The notes beneath the pieces were generated by a model. That model did not search any database. It saw nothing but the letters and a program-made list of their open reading frames with translations, and was not told the origin of the DNA. 64,000 nt of DNA from Marinovum algicola (GTDB taxonomy: Bacteria; Pseudomonadota; Alphaproteobacteria; Rhodobacterales; Rhodobacteraceae): the NCBI RefSeq assembly GCF_900109145.1, contig NZ_FNYY01000001.1:124001-188000 (forward strand). The letters run 5' to 3'. Shown one piece after another: positions 1 to 64,000 of this stretch (the stretch's first letter is position 1; each line of letters begins with the position of its first letter). Both the position numbers and the translations under genes were made by a program.

Positions 1-1
1 G

Positions 2-742
2 GTCTCGGGCTTCGTGATGCTGTTCGGCGCGGTGCTCTGGTTCCACGACAATGGTCCGTGGATGTTCCTGATCGGCTTTGTCGGCGTGCTGTATGTCATG
101 TTCGGCTGGTGGTCCGAGGTGATCGCCGAGAGCCGGGTCGGAGACCACACGCCGGTGGTGCGGATCGGCCTGAAATACGGCTTCATCCTGTTCATCATGT
201 CGGAAGTGATGTTCTTTGCCGCCTGGTTCTGGAGCTTCTTCAAGCATGCGCTCTATCCGATGGACCCGGGCGGCATGAGCCCGGCCGTCGATGGCGTCTG
301 GCCGCCGGTGGGCATCGAGACCTTCGATCCCTTCCACCTGCCGCTGATCAACACGCTGATCCTGCTCTGCTCGGGCGCCGCTGCCACCTGGGCGCACCAC
401 GCGCTGGTGCACGAGAACAATCGCGAAGACATGAAATGGGGTCTGATCATCGCCATCGTCCTGGGTGTGATCTTCACCATCTTCCAGGCCTATGAATACA
501 GCCACGCGGCCTTCGGCTTCTCCGGCAATATCTACGGCGCCAACTTCTTCATGGCGACCGGCTTCCACGGCGCGCATGTGATCATCGGCACGATCTTCCT
601 CTTCGTCTGCCTGCTCAGGCTGCTGAAGGGGCATTTCACCCCCGAAAAGCACATCGGCTTCGAGGCCGCCGCCTGGTACTGGCACTTCGTCGATGTGGTC
701 TGGCTCTTCCTCTTTGCCGCAGTCTACATCTGGGGCGGCTGA
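2..742 (+). CDS. ctaE: Cytochrome c oxidase subunit III (5' end missing)
   Basis: Subunit III of the aa3-type haem-copper oxidase, a membrane subunit that stabilises the catalytic core of complex IV. The frame is open to the left edge, so the N-terminus (roughly 20-25 residues by family length) is missing; 246 residues are visible. Characteristic stretches include [24 protein letters not shown], the conserved HALVHENN loop, [13 protein letters not shown] and the C-terminal [14 protein letters not shown]. Several hydrophobic helices fit the seven-helix family. An in-frame GTG at 14 and ATG at 17 are internal, because the reading continues upstream with family-like residues (VSGF). A strong terminator follows, so this is the last gene of its transcript before SURF1. 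Confidence 0.97.
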
Positions 743-766
743 GCCGAGCCGGAATTGAATGTCTAG

Positions 767-792
767 ACGCCCGCCGCATCGGCGGGCGTTTT
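767..792 (+). terminator. Intrinsic terminator after ctaE
   Basis: A perfect 10-bp GC-rich stem (767-776 with 780-789), loop CAT, followed by TTTT. It lies 25 bp after the ctaE stop and separates the oxidase genes from SURF1. Confidence 0.9.
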
Positions 793-940
793 CCTTTCCA
801 GGGGCTGGCCGTGACACACCCGGCCCGGAACAAGGCGAGGCCAGCGCCGGCCCGGCTCGCCGGCCGCCTTTGCGGTTGCATAACCTGCCGGAACCATGGA
901 AAACACGGGGCGCGCCATTTCCGTGCGACACCGGGACGTC

Positions 941-1618
941 ATGACACGCATTCTCTTTGCCCTGATCATCGGAGTGGCCGGCACCGCGCTGCTGGTCTGG
1001 CTGGGCACGTGGCAACTCCAGCGCCTCGCCTGGAAAGAAGACATCCTCGCCGCGATCGATGCCCGCATCGCCGCCGATCCGATCCCGCTGCCCGAGGTGC
1101 CCGACATTGCCGCCGATACCTATGCCCCGGTCGCCCTCAGCGGGCAGATCGGCAGCGCCGAGCTTTTTGTGCTGGTCTCGCAAAAACACAAGGGCGCCGG
1201 CTACCGCGTCATCGCCCCGTTCCTGACCAATACCGGCCGCCACATCCTGATTGATCGCGGCTTTATCCCGGTTGCCGCCCGCGACGCCGCCCGGCGCACC
1301 GGCCCGACCGAGATCACCGGCAATATCCACTGGCCCGACGACCGCACCTCCGCGACCCCCGAGAACGATCGGCAAGCCAACATCTGGTATGCCCGCGACG
1401 TCGGCGACATGGCCAAGGCCCTGAAGACCGAGCCGCTGCTTGTCATCCTGCGCAGCGAGACGCCCCCGGCGCCGGGGATCGCGCCGTTGCCGGTCGACAG
1501 CTCGGCCATCCCGAACGATCACCTGCAATATGCCGTCACATGGTTCTCCCTCGCCGCGATCTGGCTCGGGATGACCGGCTATTACATCTTCCGCGCACGC
1601 CAGACCAAGGACGCTTGA
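941..1618 (+). CDS. SURF1 family cytochrome oxidase assembly protein
   Basis: SURF1/Shy1-like membrane chaperone for assembly of aa3 oxidase, where it is thought to help place haem a. 225 residues: an N-terminal membrane helix (about 4-20), the family motif GTWQLQRLAWK just after it, a periplasmic domain with RGFIP (about residues 105-110), and a C-terminal helix (YAVTWFSLAAIWLGM) with a short cytoplasmic tail. I chose the ATG at 941 because the hydrophobic helix begins there; an in-frame ATG at 896 would add 15 polar residues. Neither start has a strong ribosome binding site. Its place next to ctaE is the usual alphaproteobacterial arrangement. It sits 3 bp ahead of thrC. Confidence 0.93.
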   Translation: MTRILFALIIGVAGTALLVWLGTWQLQRLAWKEDILAAIDARIAADPIPLPEVPDIAADTYAPVALSGQIGSAELFVLVSQKHKGAGYRVIAPFLTNTGRHILIDRGFIPVAARDAARRTGPTEITGNIHWPDDRTSATPENDRQANIWYARDVGDMAKALKTEPLLVILRSETPPAPGIAPLPVDSSAIPNDHLQYAVTWFSLAAIWLGMTGYYIFRARQTKDA

Positions 1619-1621
1619 GCG

Positions 1622-3010
1622 ATGAAATACATCTCGACCAGGGGCCGCGCCCCGGAACTTTCCTTCGAAGAGGCAATGCTCAGCGGCCTCGCCCGTGACG
1701 GCGGTCTCTATGTGCCGGCCGAAATTCCGCAGATGTCACGCGCCGATATCGCGGCGCTGGCCGGTCTCAGCTACGAGGAATCCGCCTTTCGCGTGATGCG
1801 CCCCTTTGTCGGCGACAGCTTCACCGACGAAAGCTTCGGCGATATCATCGCCCGCGCCTATGCCGGATTTGGCCATGGCGCCCGCGCGCCGCTGGTGCAG
1901 CTGGCGCCCAACCACTTCCTGCTCGAGCTGTTCCACGGGCCGACGCTGGCGTTCAAGGATTTCGCCATGCAGTTGATCGGCCAGCTGTTCGAGGATGCGC
2001 TGAAACGCCGGGGCGAGCGGGTCACCATCGTCGGCGCCACCAGTGGTGACACCGGCTCGGCCGCGATCGAGGCCTTTCGCGGGCTTGATGCCGTCGATGT
2101 CTTCATCCTGTTCCCGTATGGTCGGGTTTCCGAGGTGCAGCGCCGGCAGATGACCACGCCCGCCGAGGCCAATGTCCACGCCCTCGCGGTGGATGGCAAT
2201 TTCGATGATTGCCAGGCCCGGCTCAAGGACATGTTCAACCATTTCGACTTCCGCGACGCAGTCCGCCTCGCCGGGGTCAATTCGATCAACTGGGCGCGGG
2301 TGCTGGCGCAGGTGGTCTATTACTTCTCGTCCGCCGTCTCGCTTGGTGCGCCGGACCGCAAGGTCAGCTTCACCGTGCCCACCGGCAACTTCGGCGACAT
2401 CTTTGCCGGCTACATCGCCAAGCGCATGGGGCTGCCGATCGATCGGCTGGTGATCGCGACCAACCAGAACGACATTCTGCACCGCTGCCTGTCGTCGGGC
2501 GACTACCGCAAGGGCGACGTCCATGCCTCGATCTCGCCCTCGATGGATATCGAGGTCAGTTCGAATTTCGAACGTGCGCTGTTTGACGCCTATGACCGCG
2601 ACGGCAATGCCATCGGCCAGTTGATGGACGAGCTGGGGCAGGGCGGTTTCAACGTCAGCCAGGGCGCGCTGCAACGCCTGCGCGAGCATTTCGACAGCGG
2701 CCGCGCCAGCGAAGCGGAAACCCTGGCCACCATCGCGGCGGCGCGCAAGACCATGGGCGAACTGCTCTGCCCGCATTCCGCCGTCGGCGTGAAGGTGGCC
2801 GAAGAGCACCGCGATCCGGCCACTCCGATGATCACCCTGGCCACGGCCCACCCGGCGAAATTCCCCGATGCGGTGGAAAAAGCATCGGGCCAGCGGCCGG
2901 GGCTTCCCCAACGCATGGCAGATCTGTATGAGCGTGCGGAACGGGTGACCCGAGTGCCAAACGACCTCGCCGCCCTCGAAACCCACATCCGGGAGAAGAT
3001 CGCCTCTTGA
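1622..3010 (+). CDS. thrC: Threonine synthase
   Basis: PLP enzyme converting O-phospho-L-homoserine to L-threonine, the last step of threonine synthesis. 462 residues, the normal length of the bacterial class. The N-terminus (YISTRG...LARDGGLYVP) is diagnostic, and the PLP lysine is K112 in ELFHGPTLAFKDFA. The phosphate-binding loop GATSGDTGSAAIEAF and TGNFGDIFAGY are intact. It starts 3 bp after SURF1, and its TGA stop overlaps the TTG start of the downstream peptidase, so SURF1, thrC, the M16 peptidase and the GNAT gene are probably cotranscribed. Confidence 0.98.
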   Translation: MKYISTRGRAPELSFEEAMLSGLARDGGLYVPAEIPQMSRADIAALAGLSYEESAFRVMRPFVGDSFTDESFGDIIARAYAGFGHGARAPLVQLAPNHFLLELFHGPTLAFKDFAMQLIGQLFEDALKRRGERVTIVGATSGDTGSAAIEAFRGLDAVDVFILFPYGRVSEVQRRQMTTPAEANVHALAVDGNFDDCQARLKDMFNHFDFRDAVRLAGVNSINWARVLAQVVYYFSSAVSLGAPDRKVSFTVPTGNFGDIFAGYIAKRMGLPIDRLVIATNQNDILHRCLSSGDYRKGDVHASISPSMDIEVSSNFERALFDAYDRDGNAIGQLMDELGQGGFNVSQGALQRLREHFDSGRASEAETLATIAAARKTMGELLCPHSAVGVKVAEEHRDPATPMITLATAHPAKFPDAVEKASGQRPGLPQRMADLYERAERVTRVPNDLAALETHIREKIAS

Positions 3011-4269
3011 CGGTAGAATTGCACACGCTCGCCAACGGTTTCCGCATCGTCACCGAACATATGCCGGGGCTTGAATCGGCCTCGGTCGGCATCTGGGTCG
3101 GCGCCGGCGGCCGCGCCGAACGCGAAGACCAGAACGGTATCGCGCATTTCCTCGAGCATATGGCCTTCAAGGGCACAGAGACCCGGTCGGCGTTGCAGAT
3201 CGCCGAGGCGATCGAGGACGTCGGCGGTTATATCAACGCCTATACCTCGCGTGAGGTGACCGCCTATTACGCCCGCGTGCTGAAAAACGACGTGCCGCTG
3301 GCGGTGGACGTGGTGGCCGACATCCTGCTCAACCCGGTGTTCGATCCGCGCGAAATCGAGGTCGAGCGCGGGGTGATCCTGCAAGAGATCGGCCAGGCCA
3401 ACGATACGCCCGACGACGTGATCTTCGATTGGCTGCAAGAGGCCTCTTATCCCGATCAGGCGCTGGGCCGCACCATCCTCGGCCCGCCCGAGCGGGTTCA
3501 GGCATTCACCCGCGAAGACCTCGCGCGTTTTGTCACCGAGCATTACGGCCCCGACCAGATGATCCTCTCGGCGGCCGGCGCCGTCGATCACGCGGCGCTG
3601 GTGAAACAGGCCGAGGCGCTCTTTGGCCACCTCGCCCCGCGCCACGCCGAGCTCGACAGCCCGGCCCGCTTTGGCGGCGGCGAAAGCCGGACGGTGAAAT
3701 CGCTGGAGCAGGCGCATTTCGCCCTGGCGCTGGAAAGCCCCGGCTACCGCGACGAAAGCATCTATACCGCGCAGATCCATTCCGTCGCGCTTGGCGGCGG
3801 CATGTCCTCACGGCTGTTTCAGGAGATCCGCGAGAACCGTGGCCTCTGCTACACGATCTTTGCCCAGGCCGGCGCCTATGCCGATACCGGCATGATGACG
3901 ATCTATGCTGGCACCTCGGCCGAGCAGTTGCCCGATCTGGTCGGGCTCACCATCGACGAGCTGAAACGCGCCGCCGATGACATGACCGAGGCCGAGGTCG
4001 CCCGCGCCCGCGCGCAGATGAAGGCCGGCTTGCTGATGGGGCTGGAAAGCCCGTCGAGCCGGGCCGAACGGCTGGCCCGCATGGTGCAGATCTGGGGCCG
4101 GGTGCCGCCGCTCACCGAAACCATCGCGCGGATCGATGCGGTCACTGTTCAGGGCGTGCGCGACTTCGGCGGGCATCTTGCCGCCAGCGCGCCGGTGGCC
4201 ATGGCGCTTTACGGCCCGGTCGAGGCCGCCCCGGATCTCGCGGGGCTGAACGCGCGGCGCGCCGCCTGA
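3007..4269 (+). CDS. M16 family zinc peptidase (processing-peptidase-like)
   Basis: Pitrilysin/M16 peptidase related to the mitochondrial processing peptidase beta subunit. 420 residues, one M16 unit of two half-domains. The inverted zinc motif HxxEH is present as H47-F-L-E50-H51, with the downstream glutamate region ERGVILQEI, so it should be catalytically active. The second half contains the usual GGGMSSRLFQEIRENRGLCY segment. It begins at a TTG (3007) overlapping the thrC stop; no other in-frame start fits the family N-terminus TLANGFRIV. The physiological substrate in these bacteria is not known. It is coupled to the GNAT gene by a TGATG overlap at 4267. Confidence 0.92.
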   Translation: MTVELHTLANGFRIVTEHMPGLESASVGIWVGAGGRAEREDQNGIAHFLEHMAFKGTETRSALQIAEAIEDVGGYINAYTSREVTAYYARVLKNDVPLAVDVVADILLNPVFDPREIEVERGVILQEIGQANDTPDDVIFDWLQEASYPDQALGRTILGPPERVQAFTREDLARFVTEHYGPDQMILSAAGAVDHAALVKQAEALFGHLAPRHAELDSPARFGGGESRTVKSLEQAHFALALESPGYRDESIYTAQIHSVALGGGMSSRLFQEIRENRGLCYTIFAQAGAYADTGMMTIYAGTSAEQLPDLVGLTIDELKRAADDMTEAEVARARAQMKAGLLMGLESPSSRAERLARMVQIWGRVPPLTETIARIDAVTVQGVRDFGGHLAASAPVAMALYGPVEAAPDLAGLNARRAA

Positions 4270-4856
4270 TGCTTCTGGCCCGACGCAGGATACGGCTCGA
4301 GACCGACCGTCTCACCCTGCGCGCGCCCCTGCATTCGGACTACCGCGACTGGTCGTCCCTGCGCGACAGCTCGCGCGGGTTTCTCACCCGGTGGGAGCCG
4401 ACCTGGTCGAACGACCACCTGAGCCGCAAGAGCTTTACCAACCGGGTCTACTGGTCGCAGCGCGCCATCACCAATGGCACCGCCATGCCGCTGTTCCTGG
4501 TGCGCCGCGAGGATCAGGCGCTCTTGGGCGCGATCACCCTCGACAACATCCGCCGGGGCCCGGCCCAGGCCGGCACGCTCGGCTATTGGGTCGGCGCGCC
4601 GCATGCCCGCCAGGGCTACATGCGCGAGGCCATCCTCGCGCTGGTGCATCACGCCTTTACCAAGATGGACCTGAGCCGCATCGAGGCCGCCTGCCTGCCG
4701 GAAAACCACGCCTCGCGCGGGCTCCTGGAAAGCGCCGGCTTCAAATATGAAGGCGTGGCCCAGAGCTATCTGCAAATCAACGGCCGCTGGCGTACCCATG
4801 TGCTCTATGCCGCGCTGCGCATCGACCGCCGGGGCAAAACCGACGCCGGTCTTTGA
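4269..4856 (+). CDS. GNAT family N-acetyltransferase (RimJ-like)
   Basis: 195-residue acetyltransferase of the RimJ/RimL group, whose members acetylate N-terminal residues of ribosomal proteins. Visible features are the N-terminal strand RLETDRLTLRAP, the acetyl-CoA loop region GYWVGAPHARQGYMREA (the R/Q-x-x-G-x-M type), and NHASRGLLESAGFKYEG near the end. The ATG overlaps the stop of the M16 gene, so translation is coupled. Assignment to RimJ rather than another GNAT is by resemblance, and the substrate is unproven. Confidence 0.85.
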   Translation: MLLARRRIRLETDRLTLRAPLHSDYRDWSSLRDSSRGFLTRWEPTWSNDHLSRKSFTNRVYWSQRAITNGTAMPLFLVRREDQALLGAITLDNIRRGPAQAGTLGYWVGAPHARQGYMREAILALVHHAFTKMDLSRIEAACLPENHASRGLLESAGFKYEGVAQSYLQINGRWRTHVLYAALRIDRRGKTDAGL

Positions 4857-4957
4857 GGCACGAGGGGCGTCTGCCCGGGCAAATGGGGCCCGGCGCCATC
4901 AACAGCCCGTGACCGATCGGCGAATCACGCTATCCTCGCGCCAGAGAGGTATGCCCC

Positions 4958-5785
4958 ATGTTCCGATTTCTTTTGACGTTTCTGGTCTTCGCCACCGCCG
5001 CCACCGTCACTTCGGCCCAGCAGGACCGCCGGCCCTCGCATTGCATCGCCATCGCCGATGCCGCACCGGGGATCAGCTTTGTCCACAAGGCCGCCTGGAC
5101 CGATCCGCTGCCCGATTACACGGTCGGCATTCAGTACATTCAGCATGCCTCCTTTTTGATCCGCACCCGCGGCGGGCTCAATGCCGTGACCGATTTCACC
5201 GGCTTCATCGGCACCACCACGATGATCCCCGATGTGGTCACCATGAACCACGCCCATTCCTCGCATTTCACCCGCGCGCCCGATCCGGCGATCCCGCATG
5301 CCCTGCGCGGGTGGGGCGAGCCGTTCGGCAGCGGCATCGAACATTATCTCGATCTCGGCGAAATGGTGGTGCGCAATGTCTCGACCGACATCCGCTCGGG
5401 CGCCGGCATCGAGCCGAAGGGCAATTCGATCTTCGTCTTCGAGGTCGAAGGGCTCTGCATCGGCCATCTCGGCCACCTGCACCATGAACCCGACGACCTG
5501 CAATATGCCGCGCTGGGCCGGCTGGATGTGGTGATGGCGCCGGTCGACGGCGGCATGACCCTCGCGCTGCCGGTGATGATCCGCGTCCTCAAACGGCTGA
5601 AATCCTCGATCGTCCTGCCGATGCACTGGTTCTCCGATTACGGCGTCGAACGCTTTGTCGCCGGCATGGCCGACGAATTCGACATCCAGCGGCCCGGCAC
5701 TTCGGAAATCGAGGTCAGCCTCGCCACCCTGCCGGATCGCCCCACCGTGGTGATCCTGCGCCCCTCCTGGCTGCGCGACGAATAG
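4958..5785 (+). CDS. Exported MBL-fold (UlaG-like) metallo-hydrolase
   Basis: 275 residues. The first ~20 residues form a signal peptide (hydrophobic run ending ATAATVTSAQQ), so the protein is probably periplasmic. The body resembles the beta-lactamase-superfamily domain of the UlaG type: IQHASFLIRT, then MNHAHSSHFT in place of the canonical HxHxDH, GHLGHLHHEP, MAPVDGG and LPMHWFSDYG. The metal motif is therefore variant (NHAHSSH, lacking the Asp), although several His ligands remain. The substrate is not predictable. It lies alone, about 100 bp after the GNAT gene and 44 bp before the FAD oxidase. Confidence 0.75.
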   Translation: MFRFLLTFLVFATAATVTSAQQDRRPSHCIAIADAAPGISFVHKAAWTDPLPDYTVGIQYIQHASFLIRTRGGLNAVTDFTGFIGTTTMIPDVVTMNHAHSSHFTRAPDPAIPHALRGWGEPFGSGIEHYLDLGEMVVRNVSTDIRSGAGIEPKGNSIFVFEVEGLCIGHLGHLHHEPDDLQYAALGRLDVVMAPVDGGMTLALPVMIRVLKRLKSSIVLPMHWFSDYGVERFVAGMADEFDIQRPGTSEIEVSLATLPDRPTVVILRPSWLRDE

Positions 5786-5829
5786 CCATTGCCGCGCCGA
5801 CGCGCTAGAACGCGGCCAAGGAGACCCCG

Positions 5830-7248
5830 ATGACCGATCTATTGCCGGCCGATGCCGGATTCGCCGACCGTCTTGCGGCCGCGCTGCCCGAGGGCACGCT
5901 CCGCCCCGCCGAGCCGCGCTATCTCGAGGAACCGCGCGGCCGCTGGCAGGGGCAGGCGGGCCTCGTGGCGCTGCCGCGCACGGCCGCGCAGGTGGCGCAG
6001 ATCGTTGCCGCCTGCCATGCCGCCCGCGTCGGCGTGCTGCCGTATGGCGGCGGCACCGGGCTGGTGGGCGGGCAAATCCAGCCCGAAGGTCCGCCGGCGC
6101 TGATCCTCTCGCTCGAACGGATGACCGCCATCCGCGCGCTGTATCCCGAGGAAAACGTGCTGGTGGCCGAGGCCGGCGCCATCCTCGCCGATATCCAGAC
6201 CGCCGCAGCCGAGGCCGGCCGGCTGTTCCCTCTGTCGCTCGCCTCCGAAGGCAGCGCCCGGATCGGCGGCTGCCTGTCGACCAATGCCGGCGGCGTCAAC
6301 GTGCTGCGCTATGGCAATGCCCGCGCGCTCTGTCTCGGGCTCGAGGCCGTGCTGCCCGACGGCAGCCTGTGGAACGGGCTGCGGCGGCTGCACAAGGACA
6401 ACACCGGCTATGATCTCAAGCACCTGCTAATGGGCGCCGAGGGCACGCTGGGCGTGATCACCGCCGCCAGCCTCAAGCTCTCGCCGCGCCCCGCCGCCAC
6501 CGGCACCGCGATGATCGTCGTCGAAAGCCCGGCCGCCGCCCTGCGCCTGCTGGCCCTGGCCCGCGACATCGCCGGCGAAGGCGTTTCGGCCTTCGAACTG
6601 ATCCACCGCACCGGGCTCGATTTCCTCGCCGAGATGCTGCCGCAGGTGCGCCAGCCCTTTGCCGAACGGCCCGAATGGACGGTGCTGATCGAGCTTGGCC
6701 TGAGCGCCGGACAGGCGCCTGAAGCTGCGCTCGAGACGATCTTTGCCGAAGCGCTGGAGCAGGGGCTGGCCAGCGATGGCGTCATCGCCCAGAGCGAGGG
6801 CCAGCGCGCCGGGCTCTGGGCGGTGCGCGAGGAGATCCCCACCGCCAACCGGATGATCGGTGCCATTGCCTCGCATGACATCGCCCTGCCGCTGAGCCTG
6901 GTGCCCGACTTCATCGCCAGGGCGCCGGAGGCGCTGGCGGAATTTGCCGATATTCGCGTCAACTGCTTTGGTCACCTGGGCGACGGCAACCTGCATTACA
7001 ACGTCTTTCCGGCCCCGGGCCGCAGCAAATCCGACTATGCGGCGCAGCGTGACGCCATCAGCCGGGCGGTGCATGATCTCTGCGTCGAGATGGGCGGCTC
7101 GTTCAGCGCCGAACACGGGCTTGGCCGGCTCAAGGTGGCGGATCTCGAACGCTATGGCGATCCGGCCAAGCTGGCGACGATGCGCGCGATCAAGGCGGCG
7201 CTCGATCCCCACGGCATCATGAACCCGGGCGCGGTGCTGCGCGGCTGA
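5830..7248 (+). CDS. FAD-binding oxidoreductase, D-2-hydroxyglutarate/D-lactate dehydrogenase type
   Basis: 472-residue flavoprotein of the FAD_binding_4 plus FAD-oxidase_C architecture. The FAD pyrophosphate loop is visible in VLPYGGGTGLVGGQ and ASEGSARIGGCLSTNAGG. The C-terminal substrate domain has the typical NCFGHLGDGNLHYNVFP and SAEHGLGRLK motifs. This family oxidises D-2-hydroxy acids and passes electrons to ETF, quinone or cytochrome c; the closest guess is 2-hydroxyglutarate rather than lactate, because of the EEPRGRWQG N-terminal motif. Start at 5830 is supported by AAGGAG 8 bp upstream. It lies 40 bp before def and may be cotranscribed. Confidence 0.88.
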   Translation: MTDLLPADAGFADRLAAALPEGTLRPAEPRYLEEPRGRWQGQAGLVALPRTAAQVAQIVAACHAARVGVLPYGGGTGLVGGQIQPEGPPALILSLERMTAIRALYPEENVLVAEAGAILADIQTAAAEAGRLFPLSLASEGSARIGGCLSTNAGGVNVLRYGNARALCLGLEAVLPDGSLWNGLRRLHKDNTGYDLKHLLMGAEGTLGVITAASLKLSPRPAATGTAMIVVESPAAALRLLALARDIAGEGVSAFELIHRTGLDFLAEMLPQVRQPFAERPEWTVLIELGLSAGQAPEAALETIFAEALEQGLASDGVIAQSEGQRAGLWAVREEIPTANRMIGAIASHDIALPLSLVPDFIARAPEALAEFADIRVNCFGHLGDGNLHYNVFPAPGRSKSDYAAQRDAISRAVHDLCVEMGGSFSAEHGLGRLKVADLERYGDPAKLATMRAIKAALDPHGIMNPGAVLRG

Positions 7249-7288
7249 GACCGTTGCGCTTTTGCCGAAGCTGCACTAGATCACCGGC

Positions 7289-7810
7289 ATGAAACGGCCC
7301 ATTCTCATCCACCCCGACCCGCGGCTCAAGAAGCTCTGCACGCCTGTCGCCGATCTCTCGGACGATCTGCGCGCGCTGGCCGACGACATGCTCGAAACCA
7401 TGTATGCCGCGCCCGGCATCGGCCTCGCCGCGCCGCAGGTGGGCGTGATGGACCGGCTGATCGTGATGGATTGCGAAAAGGACGAGACCCAGCCGCCGAA
7501 ACCGATGGTGATGTTCAACCCCGAGATCATCGATACCTCCGAAGACCTCAATGTCTATGAGGAAGGCTGCCTGTCGATCCCCGACCAATACGCCGAGGTC
7601 ACCCGCCCGGCCGAGGTCCGCGTGCGCTGGCTCGACCGCGACGGCAAGGTGCAGGAACAGGACATGGACGGGCTCTGGGCGACCTGTGTGCAGCACGAGA
7701 TCGACCACCTCGACGGCAAGCTCTTTATCGACTACCTCAAACCGCTCAAGCGCCAGATGATCACTCGCAAGATGGTCAAGCTCAAGCGCGAGATGGCGCG
7801 GACGGGGTGA
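7289..7810 (+). CDS. def: Peptide deformylase
   Basis: Removes the formyl group from the N-terminal methionine of nascent proteins. 173 residues with all three catalytic motifs: GIGLAAPQ (43-50), EGCLS (92-96, Cys94 metal ligand) and HEIDH (136-140, two His ligands and the catalytic Glu137). Normal length for a type I enzyme. It is followed by a degenerate paralog and by fmt, the enzyme adding the formyl group, so the addition and removal genes lie together. Confidence 0.98.
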   Translation: MKRPILIHPDPRLKKLCTPVADLSDDLRALADDMLETMYAAPGIGLAAPQVGVMDRLIVMDCEKDETQPPKPMVMFNPEIIDTSEDLNVYEEGCLSIPDQYAEVTRPAEVRVRWLDRDGKVQEQDMDGLWATCVQHEIDHLDGKLFIDYLKPLKRQMITRKMVKLKREMARTG

Positions 7811-7833
7811 GACCGTCGGGCCGGGTCGGGATA

Positions 7834-7857
7834 CGCCGATCCATTGACGGATCGGCG
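7834..7857 (+). other. Intergenic hairpin between def and its paralog
   Basis: A perfect 9-bp inverted repeat (7834-7842 with 7849-7857) with a six-base loop and no T-run after it. It lies 23 bp after the def stop. A TTGACA hexamer follows at 7866-7871, but I see no convincing -10 at the right distance. It may be an mRNA-stabilising hairpin or weak attenuator. Confidence 0.55.
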
Positions 7858-7914
7858 GAGATTTGTTGACAAATCGCCTTGCCCGGCGCCCAACGCTGGC
7901 TTACCCCGGCGTGC

Positions 7915-8406
7915 ATGACCCGCAAAGTGATCCCCTGGCCCGACAAGCGCCTGCGCAGCCCCGCCGAACCGGTGAGTGACCTCACCGAGGCTCACCGCAT
8001 CCTTTGGGAGCAGATGATCGAGGTGATGGAGGCGATGCCCGGCGTCGGCCTCGCCGCGCCGCAGCTGGGCGAGATGGTGCGGCTGGCGGTGGTCGATGCT
8101 TCGGAGACGCGCGGCCAGGTGGTGCGCATGGCCAACCCCGAGGTGCTGCATGCCTCGGTGCAGCTGCGCGAACACGAGGAGGCCAGCCCCAACCTTCCCG
8201 GCGTCTCGGCTAAGGTCAAACGCCCGCGCGCGGTGACCGTGCGCTTCCTGAACGAACATGGCGAGATCGAAGAACGTGATTTCGTCAGCCTCTGGGCGAC
8301 CTCGGTGCAGCACCAGATCGATCACCTCAATGGCCGGATGTATTTCGACCGGCTGAGCAAGGTCAAACGCGACATGCTGATCCGAAAGGCGAGGAAACTG
8401 GCATGA
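7915..8406 (+). CDS. Peptide deformylase-like protein with altered active site
   Basis: 163-residue paralog of the adjacent def product with the deformylase fold signatures: GVGLAAPQ (43-50) is intact. Motif 2, normally EGCLS, reads EASPN (89-93), so the cysteine metal ligand is serine 91. Motif 3, normally HEIDH, reads HQIDH (133-137), so the catalytic glutamate is glutamine 134. By what is known of the family this should abolish or strongly impair deformylase activity. The frame is intact and its last codon overlaps the fmt start, so the gene is maintained and translated. A role as a ribosome-tail binder or partner of Def is inference. Start at ATG 7915 aligns with the Def N-terminus; an upstream TTG at 7879 is less likely. 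Confidence 0.93.
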
Positions 8407-9317
8407 GAGTGGTTTTCATGGGCACGCCGGATTTCTCGGTGCCGGTGCTCGACGCGCTGGTCGCCGCCGGCCACGAGATCGCCGCCGTCTACTGCCAGCC
8501 GCCACGCCCGGCCGGCCGTGGCAAGAAGGACCGGCCGACGCCGGTCCATGCCCGCGCCGTGGCGCTGGGCCTCGCGGTGCGCCATCCGGTGTCGCTGAAG
8601 GGCGCGGAGGAACAGGCGGAGTTTGCCGCTTTGAACGCCGATGTCGCGGTGGTGGTGGCCTATGGGCTGATCCTGCCGCAAGCGGTGCTCGATGCGCCGC
8701 GCCGGGGCTGCCTGAATATCCACGCCTCGCTCTTGCCGCGCTGGCGCGGGGCGGCGCCGATCCACCGCGCGATCATGGCCGGCGACGCCGAGACCGGCGT
8801 CTGCATCATGCAGATGGAGGCCGGGCTCGACACCGGCCCGGTGCTGTTGCGCGAGGCCACCGACATCACCCCGCAGGACACCACCGTACGGCTGCACGAC
8901 CGGCTGAGCGCCATGGGCGCGCGGCTGATCGTGCAGGCGCTGGACCGGCTCGACACCCTGACGCCGGAGCCGCAGCCCGACGCTGGCGTGACCTATGCCC
9001 GCAAGATCGACAAAGCCGAGGCCGCCATCGACTGGACCCGCCCGGCGCAAGAGATCGACCGCCAGATCCGCGGCCTTTCGCCCTTTCCCGGCGCCTGGAC
9101 CGCGGCGGGAGACACCCGCATCAAGCTCCTGATGTCGGAGCTGACGGAGGGGCAGGGCGCCCCCGGCACGCTGCTCGACGACGACATCACCGTCGCCTGC
9201 GGAACCGGCGCGCTGCGGCTGCATACCCTGCAACGGGCGGGCAAGGCGGCGCAGGACGCCGAAACCTTTCTGCGCGGCATGGCACTGCCGCGCGGGACCG
9301 TCCTGGGGGAAAGCTGA
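8403..9317 (+). CDS. fmt: Methionyl-tRNA formyltransferase
   Basis: Transfers formyl from 10-formyl-tetrahydrofolate to Met-tRNA of the initiator type. 304 residues, near the family's usual 310. The N-terminal catalytic domain shows [15 protein letters not shown], the variable tRNA-contact loop [11 protein letters not shown], the catalytic Asn-His in [18 protein letters not shown] and the Asp of GLDTGPVL. The C-terminal OB-like domain follows ([14 protein letters not shown] onward). It overlaps the preceding deformylase-like gene by 4 bp and the next small membrane protein by 1 bp. Confidence 0.98.
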
Positions 9318-9553
9318 TGTTTCCGGTTCTGATCGGCACCGTGGTGATTGCAGGGATCGTGGGCTATGTTTCTGAAAAGTCGGGGTTTACCCACAACGGC
9401 TATCTTCAGAGCATCATCATCTGCGTCGGTGGCGCCTTTCTGTTCTATTTCGTCCGTATCATGTTCGGCCTGGGCTTTGCCTCGCCCGGGCTCAACGCCA
9501 TCGCTTCGTCGATCGGCGCGCTGATCATCGTGCCGACGCATTGGCGCCGCTAG
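9317..9553 (+). CDS. Small integral membrane protein (GlsB/YeaQ-like)
   Basis: 78 residues with three hydrophobic segments (about 3-19, 30-49 and 58-74) and glycine pairs (IICVGGAF, SIGALIIV), the general pattern of the GlsB/YeaQ/YmgE (transglycosylase-associated) family. The ATG overlaps the fmt TGA. Function is unknown in this setting; it appears to be the last gene of the def-fmt transcript. Confidence 0.6.
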   Translation: MFPVLIGTVVIAGIVGYVSEKSGFTHNGYLQSIIICVGGAFLFYFVRIMFGLGFASPGLNAIASSIGALIIVPTHWRR

Positions 9554-9597
9554 AATCTTACCGGGCGTTCAGGGAAAATTAACTTATTATTCATACA

Positions 9598-9613
9598 CTT
9601 ATCCGCGGATAAG
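9598..9613. other. 16-bp perfect palindrome in a convergent gap
   Basis: CTTATCCGCGGATAAG lies in the 71-bp gap between the small membrane gene (+) and tauR (-), in a stretch noticeably richer in A and T than its surroundings. It could act as a bidirectional transcript end; no T-run adjoins it. Confidence 0.4.
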
Positions 9614-9624
9614 CTTGGGGCGGA

Positions 9625-11091
9625 TCAGCTCAGCGCCGTGACCGCCTTTGCCACCAGTGCGATGCCTTCGGCAATCCGCGCCACCGGGATCGAGGAATAG
9701 CCCAGCCGGTAAAAATTGCGTGGCACCGAGGGGCCGGCAAAGAAATTGTGCCCCGGCTCGATCAGCACCGATTGTTCCTGCAAACGCTCGAACAGGCGGA
9801 TGGTGTCCATCCGCTCGGGCGCGCGCAGCCAGAAGGACGAGCCGCCGACCCCCGGCAGCCCGGCCACCTCCAGCCTCTGGGCGGTGATCGCCGCCTCCAT
9901 CGCCTCGCGCCGCTGGTGCAGGGCGCGGGCCTGGCGCCGCATCAACGCGTCGTAATGGCCCAGCGCCAGGAAATGCGCGGTGGTGCGCTGCACATGGCCC
10001 GGCGGATGGCGCAACACGCTGGCGCGCAGGCTGCGGACCTCGCGGATAAAGGTCTCGTCGCCCACCAGATAGCCCAGCCGCAGGCCGGGAAAGAGCGATT
10101 TCGAAAACGAGCCGACGTAGATCACCCGGCCGTCGCGGTCGAGCGATTTCAGCGCCGGTTGCGGGGCCGTCGGATAGGCCATCTCGAATTCGTAGTCGTC
10201 CTCGACGATCAGCGCATCAAGCGCCCGGGCCCTTTCGAGCAGCGCCCGCCGCCGGGCCATCGGCATGGTGGCCGAGGTCGGCGCCTGATGGCTGGGGGTG
10301 ACAAAGATCACGTCGGTCTCTTCGGGCAGCGCCGCGGGCGGCAGCCCGTCGGCATCGACCTCGACCGGCGCCAGTCGGCAGCGTGCCTGAAGCAACATGT
10401 CGCGCAGCGCCGGATAGCCGGGGTTTTCCATCGCCGCCACCCGGTCGCGGGTCAGCAGCACCTGGGTCGCCAGCCAGAGCGCGTTCTGCGCGCCCAGGGT
10501 GACGAGGATCTCCTGCGGCCGGGCCTGGATGCCGCGCCGGGGCAGGGTGTGGCGGGCGATGAAGGCGATCAGTTCGGGATCGTCCTGATCGTAGTAATCC
10601 GAGGTCAGCGCATGGAAATCCGCCCCGCCAAGCGCGCGCAGGGCGCAGAGCCGCCAGTTGGCGTGATCGAACAGCCCCGGATCGGCCTGCCCGTAGACAA
10701 AGGGATATTTGTAGTGGTTCCAGTCGAGCGGCTTGGTCACCTCGGAGGTCTGGGCAAAGCGCTGGCCCAGCGCACGCGCCCAATCGACCCGGTCGGCGCT
10801 GGGCGCGGGACCGGCAAAGGCGGGCGGCGGCGTGGGGGCGTTTTCCGAGACGAAATAGCCCGACCGGCCGCGCGCCGCGAGGTAGTCATTGGCGACCAGC
10901 TCGGTATAGGCCAGCGTCACGGTGATCCGGCTGACCCCAAGGTGCTGGGCCAGCTTGCGGGTCGAGGGCAGCTTTTCGCCGTGTCTGATCCGGCCCGACA
11001 GGATGCCCTGGGCGATCATCTGCTGGATGCGCACCTGAAGCGTGCCCTGGGCATGCGGATCGAGAAAGAAGGCTTCGACTGGGACGGCCAT
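9625..11091 (-). CDS. tauR: Taurine catabolism regulator, MocR/PdxR family
   Basis: 488-residue MocR-type activator: an N-terminal GntR winged helix (KLPSTRKLAQHLGVSRITVT, about residues 40-60) joined to a fold-type-I aminotransferase domain. In that domain the PLP lysine lies in GSFSKSLFPGLRLGYL, with the cofactor region EDDYEFEMAY upstream. In Rhodobacter capsulatus and relatives the MocR protein TauR activates tau genes. Identity as TauR rests on its position directly downstream of tpa and across from tauABC. I chose the ATG at 11091 (MAVPVEAFFLDP); the frame stays open to 11277, but those extra residues come from an intergenic repeat. Confidence 0.88.
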   Translation of the reverse strand: MAVPVEAFFLDPHAQGTLQVRIQQMIAQGILSGRIRHGEKLPSTRKLAQHLGVSRITVTLAYTELVANDYLAARGRSGYFVSENAPTPPPAFAGPAPSADRVDWARALGQRFAQTSEVTKPLDWNHYKYPFVYGQADPGLFDHANWRLCALRALGGADFHALTSDYYDQDDPELIAFIARHTLPRRGIQARPQEILVTLGAQNALWLATQVLLTRDRVAAMENPGYPALRDMLLQARCRLAPVEVDADGLPPAALPEETDVIFVTPSHQAPTSATMPMARRRALLERARALDALIVEDDYEFEMAYPTAPQPALKSLDRDGRVIYVGSFSKSLFPGLRLGYLVGDETFIREVRSLRASVLRHPPGHVQRTTAHFLALGHYDALMRRQARALHQRREAMEAAITAQRLEVAGLPGVGGSSFWLRAPERMDTIRLFERLQEQSVLIEPGHNFFAGPSVPRNFYRLGYSSIPVARIAEGIALVAKAVTALS

Positions 11092-11104
11092 GTCCCAGGG
11101 TAGA

Positions 11105-11136
11105 CTGGCTTTATGGTGGGTGCAATCTGGACTGAT
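11105..11136 (+). promoter_or_regulatory. Candidate TauR-binding direct repeats upstream of tauR
   Basis: Two similar decamers, CTGGCTTTAT (11105-11114) and CTGGACTGAT (11127-11136), lie 22 bp apart in the same orientation, 14-45 bp upstream of the tauR start codon. From memory the R. capsulatus TauR site is built on CTGGACYTAA; the second decamer agrees at eight positions and the first at seven. Two repeats separated by about two helical turns suits a dimeric MocR regulator and suggests autoregulation. This is an inference from resemblance. Confidence 0.4.
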
Positions 11137-11165
11137 GACGACCTGCGACCTTGGGGTTTGACAAG

Positions 11166-11217
11166 GCGGGCTTTGCCCGCAGTTTTTTGGGAGGGGGGCT
11201 TTGCCCGCAGTTTTTTT
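11166..11217 (+). terminator. Plus-strand terminator-like hairpins in the tauR-tpa gap
   Basis: The first is a perfect GCGGGC-TTT-GCCCGC hairpin (11166-11180) followed by AG and six T. The second copy (core 11196-11206) has a weaker 4-bp stem with seven T. They read on the plus strand, although both neighbouring genes are on the minus strand. They could stop antisense transcription arising from the tauR promoter. Confidence 0.6.
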
Positions 11218-11222
11218 GAGGA

Positions 11223-11287
11223 GGGGGGCTTTGCCCCCCGGGCCTGCGGCCTCCCCCCAGGAATATTTACGGGCCAAGAGAAGCCAG
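11223..11287 (+). repeat. Intergenic palindromic repeat, copy A
   Basis: A member of a four-copy family in this window. It is made of a GGGGGC-TTT-GCCCCC hairpin, a GGCC-TGC-GGCC hairpin, a C-tract with CAGGAATATTT, and a GGCCAAGAG tail. Copies B (16341), C (48231) and D (63341) share this modular order. Confidence 0.75.
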
Positions 11288-11358
11288 GACGGGGATCGTG
11301 CCGAACCGTCCCGGCCGGGGAGCAGGAGACCGGAGAGGGACTTCCCCGGGGCGCCGGA

Positions 11359-12753
11359 TCAGCCGGCGAAGACGCGGGTCAGGGCCTGGTCGACGGCGCT
11401 GACGATCTCGTCGATGTTGTCCTTGCTGGCGATCAGCGCGGGGCTGAAACACAGGGTGTTGTTGTAGCCCGGCACCGACCGGTTGGTGGCGCCGATGATC
11501 ACGCCCTGACGGCCGCAATCGGCCACCACGGCCCCGACCTGCGCCTCCGGTACCGGTTGCCGGCTGTCGCGGTCGGCGACCAGTTCGGCGCCGAGGAACA
11601 GCCCCTTGCCGCGGACCTGGCCGATCACCGGGTGACGGTCGGCAAGCTCACTCAGCGCCTCGAACATATGCGTGCCCATGGCGGTGGTATTGGCCAGCAG
11701 GCCTTCCTCTTCGATGATCGCCATGTTTTCCAGCGCCGCCGCCGGCCCGGCGGTGCAGCCGCCAAAGGTCGAGATATCGCGGAAATAGTCGAGCGGATCG
11801 GCGGCGTTCGACTTGAAGGGGGAAAAGACATCCTCGGTGGTGACAAGGCAGGCGATGGCGGCATAGCCCGAGGCCACGCCCTTGGCCATGGTGACCATGT
11901 CGGGCTGGATGCCGTAGTGCTGATAGCCGAACCATTCGCCGGTCCGGCCCAGGCCGCAGACCACCTCGTCGATGTGCAGCAGGATGTCGTATTTGCGGCA
12001 GATTTCCTGAACCTTCTGCCAGTAGCCCTCGGGCGGGGTGATGACGCCGCCACCGGCGGTCACCGGCTCGAGGCAGAGGCCGCCGACGGTGTCGGGGCCT
12101 TCGCGCAGGATCACCTGTTCGATCTGGTCGGCGGCCCATTCGCCATAGTTCTCGACCGGCGCGCCGTCCTGTTCGTGGCGGCGGTATTCGAGACAATGCG
12201 GCACCCGGACAAAGCCGGGGGTATAAGGCCCGTATTGCGCGCCACGCTCGTCCTGGCCACCGGCCGACAGGCAGGAGATCGTGGTGCCGTGATAATCGCG
12301 GTCGCGATAGAGGATCTTGTGCTTCTTGCCGCCGTGGCGCTTGTGGGCGATCTGGCGGATCATCTTGAAGGCCTTTTCATTGGCCTCGGAGCCGGAGTTG
12401 CAGTAATAGACCCGGCTCATGCCCGGCATCTTGTCAAGCAGCGCCTCGGCGAAGTGCGAGCCCGGCACGGACCCGGCGGAGCCGGCGAAATAGTTCAGCT
12501 TGACCAGCTGGTCGCGCACCGCATTGGCAATGCGCTCGCGGCCGTAGCCGACGTTGACCGTCCAGACGCCGCCCGAAACCGCGTCGAGCAGGCGGGTGCC
12601 GTGCTGATCCCAGACGTGGATGCCCTTGCCCTCGATGATGATCCGCGGATCGGAGGTCTCGAAGGGTTTGTGCTGGGTCAGATGATGCCAGATGTGGGCC
12701 TTGTCGGCCTCGACAACACGGCTGATATCATTTGCGCTCAGAGTGCCATCCAT
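11359..12753 (-). CDS. tpa: Taurine:pyruvate aminotransferase
   Basis: PLP class-III aminotransferase that moves the amino group of taurine to pyruvate, giving sulfoacetaldehyde and alanine. 464 residues. Family features are visible: LDAVSGGVWTVNVGYG, YYCNSGSEANEKAFKM, DYHGTTISCLSAGG, the cofactor Asp in LLHIDEVVCGLGRTG, and the PLP lysine in MVTMAKGVASGYA. The ATG at 12753 has an AAGGTGA ribosome site directly upstream; the TTG at 12780 is unlikely. Divergent tauABC supplies the substrate. The next enzyme, sulfoacetaldehyde acetyltransferase (xsc), is not in this window. Confidence 0.93.
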   Translation of the reverse strand: MDGTLSANDISRVVEADKAHIWHHLTQHKPFETSDPRIIIEGKGIHVWDQHGTRLLDAVSGGVWTVNVGYGRERIANAVRDQLVKLNYFAGSAGSVPGSHFAEALLDKMPGMSRVYYCNSGSEANEKAFKMIRQIAHKRHGGKKHKILYRDRDYHGTTISCLSAGGQDERGAQYGPYTPGFVRVPHCLEYRRHEQDGAPVENYGEWAADQIEQVILREGPDTVGGLCLEPVTAGGGVITPPEGYWQKVQEICRKYDILLHIDEVVCGLGRTGEWFGYQHYGIQPDMVTMAKGVASGYAAIACLVTTEDVFSPFKSNAADPLDYFRDISTFGGCTAGPAAALENMAIIEEEGLLANTTAMGTHMFEALSELADRHPVIGQVRGKGLFLGAELVADRDSRQPVPEAQVGAVVADCGRQGVIIGATNRSVPGYNNTLCFSPALIASKDNIDEIVSAVDQALTRVFAG

Positions 12754-13128
12754 GGCGTCACCTTTTGTTTTCGAGGTCAAGAAACAACGGCCGACGGGCC
12801 CGGTGAAGCCGGGCCGTCGTCCCTGTCAAGGAAGCCGCGAAAGACGGCGAATGATAGGGCCACATCCGGCCAGTCCTTGAGTCCAGTTGAAAGTTCGCCA
12901 ACGGCTGAATTCAGAGCCATTCCGGCAAGGCGCTGAATTCGCGCCAGAAATTTTTCAAACCGGTTTTCGCAAGCCCTTTGGCACCTTTCGGCGCGCAAAG
13001 TTTTTCGTTGATCGCTGACAGGATTTCCGCTCGGATTGTGCCCACGTCCGGGCCACCCGCGACGTGGCCGGGCCAACCGGCAGATCACATGCCCGCAAAA
13101 GGGCAGGACCAACACGGGAGCTGAAGAC
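12754..13128. promoter_or_regulatory. Divergent tpa/tauA control region
   Basis: 375 bp without a gene. The minus strand at 12886-12877 reads CTGGACTCAA, one base off the TauR-type decamer CTGGACYTAA as I remember it. Two GCTGAATTC elements (GAATTC at 12907 and 12935), each within a small imperfect palindrome, lie 28 bp apart. I cannot assign -35/-10 boxes with confidence. This region must hold the promoters for both tpa and tauABC. Confidence 0.5.
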
Positions 13129-14139
13129 ATGACAATCACACGACGGGTTATGGGGACAGTCGCCGCCGCGGCGCTGATGGCCTCGGCGCAGGCCGGTTTT
13201 GCCGGCAGCCACAGCGAGGGCATCACGGTCGGCTATTTCCTCGAATGGCCGATGCCGTTCCAATACGCCAAGCAGGAAGGCATGTATGACGAGGCGCTGG
13301 GCATGCCGGTCAACTGGGTGAGCTTCGACACCGGCACCGCGATGTCGGCGGCGATGGCCTCGGGCGATGTGCAGATGTCGGTCAGCCAGGGCGTGCCGCC
13401 CTTCGTGGTGGCAACCTCGGCCGGGCAGGATCTTCAGATCCTCGACGTGGCGGTGAGCTATTCCGAGAACGACAACTGCGTGGTGCGCGAAGACCTTGAA
13501 ATCGACAAGATGAGCGCGGCGGAACTCGAGGGCAAGAAGGTCGCAGTGCCGCTGGGCACCGCGGCGCATTACGGTTTCCTCAAGCAGATGAGCCATTTCG
13601 GCGTCGACGTCGGCTCGCTCGATGTGGTCGACATGGCGCCGCCGGATGGCGCCGCGGCAATCGCCCAGGGCTCGGTCGACATGGCGTGCGGCTGGGGCGG
13701 ATCGCTGCGCCGCATGCTCGAGCACGGAAATTCCCTGCTCACCGGGGCGGAAAAGGAAGAGCTCGGCATCCTGGTCTTCGACGTGACCTCGGGCCCGGCC
13801 TCCTGGGTGGCCGAGAACTCCGACACCGTGGCGGCCTTTCTTCAGGTGACGGCCGAGGCCAATGCGATGTGGGCCGACGAGGCCAACCGCGACAAGATGC
13901 TGCCGGTGATCGCCAAGGATGCCGGTATGGACGAGGAGGCGACGATGTCGACGATCTCGACCTTCATCTTCCCGCCGGTCGACGAACAGCTCGGCGAGAA
14001 ATGGTTGGGCGGCGGCGCGCAGGAGTTCATGAAAGGCGTGGCGGATGTCTTTGTCGAGGCCGGCTCGATCGACAGCGCGCTCGACAGTTATGAAGATGCG
14101 GTGAACACCGGACCGCTGCAATCCGCCAGCGGCATGTAA
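13129..14139 (+). CDS. tauA: Taurine ABC transporter substrate-binding protein
   Basis: 336 residues including a cleavable signal peptide (about 1-25, MTITRR then a hydrophobic run ending GFAG), so it is periplasmic. It belongs to the NMT1/SsuA-TauA-like family: VGYFLEWPMPFQYAKQEG near the start and MACGWGGSLRRML in the second lobe. TauA binds taurine and delivers it to TauBC. The ATG at 13129 has GGGAGCTGA upstream. It is the first gene of tauABC, separated from tauB by 110 bp holding a strong hairpin. Confidence 0.92.
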   Translation: MTITRRVMGTVAAAALMASAQAGFAGSHSEGITVGYFLEWPMPFQYAKQEGMYDEALGMPVNWVSFDTGTAMSAAMASGDVQMSVSQGVPPFVVATSAGQDLQILDVAVSYSENDNCVVREDLEIDKMSAAELEGKKVAVPLGTAAHYGFLKQMSHFGVDVGSLDVVDMAPPDGAAAIAQGSVDMACGWGGSLRRMLEHGNSLLTGAEKEELGILVFDVTSGPASWVAENSDTVAAFLQVTAEANAMWADEANRDKMLPVIAKDAGMDEEATMSTISTFIFPPVDEQLGEKWLGGGAQEFMKGVADVFVEAGSIDSALDSYEDAVNTGPLQSASGM

Positions 14140-14158
14140 GCCTGACGGCAACGAGACC

Positions 14159-14222
14159 GGGCCGCTCCGCGTGCCCCTGCGGCTTGCTTCGAAAGAGGCC
14201 CGCAGGGCGCCGGGAGCGGCCC
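14159..14222 (+). other. Large hairpin between tauA and tauB
   Basis: The outer stem is a perfect 10 bp (14159-14168 with 14213-14222). Inside is a second imperfect stem between 14169-14183 and about 14198-14210. No T-run follows. Such hairpins after binding-protein genes typically protect the upstream message, giving more binding protein than ATPase. Confidence 0.65.
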
Positions 14223-14249
14223 CACCAATAAGGGGCAGTAGGGCCGGCC

Positions 14250-15056
14250 ATGTCGGGACTGATGATCGAAAAACTGTCGATGCGCTTCGACCTGCCGAAC
14301 GGCAGTCACGTGCAGGCGCTCAAGGACGTGTCGCTGGACCTGGCCGAAGGCGAGCTGATGTCGGTGCTGGGGCCTTCGGGCTGTGGCAAGACGACGTTGC
14401 TCAACATCGTCGCGGGCTTTCTGGCGCCGACCTCGGGCGAGATACAACTCAACGGCCATGACGTCACCGGCCCCGATGCCGAACGGGGCATGGTGTTCCA
14501 GCAGGGCGCGCTCTTCGAATGGATGTCGGTGCGCGAAAACGTGAGCTTCGGGCCGCGGATGAAAGGCCAGGGCGAAAAGGAATACGGCGCCGAGGTTGAT
14601 CACCTGCTGGATATCGTCGGGCTTCAGGATTTCAAGGAAAAGGCGATCTACGAGCTGTCGGGCGGCATGCAGCAGCGGGTGGCGCTGGCGCGCTGCCTGG
14701 CCAATGACCCGGATGTCATCCTGATGGACGAGCCGCTGGGGGCGCTGGATGCGCTGACCCGCGAAAAGATGCAATCGCTGGTGCTCAAGCTCTGGAAGGA
14801 GACCGGCAAGACCATCATCCTGATCACCCATTCGGTCGAAGAGGCGCTGTTGCTGGGCGAGCGCCTGCTTGTCATGGCGCCGCGCCCGGGCCGTATCCAC
14901 CGCGAATACCGGTTGCCTTTCGCCGATCTCGGCGTCGGCCAGGATCTGCGCGAGGTGAAGAAACACCCTGAATTCGCCGAAAGACGCGAGGAGATCCTTG
15001 GCATGATCTGGGACATGGAAGAGGAAATCATGGGCCGGTCGGAGGACGAGAAATGA
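14250..15056 (+). CDS. tauB: Taurine ABC transporter ATP-binding protein
   Basis: 268-residue cytoplasmic ATPase of the nitrate/sulfonate/taurine importer class. Walker A GPSGCGKTT is at 41-49; the Q-loop is in MVFQQGALFEWMSV; the signature is LSGGMQQRVALARC; Walker B is VILMDEPLGALD; the switch histidine is in ILITHSVEEAL. The stop overlaps the tauC start by 4 bp (ATGA), so the two are translationally coupled. Confidence 0.95.
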   Translation: MSGLMIEKLSMRFDLPNGSHVQALKDVSLDLAEGELMSVLGPSGCGKTTLLNIVAGFLAPTSGEIQLNGHDVTGPDAERGMVFQQGALFEWMSVRENVSFGPRMKGQGEKEYGAEVDHLLDIVGLQDFKEKAIYELSGGMQQRVALARCLANDPDVILMDEPLGALDALTREKMQSLVLKLWKETGKTIILITHSVEEALLLGERLLVMAPRPGRIHREYRLPFADLGVGQDLREVKKHPEFAERREEILGMIWDMEEEIMGRSEDEK

Positions 15057-16318
15057 TCATCTTCCTGATCTATATCGCGATTTTCGTGGGCTCCTTCTTT
15101 CTGGTGCGGCTGATCGTCGATCAGACCGCCAAGGGCTACAGCGCCCGCAAGACGGTGACCTTCGGCGACGAAAGCGCCGTGACCTCGAACCGGACCGCCA
15201 GCGTGGTCTCGATCCTGACGATCTTTCTGCTCTGGGGCGCCTTCACCGGCTCGTCGCTGCTGCCCCGGTTCCTGCATGCGCCGGGGCCGTTCGAAGGCGT
15301 GGCGACGATGACCTATACCGCCGAGGCCGACGACGGCAGCCGCGACGAGGCCACGATCACCGTGCTGGTGCATCCGGTGGGCGAAGACGCCGAGGTGCCC
15401 GAGGTCGATCCGGGCGACGGCTGGGCCAAGAACGACGCCTATACCATCGGCGCCTGGCGGTCCGGGCTGATGCGGGTCGACCGAAACGATGAAAAGGGCC
15501 GTGACCAAGGCCATCAGGTGGTGGCGGTCAATGGCGAGCCCATCGTGCCCGGCGGCGAGGTGCTGACCGAGTTCGGCCGGGTCGGCATGTCGCAGAAAGG
15601 CACGCTGAATTTCGAACCTGCCAAGGGCTGGCAGATGGAGCCGATCTGGCTGCCGCCGCCCGAGGCGGTGGTGCAGCGCCTGGGCGAAATCGCCAGCGAC
15701 GGCTACCGCGACAGCACGCTCTGGGAACATCTGGGCTATTCGCTGTTCCGCGTGGTGGTGGGCTTTGTCGCCGGCGCGCTGGTCGGCATCCCGCTGGGCT
15801 ATGCCATGGGGCTTTCGGCCTGGTTCCGCGGCTGGTTCGACCCGATCGTCGAATTCATGCGGCCGGTGCCGCCGCTGGCGCTGATCCCGCTGGTGATCAT
15901 CTGGGCCGGCATCGGCGAGACCGGCAAGATCATCCTGCTGTTCCTCGCCGCGCTCTGGATCATGGCCATCGCGGCGCGGTCGGGGGTCTCTGGCGTGAAC
16001 ATCACCAAGGTGCATGCCGCCTATTCTCTGGGCGCTTCGAAATGGCAGATCATGCGACATGTGATCGTGCCCAACTCGCTGCCCGAGATCTTCACCGGCG
16101 CGCGGGTGGCGATGGGGGTCTGCTGGGGGACGGTAGTCGCCGCCGAGCTGGTCGCCGCCGAACAGGGCGCCGGCATGATGATCATGGTGGCCTCGAAGTT
16201 CCAGCTCACCGACATCGTGCTGATGGGGATCATCCTGATCGGGGTGATCGGCTTCGGCATCGACATGCTGATGCGCAAGGCCGAGCGGGTGCTGGTGCCC
16301 TGGAAGGGGCGGTCGTGA
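15053..16318 (+). CDS. tauC: Taurine ABC transporter permease with extended N-terminal half
   Basis: 421 residues against about 275 for E. coli TauC. Residues 3-20 and 50-70 are membrane helices. Residues about 76-195 form an acidic, polar, strand-rich segment without membrane helices, which should face the periplasm. The standard permease domain starts at the LPPPEAV motif (200-206) and has five more hydrophobic segments and the ATPase-coupling loop (AYSLGASKWQIMRHV, about 323-337). The reading frame is uninterrupted, so this is an insertion in a functional gene, not a frameshift. What the inserted domain does is unknown to me; contact with TauA is possible. Confidence 0.9.
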   Translation: MIIFLIYIAIFVGSFFLVRLIVDQTAKGYSARKTVTFGDESAVTSNRTASVVSILTIFLLWGAFTGSSLLPRFLHAPGPFEGVATMTYTAEADDGSRDEATITVLVHPVGEDAEVPEVDPGDGWAKNDAYTIGAWRSGLMRVDRNDEKGRDQGHQVVAVNGEPIVPGGEVLTEFGRVGMSQKGTLNFEPAKGWQMEPIWLPPPEAVVQRLGEIASDGYRDSTLWEHLGYSLFRVVVGFVAGALVGIPLGYAMGLSAWFRGWFDPIVEFMRPVPPLALIPLVIIWAGIGETGKIILLFLAALWIMAIAARSGVSGVNITKVHAAYSLGASKWQIMRHVIVPNSLPEIFTGARVAMGVCWGTVVAAELVAAEQGAGMMIMVASKFQLTDIVLMGIILIGVIGFGIDMLMRKAERVLVPWKGRS

Positions 16319-16340
16319 CCGCCTGATCCCGGGGCCGCCG

Positions 16341-16396
16341 GCCCCCTGCTTCTTCTGGCCGGAAATATCCCGGGGGGTCTGGGGGGCTGGCCCCCC
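16341..16396 (-). repeat. Intergenic palindromic repeat, copy B
   Basis: An inverted copy of the family, lying between convergent tauC and leuA. It carries the GGATATTTCCGGCCAGAAGAA tail module (read on the minus strand) and the GGGGGGCtggCCCCCC hairpin, but lacks the GGCC-TGC-GGCC middle module. It may serve as a shared transcript end for the two genes. Confidence 0.7.
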
Positions 16397-16418
16397 AGGT
16401 CGGGCCGGGCGCCCGGCC

Positions 16419-17990
16419 TCAGCCAAGCTCCTTGTAGCTGATTTCGCGCGCATCGGCGCCGGGGCCGAGCTTTTCACGCCGCACCAGAAGCCGGTTCAGG
16501 GCCTGCACATAGGCCTTGACCGAGGCCACCACCGTATCGGTATCGGCCGACTGGCCGGTGGCGATCATGCCATCCTCTTCCAGCCGGACCGAAACCGTGG
16601 CCTGGGCATCGGTGCCCTCGGTGACCGCATGCACCTGGTAAAGCTGAAGCCGCGCGGTGTTGGGGTGCAGGTCGCGCACCGCCTTGAAGGCGGCATCGAC
16701 CGGGCCGTCGCCCTGGCAGGTCGCGGAGTGTTCCGTGCCGCCGATCTCCATCTCGATCGTCGCTTCCGCCGGGCCGCCGGTGCCGCAGACGACCTTGAGG
16801 TTGACCAGTTGCAACTGATCGGCATTGCCTTCGGTGGTGGCCGAGACCAGCGCCAGGATATCGTCGTCAAAGACCTCTTTCTTGCGGTCGGCGAGCTCCT
16901 TGAACCGCACAAAGATGTCCTTGAGCTGGTTGTCGCCCACGTCGACCCCCAGTTCCTTGAGCTTGGCGCGCAAGGCGGCGCGGCCCGAGTGCTTGCCAAG
17001 CGGCAGCGAGGTGCCCGAAAGGCCCACATCCTCTGGGCGCATGATCTCGAAGGTCTCGGCGTTCTTGAGCATGCCGTCCTGGTGGATGCCGCTCTCATGG
17101 GCAAAGGCGTTCTTGCCCACGATGGCCTTGTTGAACTGGACGTTGAAGCCCGAGACGGTGGCGACACGGCGCGAGATATGCATGATCTTGCGGCTGTCGA
17201 TGCCGGTCTGGAACGGCATGATGTCATTCCTGACCTTCATCGCCATGACAACTTCTTCCAGCGCGGTATTGCCGGCGCGTTCGCCCAGCCCGTTGATCGT
17301 GCATTCGATCTGACGCGCCCCGGCCTCGACCGCGGCCAGCGAATTGGCCGTCGCCATGCCAAGATCGTTGTGGCAATGCGTGGCAAAGACCACCTCGTCG
17401 GCGCCGGGCACCGTCTCGATCAGCCGGCGGATCAGCTCGGCGCTTTCGCGCGGCGCGGTATAGCCCACGGTGTCGGGGATGTTGATCGTGGTGGCGCCGG
17501 CCTTGATGGCGATCTCGATCACACGGCAGAGGTAATCCCACTCGGTGCGCGTCGCATCCATCGGCGACCACTGCACATTGTCGGTCAGGTTGCGGGCATG
17601 GCTCACCGTCTGCTCGATGCGCTCGGCCATTTCATCCATCGACAGGTTGGGAATGGCGCGGTGCAGCGGCGAGGTGCCGATAAAGGTGTGGATACGCGGC
17701 CGGGCGGCCTGTTTCACCGCTTCGAAACAGCGGTCGATGTCGGGCAGCTGCGCCCGGGCGAGGCCGCAGATCACCGCGTTTTTCGAGCGCTGGGCGATCT
17801 CCGAAACAGCGGCGAAATCGCCTTCGGAGGCGATCGGAAAGCCGGCCTCGATGATGTCGACGCCCATATCGTCGAGCAGTTCGGCAATCTCGAGCTTTTC
17901 CGAATGGGTCATCGTCGCGCCGGGGCTCTGCTCGCCATCGCGAAGGGTCGTGTCGAAGATCAACACGCGGTTTCTGTCTGTCTGGGTCAT
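16419..17990 (-). CDS. leuA: 2-Isopropylmalate synthase
   Basis: Condenses acetyl-CoA with 2-oxoisovalerate, the first committed step of leucine synthesis. 523 residues, the long bacterial form. The catalytic TIM barrel has FDTTLRDGEQSPG near the N-terminus and the metal-binding THCHNDLGMATAN; it is followed by the linker (HESGIHQDG) and the C-terminal allosteric LeuA dimer domain (about 400-520) that binds leucine. I chose the ATG at 17990; a GTG two codons upstream is possible. A leader peptide with four consecutive leucine codons precedes it, indicating control by leucyl-tRNA supply in addition to enzyme feedback. Confidence 0.97.
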   Translation of the reverse strand: MTQTDRNRVLIFDTTLRDGEQSPGATMTHSEKLEIAELLDDMGVDIIEAGFPIASEGDFAAVSEIAQRSKNAVICGLARAQLPDIDRCFEAVKQAARPRIHTFIGTSPLHRAIPNLSMDEMAERIEQTVSHARNLTDNVQWSPMDATRTEWDYLCRVIEIAIKAGATTINIPDTVGYTAPRESAELIRRLIETVPGADEVVFATHCHNDLGMATANSLAAVEAGARQIECTINGLGERAGNTALEEVVMAMKVRNDIMPFQTGIDSRKIMHISRRVATVSGFNVQFNKAIVGKNAFAHESGIHQDGMLKNAETFEIMRPEDVGLSGTSLPLGKHSGRAALRAKLKELGVDVGDNQLKDIFVRFKELADRKKEVFDDDILALVSATTEGNADQLQLVNLKVVCGTGGPAEATIEMEIGGTEHSATCQGDGPVDAAFKAVRDLHPNTARLQLYQVHAVTEGTDAQATVSVRLEEDGMIATGQSADTDTVVASVKAYVQALNRLLVRREKLGPGADAREISYKELG

Positions 17991-18039
17991 GGTCACGTCT
18001 CTTGAAAATCTTCTCCGGGGTTCGGGCGCGAACGGGCCT

Positions 18040-18075
18040 CCTCTGAGCGGTCGCGCCTGACGGCACGCTCAGAGG
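18040..18075 (-). promoter_or_regulatory. Competing hairpins of the leuA leader
   Basis: A 10-bp perfect inverted repeat pairs 18066-18075 (covering the leader stop codon) with 18040-18049. A second 7-bp stem pairs 18051-18057 with 18025-18031 and encloses 18040-18049. The two stems cannot form together in nested fashion, the arrangement expected of an attenuator. The second stem lacks a U-run directly after it (the nearest, GATTTTC, is about 15 nt on), so the mode of control is uncertain. Confidence 0.6.
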
Positions 18076-18155
18076 CGGATTAGGAGAAGCAGGCCGCGCG
18101 ACAGCGCCGCGCCGGGGGCGCGGGACAGGGTCGGGATATGGCCTCGGGTCAACAT
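18069..18155 (-). CDS. leuL: leuA leader peptide
   Basis: 28 codons starting MLTRGH and ending SRGLLLLIRL. The run is CTG CTT CTC CTA ATC CGC CTC TGA: four adjacent Leu codons using four different codons including CTA, which is rare in this GC-rich genome, then Ile, Arg, Leu and stop. It lies 79 bp before leuA. This matches the leucine attenuation leaders known from proteobacterial leu genes. No ribosome binding site precedes the ATG, and the likely start of transcription falls at or next to it. Confidence 0.8.
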   Translation of the reverse strand: MLTRGHIPTLSRAPGAALSRGLLLLIRL

Positions 18156-18161
18156 GAGGCG

Positions 18162-18189
18162 ACTATACGCGGGTGTTTCCGAATGAAAA
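18162..18189 (-). promoter_or_regulatory. Probable leuA promoter
   Basis: On the minus strand TTTTCA (18189-18184) and TATAGT (18167-18162) are separated by 16 bp. A transcript starting seven bases after TATAGT would begin at the A of the leader ATG (18155), making the leader peptide leaderless. Confidence 0.45.
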
Positions 18190-18338
18190 GTGTCTTTTTG
18201 CCGGGTTTGGCGGGCCGGGCGGCCTATTTTGCCCGCCGAGGACGGACAAAATGCGCTCACGCGTGCCGTTGATCGGCGCGACCGCGGGAATTGGCGGCGC
18301 TCCGGAGTTCGAGCAGACGGCCCCGGAGGCGCAGCGGA

Positions 18339-19796
18339 TCACTCTGCGGTGGGCGCGTCCGGTGTGTCCTCGGCGCTCTCTTCTGCCGCAGGCTCCGGCT
18401 CGTCCGCCTGCATCAAGGCGCCGTTCTTCCATTCGCCGCTGGCCTCCTGACCGGCGGCATACCGCATGGTGCCCTCGCCCTGGCGCTTGCCGGCCACGAA
18501 GGTGCCCTCGTAGACATCGCCATTGGCATAGGTCGCCACGCCCTCGCCGGAGATCTCGCCGTTCTTCCAGTCGCCGATGTATTTGAAGCCGTCGGGCATC
18601 GAGATCTCGCCTTCACCGTGGCGCTGGCCGTCTTCGAACTGGCCGATATAGACCGTGCCGTCGGGATAGGTTGCGGTGCCCTTGCCATGCCGCCGGCCGC
18701 GTTCCCATTCGCCTTCGTAGCGGTAGCCGTCGGCATAGGTCATCACGCCGTAGCCATGGTTGCGCGCGTTCTGGAAGCCGCCTTCATAGACCAGGCCGTT
18801 GGGATAGGTGGCCCGGCCCTCGCCCTCGATCACGCCATCGACCCACTGGCCCTCGTAGGTGGAACCGTCGGGATAGGTGATATTGCCCTGGCCATGCGCC
18901 AGATCGTTGCGGAACTGGCCGACATAGATCGAGCCGTCGGGATAGGTCACGGTGCCCACGCCCTGGATCTTGCCGTCCTGCCAGTCGCCTTCGTAGCGAT
19001 AGCCGTCCTCACCGGTGAACACGCCCTTGCCGTTGCGCTGGTCGTCGCGGAAGCTGCCTTCGTAGACGTCGCCATTGGCATAGGTCACCCGGCCCTGGCC
19101 CTCGCGGCGGCCGGCCACCAGCTCGCCTTCGTAGATATCGCCGTTGGGCTGGATCAGCTTGCCTTCGCCCGAGATCTGGCCTTCGCGCCAGAGCCCCTCG
19201 TAGATCAGCCCGTCGATCATCACCAGTTTGCCCTGGCCGTCGCGCTGCCCGTCCGAGACCCGGCCCTCGTAGGTCGAGCCGTCGGGATAGGAGATTGTGG
19301 CATTGCCTTCCTTGACGCCATTGACCCAGTCGCCGTCGTAGACATAGCCGCCGGGGCTGGTCATCACGCCGCGCCCGTGGTGCATGGCGTTGCGGAAACT
19401 GCCCTCGTAGCGCACGCCATTGGCATAGATCGCCACGCCCTGGCCGGTGATCTCGCCATCGGCCCATGTGCCTTCATAGGTGCCGCCGTCGGTAAAGGTG
19501 ATCTTGCCCACCCCATGCGGCTTGCCCTTGGCAAACTCACCTTCATAGATCGACCCGTTGGGAAAGCGCGCCACGCCTTTGCCCTTGATCTCGCCCGCCA
19601 CCCATTCGCCTCGGTATTCATAGCCGTTGGGCAGCCGGTAGCTGCCTTCGCCATGCTGAAGCCCGTCGCGGAAGGTGCCTTCGTAGACGCCGCCGTCGTC
19701 ATATTGCTTGGTCAGCACCTCGCCATCCTGTGACAGGGCCGGCAAGGCGGCCAGAAGTGCCAGTGTCACGCCTGCGATGCGGATGGATTGCTTCAT
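18339..19796 (-). CDS. Secreted MORN-repeat protein
   Basis: 485 residues: a signal peptide (about 1-22, MKQSIRIAGVTLALLAALPA), then 18 tandem 23-residue MORN units from about residue 34 to 445, and an acidic Glu/Asp/Ala/Pro tail. Each unit follows the pattern YEG-x-(F/W)-x-x-G-x-x-x-G-x-G-x-x-x-Y-x-(N/D)-G. The fifth position alternates between a non-Trp residue (mostly Phe) and Trp in successive units, giving a 46-residue super-repeat that slips once at units 9/10. Bacterial MORN proteins are linked to envelope or membrane association, but no precise role can be given. Start ATG 19796 is fixed by the signal peptide; it is divergent from nadE. Confidence 0.9.
   Translation of the reverse strand: MKQSIRIAGVTLALLAALPALSQDGEVLTKQYDDGGVYEGTFRDGLQHGEGSYRLPNGYEYRGEWVAGEIKGKGVARFPNGSIYEGEFAKGKPHGVGKITFTDGGTYEGTWADGEITGQGVAIYANGVRYEGSFRNAMHHGRGVMTSPGGYVYDGDWVNGVKEGNATISYPDGSTYEGRVSDGQRDGQGKLVMIDGLIYEGLWREGQISGEGKLIQPNGDIYEGELVAGRREGQGRVTYANGDVYEGSFRDDQRNGKGVFTGEDGYRYEGDWQDGKIQGVGTVTYPDGSIYVGQFRNDLAHGQGNITYPDGSTYEGQWVDGVIEGEGRATYPNGLVYEGGFQNARNHGYGVMTYADGYRYEGEWERGRRHGKGTATYPDGTVYIGQFEDGQRHGEGEISMPDGFKYIGDWKNGEISGEGVATYANGDVYEGTFVAGKRQGEGTMRYAAGQEASGEWKNGALMQADEPEPAAEESAEDTPDAPTAE
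18402..19700 (-). repeat. 69-bp tandem repeat array encoding MORN units
   Basis: The coding repeats of the MORN gene. Recurrent plus-strand blocks such as CCGTCGGGATAGG and CCTTCGTAG recur at about 69-bp spacing. It is protein-coding throughout, with sequence divergence between units. Confidence 0.85.
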
Positions 19797-20073
19797 GTGG
19801 CCCCACTTGCCCCCGGTCTGTCCTTTCCGAGGACGGTAATGGAGCAGGCCAGTGCAGACAATGCCTTTTGATCGCAGGCGGTTGATCTGACGGGTTTGTT
19901 CACGAAGTGGTGGCCGACGTGCCAGCGGGCCGCCACCGCAGCGGCGCCCGAAGTTTGCGCGTTCGCGCCGGTGGCAGAGCGCTGCGGGCGGTTTTGCTGG
20001 GGTCCGGCGGTAGCAGGTCTTTTCCCTGCCGGTCGATCTGGTAAGGGAAGGCATGACACCGAAGGGGCAGGAC

Positions 20074-21732
20074 ATGGCCGACACATTCCGCATCACGCTG
20101 GCACAGCTCAACCCGACCGTGGGCGATATCGCCGGCAATGCCGCGCTGGCGCGCGATGCCTGGGCGGCGGGCAAATCCGCGGGCGCCGATCTGGTGGCCT
20201 TCCCCGAGATGTTCATCACCGGCTACAATGCGCAGGATCTGGTGATGAAGCCGGCCTTTCACACCGCCGCCATCGAGGCCGTGAGGGCGCTGGCGCGGGA
20301 TTGCGCCGATGGGCCGGCCATCGCCATGGGCGCGCCCTGGGTCGAGGGCGCTGAGCTCTTCAACGCCTATCTGATTTGCAAGGGCGGCGAGATCGTCGCC
20401 ACCCAGCTCAAGCATCATCTGCCCAACGAGACGGTGTTCGACGAAAAGCGGATCTTTGACACCGGGCCCATGGGCGGGCCTTATGCGCTGGGGCCGATCC
20501 GCATCGGCAGCCCGATCTGCGAGGACGCCTGGTATCCGGATGTGGCCGAGACCCATGCCGAGACCGGTGCCGAGTTTCTGCTGGTGCCCAATGGCTCGCC
20601 CTATTACCGCGGCAAATTCGATGTGCGGCTGAGCCATGCGGTGGGCCGGGTGGTCGAGACCGGGCTGCCGCTGATCTATCTCAACTGTGTCGGCGGGCAG
20701 GACGATCAGGTCTTCGACGGTGGCACCTTCGGGATCAACCCGCATGGCGAGATTGCGTTTCAGATGCCGGTATTCGAGGCCGGTCTGGCACATGTCGATC
20801 TTGCGCGTGGGGCGGACGGCTGGCGCATCGTGCCGGCCGAGGTGGCGCAGCATCCGGGCGAATGGGAGCAGGATTACTATTGCATGGTGCTGGCGCTGCG
20901 CGACTATCTGCGCAAGACCGGCTTCAAGAAGGTGCTGCTGGGGCTGTCGGGCGGCATCGACTCGGCGCTGGTGGCGACCATCGCGGCGGATGCCCTGGGG
21001 CCGGAGAACGTGCGCTGCGTGATGCTGCCGTCGGAATATACCTCGCAGGCCTCGCTCGACGATGCCAAGGCGCTGGCCGAACGGCTGGGCTGCCGCTACG
21101 ATTTCGTGCCGATCACCGAGGGGCGGACGGCGATCACCAACACGCTGGCGCCGCTCTTCGAAGGCACGGAAGCGGGGCTGACCGAGGAAAACATCCAGTC
21201 GCGGCTGCGCGGGCTGCTGCTGATGGCCCTTTCGAACAAGTTCGGCGAGATGCTGCTGACGACCGGCAACAAATCCGAGGTCGCGGTGGGCTATGCCACG
21301 ATCTATGGCGACATGGCGGGCGGCTACAACCCGATCAAGGATCTCTACAAGACCCGGGTGTTCGAGCAATGCCGCTGGCGCAACGCCAACCACCGCGACT
21401 GGATGAAGGGGCCCGGGGCCGCGGTCATCCCGGTGTCGATCATCGACAAGCCGCCCTCGGCCGAGCTGCGCGCGGACCAGAAGGACAGCGATTCGCTGCC
21501 CGATTACCCCGAGCTCGACGCGCTGCTGACGATCCTTGTCGATCAGGACGGTTCGATCGAGGATTGCGTCGCGGCGGGGTTTGACCGGGCCACGGCCAAG
21601 AAGGTGGAGCACCTGCTCTATATCAGTGAATACAAGCGGTTCCAGGCGGCGCCGGGCACGCGGCTGAGCAAACGTGCCTTCTGGCTCGATCGGCGCTATC
21701 CGGTGGTCAACGGCTGGCGCGACCCGTCGTAA
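20074..21732 (+). CDS. nadE: Glutamine-dependent NAD+ synthetase
   Basis: Makes NAD+ from nicotinate adenine dinucleotide, ATP and glutamine. 552 residues with two domains. The N-terminal nitrilase-type glutaminase (about 1-260) shows its Glu in FPEMFITGYN, Lys in FDEKRIFD and Cys in SPICEDAWYPD. The C-terminal synthetase has the P-loop LSGGIDSAL and STTGNK-like LLTTGNKSEV. I prefer the ATG at 20074, where family similarity begins (MADTFRITLAQLNP), with AGGGGCAGG upstream; an in-frame ATG at 20053 also has a fair ribosome site. It is convergent with the SGNH gene, 18 bp away. Confidence 0.96.
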   Translation: MADTFRITLAQLNPTVGDIAGNAALARDAWAAGKSAGADLVAFPEMFITGYNAQDLVMKPAFHTAAIEAVRALARDCADGPAIAMGAPWVEGAELFNAYLICKGGEIVATQLKHHLPNETVFDEKRIFDTGPMGGPYALGPIRIGSPICEDAWYPDVAETHAETGAEFLLVPNGSPYYRGKFDVRLSHAVGRVVETGLPLIYLNCVGGQDDQVFDGGTFGINPHGEIAFQMPVFEAGLAHVDLARGADGWRIVPAEVAQHPGEWEQDYYCMVLALRDYLRKTGFKKVLLGLSGGIDSALVATIAADALGPENVRCVMLPSEYTSQASLDDAKALAERLGCRYDFVPITEGRTAITNTLAPLFEGTEAGLTEENIQSRLRGLLLMALSNKFGEMLLTTGNKSEVAVGYATIYGDMAGGYNPIKDLYKTRVFEQCRWRNANHRDWMKGPGAAVIPVSIIDKPPSAELRADQKDSDSLPDYPELDALLTILVDQDGSIEDCVAAGFDRATAKKVEHLLYISEYKRFQAAPGTRLSKRAFWLDRRYPVVNGWRDPS

Positions 21733-21750
21733 TCCCGCTCGGGCGCGGCC

Positions 21751-22410
21751 TCAGCGAGCCAGCGCCCGGGCGATCAGCCCGGCGATGCGCGCGCCGCCTC
21801 TGGGTGTCGGATGCACCAGATCACGCGAATACAGCGACAGATCGCGCGGGTCATAGACATCGCCGGCGTCGACAAAGGTCACCCAGGGCCGGCGCCCGGC
21901 GGCGCGAGACAGCCGCGTCTGATATTCCGCCAGTTCGTCGGTACAGGCGGCAAACGGCCCGCCGCGCACCGATCCGGGGTAATAATCCATCCACACCACG
22001 CGCTGTGCCCGCGACCGCAGCCGGTCGAGAAAGGCCGGCACCTCGCCGCGCGCCCCGTCGGCGCTGACCATGCGGTCGAGCGTCGTGGCGCATCTGTTGC
22101 AGTCGCATTCCCGCGCCAGATCATTGGCCCCGCCATTGAGCAGGATCACATCCCATTGGCCGCGTGGCAATTGCGCCCGGATCTCGCGCTGGAGCATGCT
22201 GCGCAGGTTGCCGGAATGCGAAAAGGCCGCCCCCGGAAAGGCGCGGCTGGTCACCTGATACTGCGGCATCCGGTCGAGGATCTGCGGGATGGAATTGCCG
22301 TTGAGCCGGTTCCAGGCGAGGATGGAATCGCCGATCACCAGCATCCGCTCCTGGGCCTGCGCCACGACCGGCAGCAGCAGAAACATCATAAAAACCAGCA
22401 CGCGCGTCAT
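21751..22410 (-). CDS. Exported SGNH/GDSL hydrolase
   Basis: 219 residues with a signal peptide (hydrophobic run ending VVAQAQE), so periplasmic. The catalytic blocks are visible: GDSI (Ser nucleophile), NGGAND (block III Asn) and DLVHPT (Asp/His). A Cys cluster ARECDCNRCA in the middle is unusual and might form disulfides. The substrate could be an ester of lipid, sugar or peptidoglycan and is not predictable. It is the last gene of a three-gene minus-strand operon with the metallopeptidase and PfkB genes. Confidence 0.83.
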   Translation of the reverse strand: MTRVLVFMMFLLLPVVAQAQERMLVIGDSILAWNRLNGNSIPQILDRMPQYQVTSRAFPGAAFSHSGNLRSMLQREIRAQLPRGQWDVILLNGGANDLARECDCNRCATTLDRMVSADGARGEVPAFLDRLRSRAQRVVWMDYYPGSVRGGPFAACTDELAEYQTRLSRAAGRRPWVTFVDAGDVYDPRDLSLYSRDLVHPTPRGGARIAGLIARALAR

Positions 22411-22441
22411 CCTTCACCTCACGATCTTTCGGAAGTGCCGC

Positions 22442-22828
22442 TCACTCCCACCATCTGTCAATTAAGGCGATATCGTCGTCTGACCAGCCGAAATGATGTG
22501 CCAGTTCGTGCACCAGAACGTGACGCACCAGATCGCCAAGCTCCTCGTTGCCCCGGTCACGCCATTCGGCGAGGATCGGTTCGCGGAACAGCCAGATCAT
22601 GTCGGGTGTCAGCGGCTGGTCGAAGCTCGACTTCTCGGTGAGCGGGATGCCCTCGTAGAGCCCGGTCAGCTCGAGCGGGTCGTGCATGCCCATGGCGCGC
22701 AGCATCTCGTCGGGGGGCCAGTCGACGACCTGCACGATGACCGCCTGCGCCGCCCTGTCGAAAGGCGCCGGCAGGGCGTCGAGCGCCTCTGCCGCTAGCC
22801 GCTCAAAGGTTTCTGCGTCAGGGCTCAC
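22442..22828 (-). CDS. Minimal zincin-type metallopeptidase family protein
   Basis: 128 residues with the zinc motif HELAHHFG (HExxH) close to the C-terminus. It matches the small bacterial metallopeptidase family earlier called DUF1025, which has a minimal zincin fold and no pro-domain. The conserved block GLYEGIPL and IWLFREPIL precede the motif. Activity and substrate in the family are largely unknown. Its start overlaps the PfkB stop by 4 bp, showing translational coupling. Confidence 0.85.
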   Translation of the reverse strand: MSPDAETFERLAAEALDALPAPFDRAAQAVIVQVVDWPPDEMLRAMGMHDPLELTGLYEGIPLTEKSSFDQPLTPDMIWLFREPILAEWRDRGNEELGDLVRHVLVHELAHHFGWSDDDIALIDRWWE

Positions 22829-23775
22829 AGCCGGGTCAGCACCGCGTCCGGCAAAAGCGCGTCGACGGTGGCCTTTTCACAGAGCCGCGTGCCCAGCGTC
22901 GTGCAGGCCGCCCCGGCCGCCACGACGCCGACCTTGAGGCAATCGGCCACCGGTTCGCCCCGCGCCAGCGCCAGCGCGAAGGCGCCGACAAAGCTGTCGC
23001 CGGCGCCGACCTTGCTCACCACCTCGATCCTGGGGCCCACCGCGTGCCAGGCGCCGTCGGCGCTGGACAACACCGAGCCATCGGCGCCGCGCGCCACGAT
23101 GACGTTCTTGGCCACGCCGCGCTCGACCAGGGTGCGGGCGAATTCGGCGCTGTCTTCTCGGGTCGGCAGCGAACGGCCGGCCAGTTCCTCAGCCTCCGGC
23201 CCGTCCATGCGCAGGGCAAAGATCGTCTCATGCGGTTCGCGGGCGAGCTGAAACAGCGCCGGGCCCGAGGTGTCGACGATGATCTGCGCATTGCGGCCCT
23301 TGATATGGGCGGCGAGGATCGAGGGGAATTCCTTGGCCACGCCGGGCGGCTGCGAGCCCGACAGCACCACCAGCGTATTGTCCGCCGCCGCCTGGTCGAT
23401 GCTGCGAAGACCCCGCGCGACGTCTTCCTCGCCCCAGGGGTCGCCGGGCAGGACAAAGCGGTATTGCTGGTTGTCCGCTTGGTCGGTGACCGAAAAGCTC
23501 AGCCGTGTCTCGCCCGGGCCCTGAAAGGCCACGGTCGGCACGCCCTCGAGCGCCAGCAATTGCAGGAGCTGCGCGCCGGTGGCGCCGCCAATGGCGATCA
23601 GCGCGGTGGCATGGCCACCCAGCATCTGCACCGCGCGGGCGACGTTGATGCCGCCGCCGCCGGGATCGATGCTGGGGTCGGTGCAGCGCAGCTTGTGCTC
23701 GGGATAGACCCGCGGCGCCGAGGTGGCGAAATCGACGGCGGGGTTGAGGGTGATGGTGAGGATATTGGTCTGCAT
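22825..23775 (-). CDS. PfkB-family sugar kinase (1-phosphofructokinase-like)
   Basis: 316-residue carbohydrate kinase. The PfkB family signatures are present: PGGGGINVARAVQMLGG (signature 1 region), the anion hole and catalytic Asp in SKVGAGDSFVGAFALAL, and LSGSQPPGV. It groups by eye with 1-phosphofructokinase/6-phosphofructokinase type 2 (the LNPAVDFAT N-terminus). No fructose PTS genes accompany it, so the true substrate is uncertain. First gene of the operon with the metallopeptidase and SGNH genes. Confidence 0.87.
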   Translation of the reverse strand: MQTNILTITLNPAVDFATSAPRVYPEHKLRCTDPSIDPGGGGINVARAVQMLGGHATALIAIGGATGAQLLQLLALEGVPTVAFQGPGETRLSFSVTDQADNQQYRFVLPGDPWGEEDVARGLRSIDQAAADNTLVVLSGSQPPGVAKEFPSILAAHIKGRNAQIIVDTSGPALFQLAREPHETIFALRMDGPEAEELAGRSLPTREDSAEFARTLVERGVAKNVIVARGADGSVLSSADGAWHAVGPRIEVVSKVGAGDSFVGAFALALARGEPVADCLKVGVVAAGAACTTLGTRLCEKATVDALLPDAVLTRL

Positions 23776-23956
23776 CTCGGTTCCGAAGGGCGCGCGGCAT
23801 GCCGCAGTTAGCGCTCACAGTCTCATTCTCCGGCGGCGTTTTCCAGCCCTTGGCGGGCAAATTTCTGTCGTTTTCCGCCCGACGCGTCGCAATTTGCGGC
23901 GCAGGCCGGGAAAATTCCGGGCAAGGCGAGCGCTGATCCGCAAACGGAAGGCCGAC

Positions 23957-24508
23957 ATGATCGCAGTCCATCAGGTGGCGGGCGCCTTTTCGCCCGCCGA
24001 ATGCAATGAAATCGTGGCCCTCGCGGCTTCGGCCGACGCGCGCGATGCGCGGCTCGTGGGGCAGACCCGCGATCACAATCTGCGGCGCGCCGATTTGGTC
24101 TGGCTCGATGAGGTGGCGGGCGCCGAATGGGTGATGGACCGCATCATCGATGTGGTGCGCAGCGCCAACCGCGATGTCTTTGGCTTCGATCTCCAGGATT
24201 TCGCCGAAAGCGCGCAGGTGGCGCGCTATGGCGCCGAGCGCGAAGGCCATTTCGACTGGCATGCGGATATCGGCGACGGCCCGGTCGCGGCGCGGCGCAA
24301 GCTGACCATGGTGGTGCAACTGGCCGGGGCCGAGGTCTACGATGGCGGCACGCTCGAGGTGATGCCATCGGCCAATGTGGTGGCGGCCAACCGGGCCTGC
24401 GGGACAGCGACGCTTTTTCCCGCCTTCCTGCTGCACCGGGTGACGCCGGTGACCCGCGGCGCGCGGCAGTCGCTGACCATCTGGGCGCACGGGCCGGCCT
24501 TTCGCTAG
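23957..24508 (+). CDS. 2-Oxoglutarate/Fe(II)-dependent oxygenase (prolyl hydroxylase-like)
   Basis: 183 residues of the PKHD-type 2OG-Fe(II) oxygenase family. Iron ligands are visible as HFDWHAD (HxD) and the distal His in PAFLLHRVTPV; RQSLTIW supplies the Arg that binds 2-oxoglutarate. Double-stranded beta-helix proteins of this size hydroxylate protein or small-molecule substrates; the target is unknown. Start ATG 23957 is fixed by the domain start. The last 16 bases of the gene belong to a 36-bp imperfect tandem duplication. Confidence 0.85.
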   Translation: MIAVHQVAGAFSPAECNEIVALAASADARDARLVGQTRDHNLRRADLVWLDEVAGAEWVMDRIIDVVRSANRDVFGFDLQDFAESAQVARYGAEREGHFDWHADIGDGPVAARRKLTMVVQLAGAEVYDGGTLEVMPSANVVAANRACGTATLFPAFLLHRVTPVTRGARQSLTIWAHGPAFR

Positions 24509-24563
24509 GCGGGCCCAGGGCAATGCAGGCCGGCCTTTCGTCAGGCCGGCCCATGACGTCGCA
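24492..24563 (+). repeat. 36-bp imperfect tandem duplication over a stop codon
   Basis: Units 24492-24527 and 24528-24563 both begin GGCCGGCCTTTCG and stay alike afterwards. The first contains the stop codon of the oxygenase gene. The two GGCCGGCC blocks at 24528 and 24544 also form a hairpin that could end both convergent transcripts. Confidence 0.6.
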
Positions 24564-24571
24564 AGGCAGGC

Positions 24572-25495
24572 TCAGAGCATCAGCTGATAGCTCATCGGCG
24601 TGTAGTGATAGCCGCTGTCGCGCATGTCGACATAGCCGATGGCCGGGAAGGGCATGTGGTAGCCGATGAAGGGCAGCTTGTCGGCGGCCATCATCCCGAG
24701 CAGCTCCTTGCGGGACGCGGCGGCGGCGGATTTGTCCATGTCGAAACGCACTTCCCAGTCGGGATAGGCCAGCGACCAGACGTAGTGGTTGGCGAAATCG
24801 GCGGCGACGATCAGGTTCTGCCCGCCGCTTTCCAGACGATAGACCATATGCCCGGGGGTATGGCCGAAGGCCTCGATCGCCTCGATGCCGGAGGCCACGC
24901 TGTCGCCGCCCGAGATCATCTCCATCCGCTCGGCCAGCGGCCGCACCTTGGCCTCGAAGCCCTCGTTGCCGGCATTCGACCAATGGTCGAATTCGGTGGC
25001 GCCGGTGACGTAACGCGCATTGCCAAAGGTGGCGGCGCCGCTGTCATCGGCCAGCCCGCCGATGTGGTCGCCATGCATGTGGGTGATGACAACCACGTCG
25101 ACGTCCCCGGGCGCATGTCCGGCGGCCTCGAGCGCGGCGGTGATGCCGGCGGGGTTCAGCCCGGTGTCGAAGAGCACCAGTTCGCTGCCGGTGTTGACCA
25201 GCGTCGGCGTAAAGAAGAACTGCGCCTGATCTGTGGGGATATGGGCGGCCTCGGAGGCGGCGGCAAACTCCTCTTCGCTGGCGTTGAGGCCAAAGATGGT
25301 CTGCGGATCGGGGACGGCGCGGGTGCCTGCAAGCAGCGTCGTCACCTCGAAATCGCCCAGCTTCACGCGGCGGAAATCAACCGTGTTGATGCCCTGCTGC
25401 GCGGTCTGCGCCCGGGCACCTGTGGCGGCAAGCCCGGCCAGAGGGGTCGCGGCGGCCGAAGCCAGCAGGCCGCGTCGGGTCAGTTTCGGTGTCAT
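24572..25495 (-). CDS. Tat-exported MBL-fold metallo-hydrolase
   Basis: 307 residues. The N-terminus has a twin-arginine signal (LTRRGLLASAAATPLAG), so the protein is folded before export to the periplasm. The metallo-beta-lactamase motif is canonical, THMHGDHIGGL, with further ligands in GHTPGHM, ADFANH and YHMPFPAIGY. It resembles the group of lactonase/quorum-quenching-like and N-acyl hydrolases, but the substrate is not predictable. The start at 25495 was chosen from the signal peptide. It is divergent from the DUF1801 gene, 91 bp away. Confidence 0.87.
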   Translation of the reverse strand: MTPKLTRRGLLASAAATPLAGLAATGARAQTAQQGINTVDFRRVKLGDFEVTTLLAGTRAVPDPQTIFGLNASEEEFAAASEAAHIPTDQAQFFFTPTLVNTGSELVLFDTGLNPAGITAALEAAGHAPGDVDVVVITHMHGDHIGGLADDSGAATFGNARYVTGATEFDHWSNAGNEGFEAKVRPLAERMEMISGGDSVASGIEAIEAFGHTPGHMVYRLESGGQNLIVAADFANHYVWSLAYPDWEVRFDMDKSAAAASRKELLGMMAADKLPFIGYHMPFPAIGYVDMRDSGYHYTPMSYQLML

Positions 25496-25586
25496 GCAAT
25501 ATCTCCCTGTAATATGCGGACAGATGTAACACGTTGTGCAAAACTTATTCCGTCGCTCACGGCTTCGTGACGGGGAGGGAGGCGGA

Positions 25587-26021
25587 ATGGCCAAGGCCGA
25601 GAACAAGACGCAACCGACCGGCGCCTCGGTGCGCGAATTTCTGGCAGAGGTGCACCCGGAGCGCCGGCGCGCCGATGCCCGGGCGCTGGATGCGCTGTTT
25701 CGCGAGGTGACCGGTTTTCAGCCGCAGATGTGGGGCGCGAGCATCATCGGCTATGGCCGCTACCACTATGTCTACGACAGCGGCCGCGCGGGCGATTTCC
25801 TGGCCACCGGCTTTGCCCCGCGCAAGACCGCCCTGTCGATCTACATCATGCCGGGTTATGCCGATTTCGGCGACATCCTGGCGCGGCTGGGCAAGCACAG
25901 GACCGGGGTTTCCTGCCTCTATGTCAACAAGCTGGCGGATATCGACTTGGCGGTCCTGGGCGAACTGATCGGCGCCGGGCTGCGGGATCTACAGGGGCAT
26001 TGGCCGGTGGAGCCGAGCTGA
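25587..26021 (+). CDS. DUF1801 domain protein
   Basis: 144 residues of the DUF1801 fold, seen in MWGASIIGYGRYHYVYDSGRAG with the following TGFAPRKTALSIYIMPGY. Proteins of this superfamily are small cytoplasmic domains related to the frataxin-like YdhG group; function is unknown. The ATG at 25587 is preceded by GGGAGGGAGGCG. It runs in the same direction as gltX, 122 bp away. Confidence 0.85.
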   Translation: MAKAENKTQPTGASVREFLAEVHPERRRADARALDALFREVTGFQPQMWGASIIGYGRYHYVYDSGRAGDFLATGFAPRKTALSIYIMPGYADFGDILARLGKHRTGVSCLYVNKLADIDLAVLGELIGAGLRDLQGHWPVEPS

Positions 26022-26143
26022 GACAACCTGAGGCGGGATGGCTGCGCGGCTGACCTGTTCCTCCCGGGGGCGGTGTGGCGCGGGCGGGAAAGCTGGACAA
26101 GCGCGGCGGATCATGGGAAAGGCTCAGCCAACAGGAGACCCCC

Positions 26144-27466
26144 ATGACCACCACCCGTTTCGCCCCGTCGCCCACCGGCTATATCCACATCGGCAACCTG
26201 CGCACCGCGCTGTTCAACTGGCTGATCGCGCGCAAGGCTGGCGGCACCTTCATCCTGCGCATCGACGACACCGATCCCGAGCGCTCGAAAGAGGAATATG
26301 TCGACGCCATCAAGCAGGATCTGGAATGGCTGGGCCTGACCTGGGACCGGGTGGAACGGCAATCCGAACGGCTTGACCGCTACGAGGCCGCCGCCGAGAC
26401 GCTGCGCCAGAAAGGCCGGTTCTACGAGGCGTTCGAGACGCCCACCGAACTCGACCTCAAGCGCAAGAAACAGCTCAACATGGGCAAGCCGCCGGTCTAT
26501 GACCGCGCGGCGCTGGCGCTGTCGGAGACCGACAGGGACCGGCTGAGGGAAGAGCGCGGCCAGGGGGTCTGGCGCTTCAAGCTCGATCAGGAACGGATCG
26601 AATGGACCGACGGCATTCTCGGGCCGATCTCGATCGATGCCGCCTCGGTCTCGGACCCGGTGCTGATCCGGCAGGACGGGCAGATGCTCTATACCCTGGC
26701 GTCGGTGGTGGATGACACCGAGATGGGGGTGACCCATGTGGTGCGCGGTTCGGACCATGTGACCAATACCGCGACGCAGATCCAGATCATCGAGGCGCTG
26801 GGCGGCACGCCGCCGGAGTTCGCCCACCATTCGCTTCTGACCGGGCCGCAGGGCGAGGCGCTGTCGAAACGTCTCGGCACGCTGAGCCTGCGTGACCTGC
26901 GCGCGCGCGGGGTGGAGCCGATGGCGCTGCTGTCGCTGATGGCGCGGCTGGGCTCCTCCGACCCGGTGGAGCTTCGCACCGAGATGGCCGAGCTGATCGA
27001 GGGCTTCGACCTGTCGAAATTCGGCTCGGCGCCGACCAAGTTCGACGAGCAGGACCTCTATCCGCTGACCGGCCGGTTCCTTCAGACGCTGGCCTATGCC
27101 GATGTCGCCGAAGACATCCGGGCGCTGGGCGTGCCCGATGCCCTGGCCGAGCGCTTCTGGACGGTGACGCGGGAGAATATCTCGACCAAGGGCGAGCTGA
27201 AAGCCTGGTGGGAGATGTTCCGCGACGGCGCCGAGCCGGTGATCGCCGAGGAAGACGCGGCCTTTGTGGCCGAGGCCATGGCGCTGCTGCCCGAGGGCCC
27301 GTTCGACGGCGAGACCTGGGGCGACTGGACCGGCGCGGTGAAAGCCGCCACCGGGCGCAAGGGCCGGGGGCTCTTCATGCCGCTCCGCAAGGCGCTGACC
27401 GGCATGGAGCGCGGGCCGGACATGTCGGACGTGATGCCGCTGTTGCAGGTGGTCAAGGCGCGCTGA
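26144..27466 (+). CDS. gltX: Glutamyl-tRNA synthetase
   Basis: Class I aminoacyl-tRNA synthetase charging glutamate. 440 residues, somewhat shorter than the E. coli enzyme (471). The HIGH motif is RFAPSPTGYIHIGN (HIGN) near the N-terminus; the KMSKS-equivalent is EALSKRLGTLSL. The catalytic core and alpha-helical anticodon-binding domain follow. Alphaproteobacteria usually carry two gltX paralogs, one of which helps charge tRNA-Gln; which one this is cannot be told here. Start ATG 26144 has CAGGAG upstream; 23 upstream codons in frame lack similarity. Confidence 0.95.
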   Translation: MTTTRFAPSPTGYIHIGNLRTALFNWLIARKAGGTFILRIDDTDPERSKEEYVDAIKQDLEWLGLTWDRVERQSERLDRYEAAAETLRQKGRFYEAFETPTELDLKRKKQLNMGKPPVYDRAALALSETDRDRLREERGQGVWRFKLDQERIEWTDGILGPISIDAASVSDPVLIRQDGQMLYTLASVVDDTEMGVTHVVRGSDHVTNTATQIQIIEALGGTPPEFAHHSLLTGPQGEALSKRLGTLSLRDLRARGVEPMALLSLMARLGSSDPVELRTEMAELIEGFDLSKFGSAPTKFDEQDLYPLTGRFLQTLAYADVAEDIRALGVPDALAERFWTVTRENISTKGELKAWWEMFRDGAEPVIAEEDAAFVAEAMALLPEGPFDGETWGDWTGAVKAATGRKGRGLFMPLRKALTGMERGPDMSDVMPLLQVVKAR

Positions 27467-27490
27467 GACGCCGCCCTACGCTGCTTCCCG

Positions 27491-27569
27491 CCCCGGACCT
27501 GATCCGGGGCCTCATCCCTCATCCGCCTTCCGGGCCGCCGCCGTGAGGCCCCGGCGCCAAGGCCGGGGC
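27491..27569. repeat. GC-rich inverted repeats between gltX and csaA
   Basis: Two hairpins: CCCCGGACCTGATCCGGGG (27492-27510) and GCCCCGGC-gccaag-GCCGGGGC (27548-27569). The first contains a 17-base core (27495-27511) repeated exactly at 46786-46802. They lie between convergent genes and may end both transcripts. Confidence 0.6.
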
Positions 27570-27585
27570 GGTGGCGCCTCTGAGC

Positions 27586-27924
27586 TCAGTGCATCCGCTG
27601 GCCGTTGGCGACCGGTTGGTCGGGGGCGAGCAGGATGATGCCGCCGGTGTCGTCGCTGAGACCGAGGGTCAGCACCTCGGACATGAAAGGCCCGATCTGG
27701 CGCGGCGGGAAGTTGACCACCGCCATGACCTGCCGCCCGACGAGGGCGTCCGGCGCGTAATGATCGGTGATCTGCGCCGAGGTCTTCTTTTCGCCGATCT
27801 CGGGGCCGAAATCGATCCAGAGCTTGAACGCCGGCTTGCGCGCCTCGGGAAAGGGTTCGGCGCGCAGCACGGTGCCGGCGCGGATGTCGACCTTGAGGAA
27901 ATCGTCGAAACTGATTTCAGCCAT
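27586..27924 (-). CDS. csaA: CsaA-type tRNA-binding domain protein
   Basis: 112 residues consisting only of the EMAP/Trbp111-type OB fold: DIRAGTVLRAEPFPEARKPAF near the start and VNFPPRQIGPFMSEVLTLG in the middle are hallmarks of CsaA. B. subtilis CsaA has been described as an export-related chaperone; the tRNA-binding fold suggests RNA contact. The start overlaps the proC stop by 8 bp, so it ends the ybjN-proC-csaA operon. Confidence 0.9.
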   Translation of the reverse strand: MAEISFDDFLKVDIRAGTVLRAEPFPEARKPAFKLWIDFGPEIGEKKTSAQITDHYAPDALVGRQVMAVVNFPPRQIGPFMSEVLTLGLSDDTGGIILLAPDQPVANGQRMH

Positions 27925-28732
27925 CGCTCAACTCCTTCGAACGGGTGGTTGCTGCCGCGACGGCGCGCGCGAGCAAGGGCGGAAAACCGGTCTCTGCGTC
28001 CATCAGCACCTCGAGCGCGGCCTGGGTGGTACCATTGGGCGAGGTCACGTTCTTGCGCAGCTGTGCCGGGCTTTCCTCGGCCGCTTCGGCCAGCACGCCG
28101 GCACCGCCGACCGTGGCGCGCGCCAGTTTCATCGCCAGCTCGGCCGGCAGGCCCTGGGCCTCGCCGGCGGCGGCCAGAGTCTCGATCAGGTGAAAGACAT
28201 AGGCCGGACCGGAGCCGGAGACGCCGGTCACCGCGTCCATCTGGCCTTCGTCGTCGAGCCGCACGGTCTGACCCACCGCCTGCAACAGGCTTTCGGCCAG
28301 GACCATCTGCGCTTCGGAGACCTTGCGGTTGCCGATCAGCGCGGTGATGCCGCGACCGACGGCGGCAGGGGTGTTGGGCATGGCGCGGATGATCGGATTG
28401 TCGGCGCCCAGCATCTCTTCATAGGTCGCCAGGGTGACGCCTGCGGCGACCGAGACAAACAGCGTCTTGCCGGTGGCCATGGCCTTGATCGCGGGCAGGG
28501 CGTCGCCCATCATCTGCGGCTTGACGGCGATCAGCACGATGGCGGGTGCGGCGGGCAGCTCGGCGTTGATATGGACGCCCTGGGCCTGCAACCAGTCGGA
28601 CGCATAGGGATCGATCACATGCACCGACGTGGCGGGCAGGCCATCGGTCAGCCACCCTTGCAGCATCGCCGATCCCATCTTGCCGCAGCCCAACAACACC
28701 AGGCCGCGTTCGGCCAGATCCTCTGAGGTCAT
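27917..28732 (-). CDS. proC: Pyrroline-5-carboxylate reductase
   Basis: Final step of proline synthesis: NAD(P)H reduction of pyrroline-5-carboxylate. 271 residues, standard length. The N-terminal Rossmann motif is LLGCGKMGSAML; AVKPQMM and RAMPNTPAAVGRG are typical; the C-terminal signature includes VTGVSGSGPAYVF and NVTSPNGTTQAAL. The ATG at 28732 has an AGGAGG site 5 bp upstream; an ATG at 28753 is less well placed. It is 34 bp after the ybjN-like gene. Confidence 0.96.
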   Translation of the reverse strand: MTSEDLAERGLVLLGCGKMGSAMLQGWLTDGLPATSVHVIDPYASDWLQAQGVHINAELPAAPAIVLIAVKPQMMGDALPAIKAMATGKTLFVSVAAGVTLATYEEMLGADNPIIRAMPNTPAAVGRGITALIGNRKVSEAQMVLAESLLQAVGQTVRLDDEGQMDAVTGVSGSGPAYVFHLIETLAAAGEAQGLPAELAMKLARATVGGAGVLAEAAEESPAQLRKNVTSPNGTTQAALEVLMDAETGFPPLLARAVAAATTRSKELSDG

Positions 28733-28766
28733 TGCCCCCTCCTGTCCTTGCATTCGGGGGCGAGTG

Positions 28767-29267
28767 TTACGCGCGGCCGTAGGCCTCTGCAATGGCAACC
28801 TGAAGCGCCTCTTTCGGGCTGCGATCACCCCAGACCACCAGTTGCAGGGCAGGGTAATAGCGCTCGGCGCTCATCACCGCGGCGCTGATCATCGTGTCGA
28901 TCTGTTCCGGGCTGGCGACCTGTCCGCCGGCCAGTACCAAGCCGTAGCGATAGACCATCAGCTGGTTCTCGCCCCACCAGGTGAAGGCGCCGGCCCAGCA
29001 TTGGTCGTTGATCGCGTTGATCGCCTCGCAAAGCTGCGGGGTCTTGTCCTTGGGCGGCTCCATCTCGAAGCTGCAAATCAGCCGCAGCGTCTCGTCATAG
29101 GCCGACCAGGCCAGGGTGATGGAATAGGTCCGCCACTGGCCTTCAACCGCCATGGCGATCTGGTCATCGTGGATGCGGTCGAAATCCCAATCGTTGTGGT
29201 CGGCGATATGTTCGACGATGTCGATCGGGTGGAGATCGTCCTCCAGGTATTGCTCGGAAAGTGCCAT
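28767..29267 (-). CDS. YbjN domain-containing protein
   Basis: 166-residue cytoplasmic protein of the YbjN family, which has a fold like type III secretion chaperones. The conserved pieces here are HPIDIVEHIADHNDW near the start, CEAINAINDQCWAGAF and YRYGLVLAGGQ. E. coli YbjN affects motility and stress responses when overproduced, but a biochemical role is not established. It leads the operon with proC and csaA. Confidence 0.85.
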   Translation of the reverse strand: MALSEQYLEDDLHPIDIVEHIADHNDWDFDRIHDDQIAMAVEGQWRTYSITLAWSAYDETLRLICSFEMEPPKDKTPQLCEAINAINDQCWAGAFTWWGENQLMVYRYGLVLAGGQVASPEQIDTMISAAVMSAERYYPALQLVVWGDRSPKEALQVAIAEAYGRA

Positions 29268-29598
29268 GCGCCACCTCTTTGTTTTGGTAGCGCGAGGGGG
29301 TGGCAGCGCCCCAAGCGCTAGGTGCCTGCTCTAGGGGCGGTGGGCTTTTCCGCTGCCCCTACTTGATATGGTGACGGGAGGCCTGTCTCAAGTAAAGCGA
29401 TATTTCGGTGACACCCGCAATAAGTTGTGGATGGAATGCCATTGGGTACTAAAAGAATGCACAGACTGACCTGTCGGTGTTGATAACCCCGGCCTGCGCG
29501 GTGTGTCGCGGATTTCGACCCGGAAACAAGAACGCCCCCGCAGGTTCCTGCGGGGGCGCATCGGCCCCGGTCACGCCGGGGCCTGCAACAGGCAACGA
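29268..29598. other. Gap between ybjN-like and BCCT genes
   Basis: 331 bp with no gene. The part near 29533-29583 holds two hairpins that end the BCCT transcript (listed separately). The rest should contain the ybjN-proC-csaA promoter; I cannot point to clear boxes. No RNA gene is recognisable. Confidence 0.5.
29522..29583 (-). terminator. Double-hairpin terminator after the BCCT gene
   Basis: The stem 29533-29544 pairs perfectly over 12 bp with 29547-29558, and on the minus strand is followed by TTCTTGTTT. Just upstream in transcript order, 29563-29570 pairs with 29576-29583 over 8 bp with a five-base loop. Confidence 0.85.
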
Positions 29599-31251
29599 TC
29601 AGCCGCGCGGTTCGGCTCTCAGGCCCTTGATGATGGCCACGCAGATCAGCAGCAGGATCACCGTGAAGGGCAACCCGGTCGAGATCACCATCGCCTGAAG
29701 CGCGCCGAGCCCGCCGCCGATCAGCAGCGCAATCGCCACCAGCCCTTCGAAGGTGCACCAGAACACCCGTTGCGGCATCGGCGCATCGACCTTGCCGCCG
29801 GCGGTGATCGTATCGATCACCAGCGAGCCGCTGTCGGACGAGGTGACGAAGAAGACGATCACCAGAATGATGCCGATGGTCGAGGTGATGGCGGCAAAGG
29901 GCAGGCCTTCGAGCATCGCAAACAGCGACAGGGGCGGGTTGTAGCTGTCGATCACCTGCGCCTTGACGGCGCTGCCCGCGGGGTCGGCGATGACCTGTTC
30001 GATGGCCGCGCCGCCGAACACCGCCATCCACAGAAGGCAGACGAAAGACGGGATGATCAGCACACAGGTGACGAATTCGCGCACCGTGCGGCCACGGCTG
30101 ACCCGGGCGATGAACATGCCGACGAAGGGGGACCAGGAAATCCACCAGGCCCAGTAGAAGGCGGTCCAGCCCTGCATGTAGCCGGTGTCTTCACGGCCAT
30201 GCGGGTTGGACAGCGGAATGACCTCCTGGAAATAGGCGAGGATGCCACGGCCGAATTCCGACAGGATGGTGCCGGCGCCGGCTGCGACAAGCACAAAGAC
30301 CAGCAGCAGCAGGGCAATCACCATGTTGATCTCGGAGAGCACCTTGACGCCGCCGTCAAGCCCGCGCAGCACCGAGATCAGCGCCACCGCGGTGATCGCG
30401 ATGATCAGGATCACCTGCACGGTGATGCTGTTGGGCAGGCCGTAGACATATTCCAGCCCGGCGTTCGCCTGCTGCGCGCCAAAGCCCAGCGAGGTGGCGA
30501 GGCCGAAGAGCGTGGCAAAGACGGCCAGGGTGTCGATGATATGGCCGGTCCAGCCCCAGACCCGTTCGCCAAAGATCGGGTAGAAGGCCGAGCGGATGGT
30601 GAGCGGCAGGCCCTTGTTGTAGGTAAAGAGCGCCAGGGCCAGCGCCACCACGGCATAGATTGCCCAGGGGTGCAGTGCCCAGTGATAGGAGGTGGCGGCC
30701 AGGGCCATGCGGCGCGCTTCGGCGACGTTTTCCTCGATCAGGGCGCCGTCCTCGGTAAAGGGCCGCACCACGCCCAGCGGCTCGTCGCCCCAAGGGGTGC
30801 CGAAGTAATAGACCGGCTCGAGCACGCCAAAGAACATAAGGCCGATGCCCATGCCGGCGGCAAAGAGCATGGCGAACCATCCCGGATAGCCATAGTCGGG
30901 CGTGGCGTCCCGGCCGCCGAGCCGCACCGAGCCCCAGGGCGAGACGATCAGGAACAGGCAGAAGAGCACGAAGATATTGGCCGACCAGAGGAAGAACCAG
31001 TCGAAGTTGGAGGTCAGCGCCGGGCGCAGCCAGCCAAAGAATTCACCGGCCTGACCCGGCGCCACCAGGGCGTAGGCCACAAAGGCGACGATGGAGAGGC
31101 CCGAGATCAGAAAGACAGGATTGTGGATATCGAGGCCGATCGGGCCCATTTTGGTCTCGATATTGTCCTGCCCGATCTCGTAATCGGTTTCGATGATATC
31201 CGCCGCGCCCTCTGGCGCGGGGATACCCTGATCGGTGTTTATGTCTGTCAT
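29599..31251 (-). CDS. BCCT family betaine/choline/carnitine-type transporter
   Basis: 550 residues with about twelve membrane helices. The family signature region is visible in FYWAWWISWSPFVGMFIARVSRGRTVREF, where the aromatic box for quaternary ammonium binding lies; GMGIGLMFFGVLEP gives the glycine-rich TM3 stretch typical of Na+- or H+-coupled members. Likely substrates are glycine betaine, choline, DMSP or related osmolytes. The N-terminus carries a 40-residue acidic cytoplasmic tail. A universal stress protein gene lies 51 bp upstream in the same direction. Confidence 0.93.
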   Translation of the reverse strand: MTDINTDQGIPAPEGAADIIETDYEIGQDNIETKMGPIGLDIHNPVFLISGLSIVAFVAYALVAPGQAGEFFGWLRPALTSNFDWFFLWSANIFVLFCLFLIVSPWGSVRLGGRDATPDYGYPGWFAMLFAAGMGIGLMFFGVLEPVYYFGTPWGDEPLGVVRPFTEDGALIEENVAEARRMALAATSYHWALHPWAIYAVVALALALFTYNKGLPLTIRSAFYPIFGERVWGWTGHIIDTLAVFATLFGLATSLGFGAQQANAGLEYVYGLPNSITVQVILIIAITAVALISVLRGLDGGVKVLSEINMVIALLLLVFVLVAAGAGTILSEFGRGILAYFQEVIPLSNPHGREDTGYMQGWTAFYWAWWISWSPFVGMFIARVSRGRTVREFVTCVLIIPSFVCLLWMAVFGGAAIEQVIADPAGSAVKAQVIDSYNPPLSLFAMLEGLPFAAITSTIGIILVIVFFVTSSDSGSLVIDTITAGGKVDAPMPQRVFWCTFEGLVAIALLIGGGLGALQAMVISTGLPFTVILLLICVAIIKGLRAEPRG

Positions 31252-31302
31252 TGGACAGTCCCCTTGTAGTGTCGGTTCCGGGCCGGGGCCGGGCTGAGCG
31301 GA

Positions 31303-31719
31303 TCAGCCGCGCACCAGCAGGACCGAGCATTTCGCGTGTTCGGCGACCTTGCCGCCGTTCGAAGGCCAGACGTATTCCATCAGTCCGGGCACATGGCTTT
31401 GCATCACGATGAGGTCGGCGCCGATCTCTTCGGCGGCCTCGAGCAGCGCGTCGTCGATCTCGGTCGCCGGGTCATGCGCCATTTTTGTGTGTGCCTCGGA
31501 AGAGATTCCAAGCGATGCCGCCTTGTCTTTGGCAAAGTCGGCGAGTTTTTCTTGGTATTCCGCCGGGTTGTGCGCCACCGAGGACGGTACGCCGGAGGTT
31601 ACCCCGACATAAACCAGGCTGGCCTCGTAGAGCTTGGCGAGATCGGCCGCACATTGAAGCGAATGCGTCAGCTTTTCGCGGTGCGTCAGGTCGACGGGCA
31701 CCATGATTTTCTTGAACAT
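31303..31719 (-). CDS. Universal stress protein
   Basis: 138-residue UspA-fold protein: MFKKIMVPVDLTH at the start, a central variable segment and a C-terminal HAKCSVLLVRG strand. The usual ATP-binding loop G-2x-G-9x-G(S/T) is not intact: the segment reads SHVPGLMEYVWPSNGGKVAEHA, with SNGG in place of GS, so nucleotide binding is uncertain. It heads a two-gene unit with the BCCT transporter. In Halomonas elongata the Usp TeaD lies with and regulates the osmolyte transporter TeaABC, so a similar regulatory role is a reasonable inference. Confidence 0.9.
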   Translation of the reverse strand: MFKKIMVPVDLTHREKLTHSLQCAADLAKLYEASLVYVGVTSGVPSSVAHNPAEYQEKLADFAKDKAASLGISSEAHTKMAHDPATEIDDALLEAAEEIGADLIVMQSHVPGLMEYVWPSNGGKVAEHAKCSVLLVRG

Positions 31720-31890
31720 TTTCTTCCCTCCGTGTTGCGCGGTGTTTGTCTTGGATCACCGGGAACCTGGTTGGCGCCTTCGGCCAGCACGGGCCAAGTG
31801 GCCCTGCGCTGCGCCGCAGAGCCTATTTGTTGTGCAGCCGTGATGCAAACAGACAGCCGGCTCTGTTCGAAAGCTAGCGCGCCGGTTGCA

Positions 31891-31920
31891 AAGAAAAAGG
31901 CCGGGCAATTGGCCCGGCCT
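31891..31920 (-). terminator. Intrinsic terminator after ubiK
   Basis: A perfect 9-bp stem (31898-31906 with 31912-31920) with a five-base loop; on the minus strand it is followed by TTTTTCTT. It terminates the ubiK transcript. Confidence 0.88.
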
Positions 31921-31949
31921 CCGCACTCCGATTGTCTGACAGGACGTCG

Positions 31950-32195
31950 TCAGCCGTCCTTGCGCTCGAGCTTGTCGAGCCGCGCCTTGAGCAGCTCGTT
32001 TTCCTCGCGGGCCTTCTGGGCCATGCCGCGCACCGCATCGAACTCTTCGCGGGTCACAAAATCGCGATCCGCCAGCCAGCGGTCCATCATCGATTTCATC
32101 GCGGTTTCCGCCTCGGTCCTGGCGCCCTGAGCCACGCCCATTGCGTTAGTCATCAGTTGCGACAGGTCGTCGAATACCTTGTTCCGGCTCTGCAT
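31950..32195 (-). CDS. ubiK: Ubiquinone biosynthesis accessory factor UbiK-like
   Basis: 81 residues of the UbiK/YqiC (BMFP) family: an amphipathic N-terminal half ([18 protein letters not shown]) and a C-terminal coiled coil ([16 protein letters not shown]). In E. coli UbiK helps the UbiJ-containing complex make ubiquinone under aerobic conditions. It is a single-gene unit with its own terminator, divergent from lgt. Confidence 0.9.
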
Positions 32196-32287
32196 GGGGT
32201 CTCTCCGTTACATTTGGTTACTATATGGCGGCCCCGGAGGCGGGCGACAAGGTTGACCTTGGCAAAAGCGAAAGGCAAAGGAGCGTC

Positions 32288-33172
32288 ATGTCATCGGTCA
32301 TCCCATTCCCCCCGCTCAGCCCCGAGATCTTCTCGGTCGATCTCTTTGGCATGAGCTTTGCTCTGCGCTGGTATGCGCTGGCCTATATCGCCGGGATCGT
32401 GCTTGGCTGGGTGCTGGCAGTGCGGCTGCTGAAACGCCCGACGCTGTGGCGCAACGACAGCCCGCCGATGACGCCGGCGCAGCTCGAGGACCTGATGACC
32501 TGGATCATCCTCGGCATCATCCTGGGCGGGCGGCTGGGCTTTGTGCTGTTCTATCAGCCGGGCTACTACCTCGCCAATCCGGGCGAGATCCTGATGATCT
32601 GGCAGGGCGGCATGTCCTTTCATGGCGGGCTTCTCGGGGTCATCCTCGCGGCCTGGATCTGGAGCGCCCGCAACAATGTCGAACGCCTGCCGATGGCCGA
32701 CATGATGGCGCTGGGCACCTGGCCGGGGCTGCTCTTCGGCCGGTTGGCGAATTTCGTGAACGCCGAGCTTTGGGGCCGTCCGACCGATCTGCCCTGGGCG
32801 GTGGCCTTCCCCGGCACGGCGGCGCAGAATTGCGGCCAGCCGGCGGGCGAACTGTGCGGCCGGCACCCGAGCCAGCTTTATGAAGCCGGGCTCGAGGGCG
32901 TGCTGCTTGGCGTGCTGCTGCTCTGGCTGGCGCTGGCGCGCGGCTGGCTCAAGACGCCGGGGCGGATTGCCGCGATGTTCTTTGCCGGTTACGGCGCGGC
33001 GCGTTTCTTTGTCGAATTCTTTCGCCAGCCGGATGAACAATTCGTCAGCCCGGGCAACCCGCTGGGGCTGGCCTGGCACGTCGGCGGCTGGGGGCTGACC
33101 ATGGGGCAGCTTCTGTCGCTGCCGATGATCGTCGTGGGGCTCTGGTTGGTGCTGCGGAAACGCCCGGCATGA
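32288..33172 (+). CDS. lgt: Prolipoprotein diacylglyceryl transferase
   Basis: Inner-membrane enzyme that attaches diacylglycerol from phosphatidylglycerol to the lipobox cysteine of prolipoproteins. 294 residues, about seven membrane helices. The Lgt signature reads [20 protein letters not shown]; the catalytic-region MSFHGGLLG and the [12 protein letters not shown] motif are present. ATG at 32288 has AAAGGAG upstream; an upstream GTG-type start at 32225 lacks similarity. Its stop overlaps the next gene by 4 bp. Confidence 0.96.
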
Positions 33173-34227
33173 GTGCACTTGCGCCGATCCTTCTGGAGCG
33201 CATCGCGGCCGAGGGGCCGATTTCACTGGCCGATTACATGGCCACCTGCCTAATGCACCCCGATCACGGGGTCTATACCGCGCGCGATCCGCTGGGGGCG
33301 GCGGGCGATTTCACCACCGCGCCCGAGATCAGCCAGATGTTCGGCGAACTCATCGGCCTGGCGCTGGCGCAGGCCTGGATCGATCAGGGGCGGCCGGCGT
33401 TCGCCCTGGCCGAGCTGGGGCCGGGGCGGGGCACGTTGATGGCGGATATCCTGCGGGCTGGACGCCGCGTGCCGGGCTTTCTCGAGGCCGCGCAGGTCAT
33501 GCTGGTCGAGGCATCGCCGCTGCTGCGCGACCGGCAGAAGGCGGCGTTGCAAGGCCATGCGGTGGCCTGGGCCGACCATGTCGATGCGCTACCGCAGGCA
33601 CCGCTCTGGCTGGTCGCGAACGAATTCTTCGACGCGCTGCCGGTGCGGCAGTTCGAACGCCAAGGTGCGGGCTGGTGCGAGCATCGGGTCGGCGCCCGCG
33701 ACGGCGCGCTGGTGCTGGGGCGGACCGAACCGACGGCGGTTCCGGCGCTGGCCCATCGGCTGGCAGATACCGGCGAGGGCGATGTCGTCGAGCTGGCGCC
33801 GGGTCTGCCGGTGATCGCGCAGGCCATCGGCCAGCGGATCGCCGATCACGGCGGTGCGGCGCTGATCGTGGATTACGGCGATTGGCGGTCGCTGGGTGAT
33901 ACCTTGCAGGCGCTGAAGGCGCACCGGCGCGTCGATCCGCTGGCCAGCCCGGGCGAGGCCGATCTCACCACCCATGTGGATTTCGAGGCCATCGCCGCCG
34001 CCGCCGGCTGTGCCCATACCCGCCTGACCCCGCAGGGGGTGTTTCTCGAACGGCTGGGCATCACGCCGCGCGCGCAGCAATTGGCCGGTGCCCTGCAAGG
34101 TGCCGCGCTCGAGAGCCATGTTGCCGCACATCGCCGGTTGACGCACCCCGAGGAAATGGGGACGCTCTTCAAAATTCTGGGGCTGCTGCCCGAAGGCGCC
34201 CCGCCGATACCCGGATTGGACCTATGA
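33169..34227 (+). CDS. SAM-dependent methyltransferase, MidA/NDUFAF7 family
   Basis: 352 residues of the COG1565 family. The N-terminus ([22 protein letters not shown]) and [17 protein letters not shown] are diagnostic; the SAM site is [26 protein letters not shown] is conserved. The eukaryotic homolog NDUFAF7 methylates an arginine of complex I subunit NDUFS2; a like role for the bacterial NuoD is plausible. The gene is coupled to lgt (4-bp overlap) and to pgeF (4-bp overlap). Confidence 0.92.
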
Positions 34228-34979
34228 CGCTGGAAATCCTCACATCCGATCTTTTGGCCCCGGTCAGGCACGGGTTCTTTACCCGCCGCGGTGGCGCCTC
34301 TTCGGGTGTGTTTCACGGGCTGAACTGCGGCCAGGGCTCCTCGGATCAATCCGAGATCGTGGCGATCAATCGCAGCCGGGTCGCCGCCAGCCTCGGACTG
34401 GCGGCGCAAAGCCTGGTGACAGTGCATCAGGTGCATTCCGCCACCGCCGTGCCGGTCGAGACGCCGTTTGACACGCCGCCGCGCGCCGATGCGATGGTGA
34501 CGGCGACGCCGGGCCTGGCGCTGGGCGTGCTGAGCGCGGATTGCCAGCCGGTGCTGTTTGCCGATGTCCGGGCCGGCGTGATCGGCGCCGCCCATGCCGG
34601 CTGGCGCGGTGCGCTCGACGGCGTGCTCGAGGCGACGCTGGACGCGATGGAGGCCCTGGGCGCCGCGCGCGAGGACGTGCATGCGGTGATCGGGCCCACG
34701 ATCTCGCAAAGCGCCTATGAGGTCGGGCCCGAGTTCGTCGAGGATTTCATGGCCGAAGACCCGCAAAGCGCACGCTTTTTCGGCCAGGGCAAGGGCGACC
34801 GCTATCTGTTCGATCTGCCGGGGTTCGGCCTTTATCGGCTGCGCATGGCCGGGGTGGGCGAGGCCGAATGGTTGCGCCGCTGCACCTATGGCGATGCCGA
34901 CCGGTTCTATTCCTACCGCCGCTCGGTGCATGCCGGCGAGGCCGATTACGGCCGGCTGATTTCGGCGATCCGACTGTGA
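34224..34979 (+). CDS. pgeF: Peptidoglycan editing factor PgeF (YfiH-type)
   Basis: 251 residues of the laccase-like YfiH family. The copper/zinc-type Cys-His pattern is visible in VHQVHSA, LSADCQPVLF and AAHAGWRGALDGVLE. In E. coli the homolog removes misincorporated L-Ser muropeptides (PgeF). It ends the lgt operon. Confidence 0.93.
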   Translation: MTLEILTSDLLAPVRHGFFTRRGGASSGVFHGLNCGQGSSDQSEIVAINRSRVAASLGLAAQSLVTVHQVHSATAVPVETPFDTPPRADAMVTATPGLALGVLSADCQPVLFADVRAGVIGAAHAGWRGALDGVLEATLDAMEALGAAREDVHAVIGPTISQSAYEVGPEFVEDFMAEDPQSARFFGQGKGDRYLFDLPGFGLYRLRMAGVGEAEWLRRCTYGDADRFYSYRRSVHAGEADYGRLISAIRL

Positions 34980-35230
34980 TTGCGGCACGGGCGGGGCAGG
35001 GGGCTGCCTTGTCCTTGCCACATTGCCCGGGCGCGGGATGCGGAGTGTCCGGTTAAGTTTTTGAAAAAATTTAATAAAATGCAGATTGACGCACCGCCGT
35101 TTTTCCAGCCTGCGGCCGGGCGGAATTAACCAGAAATCATTCGTCCTGCCGCACGCCTGCCGAAAACCGCGTGCATACTGTCGGGGACAGCGCGGCTCTT
35201 TCTGCCGCGGATCAGATCGAGGAATGCAAT
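34980..35230 (+). promoter_or_regulatory. Upstream region of the small basic gene
   Basis: 251 bp without a gene. An A/T-rich tract (about 35052-35082) is conspicuous in this GC-rich genome and could be an upstream promoter element. I cannot fix a -35/-10 pair with confidence. Confidence 0.35.
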
Positions 35231-35368
35231 ATGAAAACCCGGTTTATCCAATCCGCCGTTCAGCGTGCGCAACAGTCCAAGGCCGAGCTGCCCTTTGCCC
35301 GCGGCACCCGCCGCGCCGCAGCGATCGCGCGCCGCAAGCAAGCGGCCCCGCTGCGCAAGAGCGCCTGA
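35231..35368 (+). CDS. Small basic protein of unknown function
   Basis: 45 residues, starting MKTRFIQSAVQRA and containing PFARGTRRAAAIARRK; about a quarter Arg or Lys, with no acidic residue except one Glu. An AGGA site lies about 10 bp before the ATG, and an intrinsic terminator follows 26 bp after the stop, so it forms its own short transcription unit. I have seen similar small proteins (MKTRF... start, FARG/WARG plus R-R) in Rhodobacteraceae and none has an assigned role. RNA or DNA binding is suggested only by its charge. Confidence 0.75.
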   Translation: MKTRFIQSAVQRAQQSKAELPFARGTRRAAAIARRKQAAPLRKSA

Positions 35369-35662
35369 TAGCCACGCCAAGTCCCCCACGTGACAAGCCG
35401 TGCCCCTTGCCGAGGGCGCGGCTTTTGGCTGATGTCCGCTCCGATTCGCCAGCGTGCAGAATTGTGGCAGGCCGGTTTTCGCAGCCACGACAATCCAGCC
35501 GCATTCGCCGGGATTGGCCTGCCAGGGCCGCCCAATCGATGCAAGATTTTGACGGATCAACGGAATTCTGCTTCTTTGATCTCGTTGACTAGACGCAATC
35601 AGTCCGTCTGTCGTTGTCGGTGGGGGCCGGCGCGGATGTGACCCACACTCTGGGAGCATATC
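35369..35662. other. Gap between the small basic gene and the Hint gene
   Basis: 294 bp. It contains the terminator at 35395-35426 and then about 230 bp with no recognisable coding or RNA feature before the Hint gene start. Confidence 0.5.
35395..35426 (+). terminator. Intrinsic terminator after the small basic gene
   Basis: An 11-bp stem (35395-35405 with 35414-35424, one G-U pair), eight-base loop, ending in TTTT. Confidence 0.85.
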
Positions 35663-36460
35663 ATGACGAGTCCCCTTTTGCCGCATCAGCGGCGCCTCTC
35701 CGCCACAGAGCGCATGCCGGTTACGGCGGTCCAACGCTTTGCCCGCGCCGGAGACCGGCCCCGACGCGACCTGCCGATGATGCGGCGCATGGAAGTGGCC
35801 GCGCTCAACGCCGATTTCTCCATCCAGGAACAGAGCTTTGCCGTGCCGCAGACCGAAGTCTTCGAGCGCGCGGTGTCGGGTTTTGCCCGCGGCACCGTGC
35901 TGGCCACGCCGAACGGGCCGGTGGCGATCGAGGATCTGCTGCCCGGCGACATGGTGCAGTCTTCCCAGGGGCCGCAGCGGGTGCGCTGGATCGGTTCGGC
36001 GGCGATCATGCCCGATCAGGCGCTGCCGGGCAGCATGCTTGATGGGTTGATCCGCGTCACCGCCGAGGCCTTTGGCGTCGGCCGGCCCGGCAGCGACGTC
36101 GTGCTGGGGCCGGGTGCCGCGATCCTGCACAACCCGCCGCAGTTCCGCGCCGCCACCGGCGAGGGCCATGTGCTGACGCCGGTGCAGGATTTCATCGACG
36201 GGGTGAGCGTCTTCAAGGTGACGCCGCCGAGTGCGGTCAAGATCTATCACCTGATGCTCGACCGGCATGCGGCGGTCCAGGCCGGGGGGCTCGAGGTCGA
36301 GAGCTATCACCCCGGCAGCGGCGCCGTGGGACGCATGGGCGAGAATGCGCAGCGGCTTTTCATGTCGCTCTTTCCCTTCCTGACGCATCCGCGCGACTTC
36401 GGAGCCCTCGGGTTTCCGCGGGTCGAACTGGAAATGCTCGAAGGCCTCCGGGTCGGTTAA
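35663..36460 (+). CDS. Hint-domain protein lacking the catalytic cysteine
   Basis: 265 residues. The central and C-terminal part matches the Hint_2 (hedgehog/intein-like) domain common in Rhodobacteraceae: ARGTVLATPNGPVAIEDLLPGDMV, RVRWIG, YHLMLDRHAAVQAGGLEVESYHPG. The normal first residue of the domain is Cys (CFTxGT), needed for self-splicing or cleavage; here the position is Gly73 (GFARGT), and the whole protein has no cysteine. It should not self-process. The first 70 residues are basic with no recognisable domain. No signal peptide is evident. It is convergent with the M23 gene, overlapping it by 4 bp. Confidence 0.82.
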   Translation: MTSPLLPHQRRLSATERMPVTAVQRFARAGDRPRRDLPMMRRMEVAALNADFSIQEQSFAVPQTEVFERAVSGFARGTVLATPNGPVAIEDLLPGDMVQSSQGPQRVRWIGSAAIMPDQALPGSMLDGLIRVTAEAFGVGRPGSDVVLGPGAAILHNPPQFRAATGEGHVLTPVQDFIDGVSVFKVTPPSAVKIYHLMLDRHAAVQAGGLEVESYHPGSGAVGRMGENAQRLFMSLFPFLTHPRDFGALGFPRVELEMLEGLRVG

Positions 36461-37404
36461 CGCAGGGTGAGCGTGGTGGCGCGGGTTTCCAGCGGGTCCG
36501 CGCCGCGCCGCAGCGTCACCGTCAGCCGGTAGTCGCCGGCCGGCCAGCCGCCGGCCTGCGCCTTGCGACCGGCGGCGCGAAACAGCGTCGCCTGCGGCTT
36601 CTCGATTGGCGCGTCATGGGCGATCACCCGGCCTTCGGGCCCGTCGATGACGATCCGCAGGACATCGCCGGCGCGCGCCCCGAAGGCATGGCCATAGCCC
36701 ACCAGCGCGGTGTCGCGGCGTGGCGGTGTGTCGTCGGCGCTGCCCTCGGTCACCGCCGCCAGATCGGGCACCTGCGCCGCAAAGCCGAGCGACAGGAGGC
36801 CGCCGGGGCGATAGGCGGGCGGATCCTGCCAGAGCGTGGCGCCGCTGCCGCAACTGTCGGCGTTCTCGGGTGCAAAGGGATCGATCACCGTGCCGTTCCG
36901 GCGCAGGGTCATGTGCAGATGCGGAAACTGGGTGCGGCCGCTGAGCCCGATCTCGCCCAGCACCGTGCCGGCCGCGATCTCTTGGCCCTCGGTGACCGCG
37001 ATGGTGCCCTGGCGCATGTGGCAATATTGGGTTTCCCAGCCATCGGCATGCCGGATGGCAACCCCGTTGCCGCAGTCCTTGCCCGCCAGATCACGGCCGT
37101 CGTGCAGCCGGTCGGCCACCCCGTCGCGGCGTGCGCGCACCACGCCCGGCGCGGCGGCGCGCACGCGCACGCCCTGGGCCATGGCCGCAAGCGTGGGCAG
37201 GGCGATGTCGGTGCCCTTGTGGCCGTCGTAACTCATCCCCTGACAGGTGAAATCCCGCGCGCCGGGGCCGGGATCGTGATCGACATATTGCTGGATGTAG
37301 CAGGTCTCGCCCAGGGTGCAGTCCACCGGGAAGTCCAAAGAAAAGGGCTCAGCCGCCGCGAGGGAGGCCGAGCCCAGAAGGCAGGCGCAGAGCCTGCGGA
37401 TCAT
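36457..37404 (-). CDS. Secreted M23 family metallopeptidase (LytM-like)
   Basis: 315 residues with a signal peptide (about 1-19). The M23 zinc site is canonical: HKGTD (H62, D66), then HLH in TQFPHLHMTLRR. M23 domains cut peptidoglycan cross-bridges or act as amidase activators. The C-terminal ~120 residues form a second beta-rich domain (GDVLRIVIDGPEGRVIA) I do not recognise. Several Cys pairs suit the periplasm. Its start overlaps the clpA stop by 4 bp, so it is the second gene of a clpA unit. Confidence 0.88.
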   Translation of the reverse strand: MIRRLCACLLGSASLAAAEPFSLDFPVDCTLGETCYIQQYVDHDPGPGARDFTCQGMSYDGHKGTDIALPTLAAMAQGVRVRAAAPGVVRARRDGVADRLHDGRDLAGKDCGNGVAIRHADGWETQYCHMRQGTIAVTEGQEIAAGTVLGEIGLSGRTQFPHLHMTLRRNGTVIDPFAPENADSCGSGATLWQDPPAYRPGGLLSLGFAAQVPDLAAVTEGSADDTPPRRDTALVGYGHAFGARAGDVLRIVIDGPEGRVIAHDAPIEKPQATLFRAAGRKAQAGGWPAGDYRLTVTLRRGADPLETRATTLTLR

Positions 37405-39731
37405 TCCGCCGTCAAAAGCGGCGGTTTTTTCCCGGCGAGGCGCGGATTGTCCGGCCCGCTCATTTGCAGGTCGATCTTGCCGTCCTTGATCGCCACGCGG
37501 ACGACGCCGCCCTTGGCCAGCTTGCCGAACAGAAGCTCTTCGGCCAGCGGCTTCTTGATGTGTTCCTGGATGACGCGGGCCAGCGGGCGGGCACCCATCT
37601 TGTCGTCATAGCCTTTCTCACCCAGCCATTCGGCCGCCGGCTTGGTCAGCTCGATGGTGACATTGCGGTCCATCAACTGCGCCTCGAGCTGCAACACGAA
37701 CTTCTCGACCACCTGGGCGATGACCGATTTCGGCAGCGGCTTGAAGCTGATGACAGCGTCCAGCCGGTTGCGGAACTCGGGCGTGAAGGTGCGTTCGATC
37801 GCCGCCGTGTCCTCGCCCTCGCGCCGGTCGCGGCCAAAGCCGATGGCGGCCTTGGCCTGTTCAGAAGCGCCGGCATTCGAGGTCATGATCAGGATCACGT
37901 TGCGGAAATCCACTGTCCGGCCGTTGTGGTCGGTCAATGTGCCGTGGTCCATCACCTGGAGCAGGATGTTGTAGACATCCGGGTGCGCCTTTTCCATCTC
38001 GTCCAGCAGCAGCACGCAATGCGGGTGCTGATCGACGCCATCGGTCAACTGGCCGCCCTGGTCAAAGCCGACATAGCCCGGAGGCGCGCCGATCAGACGC
38101 GAGACCGCATGTTTCTCCATGTATTCCGACATGTCGAAACGCAGCAGTTCGACGCCCAGCGTATCGGCGAGCTGTTTGGCCACCTCGGTCTTGCCGACGC
38201 CGGTGGGGCCGGCAAACAGGTAGTTGCCGATCGGCTTCTCCGGTTCGCGCAGGCCGGCGCGGGCCAGCTTGATCGCCGAAGAGAGCGCCACGATGGCATC
38301 ATCCTGACCAAAGACCACGCGCTTCAGGCTGGTTTCCAGATCCTTGAGCACCTCGGCATCGTCCTTGGAGACGTTTTTCGGCGGGATGCGCGCGATCTTG
38401 GCCACGACATCCTCGATCTCCTTGGTACCGATGGTCTTGCGACGGCGGCTCTCGACGATCAGATGCTGCGCCGCGCCGGCCTCATCGATTACGTCGATGG
38501 CCTTGTCGGGCAGTTTCCGGTCGGTGATGTAGCGCGCCGAGAGCTCCACCGCGGTCTTGATTGCGTCAGCGGTGTACTTGATGTGGTGGTGGTCCTCGAA
38601 ATAGGGTTTCAACCCCTTGAGGATCTTGACCGAATCCTCGACCGAAGGTTCCACCACGTCGATCTTCTGGAACCGGCGGGCCAGCGCGCGGTCCTTCTCG
38701 AAGTGCTGGCGGAACTCCTTGTAGGTGGTCGAGCCCATGGTGCGCAGCTTGCCGCCTTGAAGCGCGGGCTTCAGCAGGTTGGAGGCATCCATCGCCCCGC
38801 CAGAGGTGGCGCCGGCGCCGATCACGGTGTGGATTTCGTCGATGAAGAGCACCGCGTTGGGATGTTCCTCAAGCTCGTTGACCACCGCCTTGAGCCGTTC
38901 CTCGAAATCGCCGCGATAGCGGGTGCCGGCCAGGAGCGCGCCCATGTCGAGCGAATAGATCGTGGTGCCGGCAAGCACCTCGGGGGTTTCGCCGGCCTCG
39001 ATCTTGCGCGCCAGACCTTCCGCGATGGCGGTCTTGCCGACGCCCGGATCGCCCACCAGAAGCGGGTTGTTCTTGCGCCGGCGGCAGAGCACCTGGATGC
39101 AGCGCTCGACCTCGCTCTCGCGGCCGATCAGCGGATCGACATCGCCAAGGCGGGCCTTTTCGTTCAGGTCGACGCAGTATTTGCCAAGCGCGCTTTCCTT
39201 CTGGTCGGCCTCGGGGGTGCTGTCGGTGGTTTGCTGGTCGTCGTCCATGTCCTGGGCGCCGGTCACCGGCCGGGCCTCGCCATAGGCGGGATCCTTGGCG
39301 ACACCATGGGCGATGAAATTCACCGCGTCATAGCGCGTCATGTCCTGCTCTTGCAGGAAATAGGCGGCGTTGGACTCGCGTTCCGCAAAGATCGCCACCA
39401 GCACGTTGGCGCCGGTCACCTCGGTGCGGCCCGAGCTCTGGACATGGATCGCGGCGCGCTGGATCACCCGCTGGAAGGCCGCCGTCGGAACCGCCTCGGA
39501 TCCTTCGATGTCGGTCACCAGGTTCGACAGGTCGGTGTCGACATATTCCACCAGCTTGGTGCGCAGCTCCTCGGTGTCGACCGAGCAGGCTTTCATCACC
39601 CGCGTCGCGTCGGGTTCGTCGATCAGCGCCAGAAGCAGATGCTCCAGCGTTGCGAATTCATGCGAGCGGCTGTTGGCCAGGGCCAGGGCCGCGTGGATCG
39701 CCTGTTCAAGCGTATTTGAGAATGAAGGCAC
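37401..39731 (-). CDS. clpA: ATP-dependent Clp protease ATP-binding subunit ClpA
   Basis: AAA+ unfoldase that feeds proteins to ClpP. 776 residues: N-domain (about 1-140), AAA1 with GDPGVGKT, and AAA2 with GPTGVGKTEVAK and Walker B LLLDEMEKAH. The ClpP-binding loop is IGF (AAIGFGRD). I chose GTG 39731 (VPSFSNTLEQAIHAAL), because AAGGAG lies about 9 bp upstream and ClpA proteins begin with this motif; the frame is open for 21 more codons without similarity. The ClpS adaptor gene is not visible next to it. Confidence 0.96.
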   Translation of the reverse strand: MPSFSNTLEQAIHAALALANSRSHEFATLEHLLLALIDEPDATRVMKACSVDTEELRTKLVEYVDTDLSNLVTDIEGSEAVPTAAFQRVIQRAAIHVQSSGRTEVTGANVLVAIFAERESNAAYFLQEQDMTRYDAVNFIAHGVAKDPAYGEARPVTGAQDMDDDQQTTDSTPEADQKESALGKYCVDLNEKARLGDVDPLIGRESEVERCIQVLCRRRKNNPLLVGDPGVGKTAIAEGLARKIEAGETPEVLAGTTIYSLDMGALLAGTRYRGDFEERLKAVVNELEEHPNAVLFIDEIHTVIGAGATSGGAMDASNLLKPALQGGKLRTMGSTTYKEFRQHFEKDRALARRFQKIDVVEPSVEDSVKILKGLKPYFEDHHHIKYTADAIKTAVELSARYITDRKLPDKAIDVIDEAGAAQHLIVESRRRKTIGTKEIEDVVAKIARIPPKNVSKDDAEVLKDLETSLKRVVFGQDDAIVALSSAIKLARAGLREPEKPIGNYLFAGPTGVGKTEVAKQLADTLGVELLRFDMSEYMEKHAVSRLIGAPPGYVGFDQGGQLTDGVDQHPHCVLLLDEMEKAHPDVYNILLQVMDHGTLTDHNGRTVDFRNVILIMTSNAGASEQAKAAIGFGRDRREGEDTAAIERTFTPEFRNRLDAVISFKPLPKSVIAQVVEKFVLQLEAQLMDRNVTIELTKPAAEWLGEKGYDDKMGARPLARVIQEHIKKPLAEELLFGKLAKGGVVRVAIKDGKIDLQMSGPDNPRLAGKKPPLLTAE

Positions 39732-39907
39732 TTTATTCGTGCTCCTTCTAATCTGTGTCGGCGGCGAAAGACGCCAAGCCAACCGTGGCCTCATAAGGTT
39801 AAAGTTTGGTCGATCTCAGGCCCGCTTCAAGTTTTTTCTTTGCGAACCCGCTCACATTTCCAAACACTGTGTGCACAGCGCCGTGATATGCGGCAGCGCG
39901 GCGAGGG

Positions 39908-40678
39908 CTAGGAAAAGCTGTCGCGACGCTTGCGTACCTCGGCAAAAACGGCCAGGGGATCACCGTCTGCCAGACCGACCGAGGCCTGAACCGCCGGGAT
40001 ATGGCAGCGCAGGAACGGGTTGGTGTCCAGCTCGAGTGCAAGGGTTGTGGGGACAGTGGCGCGCCCCGCTGCGCGCGCCGCCGCAATCTCGTCTCTGCGA
40101 GAGATAAGGCGGGAATTCTCCGGTTCAATGGTCAGGGCAAAGCGGACGTTGGTTTCGGCGTATTCATGGCCCGAACAGACGATTGTTTCCGGCGGCAGGA
40201 CGGCCATCCGGCCCAGGCTGTCGAACATCTGCGCCGCGGTGCCCTCGAACAGCCGGCCACAGCCCAGGTGCATCAGGCTGTCCATCGTCACCAGGATGGC
40301 CGAGGTCGGCAGGTGATAGGCGACATGGCCGGTGGTATGACCCGGCACCTCGATCACCTCGACGCTTTCGCCGCCAAGCGGCACCACATCGCCCTGGCCG
40401 ACCTGCTGGTCGAGCGAGGGCAGGCGGTGGGCATCGGCGGCGGCGCCGATCACCCGGGCCGGCGCCTTGGCCAGAAGATCGGCGGTGCCCTGCACGTGGT
40501 CGGGGTGGTGGTGGGTCAGGAAGACATGGCTGAGGCGCCAGCCGCGCGCCTCCAGCGTCTCCAGGATCGGCCCGGCTTCGGGCACGTCGAACACCGCCGT
40601 TTCGCCGCTTTTGTCGTCGTGCACGAGATAGGCGTAATTGTCCGACAGACAGGGGATGGTCACAAGCTCAAGGGGCAT
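39908..40678 (-). CDS. gloB: Hydroxyacylglutathione hydrolase (glyoxalase II)
   Basis: Hydrolyses S-lactoylglutathione to lactate and glutathione, ending methylglyoxal detoxification. 256 residues. The MBL metal site is THHHPDHVQG (THxHxDH), with further ligands in GHTTGH, MHLGCGRLFEG and CSGHEYAETN. The C-terminal substrate domain includes RFALTIEPEN. Start ATG 40678 is fixed by MPLELVTIPCLSDNYAY. It is divergent from the methyltransferase gene, 63 bp away. Confidence 0.96.
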   Translation of the reverse strand: MPLELVTIPCLSDNYAYLVHDDKSGETAVFDVPEAGPILETLEARGWRLSHVFLTHHHPDHVQGTADLLAKAPARVIGAAADAHRLPSLDQQVGQGDVVPLGGESVEVIEVPGHTTGHVAYHLPTSAILVTMDSLMHLGCGRLFEGTAAQMFDSLGRMAVLPPETIVCSGHEYAETNVRFALTIEPENSRLISRRDEIAAARAAGRATVPTTLALELDTNPFLRCHIPAVQASVGLADGDPLAVFAEVRKRRDSFS

Positions 40679-40741
40679 GGCAATTCGCGGCTCCGTTGCT
40701 AGAGTGGCCCTCAAGTCTGACCCAAGCCGACGCGGATCGCA

Positions 40742-41488
40742 ATGCACCTGGATGTACAGGACCTGAGGAATTTCTATTACCGCAGCGCGCTTGGCCGTGC
40801 GGCGCAGCGGGCGGTGAGTACCCGGATGCTGCGGCTCTGGCCCGAGGCCAAGGGCCAGACGGTGGCGGGCTTTGGATTTGCCGTGCCGCTGCTGCGGCCC
40901 TATCTGGCCGAGGCGCGCCGGGTCATGGCGCTGATGCCGGGGCCGCAGGGGGTGATGCGCTGGCCGGCCGGGATGCCCAATGTCTCGGTGCTGACCGAAG
41001 AAACCTCCTGGCCGGTCGAGACCGGGCGGATCGACAAGCTGGTGGTGATGCACGGGCTGGAAACCTCGGAGCGGCCCTCGGTGCTGCTCGAGGAATGCCA
41101 TCGGGTGCTGGGGCCGGGGGGCAAGATCCTCTTTGTCGTGCCCAACCGCGCCGGGCTCTGGTCGCGCAGCGATGCCACGCCTTTCGGTTATGGCCGGCCC
41201 TACACGCAGAGCCAGCTCGAGACCCAGTTGCGCAGCCATGGCTTCATGCCGGAAAAACATGCCTCGGCGCTGTACCAGCCGCCGTCGCCACGGCGGTTCT
41301 GGATGAAGACCGGGCGGCTCTGGGAAAGTTCGGGCCAGCGCTTTGGCCTGCCGCTGCCCGCGGGGGTGCTGATGGTCGAGGCCTCCAAGCGCGTGCAGGC
41401 GCCGCATGACCCCGGTCTGCGGGTCCGGGTGCCCAGCCCGCTCGACGTCCTCAGCCCGAAGCCCGCAAAAGAGGCAAAGCCCGTTTAG
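40742..41488 (+). CDS. Class I SAM-dependent methyltransferase-like protein
   Basis: 248 residues. It resembles methyltransf_11 proteins: [13 protein letters not shown] at the motif I position lacks the usual GxGxG, and [20 protein letters not shown] is a clear motif III/IV region. The N-terminus [13 protein letters not shown] is well conserved in alphaproteobacterial homologs found beside gloB. The weak glycine motif leaves activity open. Divergent from gloB. Confidence 0.78.
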
Positions 41489-41639
41489 GCGCTAACAGCG
41501 GAAAATCCACCCCGGGAATCGTCGCAGTTCACGAAAATGAAAGATTTTTGAGACGCTTGCAGGTGCGCATTCGGTCGCACATGCGGCAAGCTGCTGATAA
41601 CACTTATTTATCCACGCGGCTTAAAAACCCTCAAGTATG

Positions 41640-41668
41640 TTGCGGGGTTGAGAAGGCTCTGCTACATC
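41640..41668 (+). promoter_or_regulatory. Possible atp operon promoter
   Basis: TTGCGG (41640-41645), a 17-bp spacer and TACATC (41663-41668) lie 100 bp before the atpH start. It is the best vegetative-type match in the 279-bp gap, but only moderate. Confidence 0.35.
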
Positions 41669-41767
41669 CGGCGTGATTTAGCGCCTTGAGAGATGTCAGG
41701 GCCGGGAAACGTCCCCGGACGCCACAGGAATGCGGCAAACCGGGGCCAGACAGTCGGAAGGGTGGAC

Positions 41768-42328
41768 GTGTCCGAACCAGCTTCGATTTCCTCGGGTATT
41801 GCCGATCGCTATGCGTCGGCCGTGTTCGAGATTGCCAACGAGAACGGCACTATCGCCGAACTTGAAACCAGCCTCGACGATCTGGCTGCCGCACTCGACA
41901 GCAGCGAGGAACTGCGCGACCTGATCGGCAACCCGCTGTATTCCCGCGACGATCAGCAGAACGCCATCATCGCAATCGGTCAGAAGATGAAGCTCCTCCC
42001 GGTGCTCGTCAATACCATGGGCCTGATGGCGGCCAAGCGCCGCCTGTTCGTCCTGCCTCACCTGGTCGCCCGGCTGCGCGCCAAGATTGCCGCCCACAAG
42101 GGCGAAGTGACCGCGGATGTGACCAGCGCCACGGCCCTGAGCCCGGCGCAGGCCGATGCCCTGGCGGCATCGCTGAAGAAATCCGTGGGCAAGGATGTCA
42201 AAGTAAATGCGACCGTCGATGAGAGCCTCATCGGCGGTCTTGTTGTCAAGGTGGGCTCGAAGATGATCGATACCTCGATCCGCTCGAAGCTCAATTCCCT
42301 CCAGAATGCAATGAAAGAGGTCGGATAA
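41768..42328 (+). CDS. atpH: ATP synthase F1 delta subunit
   Basis: 186 residues joining F1 to the peripheral stalk. The family N-terminus [15 protein letters not shown] and the C-terminal [18 protein letters not shown] are present. I chose GTG 41768 (then SEPASISSG), with GGAAGGGTGG upstream. Two further in-frame starts lie upstream (GTG 41762, ATG 41693). It is first in atpHAGDC; the Fo genes are elsewhere, as usual in this group. Confidence 0.93.
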
Positions 42329-43867
42329 ATGGGTATCCAAGCAGCCGAGATTTCTGCGATCCTAAAGGAGCAGATCCAAAACTTCGGGCAAGAAGCCGAA
42401 GTCGCCGAAGTGGGCCGCGTGCTCTCTGTCGGTGACGGTATCGCGCGGGTCTATGGCCTCGACAGCATCCAGGCGGGTGAAATGGTCGAGTTCCCCGGCG
42501 GCATCATGGGCATGGCGCTGAACCTCGAGACCGACAACGTCGGTGTGGTGATCTTCGGTTCCGACCGGGACATCAAGGAAGGCGACACCGTCAAGCGCAC
42601 CAATTCGATCGTGGACGTCCCCGCAGGCCCCGAGTTGCTCGGCCGCGTGGTCGACGGCCTCGGCAATCCGCTGGACGGCAAGGGCCCGATCAAGGCGTCC
42701 GAGCGTCGCATCGCCGACGTCAAGGCGCCGGGCATCATCCCGCGTAAATCCGTGCATGAACCGATGGCGACCGGCCTCAAGGCCGTCGACTCGATGATCC
42801 CGATCGGCCGTGGCCAGCGCGAGCTGATCATTGGCGACCGTCAGACCGGCAAGACCGCCGTCGCGCTCGACGCGGTTCTGAACCAGAAATCGTACAACGA
42901 CGCCGCCGGCGATGACGACAGCAAGAAGCTGTACTGCGTCTATGTCGCGATCGGCCAGAAGCGGTCCACCGTGGCGCAGCTGGTTAAGCGTCTCGAGGAA
43001 TCTGGCGCCATCGACTATTCGATCGTCGTCGCCGCGACCGCCTCCGACCCTGCGCCGATGCAGTTCCTGGCGCCCTATGCCGCAACCGCAATGGCCGAGT
43101 ACTTCCGTGACAACGGCAAGCACGCGCTGATCATCTACGATGACCTCTCCAAACAAGCCGTGTCCTACCGCCAGATGTCGCTGCTGCTGCGTCGTCCGCC
43201 GGGCCGTGAAGCCTATCCGGGTGACGTTTTCTACCTCCACTCGCGCCTGCTCGAGCGTTCGGCCAAGCTGAACGAGGACAACGGCGCCGGCTCGCTGACC
43301 GCGCTGCCGATCATCGAAACCCAGGGTGGTGACGTTTCGGCCTTTATTCCGACCAACGTGATCTCGATCACCGACGGCCAGATCTTCCTTGAGACCGAGC
43401 TGTTCTATCAGGGCATCCGCCCCGCCGTGAACACCGGTCTGTCGGTCTCGCGCGTGGGCTCCTCGGCTCAGACCAACGCGATGAAATCGGTCGCCGGTCC
43501 GGTGAAACTGGAACTCGCTCAGTACCGCGAAATGGCGGCCTTTGCGCAGTTCGGTTCCGACCTCGACGCCGCGACCCAGCAGCTGCTGAACCGTGGTGCG
43601 CGTCTGACCGAGCTGATGAAGCAGCCGCAGTATTCGCCGCTGACCAACGCCGAAATCGTCTGCGTGATCTTCGCCGGCACCAAAGGCTACCTCGACAAGA
43701 TCAAGGTGTCCGAAGTGGGCCGCTTCGAGAAGGGCCTGCTGCAACACCTGCGTTCCAAGCACGCCGATCTTCTGGATTACATCACCGAAGAAGACCCGAA
43801 GATCAAAGGTGAAGCCGAGGACAAGATCCGCGCCGCACTGGACGAATTCGCCGCCGACTTCGCATAA
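42329..43867 (+). CDS. atpA: ATP synthase F1 alpha subunit
   Basis: 512 residues, the non-catalytic nucleotide-binding F1 subunit. The P-loop is GDRQTGKT and the family signature region is [17 protein letters not shown]. The ATG directly follows the atpH stop. Codon choice is visibly different from surrounding genes (more CGT, GGT and GTT), which fits high expression. Confidence 0.98.
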
Positions 43868-43879
43868 GGAGATAAGGCT

Positions 43880-46205
<2,326 letters not shown>

Positions 46206-46215
46206 GGAAACGGCC

Positions 46216-46259
46216 GGTCGCCCCGATGAGGGCCCGCAGGGGCCCGCAAAGGGGCGACC
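46216..46259 (+). other. Hairpin between atpD and atpC
   Basis: The outer stem pairs 46216-46224 with 46251-46259 perfectly (9 bp); a GGGCCC/GGGCCC stem is nested inside. No T-run follows, and the atpC ribosome site (AAGGAG) lies 6 bp after it. It may stabilise the upstream message or lower epsilon translation. Confidence 0.65.
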
Positions 46260-46277
46260 TCTCCAAAGGAGAAGAAC

Positions 46278-46712
46278 ATGGCAGACGAAATGCAATTCGA
46301 CCTGGTCAGCCCCGAGCGGAGCCTCGCTTCGCAAAAGGTGACCGCGGTCCAGATCCCCGGTGCCGACGGTGACATGACGGCAATGGCCGATCACGCGCCG
46401 ACCATCACCACGCTGCGCCCCGGCGTTCTGCGGATCGAGGGGGCCGAGACGGCGGAATATGTCGTCACCGGCGGCTTCGCCCAGATCAAGGCCGACGGCG
46501 TGACCGTGCTGGCCGAACGCGCGATCCCGCGTGCCGACATGACGCAGGAGCTGCTCGACGAGATGATCGCCGAAGCCGCCTCCGTGCACAAATCGGCCAA
46601 AGAGGCGAAAGAGCCCGACAGCAACGCCGTCGACGACGCGGTCAAGCTGGTGGCGGACATGGTCGCCATGGGCGGCGAGATCGGCCTGTCCTCGCAACAG
46701 CCGAGCCTCTGA
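46278..46712 (+). CDS. atpC: ATP synthase F1 epsilon subunit
   Basis: 144 residues with the N-terminal beta domain ([30 protein letters not shown]) and C-terminal helices. Regulatory subunit inhibiting ATP hydrolysis. Last gene of the operon, followed by a strong terminator. Confidence 0.96.
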
Positions 46713-46734
46713 GCCGCACCGGCCCGAGAGTTTG

Positions 46735-46767
46735 AAACGGCGCGCCTCCGGGCGCGCCGTTTGGGTT
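46735..46767 (+). terminator. Intrinsic terminator of the atp operon
   Basis: A perfect 12-bp stem (46735-46746 with 46751-46762), TCCG loop, ending TTT-GGG-TTT, 22 bp after the atpC stop. Confidence 0.88.
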
Positions 46768-46785
46768 TCCGGCGCCCCGCGCGCG

Positions 46786-46802
46786 GGACCTGATCCGGGG
46801 CC
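46786..46802. repeat. 17-bp repeat shared with 27495-27511
   Basis: GGACCTGATCCGGGGCC is identical at both sites and lies in intergenic GC-rich DNA each time. It resembles short palindromic elements common in alphaproteobacterial intergenic regions. Confidence 0.6.
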
Positions 46803-46935
46803 CCCGGCGTGCGGCAGGAGGTCCCGGGGCGGGCCCGGGACGGGCGGGGCATGTGGGCAAAGGGCGCCGCACAAAGGCTTTCCTTCCGGGCGTCGCGGCT
46901 ATATTCAGGGCGGCGAAACCGACACGGGGTGCAGC

Positions 46936-48168
46936 ATGTCCAACGATCTTTTCAATTCCTTCATGACCGGCCCCGACGAAAAGGGCCGCTTCGGCAATTA
47001 CGGCGGCCGCTTCGTCTCGGAAACGCTGATGCCGCTGATCCTGTCGCTGGAAGAGGAATACGAAAAGGCCAAGACCGACCAGAGTTTCTGGGACGAGATG
47101 GACCACCTGTGGAAACACTACGTCGGCCGGCCGAGCCCGCTCTATTTCGCCGAGGGTCTGACCGAGCGCCTGGGCGGTGCCAAGGTCTATCTCAAGCGGG
47201 ACGAGCTGAACCACACCGGCGCGCACAAGATCAACAACGTGCTGGGTCAGATCCTGCTGGCGCGGCGCATGGGCAAGACCCGGATCATCGCCGAGACCGG
47301 CGCCGGCCAGCATGGGGTGGCAACGGCGACGGTCTGTGCCAAGTTCGGGCTGAAATGCGTGGTCTACATGGGTGCGCATGACGTCGAGCGGCAGAAGCCC
47401 AACGTCTTCCGCATGCGGCTCCTGGGCGCCGAGGTGGTGCCGGTGACCTCCGGCCGCGGCACGCTGAAGGATGCAATGAACGACGCACTGCGCGACTGGG
47501 TCACCAATGTGCGCGACACCTTCTACTGCATCGGCACCGTCGCCGGGCCGCACCCGTACCCGGCGATGGTGCGTGATTTCCAGGCGATCATCGGCAAGGA
47601 AGCCAAGGAGCAGATCCTCGAGGCCGAGGGCCGTCTGCCCGACACGATCATCGCCGCCATCGGCGGCGGGTCGAACGCCATGGGACTGTTCTATCCCTTC
47701 CTCGACGACAAGGATGTGCGCATCATTGGCGTCGAGGCCGGCGGCAAGGGGGTGACCGAGAAGATGGAGCATTGCGCCTCGCTCACCGGCGGCCGGCCCG
47801 GCGTGCTGCATGGCAACCGCACCTATCTGTTGCAGGATGACGACGGGCAGATCCTCGAGGGCTATTCCATTTCCGCCGGGCTCGACTATCCCGGCATCGG
47901 GCCGGAGCATTCCTGGCTGCATGACACCAAGCGCGCCGAATATGTGGCGATCACCGACAAGGAGGCGCTGGCGGCTTTCCAGCTCTGCTGCGCCGCCGAA
48001 GGCATCATCCCGGCGCTCGAGCCCAGCCATGCGCTGGCGCATGTGATGAAGATCGCGCCGGAGCTGCCCCGGGACCACCTGATCGTCATGAACATGTGCG
48101 GCCGCGGCGACAAGGACATCTTCGCGGTGGCCAAGCATCTGGGTTTCGACATGGAAGAGGCCGACTGA
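46936..48168 (+). CDS. trpB: Tryptophan synthase beta chain
   Basis: Joins indole and serine to give tryptophan. 410 residues. The PLP lysine is in [11 protein letters not shown], and the phosphate-binding glycine loop is [23 protein letters not shown] at the N-terminal side is typical. Start ATG 46936 fits the family. trpA and trpF are not adjacent; a palindromic repeat and metG follow. Confidence 0.97.
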
Positions 48169-48230
48169 GGCCTGCGGGCCGGCGGCGACCGCCTCGGCCG
48201 GTTTCGCGGCCGGGCTTGACGGAGGGTGTC

Positions 48231-48286
48231 GGGGGCTTCGCCCCCCGGCCTGCGGCCGCCCCCCAGGATATTTCCGGCCAGAAGAC
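48231..48286 (+). repeat. Intergenic palindromic repeat, copy C
   Basis: Complete module order: GGGGGCTTCGCCCCC hairpin, GGCC-TGC-GGCC hairpin, C-tract, AGGATATTT and CGGCCAGAAGA. Positions 48240-48264 are an exact inverted match to 63373-63397 (copy D). Confidence 0.8.
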
Positions 48287-48367
48287 CGCCAGAGCGCGGT
48301 GGTGCTGGCTCTGGCCCCTTGTGCCGGCCTGCGTTAAAGGGAGCGAAACGGTTTTTCGGGGACGCTC

Positions 48368-50086
48368 ATGACACGCCACCTCATCACATCTGCCATTCCC
48401 TATATCAACGGGATCAAGCATCTGGGCAATCTCATCGGCTCCCAGCTGCCGGCCGATCTCTTTGCCCGCTACCAGCGTGCCCGCGGGCAGGAGGTGATGT
48501 TTCTCTGCGCCACCGACGAACACGGCACCCCGGCCGAACTCGCCGCGGCCAAGGCGGGCCAGCCGGTAGCGGACTATTGCGCCGAGATGCATGGCGTGCA
48601 GGCCGAGATCGCCCGCGGTTTCCGCCTCAGCTTCGATCACTTCGGCCGCTCCTCGAGCCCGCAGAACCATCGGCTGACCCAGCATTTCGCCGGCCGGCTG
48701 GCCGAGGCCGGGCTGATCCGCGAGGTCAGCGAGAAACAGGTCTATTCGAATGCCGACGGCCGGTTCCTGCCCGACCGCTACATCGAGGGCACCTGTCCGA
48801 ACTGCGGCTACGACCGTGCCCGGGGCGACCAATGCGAGAATTGCACCAAGCAGCTCGACCCGACCGATCTTGTCGAGCCGCGCAGCGCGATTTCCGGCTC
48901 CACCGATCTCGAGGTGCGCGAGACCAAGCACCTCTACCTGTGCCAATCCGACATGCGCGACCAGCTGAACGACTGGATCGACAGCAAGGCGGATTGGCCG
49001 ATCCTGACCACCTCGATCGCCAGGAAATGGCTGAACGACGGCGACGGTTTGCAGGATCGCGGTATCACCCGCGATCTGGATTGGGGCATTCCGGTGAAAA
49101 AAGGCGATGCCGACTGGCCCGGCATGGAAGGCAAGGTCTTTTACGTCTGGTTCGACGCGCCGATCGAATATATCGCCTGCGCCGGCGAATGGGCCGAGGC
49201 CAACGGCAAATCCGAGGCCGACTGGGAGCGCTGGTGGCGCACCGACAAGGGCGCCGCGGATGTGCGCTATACCCAGTTCATGGGCAAGGATAATGTGCCG
49301 TTCCACACCCTGAGCTTTCCGGCAACGATCCTGGGCTCGGGCGAGGACTGGAAGCTGGTCGATTACATCAAGTCGTTCAACTACCTCAATTACGACGGCG
49401 GCCAGTTCTCGACCTCGCAGGGCCGGGGGGTCTTCATGGATCAGGCGCTGGCAATCCTGCCCTCGGACTACTGGCGCTGGTGGTTGCTGAGCCATGCGCC
49501 GGAAAGCTCCGATGCCGAGTTCACCTGGGAGAACTTTCAGGCCTCGGTCAACAAGGACCTCGCCGATGTGCTGGGCAACTTCGTCAGCCGGGTGACGAAA
49601 TTCTGCCGCTCGAAGTTCGGCGAAGCGGTGCCGGAGGGGGGCGTCTGGGGGCCGCGCGAAGACGCGCTGATCGGCGATCTGACCCGCCGCCTGCGCGCCT
49701 ATGAGGCGCATATGGAGGCCATCGAGGTGCGCAAGGCGGCGCAGGAGCTGCGCGCTATCTGGGTTGCGGGGAACGAATACCTTCAGGATGCGGCGCCCTG
49801 GTCGACCTTCAAGCAGGACCCGGAGGCGGCGGCGGCGCAGATTCGGCTGGCGCTGAATCTGATCCGGTTTTACGCGGTGATTTCGAGCCCGTTCATTCCC
49901 GATGCCTGCGACCAGCTGATGCGGGCGATGCAGAGCGACGACACTGCCTGGCCCGAAGACGTCAAAGCCGCGCTCGAGGGGCTTGCGCCCGGCCACGGCT
50001 TCAGCGTGCCGGATGTGACCTTCCGCAAGATCACCGACGACGAGCGCGCGGCGTGGCAGGAGAAATTCGCCGGCACCCGCGACTGA
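48368..50086 (+). CDS. metG: Methionyl-tRNA synthetase
   Basis: 572 residues, class I. The HIGH-equivalent is HLGN in [16 protein letters not shown]. The zinc knuckle has four cysteines ([17 protein letters not shown]). The KMSKS region reads [13 protein letters not shown], so the first lysine of the motif is absent and the second is replaced. The protein ends without a C-terminal Trbp111-type domain. It lies 199 bp after trpB. Confidence 0.95.
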
Positions 50087-50153
50087 CGGCAGCTGTCGCG
50101 GGTGCCCGGCAAACGATCGTCAAGATCGGCCGCGCGATCAACGCGGCGCAGGA

Positions 50154-50187
50154 AAAAGGCCCGCCGGTGCGCACCGGCGGGCCTTTT
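50154..50187. terminator. Bidirectional terminator between metG and the FKBP gene
   Basis: A perfect 17-bp palindrome (50154-50170 with 50171-50187), with AAAA at one side and TTTT at the other, so it can end transcripts from both convergent genes. Confidence 0.9.
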
Positions 50188-50208
50188 CCGTCGCATATGC
50201 GGGCGCGC

Positions 50209-50643
50209 TCAGGCGGCCTTGATCTCGACCAACTCGATGGCGAACGTCAGATCCTTGCCGGCCAGCGGGTGATTGGCGTCCAGTGTCACCTGTTCGTCGG
50301 TCACCTCGATCACGGTCACGGGCATTGCCTGGCCGGTGGGCGTCTGCACTTGCAACTGGGTGCCGATGTCGAGCGGGATGTCGGCCGGAATATCGGCGCG
50401 CGGCACCGCCTGGCGGGCGTTGGGATCGGCCTGGCCATAGGCTTCGTCGGCGGGCACGTCGACAACCTTCTTGTCGCCCACTTCCATGCCCGGGATGGCC
50501 TTGTCGAGACCCGGAATGATCTGGCCGGAGCCGACGGTGAATTCCAGCGGATCGCGTCCTTGCGAGCTGTCGAAGGTGGCACCGTCGGCAAGGGTTCCGG
50601 TATAGTGAATGGCAACGGTGTCGCCCGATTTGACCTGGGTCAT
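50209..50643 (-). CDS. FKBP-type peptidyl-prolyl isomerase (SlyD-like)
   Basis: 144 residues: an FKBP domain (VAIHYTGTLADGATFDSS, PGLDKAIPGMEVGDKK) interrupted by an insert-in-flap segment (QAVPRADIPADIPLDIG...VTLDANHPLAGKDLTF), the SlyD architecture. The metal-binding His-rich tail of E. coli SlyD is missing. It should act as a prolyl isomerase/chaperone. Confidence 0.92.
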   Translation of the reverse strand: MTQVKSGDTVAIHYTGTLADGATFDSSQGRDPLEFTVGSGQIIPGLDKAIPGMEVGDKKVVDVPADEAYGQADPNARQAVPRADIPADIPLDIGTQLQVQTPTGQAMPVTVIEVTDEQVTLDANHPLAGKDLTFAIELVEIKAA

Positions 50644-50953
50644 GAAAGCTCCGAGATATGGGGAAATGAGAAGGGGAGGCCGCCGCTCTGACGGGTGCTC
50701 CGGGTTTATGACGCGACACCCTAGCGTTTTGCGCCCGGATTGGCAAACAGACGGCTGGCCCCCGGTTTGAGCGAGCTGCGGCGGCCCAGTCCAAACCTCG
50801 GGCGCATCGTCGAAGTTGACGGTGCAGGGGGATACGATTTTCGTGGTCCGCCGAGCATTTCAGCCTGCCGGCCTGAAACCGGCGCCGCAGGGCTGGCAAT
50901 TGCCGGCCCTATCGGCATGATGGCCGCATTCACGCACGACGGAAGGCGCCACC
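50644..50953. other. Divergent gap between FKBP and HAD genes
   Basis: 310 bp containing no convincing gene. Short frames on both strands cross it, but none has a ribosome site or recognisable protein. It must contain the promoters for the two flanking genes, which I could not define. Confidence 0.5.
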
Positions 50954-51640
50954 ATGACCATCACAACCTGCATCTTCGACGCCTATGGCACCTTGTTCGA
51001 CGTGGCCGCCGCCGCGCGGCTTGCCGCCGAAGAGCCCGGACAGGACGATTGGGCCGCGAAATGGCCGGCGCTGGCCGCCGACTGGCGGGCGAAACAGCTG
51101 CAATACACCTGGCTGCGCGCGATCACCGGCGAGCATTGCGATTTCTGGCAGGTCACCCGCGACGGGCTCGACTGGGCGCTGGAACGGCAGGAGCTTGACG
51201 GCAATCCCGAGCTGCGTGAGCGGCTTCTGGCGCTGTACTGGGAGCTTCAGGCCTATCCCGAGGTGCCCGAGATGCTGGCGGCGCTGAAATCCGCCGGGCT
51301 GAACACCGCGATCCTGTCGAACGGATCGCCCGACATGCTGAACGGCGCGGTGGGCAGCGCCGGGCTGGAGGCGCTGCTCGACGATGTGCTCTCGGTCGAG
51401 AGCGTCGGCATCTTCAAGCCGGCCCGCCAGGTCTATGATCTCGTCGGCCAGCGGTTCGGCTGCACGCCGGAGCAGGTGCTGTTTGTCTCGTCGAACGGCT
51501 GGGACGCGGCCGGGGCCTCGGGCTATGGCTTCCGCACCGTCTGGGTCAACCGTGCGAGCGAGCCGGTGGACCGGCTGCCGGCCCGCCCCGGCGAGGTGCT
51601 GAGCGATCTGACCCGCATCCCCGATCTCGCAGGCGCCTGA
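50954..51640 (+). CDS. Haloacid dehalogenase type II (HAD superfamily)
   Basis: 228 residues. The nucleophile is Asp9 in CIFDAYGTLFD; motif II is ILSNGS; the motif III lysine is in FKPARQVYDL; SSNGWDAAGASGYG is the type II haloacid dehalogenase motif IV. It likely hydrolyses 2-haloacids such as L-2-haloalkanoates, but related enzymes have other roles. 1 bp before the next gene, which is cotranscribed. Confidence 0.9.
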   Translation: MTITTCIFDAYGTLFDVAAAARLAAEEPGQDDWAAKWPALAADWRAKQLQYTWLRAITGEHCDFWQVTRDGLDWALERQELDGNPELRERLLALYWELQAYPEVPEMLAALKSAGLNTAILSNGSPDMLNGAVGSAGLEALLDDVLSVESVGIFKPARQVYDLVGQRFGCTPEQVLFVSSNGWDAAGASGYGFRTVWVNRASEPVDRLPARPGEVLSDLTRIPDLAGA

Positions 51641-51641
51641 A

Positions 51642-52466
51642 ATGGCGACTTTCACCACCTCCGACGGGCTGTCGCTCTATTACGACGACCGGGGCGAGGG
51701 CCTGCCGCTGCTCTGCCTTTCGGGGCTGACCCGCGACAGCCGCGACTTTGAATATGTCATGCCGCATCTGACCGGCTGTCGGGTCATCCGGCTGGATTAT
51801 CGCGGCCGCGGCAAGTCCGATTTTGCCGAAGATGCGCTGAGCTACACGATCCCGCGCGAGGCGCTGGATGTGCTGGAGCTGCTGGCGCATCTCGGGCTGG
51901 CGCGCGTGGCGGTGCTGGGCACCTCGCGCGGCGGTCTGGTGGCAATGGCGCTGGCGATGGGCGCGCCGGATGCGCTCATCGGAGTGGCGCTGAATGACAT
52001 CGGGCCGGCGATCGCGCCCGCGGGGCTCGAGGTGATCATGGGCTATCTCGGCCGGCAGCCGGTGTGGAAAACCTATGACGAAGCCGCCGCCGCCCGGCCC
52101 GGGGTGATGGCCGGCTTTGCCAATGTGCCCGAGCGCCGCTGGCGCGCCGAGGTCGAGAAGTTCTATGACCAGACCGACGATGGCCTCAGGATCACCTATG
52201 ACCCGAAGCTGCGCGACGCGGTGATTGCCGCCGGGGCGCAGCCGGTGCCCGACCTCTGGCCGATGTTCGATGCGCTGGAGAGCAAGCCGCTGGCACTCAT
52301 CCGTGGCGCCAATTCCGATCTGCTGTCACCCGAGACCCTGGCCGAGATGCAGGCCCGCCGGCCCGATGCGCATGTCGCGGTGGTGCCCGACCGCGGCCAT
52401 GTGCCGTTTCTCGATGAGCCCGAGGCGCTGACCGCGCTGGGCGCCTGGCTGAAGGACATGGCATGA
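51642..52466 (+). CDS. Alpha/beta hydrolase
   Basis: 274 residues. The nucleophile elbow is GTSRGG (GxSxG), the acid lies around RGANSDLLSPE, and the His in PDRGHVPFLDEPEA. The N-terminal TSDGLSLYYDDRGEG is typical of the esterase/lactonase group. Substrate unknown. It is between the HAD and PLP dehydratase genes, overlapping the latter by 4 bp. Confidence 0.88.
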   Translation: MATFTTSDGLSLYYDDRGEGLPLLCLSGLTRDSRDFEYVMPHLTGCRVIRLDYRGRGKSDFAEDALSYTIPREALDVLELLAHLGLARVAVLGTSRGGLVAMALAMGAPDALIGVALNDIGPAIAPAGLEVIMGYLGRQPVWKTYDEAAAARPGVMAGFANVPERRWRAEVEKFYDQTDDGLRITYDPKLRDAVIAAGAQPVPDLWPMFDALESKPLALIRGANSDLLSPETLAEMQARRPDAHVAVVPDRGHVPFLDEPEALTALGAWLKDMA

Positions 52467-53437
52467 ATATCGACCGGATCAACGCCGCCCACGCCCGCAT
52501 TTCCGGGGCGATCCGCCGCACGCCGCTGCTCTCGGCGCCGCTGCTGGACGAGATCGCCGGCCGCCGGGTGCTGGTCAAGCCGGAGTGTCTGCAACTCACC
52601 GGAAGCTTCAAGTTTCGCGGCGGCATGTCGGCGGTTTCGGCACTGCCGCAAGAGCTGCGCGCCCGCGGCGTCATTGCCTTCTCTTCGGGCAATCATGCCC
52701 AGGGCGTGGCGCTGGCCGCGCGGCGGTTCGGCGTGCCGGCGGTGATCATCATGCCGTCCGACGCGCCGCAGATGAAGATCGCCAACACCCGGGCCTATGG
52801 CGCCGAGGTGGTGCTCTACGACCGCGGTCGCGAAGACCGCGACGAACTCGGTGCGCGGCTTTCGTCCGAGCGCGGGCTGATCCTGATCCGCCCCTTCGAC
52901 GAACCCGAGGTGATTGCCGGGCAGGGCACCTGCGGGCTGGAGATCGCCGAACAGGCGGCCGAACTGGGCATTGCCGAGGCCGAGGTGCTGGTCTGTTGCG
53001 GCGGCGGCGGGCTGACTTCGGGCATCGCCCTTGCGCTCGAGGCGAAGGCCCCCGGCCTGCGCGCCCGCCCGGTCGAGCCGGAGGGCTATGACGACACCGC
53101 CCGGTCGCTGCGCTCGGGCACGCGCGAGCGCAACCGGTCCGAGGCCGGCGGGCTTTGCGATGCCATCCTGACGCCAAGCCCCGGCCAGCTCACCTTTCCG
53201 ATCATGAATCGGCTCTGCGGCCCCGGCCTGGTGGTGAGCGAGGATGACGCACTGCGGGCCATGGCGCTGACCTTTGCCCATCTCAAGCTGGTGGCCGAAC
53301 CCGGCGGCGCGGTGGCGCTGGCGGCGGCGCTCTTTCATGGCACGGAGCTCGCGGGCGACACGGTGATCTGCACCATCTCGGGCGGCAATGTCGATCCGCA
53401 GGTCTTTGCGCGGGCGCTGGAGCGGGGGCCGGGCTGA
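52463..53437 (+). CDS. PLP-dependent threonine/serine dehydratase
   Basis: 324 residues, fold type II. The PLP lysine is K50 in GSFKFRG; the phosphate loop is CCGGGGLTSG. It has no regulatory ACT domain, so it is a catabolic form, closer to serine racemase/threo-3-hydroxyaspartate dehydratase than to IlvA. Third gene of the HAD-hydrolase-dehydratase unit. Confidence 0.9.
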   Translation: MNIDRINAAHARISGAIRRTPLLSAPLLDEIAGRRVLVKPECLQLTGSFKFRGGMSAVSALPQELRARGVIAFSSGNHAQGVALAARRFGVPAVIIMPSDAPQMKIANTRAYGAEVVLYDRGREDRDELGARLSSERGLILIRPFDEPEVIAGQGTCGLEIAEQAAELGIAEAEVLVCCGGGGLTSGIALALEAKAPGLRARPVEPEGYDDTARSLRSGTRERNRSEAGGLCDAILTPSPGQLTFPIMNRLCGPGLVVSEDDALRAMALTFAHLKLVAEPGGAVALAAALFHGTELAGDTVICTISGGNVDPQVFARALERGPG

Positions 53438-53518
53438 AGCCGGGCCTACGGCCGCAAACGGGGCTTGCGCGCCGCGGCGGCGGGTGCTTCCCTCGGCCTG
53501 GAGCCATGGGAGCGCGCG

Positions 53519-54724
53519 ATGAGAGACTTCACGATTGCCTCGTTCAACGTCAAGAACCTGATCGGGCCGGACCGGGAATACTATCGCTTTCAAAGTTACA
53601 CCCCCGAGGAATTCGCCTGGAAGAAGGACTGGCTGGCCGATCAGCTGCTGACCATGGATGCCGATATCGTGGGCTTCCAGGAGATCTTCGAGGAAGAGGC
53701 GCTGACCGAGGTGATCGAAGAGGCCGATGCCCGCGGCGCGGCGCTGAACGCCGCCGCCATCCCCGATGCCTCGCGGCGCTACCACAAGAAGGCGATCTTT
53801 CGGAAGCTGGCCTATCGCGCCTATGAGGATGCGTCGCTGGCCTTCGCGCCCAATGCCGCCGACGCGGGCATTGCCGGCCAGCGCCGGCCCGGCGTGGCGA
53901 TCCTGTCGCGCACGGGTTTTGCCGAAGAGCCGGAGGTGATCCAGGATCTCGACACCCCGCTCACCATCCCCTTTCACCCGCTGCGCGGGCTCGAGGGCGG
54001 TGAAAGCGGCGCCTTCACCCTGCACCGCTTGTCCCGCCCGATCCTCAAGGCGCGCATTCCGGTCGGCGATCAGGTGATCACCGTCTTCAACTGTCACCTC
54101 AAGTCGAAGCTGGGCGAATATGTCACCCCCGAGGGCGCCGGTTTCGCGCCGGAACAGGACCTCACCCGGTATGACCCGCTGGGCCGGGTGATGGGCAGTC
54201 TGCGCGCTGCCACCCGCCGCATGGCCGAGGCCTGGGTGCTGCGCCGCGAAATCCTCATCGAGCTTGACGCCGGGCACCCGGTAATGGCGCTGGGCGATTT
54301 CAACGACGGCGAACATGCGGTCAGCTCCGAGATCGTCACCGGCGAGGTGCCGTTCCGCAATTATGCCTGGATGTTGCGCCACGATGCCCGCCACCATTCC
54401 GACCGTTACAGCGCCGAGGAAGCCCGACGGATCACCGAGGATGTCGAACGTGTCCGCCTGCATTCGGCGGAAAAGCTGTTTGTCCGCAAGAGTCTGCGCG
54501 ACATGGTCTATACCGCGGCCTTTGGCGGCAATTTCGAGTCGATCGATCAGATTTTCCTGTCGCGGCATTTTCACCCCGATCACCCGGGGCGCATCGGAGA
54601 GATGGACTATTTCAGCGTGCTCAACGATCATCTGACCGACGGCAGCCACCCCGAAGCCCCCTACAACAAGCTCGCGTCCGACCATGGCCAGATCATCGCC
54701 CATATGCGGCTGAACGACGGCTGA
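53519..54724 (+). CDS. Endonuclease/exonuclease/phosphatase family protein
   Basis: 401 residues. EEP fold motifs are visible: IASFNVKNL, VGFQEIFEEEAL (metal Glu), CHLKSK, LGDFNDGEHA (Asp/Asn) and the final SDHGQIIAHM (catalytic Asp-His). Substrate may be DNA, a phosphoester or a phospholipid. Start ATG 53519 is preceded by GGAG and fits the motif. 81 bp after the dehydratase gene. Confidence 0.9.
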   Translation: MRDFTIASFNVKNLIGPDREYYRFQSYTPEEFAWKKDWLADQLLTMDADIVGFQEIFEEEALTEVIEEADARGAALNAAAIPDASRRYHKKAIFRKLAYRAYEDASLAFAPNAADAGIAGQRRPGVAILSRTGFAEEPEVIQDLDTPLTIPFHPLRGLEGGESGAFTLHRLSRPILKARIPVGDQVITVFNCHLKSKLGEYVTPEGAGFAPEQDLTRYDPLGRVMGSLRAATRRMAEAWVLRREILIELDAGHPVMALGDFNDGEHAVSSEIVTGEVPFRNYAWMLRHDARHHSDRYSAEEARRITEDVERVRLHSAEKLFVRKSLRDMVYTAAFGGNFESIDQIFLSRHFHPDHPGRIGEMDYFSVLNDHLTDGSHPEAPYNKLASDHGQIIAHMRLNDG

Positions 54725-54763
54725 GAAGGCGCGGCCATCCCGCCGCCCGCGAAGGAGACCCAA

Positions 54764-55555
54764 ATGCGCCATTTCATCGAGGCCAATGGCATCGGCCTGC
54801 ACATTGCCGACACGGGGCCGAAAGACGCCCCGGCCGTCGTCTTCGGCAATTCTCTGGGCTGCGACATGCGGATCTGGGACGGGGTGCTGCCGCATCTGCC
54901 CCGGGGGCTGCGGCTGATCCGCTATGACAGCCGCGGTCACGGGCTTTCCGACTGTCCCGCGGGCCCCTACGCCATGGGCACCTTGGTGCGCGATGCCGAG
55001 GCGCTGCTCGATGCACTCGAGGTAAGTGATGCGGTCTTTGTCGGGCTGTCGTTGGGTGGCATGGTGGCGCAGGGCCTGGCGGTCAAGCGGCTCGATCTGC
55101 TGCGCGGCATCGTGCTGTCGCATACCGCCGCCAAGATCGGCACGCCGGAGCAATGGCAAGAGCGGATCGATACGGTCAGGGCGAGCGGGCCGGAGGCGCT
55201 GACCGAGGCGCTGATGCCGCGCTGGTTCACCCGCGCTTTCCGCGATGGCCCGGAGGCGCGGATGATCCGCAACATGGTGGCGCGCCAGCCGGCCGAAGGC
55301 TATGCCGGCGCCTGCGCCGCCATTTCCGGCACCGATTTCTACACCCCGACCTCCGGCCTGCGTCTGCCCTGCCTCGGGATCGCCGGCAGCGACGATGGCT
55401 CGACCCCGCCGGACCTGGTGCGCGAGACGGTGGACCTGATCCCCGGCGCCCGCTTCGAGCTGATGCGCCGTGCCGCGCATCTGGCACCGGTGGAACAGCC
55501 CGAGGCCTATGCGGCGCTGCTCTCGGGCTTCCTCAAAGACATCGGCCATGTCTGA
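54764..55555 (+). CDS. Alpha/beta hydrolase, 3-oxoadipate enol-lactonase type
   Basis: 263 residues. The nucleophile elbow is GLSLGGMVAQGLA; the oxyanion-side GNSLGCDMRIWD and the final RAAHLAPVEQPEAY match PcaD. PcaD opens 3-oxoadipate enol-lactone in the beta-ketoadipate pathway; no other pca gene is near, so I hesitate to name it so. Its end overlaps the next hydrolase gene by 8 bp. Confidence 0.85.
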   Translation: MRHFIEANGIGLHIADTGPKDAPAVVFGNSLGCDMRIWDGVLPHLPRGLRLIRYDSRGHGLSDCPAGPYAMGTLVRDAEALLDALEVSDAVFVGLSLGGMVAQGLAVKRLDLLRGIVLSHTAAKIGTPEQWQERIDTVRASGPEALTEALMPRWFTRAFRDGPEARMIRNMVARQPAEGYAGACAAISGTDFYTPTSGLRLPCLGIAGSDDGSTPPDLVRETVDLIPGARFELMRRAAHLAPVEQPEAYAALLSGFLKDIGHV

Positions 55556-56258
55556 CATCCTGCTGATCCATGGCTCCTGTCATGGTGCCTGGTGCTACGA
55601 GGGGCTGATCACCGAGCTGACGGGTCTGGGCCACAACGCGCGTGCCATCGACCTGCCGGGTGCGGGCCAGGACACCACGCCGTACCCCGCGGTCACGCTC
55701 GACAGCTATGCCGAGGCGATCTGCGACGCGCTTGGCCCCCGCACCCTGCTGCTGGGCCATTCCGCTGCCGGTTTCGCGATCACCGCCGCCGCCGAACGGC
55801 GGCCCGAGCGGATTGCGCGGCTGGTCTATCTCTGTGCCTATGTGCCGGCGCCGGGCCGCACCATGCTCGATCTGCGTCGGGCCCAGGCGCGCCAGCCGCT
55901 CAGCGGCGCGCTGGTCAAGCGGGACGACGGGCTGAGTTACACGCTTCGCCCAGAGGTGGCCGCGCGGGTGTTCTATCAGGATTGCAGCGAGGAACAGCGG
56001 CGTTTCGCCCTTGCGCGCCTCGGGCCGCAGCCCATCGCGCCACAGTCCGCCGTGGTGCGCGTGAGCGACGCCTCGCAATCGTTGCCACGCAGCTACATCC
56101 TCTGCCGCGACGATCAGACCATCCCGCCGGAGTTCCAGGCGCAGATGACCGCCGACTGGCCGCGCGAGGATGTGCATGTTTTCGACGCCGGCCATTCGCC
56201 ATTTCTTGCAGCCCCCGCAGCGCTGGCCGCACTGATCGACCGGCTGGCCGAAACATGA
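55548..56258 (+). CDS. Alpha/beta hydrolase (salicylate-esterase-like)
   Basis: 236 residues. The N-terminus LLIHGSCHGAWCYEGLI and elbow GHSAAGFAIT match the plant MES/AB_hydrolase_6 type. His is in DAGHSPFLAAP. Substrate unknown. The ATG lies inside the end of the upstream hydrolase gene, so the two are coupled. Confidence 0.85.
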   Translation: MSDILLIHGSCHGAWCYEGLITELTGLGHNARAIDLPGAGQDTTPYPAVTLDSYAEAICDALGPRTLLLGHSAAGFAITAAAERRPERIARLVYLCAYVPAPGRTMLDLRRAQARQPLSGALVKRDDGLSYTLRPEVAARVFYQDCSEEQRRFALARLGPQPIAPQSAVVRVSDASQSLPRSYILCRDDQTIPPEFQAQMTADWPREDVHVFDAGHSPFLAAPAALAALIDRLAET

Positions 56259-56348
56259 CCTGACGTCACGGCCCGGCACAGGCGTTTTTCCGGCTTTTCA
56301 CATCCCGCCCGGTTTGATTGGGTGAAGCCTTCAACGAGGAGGTGGGAC

Positions 56349-57443
56349 ATGCCGCAAATCAAAGCCGCCGTGCTCAGGGCCTTTGGCGCGCCCCTGGCGA
56401 TCGAAGAGGTGACGCTGCGCGACCCCGAGGCCGGCGAGATCGAGGTCACGCTCGACGCCGTGGCGATCTGTCATTCCGACATTTCCTTTGCCGAAGGTGG
56501 CTGGGGCGGGGCGCTGCCGGCGGTCTATGGCCACGAGGCAGCCGGGCGGGTGAGTCGCCTCGGGGCCGGAGTGACCGGGTTGGCCGAAGGCGATTTCGTC
56601 GTCGTCACCCTGATCAAGCCCTGCGGCACCTGTCCCAGCTGTGGTTCCGGCAAGCCCACGATCTGCGAAACCCCGACGATCGAGCCGCCCAAGCTGACCG
56701 ACGCCGAAGGCACCAGCATTGGTGCGGCGATGAACTGCGGTGCCTTTGCGGAACGTGTGGTTGTCAGCGCCAGTCAGGTGGTGGCGCTGCCCGATGACCT
56801 GCCGGCCGACAGCGCGGCGCTGCTGGCCTGCGGCGTCATCACCGGCGTCGGCGCGGTGGTCAATGCCGGCCGGCTGCACGCCGGCGAGGATGTGGTGGTG
56901 ATCGGTGCCGGCGGTGTCGGGCTCAATGCCATCCAGGGCGCGCGCATCGCCGGCGCGCGCCGCATCGTCGCCGTCGACATGAGCGAGCAAAAGCTCGCAA
57001 TGGCGCGCGACTTCGGCGCCACCCATGGCGTTCTGGCGACCGGCGAAGCACCATGGAAAGACGCGATGGCGGCGCTGGGCGGGCGCGGGGCGGATGTGGT
57101 GGCGGTGACCGTCGGCGCGACCCGGGCCTATGACGAGGCGCAGCGCTATCTCGGCTGGGGCGGGCGGATGATCATGGTCGGCATGCCGCACACCGGAGCG
57201 ATGGCGCAATATGAACCGGCGGTGAATGCCTATATGGGCTCGTCCATGGTGGGCTCGAAGATGGGTGACGTGGTGATCGGCCGCGATATTCCCTGGATGG
57301 CCGATCTCTACCGGCAGGGGCGGCTCAAACTTGACGAGCTGGTGTCGGGTCGCTGGCGGCTCGATCAGATCAACGAGGCGATCGCCGACACCAAATCCGG
57401 CGCCGCGCGGCGCAATGTCATCCTTTTCGACCGCGAGAGCTGA
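56349..57443 (+). CDS. Zinc-dependent alcohol dehydrogenase
   Basis: 364-residue MDR enzyme. Catalytic zinc ligands are in AICHSD and GHEAAG with a third Cys in LLACGVITG; the four structural-zinc cysteines are in CGTCPSCGSGKPTIC. The NAD motif is VIGAGGVGLNAIQG. It is a class III-like/aryl or alkyl alcohol dehydrogenase. AGGAGG lies just before the ATG at 56349. It is convergent with the GNAT gene (3 bp). Confidence 0.92.
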   Translation: MPQIKAAVLRAFGAPLAIEEVTLRDPEAGEIEVTLDAVAICHSDISFAEGGWGGALPAVYGHEAAGRVSRLGAGVTGLAEGDFVVVTLIKPCGTCPSCGSGKPTICETPTIEPPKLTDAEGTSIGAAMNCGAFAERVVVSASQVVALPDDLPADSAALLACGVITGVGAVVNAGRLHAGEDVVVIGAGGVGLNAIQGARIAGARRIVAVDMSEQKLAMARDFGATHGVLATGEAPWKDAMAALGGRGADVVAVTVGATRAYDEAQRYLGWGGRMIMVGMPHTGAMAQYEPAVNAYMGSSMVGSKMGDVVIGRDIPWMADLYRQGRLKLDELVSGRWRLDQINEAIADTKSGAARRNVILFDRES

Positions 57444-57446
57444 GGA

Positions 57447-57875
57447 CTAATCGAGATCGAAGGCGCCATCCCAGCCGAAGCCCGCTATGACCTGTTCCGC
57501 GCCGCCGAGCGCGCGGTAGAGCGCCAGCGCGGGGACATTGTCGGGCTCGGTTCCGAGCCAGATGCCGTTGCAACCCATCGCGCGGACATGGGCGAAGAGC
57601 GCCTCGGTCACCGCCCGGGCCAGTCCCCGGCGCCGGTGGCTCTCGCGGGTGCCGACCTCGTTGACGAAGACCCCCGGCGGCTTGTCGGGATGCAGGAGCA
57701 CGGTGCCGGATGCAAAGGACACCAGATCGCCGCCCGCGATTGCCGCGGCCATCACATGCAGCGGGCTGCCAAGGAAGGCGCGCGCCTGATCGGGCCGGAC
57801 CGGGTGATCGAAAAGCCCCGGGGTGACATTCTGCAACAGCGCGATATCTTGCGCGCCAAGGACACGAACCTCCAT
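57447..57875 (-). CDS. GNAT family N-acetyltransferase
   Basis: 142 residues. The acetyl-CoA motif is VGTRESHRRRGLARAVTEAL (R-x-x-G-x-A), followed by LGTEPDNVPALALYRALG. Start ATG 57875 matches the fold; ATG 57899 is possible and would nearly touch the divergent gene. Substrate unknown, perhaps small amines or antibiotics. Confidence 0.85.
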   Translation of the reverse strand: MEVRVLGAQDIALLQNVTPGLFDHPVRPDQARAFLGSPLHVMAAAIAGGDLVSFASGTVLLHPDKPPGVFVNEVGTRESHRRRGLARAVTEALFAHVRAMGCNGIWLGTEPDNVPALALYRALGGAEQVIAGFGWDGAFDLD

Positions 57876-57902
57876 CGCCAATCCCCCAACTGAGAACATG
57901 CC

Positions 57903-59135
57903 ATGAAACTCGCCGATCTCGACGTGATTGTCACTGCGCCCCCTGCGCCGGGCTGGGGCGGCCGCTACTGGATTCTGGTCAAGCTGACCACGGCCTGCGG
58001 CATCACCGGCTGGGGCGAATGTTACGCCGCCTCGGTCGGGCCCCGGGCGATGGAAGCGGTGATCCGCGACGTCTTCGAGCGCCACATGGCCGGCGACAGC
58101 CCCGAGAATGTCGAGCGGATGTTCCGGCGCGCCTATTCCTCGGGCTTCACCCAGCGCCCGGACCTGACCGTCATGGGGGCTTTCTCGGGCCTGGAAATCG
58201 CCTGCTGGGACATTCTCGGCAAATCGCGCGACCGGCCGGTCTGGGCGCTGATGGGCGGCATGATGAACGAGCGGTTGCGCGCCTATTCCTACCTCTACCC
58301 GCTCGAGCGCCACGCGCTGCCGGAGTTCTGGGTCTCGCCCGAGATGGCGGCGGAAAGCGCGCTCGACTTGGTGGCGCGGGGTTATACGGCGGTCAAGTTC
58401 GACCCGGCCGGCCCCTATACCATGCGCGGCGGCCATCAGCCGGCGCTCTCCGACATTTCGATGTCGATGAGCTTTTGCGAGGCGATCCGCGAGGCGGTGG
58501 GCGACCGCGCCGACCTGCTGTTCGGCACCCACGGCCAGTTCAACACCGGCGGCGCAATCCGACTGGGGCAGGCGATCGAGGAATACCAGCCGCTGTGGTA
58601 CGAAGAGCCGATCCCGCCGGACAACCTGCTCGAGTTCCGCAAGGTGGCCGAGGCGGTGCGCATTCCGTTGGCCACCGGTGAACGGCTGACCACCCGGGCC
58701 GAGTTCGGCACCCTGTTGCAATCCGGCGGGGCGAGCATCCTGCAACCGGCGCTGGGTCGCGCCGGCGGGCTCTGGGAGACCCGGAAGATCGCCGCCCTGG
58801 CCGAGCATTTCAATGCCCAGGTGGCGCCGCATCTCTATGCCGGGCCGGTGGAATGGGCCGCCAACATCCATCTGGCCGCGACGATTCCCAACCTGCTGAT
58901 GATCGAGACCATCGAGACGCCGTTCCATGACGCGCTGATCTCCGGCGCGCTGACGGTCGAAGAGGGCTTCGTCACCCCGCCCACCGCGCCCGGCCTCGGC
59001 ATCGAGGTCGACGAGGCGCTGGCGCGGGCGCATCCCTACGAGGGCGACGGGCTGCATCTCGAGATGCGGGAAGCGCCCTGCGATTATGTTTCGGGCAATG
59101 TCTTTGCCGGCGGCGCACCGGTTCGGGAAAGCTGA
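57903..59135 (+). CDS. Mandelate racemase/muconate lactonising enzyme family (sugar acid dehydratase-like)
   Basis: 410-residue enolase-superfamily enzyme. The capping domain ends near residue 130; the barrel begins about YTAVKFDPAG. Metal ligands fall in LLFGTHGQFN, WYEEPIPPDN and ATGERLTT. The His acid/base region is near VAPHLYAGP. The KxDP plus GTHGQ pattern suits the D-mannonate/D-galactonate-type acid sugar dehydratases. The start codon is only 27 bp from the divergent GNAT start. Confidence 0.88.
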   Translation: MKLADLDVIVTAPPAPGWGGRYWILVKLTTACGITGWGECYAASVGPRAMEAVIRDVFERHMAGDSPENVERMFRRAYSSGFTQRPDLTVMGAFSGLEIACWDILGKSRDRPVWALMGGMMNERLRAYSYLYPLERHALPEFWVSPEMAAESALDLVARGYTAVKFDPAGPYTMRGGHQPALSDISMSMSFCEAIREAVGDRADLLFGTHGQFNTGGAIRLGQAIEEYQPLWYEEPIPPDNLLEFRKVAEAVRIPLATGERLTTRAEFGTLLQSGGASILQPALGRAGGLWETRKIAALAEHFNAQVAPHLYAGPVEWAANIHLAATIPNLLMIETIETPFHDALISGALTVEEGFVTPPTAPGLGIEVDEALARAHPYEGDGLHLEMREAPCDYVSGNVFAGGAPVRES

Positions 59136-59164
59136 TTGCCGCTGGGTAAGGCGCCATGGTAGGC

Positions 59165-59179
59165 GTGAACCGATTTCAC
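59165..59179. promoter_or_regulatory. Inverted repeat upstream of the ArsR gene
   Basis: GTGAA-CCGAT-TTCAC, a perfect 5-bp dyad, 23 bp before the start of the ArsR-family gene. It is a reasonable candidate for an autoregulatory operator. Confidence 0.4.
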
Positions 59180-59202
59180 CTTTCAGATACGAGTTGTGCC
59201 TC

Positions 59203-59517
59203 GTGAGCGACACATCCCCCGACCCGAGCCCCCGCGACATGGCCGAAAGCGCCAAGGCCGCCGCGGGCTATCTCAAGACCCTGGCGCATGAAGGGCGGCT
59301 GATGATTCTGTGCCATCTGGGGCAGGGCGAGATGTCGGTCGGCGCGTTGGAAGAGACGTTGGGCATACGGCAGGCGGCTGTCAGCCAGATGCTGGCGCGT
59401 CTGCGCGACGAGGGGCTGGTGGTCACCCGGCGCGAGGGCAAGACGATCTATTATTCCCTGGCCGATGAACGGACCCAGCGGATGATCGGCCTGCTGTACG
59501 AGTATTATTGCAGCTAG
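59203..59517 (+). CDS. ArsR-family regulator, SqrR/BigR-like
   Basis: 104 residues from GTG 59203 (ATG 59239 also possible). Winged helix: YLKTLAHEGRLMILCHL, recognition helix IRQAAVSQMLARLRDEGL, wing REGKTIYYSL. Cysteines are only C37 and C103, with a spacing of 66. The sulfide/persulfide sensor SqrR of R. capsulatus uses C41 and C107, also 66 apart, and BigR is similar. Thus it is probably a persulfide-responsive repressor. No sulfide-oxidation gene is near in this window. Confidence 0.85.
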   Translation: MSDTSPDPSPRDMAESAKAAAGYLKTLAHEGRLMILCHLGQGEMSVGALEETLGIRQAAVSQMLARLRDEGLVVTRREGKTIYYSLADERTQRMIGLLYEYYCS

Positions 59518-60668
59518 GTTTCGGTCCAGAGTCCGAAGACGGGCCTGAAATCGCCCTCGGCCAGCGCCCGGAGCGGCAGGCAGATCTCGAGCGCATCGGC
59601 GCCCCAATCCCATCCCGCATGCGGCAGGGACGGCAGGCGCAGCAGCACCGCGACCGGACCGTCGCCGGTGCTGCGGACATCGCCCATGCTCACCGGTTCG
59701 GCCGCGTCGCGGGATTGCACCTGCGCCGCCCAGAAGGCGCGGGCGGCGGGGGCCATTGTTTCGGGCGCGGCATGCACCAGGGCGCAGGCGCGCGCGGCCA
59801 GCTCGGCCTGCCAGTCCTCGGCCCAGGGGCTGCTTGGCGCGCCTTCGGGACCCCGCGCCGAGCGGCTGGCGGGGACATTGCGCTGATAGATGCGCAGCGG
59901 CGCAGGCGCGCCGTCCGTGGCCGGAACATCGGGCGCGGCTTCGGCCAGGAAGAACGGCAGCTCGACATGGGCCAGGGCGGCGGCGATCAGAGCCGGTGCC
60001 TCGGGCGGCAGGGCGCTGTGCAACCGGTCCAGCGTCTCGAACAGCCGGTCGAGCACGGCCTGGGCGGCGGCAATGTCCTTGCGGCCTGTGACAAGGATGC
60101 CGGGATTGGCGATGACGCGCGGTGCCGGGCGCGGCGCGGGCCGGCTGCGCAGCATGCGGCCCCAGATGCCGTTTGATCCGGCCGGGTCCGGCGTGGCGGG
60201 CCGGGCTTCGGCCTCCAGCCTGTCGAGCACCGCCGCCGACGCGGCCAGCTCATTGCAGAGCCGTCCCAGCAGATCGAGCGCCGTCGACAGATCGACCGGC
60301 TGAGAGCGGGGGTGGCCGAGATCATAGCCGAGATCGGTCGGGGCCACCGGGGCGGCCTGTCGCGGCGTCGGCGTCAGCCGCCAGAGCGGCACGCGCGAGC
60401 GCACCGGCCCGCGGGCCGCGGCGCTGTAGAACACCACCGGCTCGCCCAGGGCGTCGAGGGACAGACGCAGCCAGCCGCGGCGGGGGCCATAGCCGCGCCA
60501 GAGCGTCTCGGGCAGGGCGCCGAGATCGATCTCGGCGGCCAGGCGCGGCGGGCTGTCGGAGGAGGGGGCGGCCTCGGCCCGGACCCAGCCGACGCTGTCG
60601 GCGGGCACTCCGGAACCCGGGTGCAACCAGATGATGGCTTCCTCGAATGCGCGCGCCTGCTGTTCCAT
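59514..60668 (-). CDS. DUF1963 (YwqG-like) domain protein
   Basis: 384 residues. RLAAEIDLGALPETLW near the start and LLRLPSLPHAGWDWGADAL at the end resemble the DUF1963/YwqG family (the AQIDLAxLP and GWxWGDxG blocks). The middle third is Ala/Arg-rich without a domain I recognise. Function unknown. It is 67 bp downstream of imuA in the same direction and may share the SOS promoter. The stop overlaps the end of the ArsR gene by 4 bp (convergent). Confidence 0.6.
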   Translation of the reverse strand: MEQQARAFEEAIIWLHPGSGVPADSVGWVRAEAAPSSDSPPRLAAEIDLGALPETLWRGYGPRRGWLRLSLDALGEPVVFYSAAARGPVRSRVPLWRLTPTPRQAAPVAPTDLGYDLGHPRSQPVDLSTALDLLGRLCNELAASAAVLDRLEAEARPATPDPAGSNGIWGRMLRSRPAPRPAPRVIANPGILVTGRKDIAAAQAVLDRLFETLDRLHSALPPEAPALIAAALAHVELPFFLAEAAPDVPATDGAPAPLRIYQRNVPASRSARGPEGAPSSPWAEDWQAELAARACALVHAAPETMAPAARAFWAAQVQSRDAAEPVSMGDVRSTGDGPVAVLLRLPSLPHAGWDWGADALEICLPLRALAEGDFRPVFGLWTET

Positions 60669-60735
60669 TGCCCTCTCCCTTTGGGAGACCGGTTAACCAT
60701 CCGATTGCGGAGGAATTGCGGCAATGCCGTGGCAA

Positions 60736-61359
60736 TCAGCCGGTGGCCCCGGCCAGTTCCGGCCCGGCCGCGCCCTGCCGCACCTGCCAGTCACGAACGG
60801 GCGCGGTGCGCGCCCGGAGCCGGGTCAGCCGCCAGCCCGCCGCTTCCGGCCGATGTGCCGGATCGAGCCGCCAGCGGCTCTCCACCCCCGGGGCGCCGCC
60901 CGTCTGGCCCGGCGTCAGCAAGAGCCCCAGCGGCCGGCCGCCCGAGGCCGCGGCCCCGGTCTCGGCCGCCAGATGCAGGCGCCGCACCTGGGTCAGCCCG
61001 GGCAGGCCCGGCAGATCGCCCACCACCAGCGGTGCCGCGCCCGACCGCAGCACCTCTTCCAGCGTCCAGAGCACATCCTCGGGGCGCGTGGGATGGACAA
61101 AGACAAAGCGTTCGGACGCACAGAGCCCGGCCAGCCCCGGCGCAAAGAGCGCATCCTTTTCCCAGGCCGGCGCGACCCAGATCACCGGGCCGGGCGCGGC
61201 CGCCTGCACCGCGCCCGCCACCCAGGCCGCCAGGGTGCGCCGCGCCCGGCCGCAGAGCTCATGCACCCGCATCTGGGCAAAGGACAGCTCGCCCATCACC
61301 GACAGGGCCGGGCGCGCCTGATGCGGCGCACGGGTCAGAAGGGCATGGGGACGACTCAT
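60736..61359 (-). CDS. imuA: ImuA-like SOS mutagenesis protein
   Basis: 207 residues of the RecA/SulA-like ImuA family: GELSFAQMRVHELCGRARRTLA at the start, VIWVAPAWEKD, FVHPTRPEDVLWTLEEVLRSG and LHLAAETGAAASGGRPLGLLL. ImuA works with ImuB and DnaE2 in damage-induced mutagenesis. Neither imuB nor dnaE2 is adjacent here. A perfect LexA box lies 16 bp before its ATG, so it is in the SOS regulon. Confidence 0.85.
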   Translation of the reverse strand: MSRPHALLTRAPHQARPALSVMGELSFAQMRVHELCGRARRTLAAWVAGAVQAAAPGPVIWVAPAWEKDALFAPGLAGLCASERFVFVHPTRPEDVLWTLEEVLRSGAAPLVVGDLPGLPGLTQVRRLHLAAETGAAASGGRPLGLLLTPGQTGGAPGVESRWRLDPAHRPEAAGWRLTRLRARTAPVRDWQVRQGAAGPELAGATG

Positions 61360-61374
61360 GCCTCCATTGTAAAT

Positions 61375-61389
61375 GTTCGCTCTATGTTC
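61375..61389. promoter_or_regulatory. LexA (SOS) box upstream of imuA
   Basis: GTTCGCTCTATGTTC, an exact fit to the alphaproteobacterial LexA site GTTC-N7-GTTC. It lies 15 bp before imuA and could also affect the divergent aldo/keto reductase gene. Confidence 0.88.
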
Positions 61390-61527
61390 TCAAGAGCGGC
61401 GGGGTGGCCGGCGCCAGATTTGCAGTTTTTCCAGGAAAGGCGCGAACCCGGCCGCCGCCGCGATCCAGGGTTTAACTTTCCGGCGCGGGCGTTAGGTTCC
61501 GGCGCAACTGAACAGGGAAAATGATCG

Positions 61528-62571
61528 ATGAAGATGACCACGCTGGGCCGCACCGGGCTCTCGGTTTCGCAGCTGTGCCTTGGCACGATGACCTTTGGCA
61601 CCCAGACCGCGCCCGAGGTGGCCCATGCCCAGATCGACCGGGCGCTGGCGCGCGGGGTCAATTTCATCGACACCGCCGAGATGTATCCGGTCAATCCCAA
61701 GTCGCCCGAAACCGTGGGCCGCACCGAGGCGATCCTCGGCGACTGGATCGCCGCCAGCGGCCGGCGGCAGGAGGTGGTGCTGGCCACCAAGCACCTGGGC
61801 AATGGCTCCGACCAGTCGCCCGACGGCGGGCCGATCACCGCAAAGACCATCCCGCGGTCGATCGAAGGCTCGCTCAAGCGGCTGAAGACCGATGTGATCG
61901 ATCTCTACCAGTTCCACTGGCCCAACCGCGGCTCCTACATGTTCCGCGAGAACTGGCACTTCGATCCCACCGGCCAGGACCGCGCGGCGGTGATCGCCGA
62001 CATCGAGGAGTGCCTCGGTGCCTTGCAGCGCGAGGTCGAGCGCGGCACGATCCGCGCCTTCGGTCTCTCGAACGAGAGCGCCTGGGGCACGGTGCAATGG
62101 ATCGAAGCGGCAAAACGGCTCGGCGGGCCGCGCGTCGCCACGTTGCAGAACGAATATTCGCTGATGTGCCGGCTGGCCGATACCGATGTGGCCGAAATGT
62201 GTTGGAACGAGGATGTCGGGCTCTTGCCGTTCTCGCCTTTGGCCTGCGGTTATCTGACCGGCAAATACAGCGGGGGCGCGGTGCCCGAGGCCTCGCGCAT
62301 GACGCTCAACCCCGACATGGGCGGACGGCAGGGCGACCGGGCGCTGGCGGTGGCGGATGCCTATGTGGCGCTGGCGTGCAAACACGGCATCGACCCGGTG
62401 CACATGGCGCTGGCCTGGACGGTGCAGCGGCCCTTCGTGGCCGCCGCGATCTTTGGCGCGACGACGCTGGCACAGCTCGACCATGCGCTCGACGCCGCCG
62501 ATGTCACCCTGTCTGACGATCTGCTGGCCGAAATCGACGCGCTGCACCGCGCCAACCCGATGCCCTACTGA
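61528..62571 (+). CDS. Aldo/keto reductase (Tas-like)
   Basis: 347 residues, TIM-barrel NADPH oxidoreductase. The catalytic tetrad is represented by FIDTAEMYPV (Asp, Tyr), VVLATKHLG (Lys) and LYQFHWPN (His). The long loop after the catalytic His and the C-terminal ATTLAQLDHAL are typical of the Tas subgroup. Substrate unknown. Divergent from imuA. Confidence 0.93.
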   Translation: MKMTTLGRTGLSVSQLCLGTMTFGTQTAPEVAHAQIDRALARGVNFIDTAEMYPVNPKSPETVGRTEAILGDWIAASGRRQEVVLATKHLGNGSDQSPDGGPITAKTIPRSIEGSLKRLKTDVIDLYQFHWPNRGSYMFRENWHFDPTGQDRAAVIADIEECLGALQREVERGTIRAFGLSNESAWGTVQWIEAAKRLGGPRVATLQNEYSLMCRLADTDVAEMCWNEDVGLLPFSPLACGYLTGKYSGGAVPEASRMTLNPDMGGRQGDRALAVADAYVALACKHGIDPVHMALAWTVQRPFVAAAIFGATTLAQLDHALDAADVTLSDDLLAEIDALHRANPMPY

Positions 62572-62634
62572 GGGGGCGGACCTTTCTGGACAAACCGGCT
62601 TGTGCGGCCCGGGTTTCCGCCGCACATTCGCCGC

Positions 62635-63306
62635 ATGTTAAGATTTTGTTTACCTTTTGCGCTCCTGGCGGCGGCGCTTTTGCCGTCGCCGCCCTCGGAA
62701 GCCGCCCAGGCCGAGATCACCGGCATCGCGCGGGTGATCGATGGCGACACGCTCGACCTCGGCGACACCCGCATCAGGCTGTTCGGCATCGACGCGGTCG
62801 AACGCGACCAGACCTGCCGCCATCCCACCCGCGGCGACTGGCCCTGCGGTGCCGAGGTGGCCCAGGAGGTGGCCTTCTGGCTCAACGGCGAACGCCTCGC
62901 CTGCACGCCCGAAGACCGCGACCGCTACGGCCGCGTGGTGGCCACCTGCTACCTGCGCGACGCGGATGTCGGGGCGGTGCTGGTCGAGGCCGGGCTGGCC
63001 TTTGCCTACAGCAAGTATTCCCCCCGGTACGAGGCGCTCCAGGCCCGCGCCCTGGCGGCCGGACGCGGGCTCTGGACCTCGGTGGTGGTGCGACCCGAGC
63101 GCCATCGGCGGGGCGAGGACCCGGTGGTGCCGGCCCAGGCCGGCTGCCGGATCAAGGGCAATATCTCGTCGAAGGGCGTGCGCATCTATCACCTGCCGGG
63201 ACAGGCGTGGTACGACAAGACCAGGATCTCCCCCGAGAATGGCGAGCGCTGGTTCTGCTCCGAGGCCGAGGCCCGCCGCGCCGGCTGGCGCAAGGCACGC
63301 CGCTAG
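62635..63306 (+). CDS. Exported thermonuclease-family protein
   Basis: 223 residues with a signal peptide (about 1-24). SNase domain: VIDGDTLDLGDTRIRLFGIDAVE holds the metal Asp and first Arg; DRDRYGRVVATCY has the second. The Glu and Arg catalytic positions (AVERDQ and GRVV) look intact. A C-terminal 60-residue module (KGNISSKGVRIYHLPGQ... and GERWFCSEAEA) is a frequent add-on of secreted bacterial thermonucleases. Likely periplasmic or extracellular nuclease. Confidence 0.9.
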   Translation: MLRFCLPFALLAAALLPSPPSEAAQAEITGIARVIDGDTLDLGDTRIRLFGIDAVERDQTCRHPTRGDWPCGAEVAQEVAFWLNGERLACTPEDRDRYGRVVATCYLRDADVGAVLVEAGLAFAYSKYSPRYEALQARALAAGRGLWTSVVVRPERHRRGEDPVVPAQAGCRIKGNISSKGVRIYHLPGQAWYDKTRISPENGERWFCSEAEARRAGWRKARR

Positions 63307-63340
63307 GCCACTTCAATCCCGACGGGGCTCTCCTCGCCAC

Positions 63341-63407
63341 CCCCCCTGCTTCCTCTTGCTCAAAATACCCTCGGGGGGCGGCCGCAGGCCGGGGGGCAGA
63401 GCCCCCA
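63341..63407 (-). repeat. Intergenic palindromic repeat, copy D
   Basis: Inverted copy with all modules, between the convergent thermonuclease and mutase genes. The tail module is more divergent (GGGTATTTTGAGCAAGAGGAAG). Confidence 0.75.
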
Positions 63408-63431
63408 AGCCCCGCCCCGCCGCCCGGCGCC

Positions 63432-64000
63432 TCAGCCCCGGGCATCGCGGATCAGCCGCAGGATATCCTGGGCCGCCGTGGGAATATTCGTCCCCGGCCC
63501 GAAGATCGCCTTGACCCCGGCGGATTTGAGGAATTCGTAATCCTGCTGCGGGATCACCCCGCCGCAGATCACGATGATATCGCCGGCATCATTGGCCTTG
63601 AGCGCCTCGATCAGCTGCGGCGCCAGAGTCTTGTGGCCAGCCGCCTGGGACGAGATGCCCACCACATGCACATCATTGTCGACCGCGTCCTGTGCCGCTT
63701 CTTCCGGGGTCTGGAACAGCGGCCCGACATCGACGTCGAAGCCGATGTCGGCAAAGGCGGTGGCGATCACCTTGGCGCCCCGGTCATGCCCGTCCTGGCC
63801 CATCTTGACCACAAGCATGCGCGGCCGCCGGCCTTCTTCCGCGGCGAAATCCTCGACCGATTTCTGGATCGCGGCAAAGCCTTCGTCGCCCTCGTAAGCC
63901 GCGCCATAGACGCCGGCGAGGGTTTTCACCTCGGCGCGGTGCCGTCCGAATACCTTTTCCATCGCCATGCTGATTTCTCCCACGCTGGCCCGGGCCCGGG
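63432..64000 (-). CDS. scpA: Methylmalonyl-CoA mutase large subunit (C-terminal part only)
   Basis: The B12-binding domain of methylmalonyl-CoA mutase: base-off cobalamin motif [10 protein letters not shown] (DxHxxG), then [12 protein letters not shown] and [11 protein letters not shown]. The frame runs beyond the right edge (residues [10 protein letters not shown] before the first Met), so about two thirds of the protein lies outside. It converts methylmalonyl-CoA and succinyl-CoA, in propionate or ethylmalonyl-CoA metabolism. Confidence 0.95.

Follow-up and report, generated by a model that had tools for sequence, protein, structure and literature searches.

The leu operon of enterobacteria is preceded by an attenuator in which a leader with Leu codons is followed by a classical U-run terminator, represented in Rfam as Leu_leader. 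For actinobacterial leuA genes, passages of Seliverstov et al. (2005; PMC1262725) describe a LEU element made up of a Leu leader, a pseudoknot and an alternative hairpin, with a base stem that pairs the Leu codons with the Shine-Dalgarno (SD) sequence. The same passages judge attenuation unlikely for this element and favor a protein ligand, citing leader changes in Streptomyces that did not fit classical attenuation. In Streptomyces lividans, portions of PMC8079986 present LeuL1 (MRFGLLLLSCRGEGL) as a leaderless peptide of 15 residues that contains LLLLSC, lies upstream of leuA and has no typical Rho-independent terminator. Among Alphaproteobacteria, excerpts of PMC7298713 and PMC10117765 report for trpL/rnTrpL of Sinorhizobium meliloti that the leader transcript begins with its ATG. 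We found no description of the element reported here in Alphaproteobacteria in what was mainly the open literature; Vitreschak et al. (2004), on attenuators of Proteobacteria, or a 2010 comparative survey in Mol Biol could contain one.

In the window, by which we mean the whole analyzed stretch of 64,000 nucleotides from Marinovum algicola, the minus strand carries a promoter, a leader, a set of complementary helices and leuA. The leuA gene (16419..17990) encodes a 2-isopropylmalate synthase with the Pfam domains HMGL-like, HCS_D2 and LeuA_dimer; its ATG is at 17990, and translation might instead begin at a GTG at 17996. The leader ORF, here named leuL (18069..18155), translates to the 28-codon peptide MLTRGHIPTLSRAPGAALSRGLLLLIRL, the tail of which is conserved in relatives. 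An earlier note on this DNA had described such a frame just upstream of leuA, using CTG, CTT, CTC and CTA, and our translation agrees in every respect; the close spacing likewise stands, while the distance of 79 bp is corrected to 78 nt between the stop TGA (18071-18069) and the leuA ATG. The four control codons (codons 22-25, 18081..18092, read from the leader translation) run from CTG at 18092-18090 to CTA at 18083-18081. CTA is indeed rare, as had been proposed, with 6 of 1422 Leu codons (CTT, 105 of 1422) in 38 long, GC3-rich ORFs of the window chosen by length and GC3 alone.

A promoter consensus scan of 17700-18400 found one site, against a shuffle mean of 0.0. Its -10 box, TATAGT (18162..18167), already seen near the leader ATG in the earlier reading, ends 6 nt upstream of that ATG and, together with a -35-like hexamer, TTTTCA (18184..18189), gives 9 of 12 consensus matches at a spacer of 16. 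The scan of this interval returned no minus-strand promoter downstream of 18155, which is weak evidence on where the transcript starts. Because of the promoter spacing and the missing SD, the leaderless start suggested previously fits the locus; it is a fit and not a proof, the 5' end being placed from sequence, and we regard the leuL transcript as probably leaderless. The interval 17700-18400 holds no minus-strand intrinsic terminator site, and neither the 10-bp nor the 7-bp stem described below has a U-run after it in the window. The leader RNA (166 nt) is predicted to fold more stably than every one of 200 shuffles (z = -2.71). A single good copy of the element is present in the genome, since the next match of a model built from the window's relatives (see below) is only at E 1.03; the leader DNA also matches elsewhere in the genome (L002) over 32 bases, in an apparent coding region that looks like hisG by eye, and this was rejected as chance. 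The gene upstream of the leader region (18339-20219, minus strand) encodes a protein with many YEG/GxG repeats, which appear MORN-like by eye.

The RNA of this locus offers three helices and one alternative pairing. Specifically, X (18066..18075), a 5' arm that holds the leader stop UGA and is supported by complementarity, fold and conservation, forms a perfect 10-bp stem with its 3' arm Z (18040..18049; complementarity and conservation), and Y (GGCGCGA, 18051..18057), placed by alignment, forms a perfect 7-bp stem with W (UCGCGCC, 18025..18031). Both pairings had been noticed before and are exact; the accompanying claim that they are mutually exclusive hairpins is not supported in that form, because the stems share no arm. 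They are not nested, yet they are able to coexist as an H-type pseudoknot: Y sits in the X:Z loop, and the pseudoknot loops would be 8, 1 and 8 nt. The real competitor of Y:W is an upper stem, found by folding, in which a 5' arm at 18062..18066 pairs with 18053-18057 and so uses the same Y arm. A further helix, which the earlier reading missed and which we consider the best candidate for the switch, joins R1 (CUUCUCC, within the Leu codons, 18083..18089) to R4 (GGAGAAG, 18010..18016, 19 nt upstream of the leuA ATG); its 7 bp are present in the window's minimum-energy fold, and its two arms covary.

The family set comprised the best 80 of at least 577 LeuA relatives among genome contigs, which together with the window gave 81 loci. 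With fixed limits, an initial ORF search recovered a Leu-rich leader at 62 of the 81 loci (window included), and a strict motif recovered the stem at 73; anchoring on the stop codon inside X parsed the element at all 81 leuA loci, every one of which has a leader frame ending inside X. A Leu codon lies four from the stop at each of them (CTA 46, CTT 33, CTG 2). X pairs with Z at 10 of 10 positions in 75 loci, at 8-9 in five and at 6 in one. Y:W stems of 5 bp or more were counted at all 81 loci, a count that has no chance control and in which W is misplaced in L068, where the automatic W was replaced by a W end set by hand for the alignment. Of the cells in that alignment, the rows of which are related to one another, 98.5% are paired for X:Z and 96.0% for Y:W, against 30-55% in slid controls (a chance control that includes Y:W). 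Two-sided changes occupy 34 cells (shuffled mean, 13.6) and occur at 5 pairs against 2.6 in shuffles; two pairs of Y:W show such changes. At the outermost (seventh) pair of Y:W, 51 rows have letters, and only 35 of them form a standard pair. The upper stem is paired in 97.7% of cells, with variation that is one-sided only and no two-sided change. By sequence comparison, the region capable of forming the pseudoknot, with its X:Z and Y:W pairing, is thus conserved, and conservation of the Leu run and stems among aligned leaders, on which the earlier note had made its proposal depend, was found at 81 of 81 loci. A covariance model of these loci matches 192 of 198 genomes of the window's family and gave no match in the other six (G407, G413, G417, G472, G529 and G554).

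The promoter geometry recurs in these relatives. A -10 box with 5 or 6 of 6 matches precedes 38 of 80 leaders, compared with 0.5% of 5865 control ATGs, a comparison that favors the leaders, for which the in-frame ATG with the best -10 was taken as the start; the box most often ends 7 nt upstream of the ATG. Under a strict position rule, 19 of the 80 leaders have a -10 score of 0, and one of the 81 loci is without an ATG in the stretch examined. An SD-like 4-mer lies upstream of the leader ATG in 2 of 80 loci; the missing leader SD is a weak sign, because even the first gene's start is preceded by one at just 27 of 79 loci. In the 10 nt after Z, T-runs reach no more than 3 in 80 of the 81 loci and 4 in the remaining one, and no T-run above 4 occurs within 10 nt after Z or W at any of the 81, in keeping with the earlier suggestion that, for want of a U-run, control may not be by classical termination.

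For the R1:R4 helix, R1 of each family locus was tested against the 70 nt following W. The mean duplex energy is -11.77 with a locus's own partner, whereas re-dealing the partners gives -9.58 (sd 0.25; 0 of 20000); for a control stretch immediately upstream in the leader, the two values are -11.88 and -11.58 (608 of 5000). The shift of the mean persists with one locus per distinct R1 (73 loci, 0 of 5000). For individual loci, R1 has its single best partner in its own R4 in just 1 of 81, and at most four other partners surpass the own R4 in 16 of 81. Examples of R1/R4 pairs in the family are UCCUUAGC/GCUAAGGA, UCCUAAGCC/GGCUUAGGA, CUACUAAGC/GCUUAGUAG, CUUCUCC/GGAGAAG and UGCUGCUG/CAGCAGCA. A helix of at least 5 bp lies upstream of the first gene in 75 of 79 family loci, L010 and L016 having been left out of the position test. 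The R4 end is 13-28 nt from the start codon in 60 of these 75 loci, so that R4 is mostly not the SD; it is 18-21 nt away in 33 and within 11 nt in 13. Five loci (L017, L027, L041, L047 and L065) carry a cupin gene between leader and leuA, and in all of these except L041, R4 lies 5-8 nt upstream of the cupin start. The cupin-like protein, identified with Pfam Cupin_2 for L017 alone, is conserved, has 117-118 amino acids and is encoded 15-60 nt upstream of the leuA match.

Outside the family, the family model matches 32 of 385 genomes of the class, and 27 of 29 class loci obtained with it precede leuA; each of these 27 has a Leu-containing frame whose stop falls inside X when a start codon is not required. 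On the 35 rows of a class model, X:Z is paired in 98.9% of cells, a value biased upward because the Z arms of 26 rows were picked by complementarity, and two-sided changes occur at 7 of 10 pairs. This wider model matches 118 of the 385 class genomes, including some that had contributed training rows. Among 46 of its matches outside the training set, 20 of them drawn from the 22 lowest-scoring rows and three (L152, L153 and L160) being near-identical congeners, 44 have leuA downstream on the same strand; the other two (L163 and L165) have no leuA nearby. In three, the best match is to a Duffyella-type LeuA (labelled TIGR00970) and not to the window's type, which we take to be TIGR00973. In a sample of the phylum, 53 of 299 genomes match, 52 of them from this class and the other one at E 0.0099.

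The R1:R4 pairing extends to the class. From 69 loci, which include some used for model building, 67 had leuA and 62 could be parsed; their mean R1:R4 duplex energy is -15.56, against -12.06 (sd 0.37) for re-dealt partners (0 of 5000), and the covariation persists with one locus per distinct R1 (59 loci). Where the helix score is at least 5, the R4 end lies 5-11 nt from the start in 18 of 56 loci and 27-34 nt in 16 of 56, so that overlap of R4 with the SD is a minority arrangement in the class too. The leader stops of the 62 loci are TGA (52), TAG (6) and TAA (4); at the position four codons from the stop, 59 have CTT and three CTA. The codon before this last Leu is Arg CGA in 39 of the 62, so that most of the 62 are without a Leu run, and leucine sensing is less plain outside the family for this reason. 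Class tails such as those of L119, L129 and L183 read LRL[IST]RP before the stop, or similar. It is as if the class tail were constrained more by RNA pairing than by the peptide.

Taken together, we consider that the element is probably a leucine-starvation switch. We cautiously favor leucine-dependent ribosome attenuation that uses no intrinsic terminator, acts probably on translation and proceeds from a probably leaderless leader. The transcript would begin at or near the leader AUG, and a ribosome would translate leuL. With ample leucine, the ribosome would clear the Leu codons, terminate at the UGA in X and depart, whereupon X:Z would re-form and Y would pair with W, as a pseudoknot, or within the upper stem; the freed R1 could then pair with R4, closing the RNA just upstream of leuA and lowering its translation. 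When Leu-tRNA is short, the ribosome would stall at the Leu codons, the last of which is the rare CUA in the window, and would keep R1 and part of X open, leaving R4 free and LeuA made. The stall, leucine as its signal and translation rather than transcription as its output are steps that we infer.

A folding test in which 29 nt, the footprint of a ribosome, were masked at one site after another, using nested folding that ignores the pseudoknot, bears on the last of these steps. In the class (n = 62), the leuA start region (-15..+2) is predicted to be unpaired at 0.401 in the free RNA and at 0.490 with the ribosome on the control codons, that is, with its A site 12 nt upstream of X (p 2e-6). 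The corresponding values with the ribosome 6 and 12 nt past the start of X are 0.413 and 0.395, and no rise is seen when the ribosome sits 48-72 nt ahead of X or beyond the stop. Release of the leuA start by a stall is thereby supported in the class relatives, as far as this model goes. Across 73 family loci (eight whose leuA is over 160 nt distant were excluded), the start region (-18..+5) shows no predicted rise; it is 0.591 free, with a largest rise of 0.026 (p 0.079) and one fall of 0.016 (p 0.006), and the 13 loci with R4 within 11 nt reach only p = 0.048. In the window's own RNA, the start region is predicted to be 0.77 unpaired when free, and placing the ribosome on the Leu codons lowers this to about 0.6; the modeled folding there speaks against a simple unmasking of the leuA start. 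R4 itself is predicted to open from 0.12 to about 0.51 under the stall mask (75 family loci), as is expected given that its partner R1 is masked. Folding does not explain how R4 would be linked to leuA in the window's family, a link that we infer.

This difficulty lends some weight to the possibility that the same leader and helices control transcription, with a closed structure, or the untranslated stretch after it, allowing termination by Rho or another factor and a stall preventing it. The family R4 is mostly not at the SD, no start unmasking by a stall is predicted there, and passages of PMC1262725 suggest Rho for terminator-less cys leaders of actinobacteria. Nevertheless, we hold this unlikely: the U-run is absent, R4 occupies the SD position in 18 of 56 class loci, and the predicted freeing of class start regions would be superfluous in a purely transcriptional device. 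It is improbable that the RNA is a protein-binding element in which the leader peptide is secondary, as passages of PMC1262725 proposed for the LEU element. Such an element would suit the strong conservation of X, the upper stem and Y, as well as the Streptomyces work cited there, which misfits classical attenuation; it would leave unaccounted for the frame that ends inside X at all 81 family loci and, with no start codon required, at 27 of 29 class loci, and a last Leu codon in the family that is nearly always CTA or CTT. Very improbable, in our estimation, is a constitutive device whose leader and folds set transcript stability or leuA reinitiation with no sensing of leucine; the 39 of 62 class tails that have CGA before the last Leu and no Leu run would be in line with it, but the Leu codon four from the stop at 81 of 81 loci and the linkage to leuA point to leucine sensing. 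Chance, for which only the GC-rich sequence speaks, can be dismissed, as the conservation of pairing, the fold stability relative to shuffles, the presence in 192 of 198 genomes and the leuA linkage in 44 of 46 matches refute a short ORF and stems without function.

Leucine-dependent attenuation on translation, our preferred reading, can also be set against leaders of the Actinobacteria. Inspection by eye shows a Leu leader and then a GC-rich hairpin at four actinobacterial leuA loci; CUUCUUAGCUGCC occurs at the Leu codons in two of these. The family model matches the leader of Nonomuraea at 27.4 bits (E 6e-5) and that of Microbacterium at E 0.022, and the class model matches Microbacterium at 19.7 bits (E 6e-4) and Nonomuraea at 16.8 bits (E 0.0036), so that two of the four leaders match at E<0.01, these being rough E-values for about 30 kb. 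Neither model matches the leaders of Tsukamurella and Nocardia, and no Leu leader was seen at the Streptomyces locus (L089). Common descent with the actinobacterial LEU element is possible. More specifically, we raise as a doubtful, tentative idea that a single ancient switch is common to Alphaproteobacteria and Actinobacteria, that the control codons of its leaderless leader serve as the anti-Shine-Dalgarno of leuA, and that it stayed at leuA through a change of LeuA type and a cupin insertion. The first actinobacterial locus considered, another from Nonomuraea (L085), was rejected; the LeuA query matched a gene there, presumably citramalate synthase, and the region has another leader. Some 155 to 55 nt upstream of its match start (1501), that locus has a short frame ending in MFYGLLIIGRRAG, then a hairpin and a T-run, an arrangement resembling a classical attenuator.

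Compared with the enterobacterial leu attenuator, the window has the Leu leader in common and lacks both the U-run terminator and the Rfam match. Among the features of a classical attenuator, control codons for the amino acid produced are present, and the terminator hairpin with its U-run is absent. A search of Rfam 15 with window positions 17700-18500 at E<=10 gave only three unrelated sub-threshold matches, and 20 relatives gave no match at E<=0.1; the element is a likely regulator, and a small ORF can now be annotated ahead of leuA in many genomes left unmatched by Rfam 15 in this search. In Campylobacter jejuni, LeuL as described in portions of PMC3847290 resembles leuL in its 28 amino acids, in the rare Leu codons at its end and in its place before leuABCD, and differs in that its RNAs end shortly past the stop and transcription termination is proposed. 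The S. meliloti trpL, as portrayed in excerpts of PMC7298713 and PMC10117765, is likewise an alphaproteobacterial leader peptide whose transcript starts at the ATG, as is predicted here; it is, however, a tryptophan leader of trpE(G) in which transcription attenuation yields an sRNA, whereas the window is without a U-run terminator. LeuL1 of S. lividans, according to the portions of PMC8079986 cited above, shares with leuL the character of a probably leaderless Leu leader of leuA; it is actinobacterial and shorter, and those portions describe no structure for it. The LEU element, as far as the passages of PMC1262725 describe it, has the same run of Leu codons, possible pseudoknot, base stem and absence of a terminator, but its X and Y sequences differ, and the window's R4 lies 19 nt upstream of leuA and is not the SD. 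Because its base stem misses the SD, the window's element is best regarded as a variant that would work like the LEU element and not as a member of it, and this alphaproteobacterial counterpart would provide a direct and genetically easy test of control-codon attenuation for LEU-type elements.
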